Assembly (NCBI GenBank): GCA_947178085.1
Contig: CAMWWS010000049.1
Span: 1 to 11,640 of the forward strand
Direction: 5' to 3'
Source of the DNA: an uncultured Lachnospiraceae bacterium
GTDB lineage: Bacteria; Bacillota_A; Clostridia; Lachnospirales; Lachnospiraceae
Length of the DNA stretch: 11,640 nt
Below, piece after piece: positions 1 through 11,640 of the stretch (position 1 is the first letter of the stretch; every line of letters starts with the position of its first letter). The notes beneath the pieces were generated by a model. That model saw only the letters and a program-made list of their open reading frames with translations, ran no database searches and was not told the DNA's origin. The position numbers and the translations under genes are program-made.

Positions 1-629
1 AATTTATACAAAAGAAGTCAAAAGTTATATTGAATCCTATCAGTGACAAGTTTATCGGGAATCCGATACCGTCTGAACGTGAAAAGGCTGTGGTTCATTC
101 GGGGAGACTTGTTGATTTTAAGAATCAGTTGATGCTTATTAGGGCATTTGAAAATGTACACAAAAAGCATCCGGATTATATCCTGAAAATTTTTGGACCG
201 GATTCCTTTGACGGCACTAAAGAGAAACTTGAGAAACTCATTGAGGAACTTCAGGCGCAGGACTATGTGAAGCTTATGGGAGGCAGTGCCCAGTTGGAAA
301 AGGATATGATAAATGGCGCTGTTGCCGCATTCTCTTCGGATTATGAGGGTATGCCGAATGCCATGTTGGAGGCGATGGCGCTTGGACTTCCTGTGGTAGC
401 TACAGATTGTCCGCCCGGTGGTCCGAGAATGGTTATAACACCGGAGCAGAATGGTCTACTGGTTCCTGTAAATGATGAAGTGGCGATGGCTGCTGCGATA
501 AACAGGTTGATTGAGGATAGAGAGTTGGCGCAAAAGCTGGGAAAAAATGCAGCCAAAATCAGAGAAATAGCAAGTGCGGATACAATTTTCGAGCAATGGA
601 AAAACTATGTCGAGGAGATATGCCGATAA
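1..629 (+). CDS. GT4-family glycosyltransferase, C-terminal part (5' truncated by window)
   Basis: This is the C-terminal part of a cytoplasmic GT-B fold, retaining (GT4) glycosyltransferase that would transfer a sugar from a nucleotide-sugar donor to a growing glycan. The frame is open to the left edge (first full codon at position 3), so the TTG at 30 is not a real start. Visible are the segment HSGRLVDFKNQ (opening of the donor-binding domain) and EGMPNAMLE, the E-x7-E signature with glutamate codons at 345-347 and 369-371, followed by TDCPPGGP. The C terminus ends normally. The next gene starts 24 bp downstream, so they are probably co-transcribed. The C-terminal half resembles the second GT4 protein at 2579-3688 (shared EGMPNA-LEAM and TDCP-GGP blocks), which suggests paralogy. 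The sugar and linkage cannot be told from sequence. Confidence 0.93.
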   Translation, partial: FIQKKSKVILNPISDKFIGNPIPSEREKAVVHSGRLVDFKNQLMLIRAFENVHKKHPDYILKIFGPDSFDGTKEKLEKLIEELQAQDYVKLMGGSAQLEKDMINGAVAAFSSDYEGMPNAMLEAMALGLPVVATDCPPGGPRMVITPEQNGLLVPVNDEVAMAAAINRLIEDRELAQKLGKNAAKIREIASADTIFEQWKNYVEEICR

Positions 630-637
630 AGGCATAT

Positions 638-645
638 GGAAGGAG
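638..645 (+). promoter_or_regulatory. Ribosome binding site that fixes the start of the first asnB-like gene
   Basis: GGAAGGAG lies 8 bp before the ATG at 654. The upstream in-frame ATG at 636 overlaps this motif and has no good site of its own. The ATG at 654 places Cys at residue 2, as the N-terminal-nucleophile glutaminase mechanism requires, so 654 is the start. Confidence 0.85.
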
Positions 646-653
646 CAGCAGAT

Positions 654-2534
654 ATGTGTGGCATATGTGGCTTTATCAGCAGAAATACAATAACAACAGA
701 TCAGCTTAGACAGATGAACGATACCATGTATCACAGAGGACCTGATGACCATGGTGAAGAAATATATCCCGCAAATGACGGATATACTGTGGGACTGGCG
801 CAGCGCAGATTATCAATTCTGGATTTATCGGAATTGGGACATCAGCCTATGCATACCAAAGATAAGAGAATTTCTGTAGTTTATAATGGTGAAATATATA
901 ATTTCAATGAAATAAAAGAGGAACTGCAGGATTATTCATTCTGTTCTTCATGTGATACTGAAGTAATAATAGCTGCTTACTTAAAGTGGGGAATCTCATG
1001 TGTGGATAAGTTCAACGGTATGTTTGCAATTGCGCTTTTTGACAGGGATTCACAGAATCTTTATCTTATCAGGGACAGAATCGGAAAGAAGCCGTTGTAT
1101 TATTGGCTGAATGATGGAAATCTGATTTTTGCTTCCGAATTAAAACCCATTATGGTATGCCCGGGAGTTGAAAGGAAAATCAGAACAGAGATTATTTCAC
1201 GATATTTGTATCACCAGTATATCAATGCACCTGACACAATCTTTGAAGATATCTATAAACTGGAACCCGGAATGATACTGCAATTCAATACGGGAAAGAT
1301 TAGCACATGGAAATACTGGGATGTCAAAAAGGTATACCATGAGCAGAGACGGGCTGAGGTATCTGATTACGCACAGGCTAAGGAAGAATTGAAAAAGCTG
1401 CTTAATCGTTCCGTAAAAATGAGGATGATTGCAGATGTTCCTCTTGGTACTTTTTTGAGCGGCGGATATGACTCGTCTATGATTACCGCGATTGCCCAGA
1501 GCCAGTCTGAACAACCTGTAAAGACATATTCCATAGGATTCAATGAAGGGAAATATAATGAAGCCAAATTTGCCAAGGAAGTGGCAAGGCATTTAGGGAC
1601 CAATCATACGGAGCTGTATATTAATGAAAAAGAGATGCTTGATTTGGTTGACAGCATTGCGAAGTATTATGATGAACCTTTTGCAGACAGCTCTCAGATT
1701 CCGACCATGCTGGTATCTGCACTGGCAAGGCAGGATGTTACGGTTGTACTTTCCGGTGACGGAGGGGATGAATTCTTCTGTGGTTATAATGCTTATGATA
1801 AGGTCGGACAGGCGCAGAAATTGGATATTTTGGGAGAATTGACATATCGTGCATGTAATCTGCCGGGGATTAAGAAGGCGGATATTTTACAAAAGATGCC
1901 TTTTAAAGTAAGAATAGTTGCAGCAAACAGAAATAAGGAAACCAAGACGCAGTTTGGTGCAAGCAGTTATCTTGAAACTTCAAATAATATGGTGAAGGGA
2001 GAAAAGCTTCCTATTCTTTATCAGGTAGAGAGCGGATATCAGGAAAAAAACTGGCAGGAGCGGAGAATGCTTTTGGATATGGACACATATTTACCGGGTG
2101 ATATTCTTTGCAAAGTAGACCGAGCCTCCATGAAATATTCATTGGAAGCGCGTTGTCCGATTCTGGATAAGGATGTGATGGAATATTCTTACAGACTGCC
2201 GCATTCGTTTAAGTATAACAGAGGTGTAAAGAAGAGAATTCTCAAAGACATAGCATATGACTATATTCCAAAGGAACTGCTGGACAGACCTAAGGTTGGC
2301 TTTGGCGTACCTTTGGACAAATGGCTCAGAGGTCCGTTAAAAGAACGGCTTATGGATATGGCATCACATGATTTTTTGGTTAAGCAGGAAATATTTGATG
2401 CAGATTTTATGTGTAAAATGCTTCAGACATATATGGAGCACGGTGACGCCGGACCGGCAACGGGAGCGAATTATTCCAAGCTGATGTGGTCATATTTTGT
2501 ATTCCAGCAGTGGTATGATTGTTATATGAAATAA
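654..2534 (+). CDS. asnB: AsnB-type glutamine-dependent amidotransferase (asparagine synthase-like), copy 1
   Basis: A 626-residue enzyme of the asparagine synthase (glutamine-hydrolysing) family. The N-terminal class II glutaminase domain (about 1-200) releases ammonia from glutamine; the C-terminal ATP-pyrophosphatase domain (about 225-600) adenylates a carboxylate and amidates it. Seen in the sequence: catalytic Cys2 exposed once Met1 is removed (MCGICGF), RRLSILDLS, YNGEIYN at 77-83, CDTEV, the PP-loop SGGYDS at 269-274, and SGDGGDE at 367-373. All key residues appear present. The Tyr in the PP-loop is less usual than the aliphatic residue typical of the family. It sits between two GT4 genes and a second AsnB-like gene follows, so the substrate may be a uronic acid or another carboxylate of a surface glycan, as proposed for WbpS/WbmI-type homologues in O-antigen loci; that is inference. 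Ordinary asparagine synthesis is the alternative. Confidence 0.93.
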   Translation: MCGICGFISRNTITTDQLRQMNDTMYHRGPDDHGEEIYPANDGYTVGLAQRRLSILDLSELGHQPMHTKDKRISVVYNGEIYNFNEIKEELQDYSFCSSCDTEVIIAAYLKWGISCVDKFNGMFAIALFDRDSQNLYLIRDRIGKKPLYYWLNDGNLIFASELKPIMVCPGVERKIRTEIISRYLYHQYINAPDTIFEDIYKLEPGMILQFNTGKISTWKYWDVKKVYHEQRRAEVSDYAQAKEELKKLLNRSVKMRMIADVPLGTFLSGGYDSSMITAIAQSQSEQPVKTYSIGFNEGKYNEAKFAKEVARHLGTNHTELYINEKEMLDLVDSIAKYYDEPFADSSQIPTMLVSALARQDVTVVLSGDGGDEFFCGYNAYDKVGQAQKLDILGELTYRACNLPGIKKADILQKMPFKVRIVAANRNKETKTQFGASSYLETSNNMVKGEKLPILYQVESGYQEKNWQERRMLLDMDTYLPGDILCKVDRASMKYSLEARCPILDKDVMEYSYRLPHSFKYNRGVKKRILKDIAYDYIPKELLDRPKVGFGVPLDKWLRGPLKERLMDMASHDFLVKQEIFDADFMCKMLQTYMEHGDAGPATGANYSKLMWSYFVFQQWYDCYMK

Positions 2535-2578
2535 AGTCATGGAAAAGTAGAGTTAATAAGCGGGATTAAGGCAAAGGT

Positions 2579-3688
2579 ATGGGAAAAAAGGTACTATTAT
2601 ATTGCAGCTCCTTAATAAAAGGCGGAACTGAGCGGGTAGTTGTAAATCTGGCAGAATTTTTGAATAGCCAGGGGATTGCAGTTACAATGGTTACGCAGCA
2701 TCAATTTGAAAATGAATATACACTTCCGGAAAGTATTCCCCGTATATTCAGTGAGATAACTGAAACAGAAAAGAAGAATGGAAGAATCGGAAATTTCTTC
2801 GCAAGATATAGGAAACTTCGCAGTATCTGGAAATCGCAAAGACCGGACTGTATTATTTCTTTTATCGGTAAAAATAATATTATGGCTGTGGGCGCGGCTC
2901 TCTTCACAGGGATTCCCGTGTTTGTGTCAGTTCGCGGCGAGCCAACGTGTGAATATTATTCTTTTGGACTGCGTTTTTTTGCAAAGACGCTATTTTATTT
3001 TGCATCGGGGGTTATTGTCCAGACGGAAGCGGCAAAGAATTTTTTTCCATCGTATATCCGCAAAAAAGCAATTATTCTGAAAAATCCACTAAATCCTTCT
3101 TTTATACGGACTCGTTTTGAAGGAAAAAGAGACGGAGGAATTGTTGCAGTAGGAAGGGTGGACAGCAATAAGAACCACGAAATGATTATTCGTGCATTTA
3201 GCAAAATTTCAGAAGAATTTCCATGTACTTCTCTTACTATCTATGGGGATGGAGAATGCAGGGAAAAATTGCAGAAACTGACAGAAAAGCTTGGGATTTC
3301 AGAACGGGTCAGCCTTCCCGGTCTGGTGACAGATGTTCCGGAAAAGATTTACCGCAGTAGTGTCTTCGTTCTTTCGTCTAACAGTGAAGGGATGCCAAAT
3401 GCTCTGCTGGAAGCCATGTGTCTTGGTATTCCTTGTATTTCCACTGATTGTCCATGCGGTGGTCCGGGGGAGCTGATTAAGGATGGAATAAACGGTTTTT
3501 TAATACCGGTAGGTGATGAGGAGGCGCTGGCTGACAGACTACGGACACTTTTGACGGATGAAGAGATGGCTGAGCGAATTGGGACGCAGGCGGCAAGGCT
3601 TTCAGAGATATACAATCCTGATTATGTCAATAACGAGTGGCTGGAATATTTGTTATCTGAAATGGGAGATAAATCATGTGTGGAATAG
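2579..3688 (+). CDS. GT4-family glycosyltransferase
   Basis: A complete 369-residue GT-B fold glycosyltransferase, of normal length for the family. The N-terminal domain opens with a beta strand and the glycine-rich KGGTERVV (14-21) typical of GT4 acceptor domains. The donor domain begins near VGRVDSNKNH (191-200) and carries the E-x7-E motif EGMPNALLE (Glu270 and Glu278) and TDCPCGGPGELI. No signal peptide is evident, so it should act on the cytoplasmic face of the membrane on a lipid-linked glycan. The start at 2579 has only a modest AAGG site (2568-2571) 7 bp upstream. It lies 44 bp after the first asnB-like gene, and its last 13 bp overlap the start of the second, so translational coupling to that gene is likely. 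Donor and acceptor are unknown. Confidence 0.94.
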   Translation: MGKKVLLYCSSLIKGGTERVVVNLAEFLNSQGIAVTMVTQHQFENEYTLPESIPRIFSEITETEKKNGRIGNFFARYRKLRSIWKSQRPDCIISFIGKNNIMAVGAALFTGIPVFVSVRGEPTCEYYSFGLRFFAKTLFYFASGVIVQTEAAKNFFPSYIRKKAIILKNPLNPSFIRTRFEGKRDGGIVAVGRVDSNKNHEMIIRAFSKISEEFPCTSLTIYGDGECREKLQKLTEKLGISERVSLPGLVTDVPEKIYRSSVFVLSSNSEGMPNALLEAMCLGIPCISTDCPCGGPGELIKDGINGFLIPVGDEEALADRLRTLLTDEEMAERIGTQAARLSEIYNPDYVNNEWLEYLLSEMGDKSCVE

Positions 3689-5574
3689 CGGGTATCTGCA
3701 ATTATGGAAACAAGCCAATTGAAAATATTAAGGCTATGAATAGCATGCTTATACGTAGAGGACCTGATGCAGGAAACTACTGGTTGAGTGAAAAAGACAG
3801 AGTAGTCTTTGGGCATAGAAGATTGTCAATTGTAGACTTGTCAGAGACAGGGGCACAGCCCATGCTCTCCGGCAGTGAGAGATATGTAATTGTATACAAT
3901 GGCGAAATATATAATATACCATATATAGAAGAAATGCTTAAGGATAAACTGAAATCACATGGAGAACAGCTCCACCTGCGTGGGACATCAGATACGGAAA
4001 TTTTATTAGAGGCTATAGAATGCTTTGGAATAAAGCAGACGCTTAAGCTTGTAAAAGGGATGTTTGCTTTTGCTGCATATGACAGGCAGGACAGGACTTT
4101 ATATCTTGCACGTGACAGAATGGGTGAGAAACCGCTGTATTATGGAAAAGTGGGAGACAGCTTTGTGTTCGCTTCGGATATTGCCGCTATTAAAGCGCTG
4201 GATGGCTTTCACAATGAGATAAATACAGATATATTGAATTTGTATTTTATGTATGGTTATATTCCGCAGCCATATTCTATCTACAAAGAGATATGGCAGC
4301 TAAAGCCCGGAGGAATTCTGGAGATTAAAGAACCTTTCACGGATTGGAGTAATGACAACTATTGGAATATATGCGAGGTTGCTAAGAATGGGCAGAAAAA
4401 TATGTTTGAAGGAACGGAGCAAGAGGCTGCGGACCGGTTGGAAAGCCTGCTCAGGGAATCCATAAGGGGACAGATGAGAGCGGATGTGCCGTTAGGCGCT
4501 TTTTTATCAGGCGGGATTGACAGTACGCTGGTTGTAAGTCTGATGCAGTCCATGAGTGATAAAAAAATACGCACTTTTACAGTAGGTTTCAATGAGGAAG
4601 GTTATAATGAAGCCAAATACGCTGGAGAAACGGCAAAGCATTTAGGAACAGAGCATACGGAGCTGTATGTGGAATTTAAGGATGTGATGGAAGTGCTTCC
4701 ATACATATCAGAAGCATATTCGGAGCCGTTTGCGGACAGCTCCCAGATTCCGACCATGTTGGTTAGCAAGCTTACAAAGGAGCATGTGACGGTTTCGCTA
4801 AGCGGCGATGCCGGAGATGAGTTGTTTTGCGGATATAATACTTATAAGGATATGGAACAGGGGCTGCGGATTGTAGAAGGAAAGGCGGATTTTCTGCCAC
4901 GAAGACTGCGAAAAGGGATAGGAAAAATCTGCGGTGTTCTTAGTAATGCTCATACGCCTCTGCTGTATAAGGTGTCGAATTGCTTTGAGATAGATTCGCC
5001 GGAGTCATTTTATCGTGCAATAGAAAAAACTGATTGCAGAATTCCTTATATTTCCAAAAACAGAACCATGCAATCATGCAGTAACAGTTTGTATACTGAC
5101 GGATTACTTGAGGATGGCAGACATAATCTGATGTTGATGGACATGCTGCAGTATCTGCCTGATGATATTCTTGTGAAAGTGGACAGGGCAGGTATGTTTT
5201 ATTCCCTAGAAAACAGAATCCCGTTACTCGACCGTGATGTAGTCGAATTTGCATGGACACTGCCTATTGAATATAAGTTTCAAGCGGGTGTAACCAAAAA
5301 ACCTTTGCGAAATATTCTGTACAAATACGTACCCCGGGAAATGATGGAGAGACCTAAGAAAGGATTCTCTATCCCAATAGACGAGTGGCTTGCCGCAGGT
5401 GAGATGCATGAATGGGCACAAAGCATTATGGCAGATGCAAGGAAAGCAGCAGGAGAAATTCTCAATCTGCATTATGTCGACAGCCTTTGGAAGGATTTTA
5501 TAGTAAACAAAAAGTGGAATCCTGTAATCTGGTATATACTGGTATTGGAGCAGTGGATGTTACAGAGATTTTGA
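3676..5574 (+). CDS. asnB: AsnB-type glutamine-dependent amidotransferase (asparagine synthase-like), copy 2
   Basis: A 632-residue paralogue of the protein at 654-2534 with the same two-domain plan. Cys2 (MCGIAGI) is the glutaminase nucleophile; RRLSIVDLS, YNGEIYN (74-80) and SDTEIL bind glutamine; the PP-loop SGGIDS (278-283) and SGDAGDE (376-382) form the ATP site. All appear intact, and the PP-loop is of the ordinary form. A GGGAG site (3664-3668) lies 7 bp before the ATG, inside the end of the preceding GT4 gene. The gene ends 15 bp inside the convergent gene on the other strand, leaving no room for a terminator. Sequence around the synthetase core is strongly shared with copy 1, but the regions between motifs differ. 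A role in amidating a carboxylated sugar, amino acid or lipid-linked intermediate of a surface glycan is inferred from neighbours; housekeeping asparagine synthesis cannot be excluded. Confidence 0.94.
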   Translation: MCGIAGICNYGNKPIENIKAMNSMLIRRGPDAGNYWLSEKDRVVFGHRRLSIVDLSETGAQPMLSGSERYVIVYNGEIYNIPYIEEMLKDKLKSHGEQLHLRGTSDTEILLEAIECFGIKQTLKLVKGMFAFAAYDRQDRTLYLARDRMGEKPLYYGKVGDSFVFASDIAAIKALDGFHNEINTDILNLYFMYGYIPQPYSIYKEIWQLKPGGILEIKEPFTDWSNDNYWNICEVAKNGQKNMFEGTEQEAADRLESLLRESIRGQMRADVPLGAFLSGGIDSTLVVSLMQSMSDKKIRTFTVGFNEEGYNEAKYAGETAKHLGTEHTELYVEFKDVMEVLPYISEAYSEPFADSSQIPTMLVSKLTKEHVTVSLSGDAGDELFCGYNTYKDMEQGLRIVEGKADFLPRRLRKGIGKICGVLSNAHTPLLYKVSNCFEIDSPESFYRAIEKTDCRIPYISKNRTMQSCSNSLYTDGLLEDGRHNLMLMDMLQYLPDDILVKVDRAGMFYSLENRIPLLDRDVVEFAWTLPIEYKFQAGVTKKPLRNILYKYVPREMMERPKKGFSIPIDEWLAAGEMHEWAQSIMADARKAAGEILNLHYVDSLWKDFIVNKKWNPVIWYILVLEQWMLQRF

Positions 5575-6486
5575 GTTGTCAATTTCTTCCTCCACAATAT
5601 ATTTGGGGCGTGATTTCACTTCTTCGAATATTTTGGAGATATAATATCCTATCATACCGACAGCCAACATAAGAATACTACCCGTAATTAGCTGCAAAAG
5701 GATTACTGTCGTAAATCCTTCAACGGAATTATTTTCGAAAAAACCTACTAAGGTTTGGACTGATAAAGCAATCGCAAAAATCAGATATATGATTCCGGCA
5801 AGAGTGACGAGCTGTAAAGGGGCGGAAGAGAAAGATGTAAGGTTATTTATTGCATATTTGATTAGTGAGAGTGCCGACCACTTTGAAACACCTTCTATCC
5901 GATCCTGTACATTATACTCTACACGAGTGGATTTAAATCCAACCCATGCAGATATAGCCCTGAAAAACATTTGTTTTTCAGGCATATTCAAGATAATGTC
6001 AACAACTTCCCTGTCGAGAAGTTTAAAATCGGATGTATTCTGCATATCAAAACCTGTAGCGCGGCTTATAATTCTGTAAAATGATTTGGCGAAAAATTTA
6101 TATAGAAAATTTTCATGCCCGCGGGAAAGTTTAATACCCTCGACAACTTTGTACCCTTGTTTCCAGAGTTCATACATCTCTATAATTTTTTCCGGGGGAT
6201 GTTGTAAATCGGCGTCAATTGTAACGCAGGCATCACCTTTGGCATATGCTAATCCGGCTATCATAGCGGATTCTTTGCCAAAATTTCTTGAAAAAGAGAT
6301 TGCTCTTATATGTTCATTATGTTTAGAAAGAGATTTAATCGTATCCCATGAGCAGTCTTTGGAACCGTCATTAACAAGCACTAATTCATATTCTATCTTC
6401 GAGGAATCCATGAGCTTTGTAATAACATCTATGCTGATTGAAATCATTTTTTCTTCGTTGTATACCGGTATGATAATTGATAACAT
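5560..6486 (-). CDS. GtrB/ArnC-like polyprenyl-phosphate glycosyltransferase (GT2, membrane anchored)
   Basis: A 308-residue GT2 enzyme of the dolichol-phosphate-mannose-synthase-like group. It would move a sugar from a nucleotide donor to undecaprenyl phosphate on the inner face of the membrane. In order: SIIIPVYNEE (3-12), VNDGSKD (38-44), SFSRNFGKESA (64-74), the metal- and donor-binding DADLQHPP (91-98), DFKLLDREVV (153-162), RIEGVSKWS (196-204), then two membrane helices at about 225-247 and 260-283 and a short basic-acidic tail. This is the usual length and topology of GtrB, CsbB and ArnC proteins. The start is supported by a GAGGG site (complement of 6494-6498) 7 bp upstream. It is divergent from the GtrA-fusion gene, matching the functional pairing of GtrB with GtrA. 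Which sugar is loaded (for example glucose, GlcNAc or Ara4N-like) cannot be read from sequence. Confidence 0.93.
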   Translation of the reverse strand: MLSIIIPVYNEEKMISISIDVITKLMDSSKIEYELVLVNDGSKDCSWDTIKSLSKHNEHIRAISFSRNFGKESAMIAGLAYAKGDACVTIDADLQHPPEKIIEMYELWKQGYKVVEGIKLSRGHENFLYKFFAKSFYRIISRATGFDMQNTSDFKLLDREVVDIILNMPEKQMFFRAISAWVGFKSTRVEYNVQDRIEGVSKWSALSLIKYAINNLTSFSSAPLQLVTLAGIIYLIFAIALSVQTLVGFFENNSVEGFTTVILLQLITGSILMLAVGMIGYYISKIFEEVKSRPKYIVEEEIDNSKSL

Positions 6487-6511
6487 TTATTAACCCTCAA
6501 ACTGTTGTAAT

Positions 6512-6567
6512 TATTATTTTTCTTTATCATATAACATATCTGTCCAATTTTCCACAGAAAAATAATA
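6512..6567. repeat. Perfect 12-bp inverted repeat in the divergent intergenic region
   Basis: TATTATTTTTCT at 6512-6523 is the exact reverse complement of AGAAAAATAATA at 6556-6567, with 32 bp between the arms. It lies wholly between the divergent gtrB-like and gtrA-like genes. It could be a regulator binding region or could form a hairpin in the leader of the minus-strand transcript. The arms are AT-only apart from one base pair, so chance is a real alternative. Confidence 0.5.
6526..6554 (-). promoter_or_regulatory. Possible sigma-A promoter for the gtrB-like gene
   Basis: Read on the minus strand, TGGAAA (6554-6549; 4 of 6 to TTGACA) and TATGAT (6531-6526; 5 of 6 to TATAAT) are 17 bp apart, about 40 bp upstream of the start codon. 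It falls in the loop of the 12-bp inverted repeat. The match is weak in AT-rich sequence, so the call is tentative. Confidence 0.35.
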
Positions 6568-6598
6568 TTTTCATTATTATTGCTTTTTGATTAAAAAG

Positions 6599-6627
6599 AT
6601 GACTGATAATAGAGTTTATGATATACT
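6599..6627 (+). promoter_or_regulatory. Probable extended -10 promoter for the gtrA-acyltransferase gene
   Basis: ATGACT (6599-6604, 4 of 6 to TTGACA) is followed after 17 bp by TATACT (6622-6627, 5 of 6), and TG at 6619-6620 makes it an extended -10 (TGATATACT). Transcription would start near 6634, downstream of the alternative ATG at 6618, which supports translation from 6657. Confidence 0.5.
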
Positions 6628-6656
6628 ATATTGCTATAGAGGAAAGGATAATCATC

Positions 6657-8288
6657 ATGAAAGCAGCTTTTTGGCAGTTTATAAAATTCAGTATAGTAGG
6701 AATCTCAAATACACTGATAAATCAGGCAGTTTATTTCGTTATTATATATTTTGGCGGAAACTATATTTTTGCCAATACTATGGGATTTATTATCAGCGTG
6801 CTCAATGCATATTACTGGGGCAGTAAATATGTATTTAAAGAAGATGAAAATGCCGAGAAGCGAGTATGGTGGAAGGTTCTGTTAAAAACATACGCAGCAT
6901 ATTTCTGGGGATTTTTAGTAAACACTGCTCTGCTGATATTTTGGGTTGATATTGTAAAATTTTCACGATTTATGTATCCGTTGGAAGCAGTTTTCAAAAA
7001 TTGGGGCTGGGAAAAGGCAGATGCCAAAATGCTTGGAGAACTGGCGGCGTCTATATTGAATATGGCGGTTACCATTCCCATGAATTTCGTCATTAATAAG
7101 TATTGGGCATACAGTCAGAAAAAAAAGTCGGAAACACAATCAAACAATATTCCGGAAGGAAGACTGGCAAACATGGAGCTGCTGCGGATAGTTTCCATGA
7201 TGCTTGTTGTGGTATTGCATTTTTTGTGGAAAGGCGGATGCCTGGCACCTTTATCTCAGCGTGATATTCTGCCGTATGGATATCTTGCATGGGGACTTGA
7301 GGCGCTTTCCGTTGTGGCTGTGAATATCTATATGCTGCTTAGCGGATATTTTTTGATAGAAAGCCGGTTCAAGGTGAAGCGTTTGCTTACGCTTTTTTTG
7401 CAGCTTTGGTTTTACAGTATAGGTATAGGAATTGTGGCAGCAGTATTCGGATATATGCCGGAAGGCGGTTTTTCCATTTACTATCTGGTGCAGCTATGTC
7501 TGCCTGTTTCTGCGAATCATTATTGGTTTGTTACGGCATATGTATTCATGTATCTGTTTACGCAAGTATTATCACAGGGTATTAAAAAGCTTACGAAGAA
7601 GCAGTTTCAGATAGTATTATTCCTTATGATTTTTGTGTTTTCAGTGATTAAGTCTGTGACTCCGGTAAGACTGGCGGCGGATATGAACGGATATGACTGC
7701 ATATGGTATCTGTGCATATTTATGATTGCTGCTTACATCAGACTGTATGGCATTCCGTTTTTTAAAAATTGCGCACGTTCTTTTCTTATTTATTTAGTTT
7801 CTGCTGCATGCATTTTTGGATTTTCTTTTCTATTGAGACTTGTATTTATGAAGACAGGAAAACTGATGGATATGCTGGATATCTGCTATGATTATAATCA
7901 TATTCTTGTACTTATTGCTTCAGTCGCATTATTTTATACTTTTTGCCATATAGAGATAAAAAACAGATTAGTGAGCCGTGTTATATGCCGGATTGCTCCA
8001 TATACGCTGGGGGTTTATCTCTGGCATGAACATATAGCCATCAGATATGAATGGACAGGCTGGCTCTACGATATAACAGGAGTACCGGACAGCCTGGCTA
8101 ATTTGGTTCTGGATGTATTGTTTGCCGTGGCGGCAGTGTTTACAATTGGCATTCTTCTGGATATGCTGCGGAGTCTGCTGTTTAGTAAGCTGCATATGAT
8201 GCTTTTACACATAAATATCTACAGAAGCCTTAATGAATGGCTGGAAGGGCTTGCTATAGGTCAGAAAAAGGAAGAGATACATGAATAA
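6657..8288 (+). CDS. GtrA-like flippase domain fused to an acyltransferase-3 domain
   Basis: A 543-residue polytopic membrane protein with two recognisable halves. Residues 1-155 resemble GtrA (about four membrane helices; FIKFSIVGISNTLINQAVYF near the N terminus, NFVINKYWAY at 143-152), a family thought to flip undecaprenyl-phosphate-linked sugars. A short polar linker (about 153-170) leads into an acyltransferase-3 domain (about 173-515; ten or so helices): MELLRIVSMMLVVVLHF with Arg177 and His188, NIYMLLSGYF, NHYWF (287-291) and LWHEH (455-459). This family moves acyl groups, often acetyl, onto extracytoplasmic sugars. The start at 6657 is preferred to 6618 because AGGAAAGG (6640-6647) lies 9 bp before it and because of the promoter position. 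The two domains are normally separate proteins. No frameshift or stop separates them. The next gene overlaps its 3' end by 8 bp. The acyl group and target are unknown. Confidence 0.9.
   Translation: MKAAFWQFIKFSIVGISNTLINQAVYFVIIYFGGNYIFANTMGFIISVLNAYYWGSKYVFKEDENAEKRVWWKVLLKTYAAYFWGFLVNTALLIFWVDIVKFSRFMYPLEAVFKNWGWEKADAKMLGELAASILNMAVTIPMNFVINKYWAYSQKKKSETQSNNIPEGRLANMELLRIVSMMLVVVLHFLWKGGCLAPLSQRDILPYGYLAWGLEALSVVAVNIYMLLSGYFLIESRFKVKRLLTLFLQLWFYSIGIGIVAAVFGYMPEGGFSIYYLVQLCLPVSANHYWFVTAYVFMYLFTQVLSQGIKKLTKKQFQIVLFLMIFVFSVIKSVTPVRLAADMNGYDCIWYLCIFMIAAYIRLYGIPFFKNCARSFLIYLVSAACIFGFSFLLRLVFMKTGKLMDMLDICYDYNHILVLIASVALFYTFCHIEIKNRLVSRVICRIAPYTLGVYLWHEHIAIRYEWTGWLYDITGVPDSLANLVLDVLFAVAAVFTIGILLDMLRSLLFSKLHMMLLHINIYRSLNEWLEGLAIGQKKEEIHE
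7154..7175 (+). promoter_or_regulatory. Possible internal ribosome binding site before the acyltransferase domain
   Basis: GGAAGGAAG (7154-7162) lies 10 bp before an in-frame ATG (7173-7175, Met173), exactly where the acyltransferase-3 domain begins. It could allow a free acyltransferase to be made besides the fusion. Purine-rich codons could also produce this by chance. Confidence 0.3.
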
Positions 8289-10047
8289 GTTGAAGGATTC
8301 TAAAATTTACAGAATATGCTTCTGCTATATATTTCCTATTATTCTTATACTGTATCCGCTGCGCCATATTAACATGGGACTGGACTTGGCGGACACGGGA
8401 TATAATTATGCCAATTTCAGATATGGGTTTGAACACATGGATTCCAAATGGTTTTTTTCAACATATCTGTCAAATGCAGCAGGGCATTTTCTTACGTGTC
8501 TTCCGGGAGGGAATACTCTTCTTTTTATGAATTTGTATACAGGTCTTTTTACGAGTCTGATGGCGTTTGTTTCTTACAGATTCTTGACAAAGAGGATGGA
8601 AATTCCAGCGATTTGGGTTTTTATCGGGGAACTTACGGTAATAAGTCTGTGCTGGTGCCCTACGGCGCTTTTGTATAATTACATAACATATACACTGCTG
8701 CTTGTGGGTGTGCTGCTTATCTATGAGGGGCTTACGCAAGAGAAAGATGTATATTTGATAATTGCGGGAGCGGCTCTTGGAACTAATATATTTGTCCGGT
8801 TTTCCAATCTGCCGGAAGCTGGTTTAATTGTTGCAGTGTGGGCATATGGCCTCATCTGCCGGAAGAATATAAAGAAAGTAGTGCGGGAGACCGGATTCTG
8901 TATGCTGGGATATATTGGAGCTGTTATTATATGGCTCGGATATATATCGATGCATTATGGGTTTGCAAATTATGTGGAAGGTATAAGAAGTCTGTTTGCC
9001 ATGACGGAAACGGCGACTGATTATAAAGCATCTTCCATGTTGTCCGGGATGTTTAGTGATTATAAAGAGAGTTTGTACTGGCTGAGCAGGATTATGGTCT
9101 TTCTGATACCCGGTATGGCAGTATGTATTGTTATGCCGAAGTGCCGGAAATGGATAAAAAGATCTATATGTGTATTTTTTTCAGTCGCTGCGCTGGTTTG
9201 GCTCTATAGAAATGAATTTTGTAAGTTCGAGTTTTATTCCGATGGTGATATATATAGATCGGGCGTATTATTTTTAATTCTGACCATGTTTGTGTGCCTG
9301 ATGCGTATTTTGTCTCCTAAAGTGCAGAAAAATGAAAAGCTGCTCGCAGGAATGATTATATTGGTATCGCTTATTTCTGCAATTGGAAGTAACAACAGAC
9401 TGCTTACAAGCATTAACAACCTGTTTCTGGCAGTGCCTTATGTGCTGTGGATAATGTACGGATTCTGTAGGAAGTCGGATATCAGATGGTTCGCCGCAAA
9501 AACTATGGCGGTGATGTTTTTGGCGCTTTTCCTTGTTCAGAGCGCTGCATTTGGTGTGAGGTTTGTTTTTGCGGAATCGGGAAGAGATATCTCTATGGAC
9601 GCAAAAGTAGAAAACTGCGATGTGATAAAGGGAATTTCCATGAGCAGGGAGAAAGCTGACCGGATGGAAGAAATTGCTCAATATGTCATAGACAGACAGC
9701 TAATCGGAAGAGATGTTATTCTGTATGGAGATATTCCGGCTCTGAGTTTTTACCTTGAAATGCCACCTGCTTTTATGGCATGGATTGATTTGGATTCTTA
9801 CAATGTGGATTCTTTGGAGACGGAAATTGATAAGCTTAAGGTTGGGACATCAGAAGGTAAGGAACTTCCGATTGTGATTTTAAACCACAGCCTGATTGAG
9901 GATATGGGAGCGAATTCTGCGGAAGATATAAAACTTACATTGATTATTGATTACATGGAAGAATGTGGATATAAGAAAACTTTTTCTAATGAAATGTTCA
10001 TTTTATATGATACGGACGAGGTGAGTATGTCAGATTATGAAGGTTAG
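8281..10047 (+). CDS. Polytopic membrane protein, probable GT-C-type glycosyltransferase
   Basis: A 588-residue protein with about 12-13 predicted membrane helices (roughly 12-28, 78-98, 111-127, 134-150, 158-194 as two, 206-224, 267-287, 294-310, 326-343, 354-370, 378-394, 405-423) and a soluble C-terminal domain from about 430 to 588. The first large loop after helix 1 holds GLDLADTGYN (Asp35 and Asp38), the acidic first-loop pattern expected of GT-C enzymes that use polyprenyl-phosphate sugars outside the membrane. The C-terminal part has VILYGDIPALSFYL and predicted alpha/beta structure. The family is not one I can name; the function is inferred from topology, the acidic motif and its position beside GtrB- and GtrA-like genes, where it fits the role of the specific transferase (GtrC-like, or YfhO-like in Gram-positives). 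AAGGA at 8268-8272 lies 8 bp before the ATG, and an 8-bp overlap with the preceding gene suggests coupling. An O-antigen ligase or polymerase is the alternative. Confidence 0.75.
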   Translation: MNKLKDSKIYRICFCYIFPIILILYPLRHINMGLDLADTGYNYANFRYGFEHMDSKWFFSTYLSNAAGHFLTCLPGGNTLLFMNLYTGLFTSLMAFVSYRFLTKRMEIPAIWVFIGELTVISLCWCPTALLYNYITYTLLLVGVLLIYEGLTQEKDVYLIIAGAALGTNIFVRFSNLPEAGLIVAVWAYGLICRKNIKKVVRETGFCMLGYIGAVIIWLGYISMHYGFANYVEGIRSLFAMTETATDYKASSMLSGMFSDYKESLYWLSRIMVFLIPGMAVCIVMPKCRKWIKRSICVFFSVAALVWLYRNEFCKFEFYSDGDIYRSGVLFLILTMFVCLMRILSPKVQKNEKLLAGMIILVSLISAIGSNNRLLTSINNLFLAVPYVLWIMYGFCRKSDIRWFAAKTMAVMFLALFLVQSAAFGVRFVFAESGRDISMDAKVENCDVIKGISMSREKADRMEEIAQYVIDRQLIGRDVILYGDIPALSFYLEMPPAFMAWIDLDSYNVDSLETEIDKLKVGTSEGKELPIVILNHSLIEDMGANSAEDIKLTLIIDYMEECGYKKTFSNEMFILYDTDEVSMSDYEG

Positions 10048-10104
10048 GTAAGTCTATGATGGCATTGACAGAAAAATTATAAATTCAGGTATAAACTCCC
10101 ACCA

Positions 10105-10133
10105 TTTACAGATAATAGTAGCAGACTTATAAA
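10105..10133 (+). promoter_or_regulatory. Sigma-A-like promoter of spoVT
   Basis: TTTACA (10105-10110) and TATAAA (10128-10133) are each 5 of 6 to consensus with exactly 17 bp between, giving a start near 10140, about 10 bp before the GGAGG site. In Bacillus subtilis spoVT is a sigma-G gene. A near-match to a sigma-G promoter is also present in the same stretch (TAATA at 10113-10117, 15 bp, AATACTA at 10133-10139), so which holoenzyme acts here is open. Confidence 0.5.
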
Positions 10134-10142
10134 ATACTATTA
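10113..10142. repeat. Perfect 8-bp inverted repeat spanning the spoVT -10 region (candidate operator)
   Basis: TAATAGTA (10113-10120) and TACTATTA (10135-10142) are exact reverse complements with 14 bp between; the arm centres are 22 bp apart, about two helical turns. The TATAAA -10 element lies in the spacer. Its position suits a repressor site. SpoVT of B. subtilis is known to repress its own gene, so autoregulation through this site is an inference. Confidence 0.45.
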
Positions 10143-10164
10143 GAATAAATGGAGGTTTTAGAGT

Positions 10165-10710
10165 ATGAAAGCAACAGGAATTGTTAGAAGAATAGATGAC
10201 CTTGGACGTATCGTTATTCCTAAGGAAATCCGAAGGACTTTGCGGATCAGGGAAGCTGACCCACTTGAAATTTATACGGACAGGGAAGGCGAAATCATCT
10301 TGAAGAAATACTCTCCGATTGGGGAAATGGGCACGTTTGCCAAACAATATGCGGAAAGCATGGCTCAGGTATCGGGGCATATTGCAATGATATCGGACAG
10401 AGACCAGTTTATTGCTGTTTCAGGTGGAATGAAGAACGTTCTGGGTAAATCTATCAGCAAGGATTTAGAGGAGAAGATTAATAACAGAGAAAGCGTTGTG
10501 GCGGCAAAAGGCGATAGGAATTTTATTTCCGTCTGCCATGAGTCGGATGATGAATATCAGCACGAAGCAATCAGCCCCATTATTTGTGAAGGAGATGTTA
10601 TAGGCGCTGTTATTTTACTGGAAATGGATAATAAGTCTAAGATGGGTGAAGTGGAACAGAAGCTGATTCAGTCTGCGGCAGGTTTTCTGGGAAGACAGAT
10701 GGAACAATAA
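10165..10710 (+). CDS. spoVT: Stage V sporulation protein T (AbrB-type transcription regulator)
   Basis: A 181-residue DNA-binding regulator, the usual SpoVT length. Residues 1-50 form the swapped-hairpin AbrB/SpoVT DNA-binding domain (MKATGIVRRIDDLGRIVIPK, then EIRRTLRI and a strand rich in Glu, Ile and Leu). Residues about 55-180 form the GAF-like sensor domain that separates SpoVT from AbrB and Abh, which are only about 95 residues long. In B. subtilis SpoVT is made in the forespore under sigma-G and tunes late forespore genes; the same role is likely but not shown here. A strong GGAGG (10151-10155) lies 9 bp before the ATG. The gene stands alone: 117 bp separate it from the upstream membrane-protein gene, which shows no clear terminator, and a hairpin follows it. 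It marks the organism as a spore former or descendant of one. Confidence 0.95.
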   Translation: MKATGIVRRIDDLGRIVIPKEIRRTLRIREADPLEIYTDREGEIILKKYSPIGEMGTFAKQYAESMAQVSGHIAMISDRDQFIAVSGGMKNVLGKSISKDLEEKINNRESVVAAKGDRNFISVCHESDDEYQHEAISPIICEGDVIGAVILLEMDNKSKMGEVEQKLIQSAAGFLGRQMEQ

Positions 10711-10726
10711 AGAATTTCATAAGATT

Positions 10727-10750
10727 TAAAAGGGGCGACAGCCCCTTTTA
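10727..10750. terminator. Bidirectional intrinsic terminator between spoVT and degV-like gene
   Basis: A 10-bp perfect stem (10727-10736 with 10741-10750) holds a GGGGC/GCCCC core and a 4-base GACA loop. It is flanked by A-rich sequence on the left and T-rich sequence on the right, so it can end transcription from both sides. It begins 16 bp after the spoVT stop and touches the degV-like stop codon at 10751-10753. Confidence 0.88.
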
Positions 10751-11635
10751 TTATGAAAAATAATGTGCATATTTGCCATCATCAGCATCAAAGAAACAGA
10801 AACCTATGATACCGCGTCCCGTATGCGCACCGATTGCACAGCCTACTACGGAAATAAGAATTGATTTAGGATTAAATTCTTCTTTGATAAGTGACTGCAC
10901 TACATTAAGTGAATCAGGGTCTTCCCCATGGCAGATGGCTACAGTCTGATTTTCCAGGTGGTAACCTTTTTCTTTGGCATAATCTATTAGGCTGCGAAGG
11001 GATTTCTTACGTCCACGTACTGTCTTAATAACCGATAAAGCGCCGTTCTCATCTACTGTCAGTATAGGTTTCATATCCAGTGTTTCTGCTATAGTACCTT
11101 TCAATTTGGTCAGGCGACCGCCCTTAATAAGATAAGCAAGCGTTTGCACGGTAAATACATGCTTAATATGAGAAATAAAGTAGTCAGCAGCTTCTATAAT
11201 CTCTTCTTTCGAAGCTCCGTTTTCCAGCATGGTAACCAATTTGGATACTAATAAACCGAACCCGATAGACGCTGACTTGGAATCAATGATGGTTAAATCA
11301 AAATCGGGATAGTCATCAAGTACATTATCTTTGGCAATATTGGCAGCGTTATAGGTTCCGGCAATTCCCGTTGAGAAGCAGAGATAAATAATGCTGTCAC
11401 CCGCCTGTGCATATGGCGTAAAAGCATCTGTAAACATAGCAGGATTGATATGATATGTTTTGACGTCACGCTTAATATCGTCCAAAATCGTGTAAAATTC
11501 ACCGGTTTGAATTGTCTGGCCGTCAAAATAATCTACATTATCTATAACGACCGGAGTAGGGATGACGTGAAGCTTATGCTCTTCAATATAGCTCTTTGGT
11601 AAATCGGTTGCAGAATCAGTAATAATACGAAGCAT
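10751..11635 (-). CDS. DegV-family fatty-acid-binding protein
   Basis: A 294-residue cytoplasmic protein of the DegV/FakB family. Members bind a fatty acid, and in Gram-positives FakB proteins present it to the FakA kinase for incorporation into phospholipid. Seen: ITDSATDLP (5-13), FSTGIAGTYNAA (87-98) around the carboxylate-binding Ser/Thr loop, KGGRL (171-175), KPIL (189-192) and HTGRG (271-275). The last motif usually reads HxGPG; Arg274 replaces the proline. The protein has a short extension after this motif ending in HYFS. The start at 11633-11635 gives the normal family N terminus, but only 5 bp upstream are in view, so its ribosome binding site and promoter cannot be checked. No fakA-like gene is visible; DegV proteins are commonly encoded apart from it. 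Whether this copy works in fatty-acid use is inferred from the family. Confidence 0.93.
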   Translation of the reverse strand: MLRIITDSATDLPKSYIEEHKLHVIPTPVVIDNVDYFDGQTIQTGEFYTILDDIKRDVKTYHINPAMFTDAFTPYAQAGDSIIYLCFSTGIAGTYNAANIAKDNVLDDYPDFDLTIIDSKSASIGFGLLVSKLVTMLENGASKEEIIEAADYFISHIKHVFTVQTLAYLIKGGRLTKLKGTIAETLDMKPILTVDENGALSVIKTVRGRKKSLRSLIDYAKEKGYHLENQTVAICHGEDPDSLNVVQSLIKEEFNPKSILISVVGCAIGAHTGRGIIGFCFFDADDGKYAHYFS

Positions 11636-11640
11636 AATTT

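Follow-up and report, generated by a model that had tools for sequence, protein, structure and literature searches.

A rare fusion of GtrA and acyltransferase-3 domains in Lachnospiraceae and the conserved gtrA-AT3-GT-C gene order of its relatives

One uninterrupted open frame in the window, that is, in the whole stretch of 11,640 nucleotides analysed here, joins a GtrA domain to an acyltransferase-3 (AT3) domain (6657..8288, forward strand; 543 aa). The fusion is real and no artefact, but rare, and it puts known parts together in a new way; the conserved gtrA-AT3-GT-C cassette of its relatives, in which several kinds of fusion occur, is a stronger result than the fusion alone. Throughout, L denotes loci fetched from genome collections, G genomes and P proteins, and "the genus" is the one to which G001, the genome containing L001, belongs.

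Results

Architecture of the fused gene

Pfam recognizes both families in the one chain, as had been proposed for a check. PF01757 (AT3) covers residues 171-501 (7167..8159, forward strand; E 1.2e-22, 80.8 bits against a gathering cut-off of 31) and PF04138 (GtrA) residues 10-104 (E 4e-16, 59.7 bits against 26.1); with both scores above the cut-offs, misassignment of either domain is ruled out. The GtrA match spans positions 1-93 of the 117 in the profile and ends before the fourth GtrA helix. Since this helix (about 123-152) is present in the AlphaFold2 model and aligns with stand-alone GtrA proteins, the extent of residues 1-155 given in the initial annotation (6657..7121, forward strand) is right in substance, and the four predicted helices agree with a small GtrA protein of three to four. 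The open frame, the Pfam matches and the modelled fourth helix thus confirm a GtrA domain and an AT3 domain in a single frame. Between them lies a linker (residues 156-168; 7122..7160, forward strand) that varies in length among the fused proteins by whole codons and falls largely in a segment with pLDDT below 50 (153-167, AlphaFold2). An SGNH domain was not found in the fused protein by Pfam, and a sequence search of solved structures returned DPMS as its sole match.

ATG 6657 is a better start than ATG 6618, which would add 13 aa to the protein, because the putative ribosome-binding site AGGAAAGG (6640..6647, forward strand) ends 9 nt 5' of it and L001, L002 and L005 all have GGAAAGG ahead of this start. 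An extended -10 promoter-like site 5' of the gene (6599..6627, forward strand) comes from a consensus scan that gave 20 sites in the region against 17.9 expected by chance; the sequence around it is similar in the same three loci. At the beginning of the AT3 domain (7154-7175), the purine-rich stretch GGAAGGAAGA precedes ATG 7173, a possible internal start from which the AT3 domain alone could be made; in L002 it does not occupy the corresponding position.

The AT3 domain retains the motif of TMH1: R177 and H188 (R-x10-H; 7185..7220, forward strand) are invariant in 21 aligned proteins. The pattern was matched by 119 of the 121 proteins listed (118/121 and 117/121 with alternative patterns), the misses being P0107, which has the motif by eye, and P0033, which is N-terminally short. 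Among the loci, four of which repeat others, 99 of 102 matched; L046 and L051 have the motif by eye and L070 has Lys. In the RxxR motif of TMH3, R242 is invariant (21/21 rows) and the second position, aligned by eye, is Thr245 in the window. Comparison of the window with L001 and L002 gave dN/dS values of 0.07 and 0.09 for the GtrA domain and 0.17 and 0.15 for AT3, the pair with L002 being near saturation (dS >1); unfused AT3 copy pairs gave 0.15 and 0.19, and fused-unfused pairs 0.12-0.22. Judged by these ratios, both domains are under purifying selection. A degenerate AT3 is ruled out by motif retention together with the dN/dS constraint.

Frequency of the fusion

Of the best 120 of 472 homologues, 14 carry both Pfam domains end to end (67-89% identity), a lower bound for the whole set, and the remaining 106 have AT3 and no GtrA. 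As the initial annotation had it, the two are usually separate proteins. Among the best 80 of 157 loci the fusion occurs in two, L001 (87% identity) and L002 (72%). By genome it was found in 2 of 77 in the genus and in 1 of 397 in a family-wide sample (G001, already among the genus two). The fused proteins P0003 and P0010 are present in NCBI, named merely 'acyltransferase family protein'. A phage-borne origin was considered and rejected: five viral_contigs stretches matched a pattern, and a relative is encoded in none of them. As had been supposed, no description of a protein combining GtrA and AT3 was found in the open-access literature, a scope outside which most subscription journals lie.

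Neighboring genes in the window

The GT-C partner that had been postulated was found directly 3' of the fusion gene. A gene at 8281..10047 (forward strand), overlapping the 3' end of the fusion gene by 8 nt, encodes a putative membrane glycosyltransferase of 588 aa that matches no Pfam family. Its AlphaFold2 model (pLDDT 89.5, pTM 0.89) was matched by Foldseek to STT3 (2.3e-5, the best E-value), ArnT (2.1e-4) and PglB (2.3e-4), with Emb also among the matches, and D38 is invariant in 49 of 49 rows. By its modelled structure, the product has a GT-C fold.

Upstream and divergently oriented on the reverse strand, 5560..6486 encodes a protein resembling the polyprenyl-phosphate sugar synthases GtrB and PgfS (GT2; PF00535), which scores 262 bits with the NCBIfam PgfS model, below its cut-off of 500. 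This neighbor is kept in L001 and not in G002; the best match in G002-G004 is at just 38% and located elsewhere. A GtrB-like protein, GtrA and GT-C are encoded together in the window and L001, the GtrB-like gene not being adjacent in G002. Beyond it, Pfam identified a gene for a GT4-type glycosyltransferase and two for asparagine-synthase-like proteins, a content seen in polysaccharide clusters. The asparagine-synthase-like genes (636-2534 and 3676-5574) flank the GT4 gene, and the pair perhaps amidates a uronic acid of the glycan.

Gene order in relatives

In the genus, gtrA lies directly upstream of AT3 in 70 of the 74 AT3-bearing genomes (77 searched), where "directly upstream" requires that the two genes share contig and strand and that 900-2000 nt separate their 3' ends. 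From those listed by a PF04138 search, 87 GtrA places were set against all 76 AT3 places; the 70 comprise 69 AT3 places in 69 genomes, assigned by coordinates, and G059, whose contig ends inside the gtrA directly upstream. The four exceptions, G001-G004, are the closest kin of the window, two with the fusion and two with an unfused AT3 only. The order gtrA, AT3, GT-C is constant in 18 of 18 operon loci examined (L085-L102), in one of which AT3 and GT-C form a single frame.

Of the 80 closest AT3 loci (the best 80 of 157), 72 have the GT-C gene at most 300 nt downstream of AT3; of the other eight, three are at a contig edge, three have GT-C 308-1124 nt away, and in two none was found. Family-wide, the GT-C partner is present in 33 of 299 sampled genomes and has AT3 beside it in 26 of the 30 loci fetched; five of these, besides the fused G001, show GtrA directly upstream of AT3 within their short flanks. 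In the closer AT3 loci (L006-L080), GtrA directly upstream was not found with two GtrA models and a Pfam scan of 46 of the 68 candidate genes there. Among the 25 of 84 families listed, the scan identified GT2 (9), ABC transporters (5), GNAT (2) and GDSL lipase (2) upstream of AT3, so that a lone GtrA could hide among the remaining families.

Twelve larger stretches have a usual order of GT52-like, ABC transporter, gtrA, AT3, GT-C, DegT aminotransferase, unknown membrane protein, GNAT acetyltransferase, GtrB-like GT2 and DUF6020 membrane protein, assigned by Pfam on one locus and one gene of another and by eye in the rest. Pfam also identified cytidylyltransferase genes in the operon stretches L101, L123, L125, L126 and L127, and NeuB in L126, genes as for nonulosonic acids; in L109, NeuB lies near a relocated operon-type gtrA. 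In G074 and G075, as also in L101 (6673-8328) and L102, gtrA and AT3 are in the same frame with one TAG stop and about 7 codons between them, which in the two loci is one step from fusion. The rows of G029, G030, G074 and G075 that span GtrA and AT3 contain internal stops and were rejected as fusions, being two genes read through.

AT3 is joined to other partners as well. It forms one open frame with GT-C in P0115 (950 aa), L128 (6382-9309; 975 aa) and L162 (442-3285; 947 aa), which share 35-38% mutual identity. A GNAT domain is N-terminal to AT3 in P0117 and P0120 (by their sequences, that of P0120 scanned with Pfam), and P0119 and P0121 are listed with GNAT and AT3 domains. AT3 fusions named in the texts consulted are those to SGNH, to alanine racemase and, in eukaryotes, to an N-terminal NRF domain (PMC7448272, PMC9558356, PMC9833829).

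Two types of GtrA

The fused GtrA shares 23% identity with the operon-type GtrA of L125. Elsewhere in their genomes, next to a gene for an ABC transporter, G001-G004 carry a GtrA 66-68% identical to that of L125. The best 120 of 423 stand-alone proteins related to the fused GtrA are 45-81% identical to it. Two GtrA genes of the fused type were found in the genus, in L103 directly after a GT2 gene and in L104 about 0.7 kb after one, and a GtrA of the fused type was not found in G003 and G004, both MAGs. A narrow model of the fused GtrA detected none outside the fused loci, a misleading result compared with PF04138 and a broader model, which revealed the upstream gtrA; the GtrA subfamily model used on the genus genomes and loci was built with fused sequences included. 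As the operon and fused GtrA are of different types, these sequence comparisons suggest at least two separate unions of gtrA with AT3, one as neighbors and one as a fusion. Such repeated joining is the strongest argument for a functional link.

GtrA proteins are predicted C55-P-sugar flippases, and R95 and N132 of Listeria GtcA are essential (PMC7389260; for the prediction also PMC8035078). With columns set by motif spacing and GtcA itself left unaligned, a counterpart of R95 is present in 0/15 fused proteins and 0/30 sampled stand-alone relatives (of 120), as against 26/34 other GtrA rows. The equivalent of N132, N143 in the window, is kept in 15/15 fused proteins and in the 30 sampled stand-alone relatives. 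The fused GtrA thus has one of the two residues of a GtcA-like flippase, and its flippase activity is one that we infer.

Loss and probable transfer of the GtrA domain

In an AT3 tree of 65 chosen rows, from which P0033, P0095 and P0107 were left out, 14 of the 15 fused proteins group in a single clade (support 100/99), together with ten unfused rows, of which eight are different. P0014, the remaining fused protein, stands elsewhere, beside the unfused P0070 (100/99). The tree requires at least eight changes between fused and unfused states, a count that carries no direction. Relative to the window, the GtrA domain of P0014 is 86.5% identical and its AT3 62%, and in a GtrA tree built by a quick method P0014 lies inside the fused set, which consists of the 15 fused proteins and one stand-alone, P0122 (SH-aLRT 96). 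The GtrA half therefore appears to have moved onto another AT3.

In L005 (3049-3150), the DNA leading up to the fusion and its initial codons are still present, 88% identical to L002. A gap of 471 bp (157 codons) follows, after which AT3 continues in frame. On this alignment L005 is a natural in-frame deletion of the GtrA domain, and GtrA has been lost at least once while AT3 stays constrained. In L003 and L004 the DNA between the window's first asparagine-synthase gene and the linker is absent, which on this comparison alone may reflect loss or never having been gained. One Butyrivibrio-labelled MAG (contigs L004, L005 and L012) has three AT3 copies of this subfamily, all unfused.

Discussion

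A proposed fused variant of a glycan-modifying cassette

On balance, we lean towards the protein being a fused variant of a conserved Lachnospiraceae cassette, gtrA-AT3-GT-C, that glycosylates and acylates an extracytoplasmic glycan. The observed part of this reading comprises the fused gene and its conservation, the operon of separate genes in relatives and, by model, the GT-C fold; the rest comes from knowledge of the families. Following that knowledge, a GtrB-like enzyme would load undecaprenyl phosphate with a sugar, the GtrA domain would carry the undecaprenyl-phosphate sugar outward, the AT3 domain would move an acyl group, probably acetyl from acetyl-CoA, across the membrane and attach it to a sugar belonging to this glycan, and the GT-C enzyme would transfer the flipped sugar. 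The acyl acceptor may be either the lipid-linked donor or the finished glycan. The fusion would mainly hold flippase and acyltransferase together, with the chain passing between them on the cytoplasmic side. The N-terminus of the AT3 protein Oac is reported to be cytoplasmic (PMC9833829); together with a four-helix GtrA that, starting there, would also end there, this suggests that the linker joins both domains on the same side.

In favor of the cassette are the domain scores above cut-off, purifying selection, the retained R-x10-H and the GT-C fold, as well as the 70/74 gtrA adjacency, the GT-C neighbors, the AT3-GT-C and GNAT-AT3 fusions and a fused GtrA that is not of the operon type. Against it stand the eight or more changes between fused and unfused, the loss of GtrA in L005, the constraint on unfused AT3 pairs (dN/dS 0.15 and 0.19), the lack of a detected fused-type GtrA in G003 and G004 and of a GtrB-like neighbor in G002, the missing R95 counterpart, the absence of a detected upstream GtrA in L006-L080, and a Salmonella AT3 that needs neither GtrA nor GtrB. 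The neighboring position of gtrA and AT3 in related genomes hints that flipping and acylation work together, and the 70/74 adjacency and the 18/18 loci with GT-C support, without recourse to the fusion, a functional link of GtrA, AT3 and GT-C. Of the coupling of flipping and acylation that the initial annotation read from the fusion, this link is supported, whereas the loss of GtrA and the Salmonella precedent argue against obligatory coupling.

The initial annotation also had the sugar acylated as it emerges, before its transfer by the GT-C partner. That order is unsupported, as the data do not separate acylation of the donor from acylation of the finished glycan, and we think it unlikely that AT3 acylates the polyprenyl-phosphate sugar as GtrA releases it outside and then hands it to GT-C. 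If such a flip-acylate-transfer machine were true, only acylated sugar would reach the glycan, and the two kinds of fusion, GtrA-AT3 and AT3-GT-C, would each show the same complex in covalently joined form. A looser arrangement, possible though somewhat on the doubtful side, would have GtrA and AT3 act separately within the same glycan pathway, the fusion merely co-expressing them, with AT3 acylating the finished glycan. It agrees with the continued constraint on AT3 after GtrA was lost, with the flexible, low-confidence linker (AlphaFold2), with the GtrA part being transplantable, as in P0014, where a fused-clade GtrA (86.5%) sits on a different AT3 (62%), and with Salmonella F2GtrC, which is described as working without GtrA and GtrB (PMC4413052); the 70/74 adjacency and the several kinds of AT3 fusion, however, argue for more than chance co-expression.

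We give still less credence to the idea that the divergent GtrA domain no longer flips and serves GT-C or GtrB as a scaffold or binding module, with flipping left to another GtrA of the genome. While the R95 counterpart is lacking in all 15 fused proteins and all 30 sampled stand-alone relatives (30 of 120), and an operon-type GtrA is retained elsewhere in G001 and G002 as well, the equivalent of the essential N132 is kept in all of these proteins, the domain is strongly constrained (dN/dS 0.07-0.09), and the stand-alone relatives in L103 and L104 are located after GT2 genes, as flippase genes are. A single GtrA is reported to be able to serve several glycosylation systems (PMC8035078), which would allow another GtrA to do the flipping and also means that another GtrA may make up for loss of the fused copy. 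Finally, that two genes were joined by a missed stop in annotation or assembly is hardly credible. Separate genes are the rule in the genus, and in G074 and G075 a single TAG stop parts gtrA from AT3 in the same frame, but the same open fusion recurs in L001, L002 and 14 of the 120 homologues listed; these independent contigs and homologues rule out artefactual joining, and with it, given also linkers that differ by whole codons, the missed stop near 7120-7170 against which the initial annotation had cautioned.

How AT3 proteins without SGNH reach and choose their acceptor is described as an open question (PMC7448272, PMC9558356). For the fused cassette variant that we favor, the fusion, the conserved gene order, the AT3-GT-C fusions and the GtrA-deleted allele make one answer testable, namely an acceptor that is either the lipid-linked sugar or the glycan built by the GT-C partner. 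As this partner occurs in 33 of 299 sampled family genomes, the answer would reach well beyond a single gene.

Comparison with known systems

The locus resembles the three-component systems (GtrA/GtrB/GT-C; GtlA-GtcA-GtlB of Listeria and CsbB-GtcA-YfhO of B. subtilis) in encoding a GtrB-like GT2, GtrA and a protein with a predicted GT-C fold. It differs from them in that GtrA is fused to AT3 and that AT3 is a regular neighbor of the GT-C gene; a GtrA-AT3 fusion was not found in the available parts of two papers on these systems (PMC8035078, PMC11127046). The gsf cluster of Actinoplanes missouriensis, a polysaccharide cluster, likewise brings together GtrA, GT2 and AT3 (PMC13390465), but as separate genes and in another phylum, and the fusion goes unmentioned in the part of that paper available.

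The Salmonella family 2 gtr operon (F2GtrC = OafB) is similar in having an AT3 gene in an operon with gtrA. There, gtrB is reported as truncated or deleted and gtrA as shortened in BTP1, neither being required (PMC4413052), and the AT3 works without GtrA or GtrB (PMC4413052, PMC7448272). In contrast, GtrA is here intact, constrained and fused, and Pfam shows no SGNH domain such as the family 2 AT3 protein has. The AT3-SGNH acyltransferases (OafA, OafB, OatA and PglI) also join an AT3 with R-x10-H to a second domain; their partner is a C-terminal extracytoplasmic SGNH, whereas in the fusion described here a membrane domain from a flippase family stands at the N-terminus.
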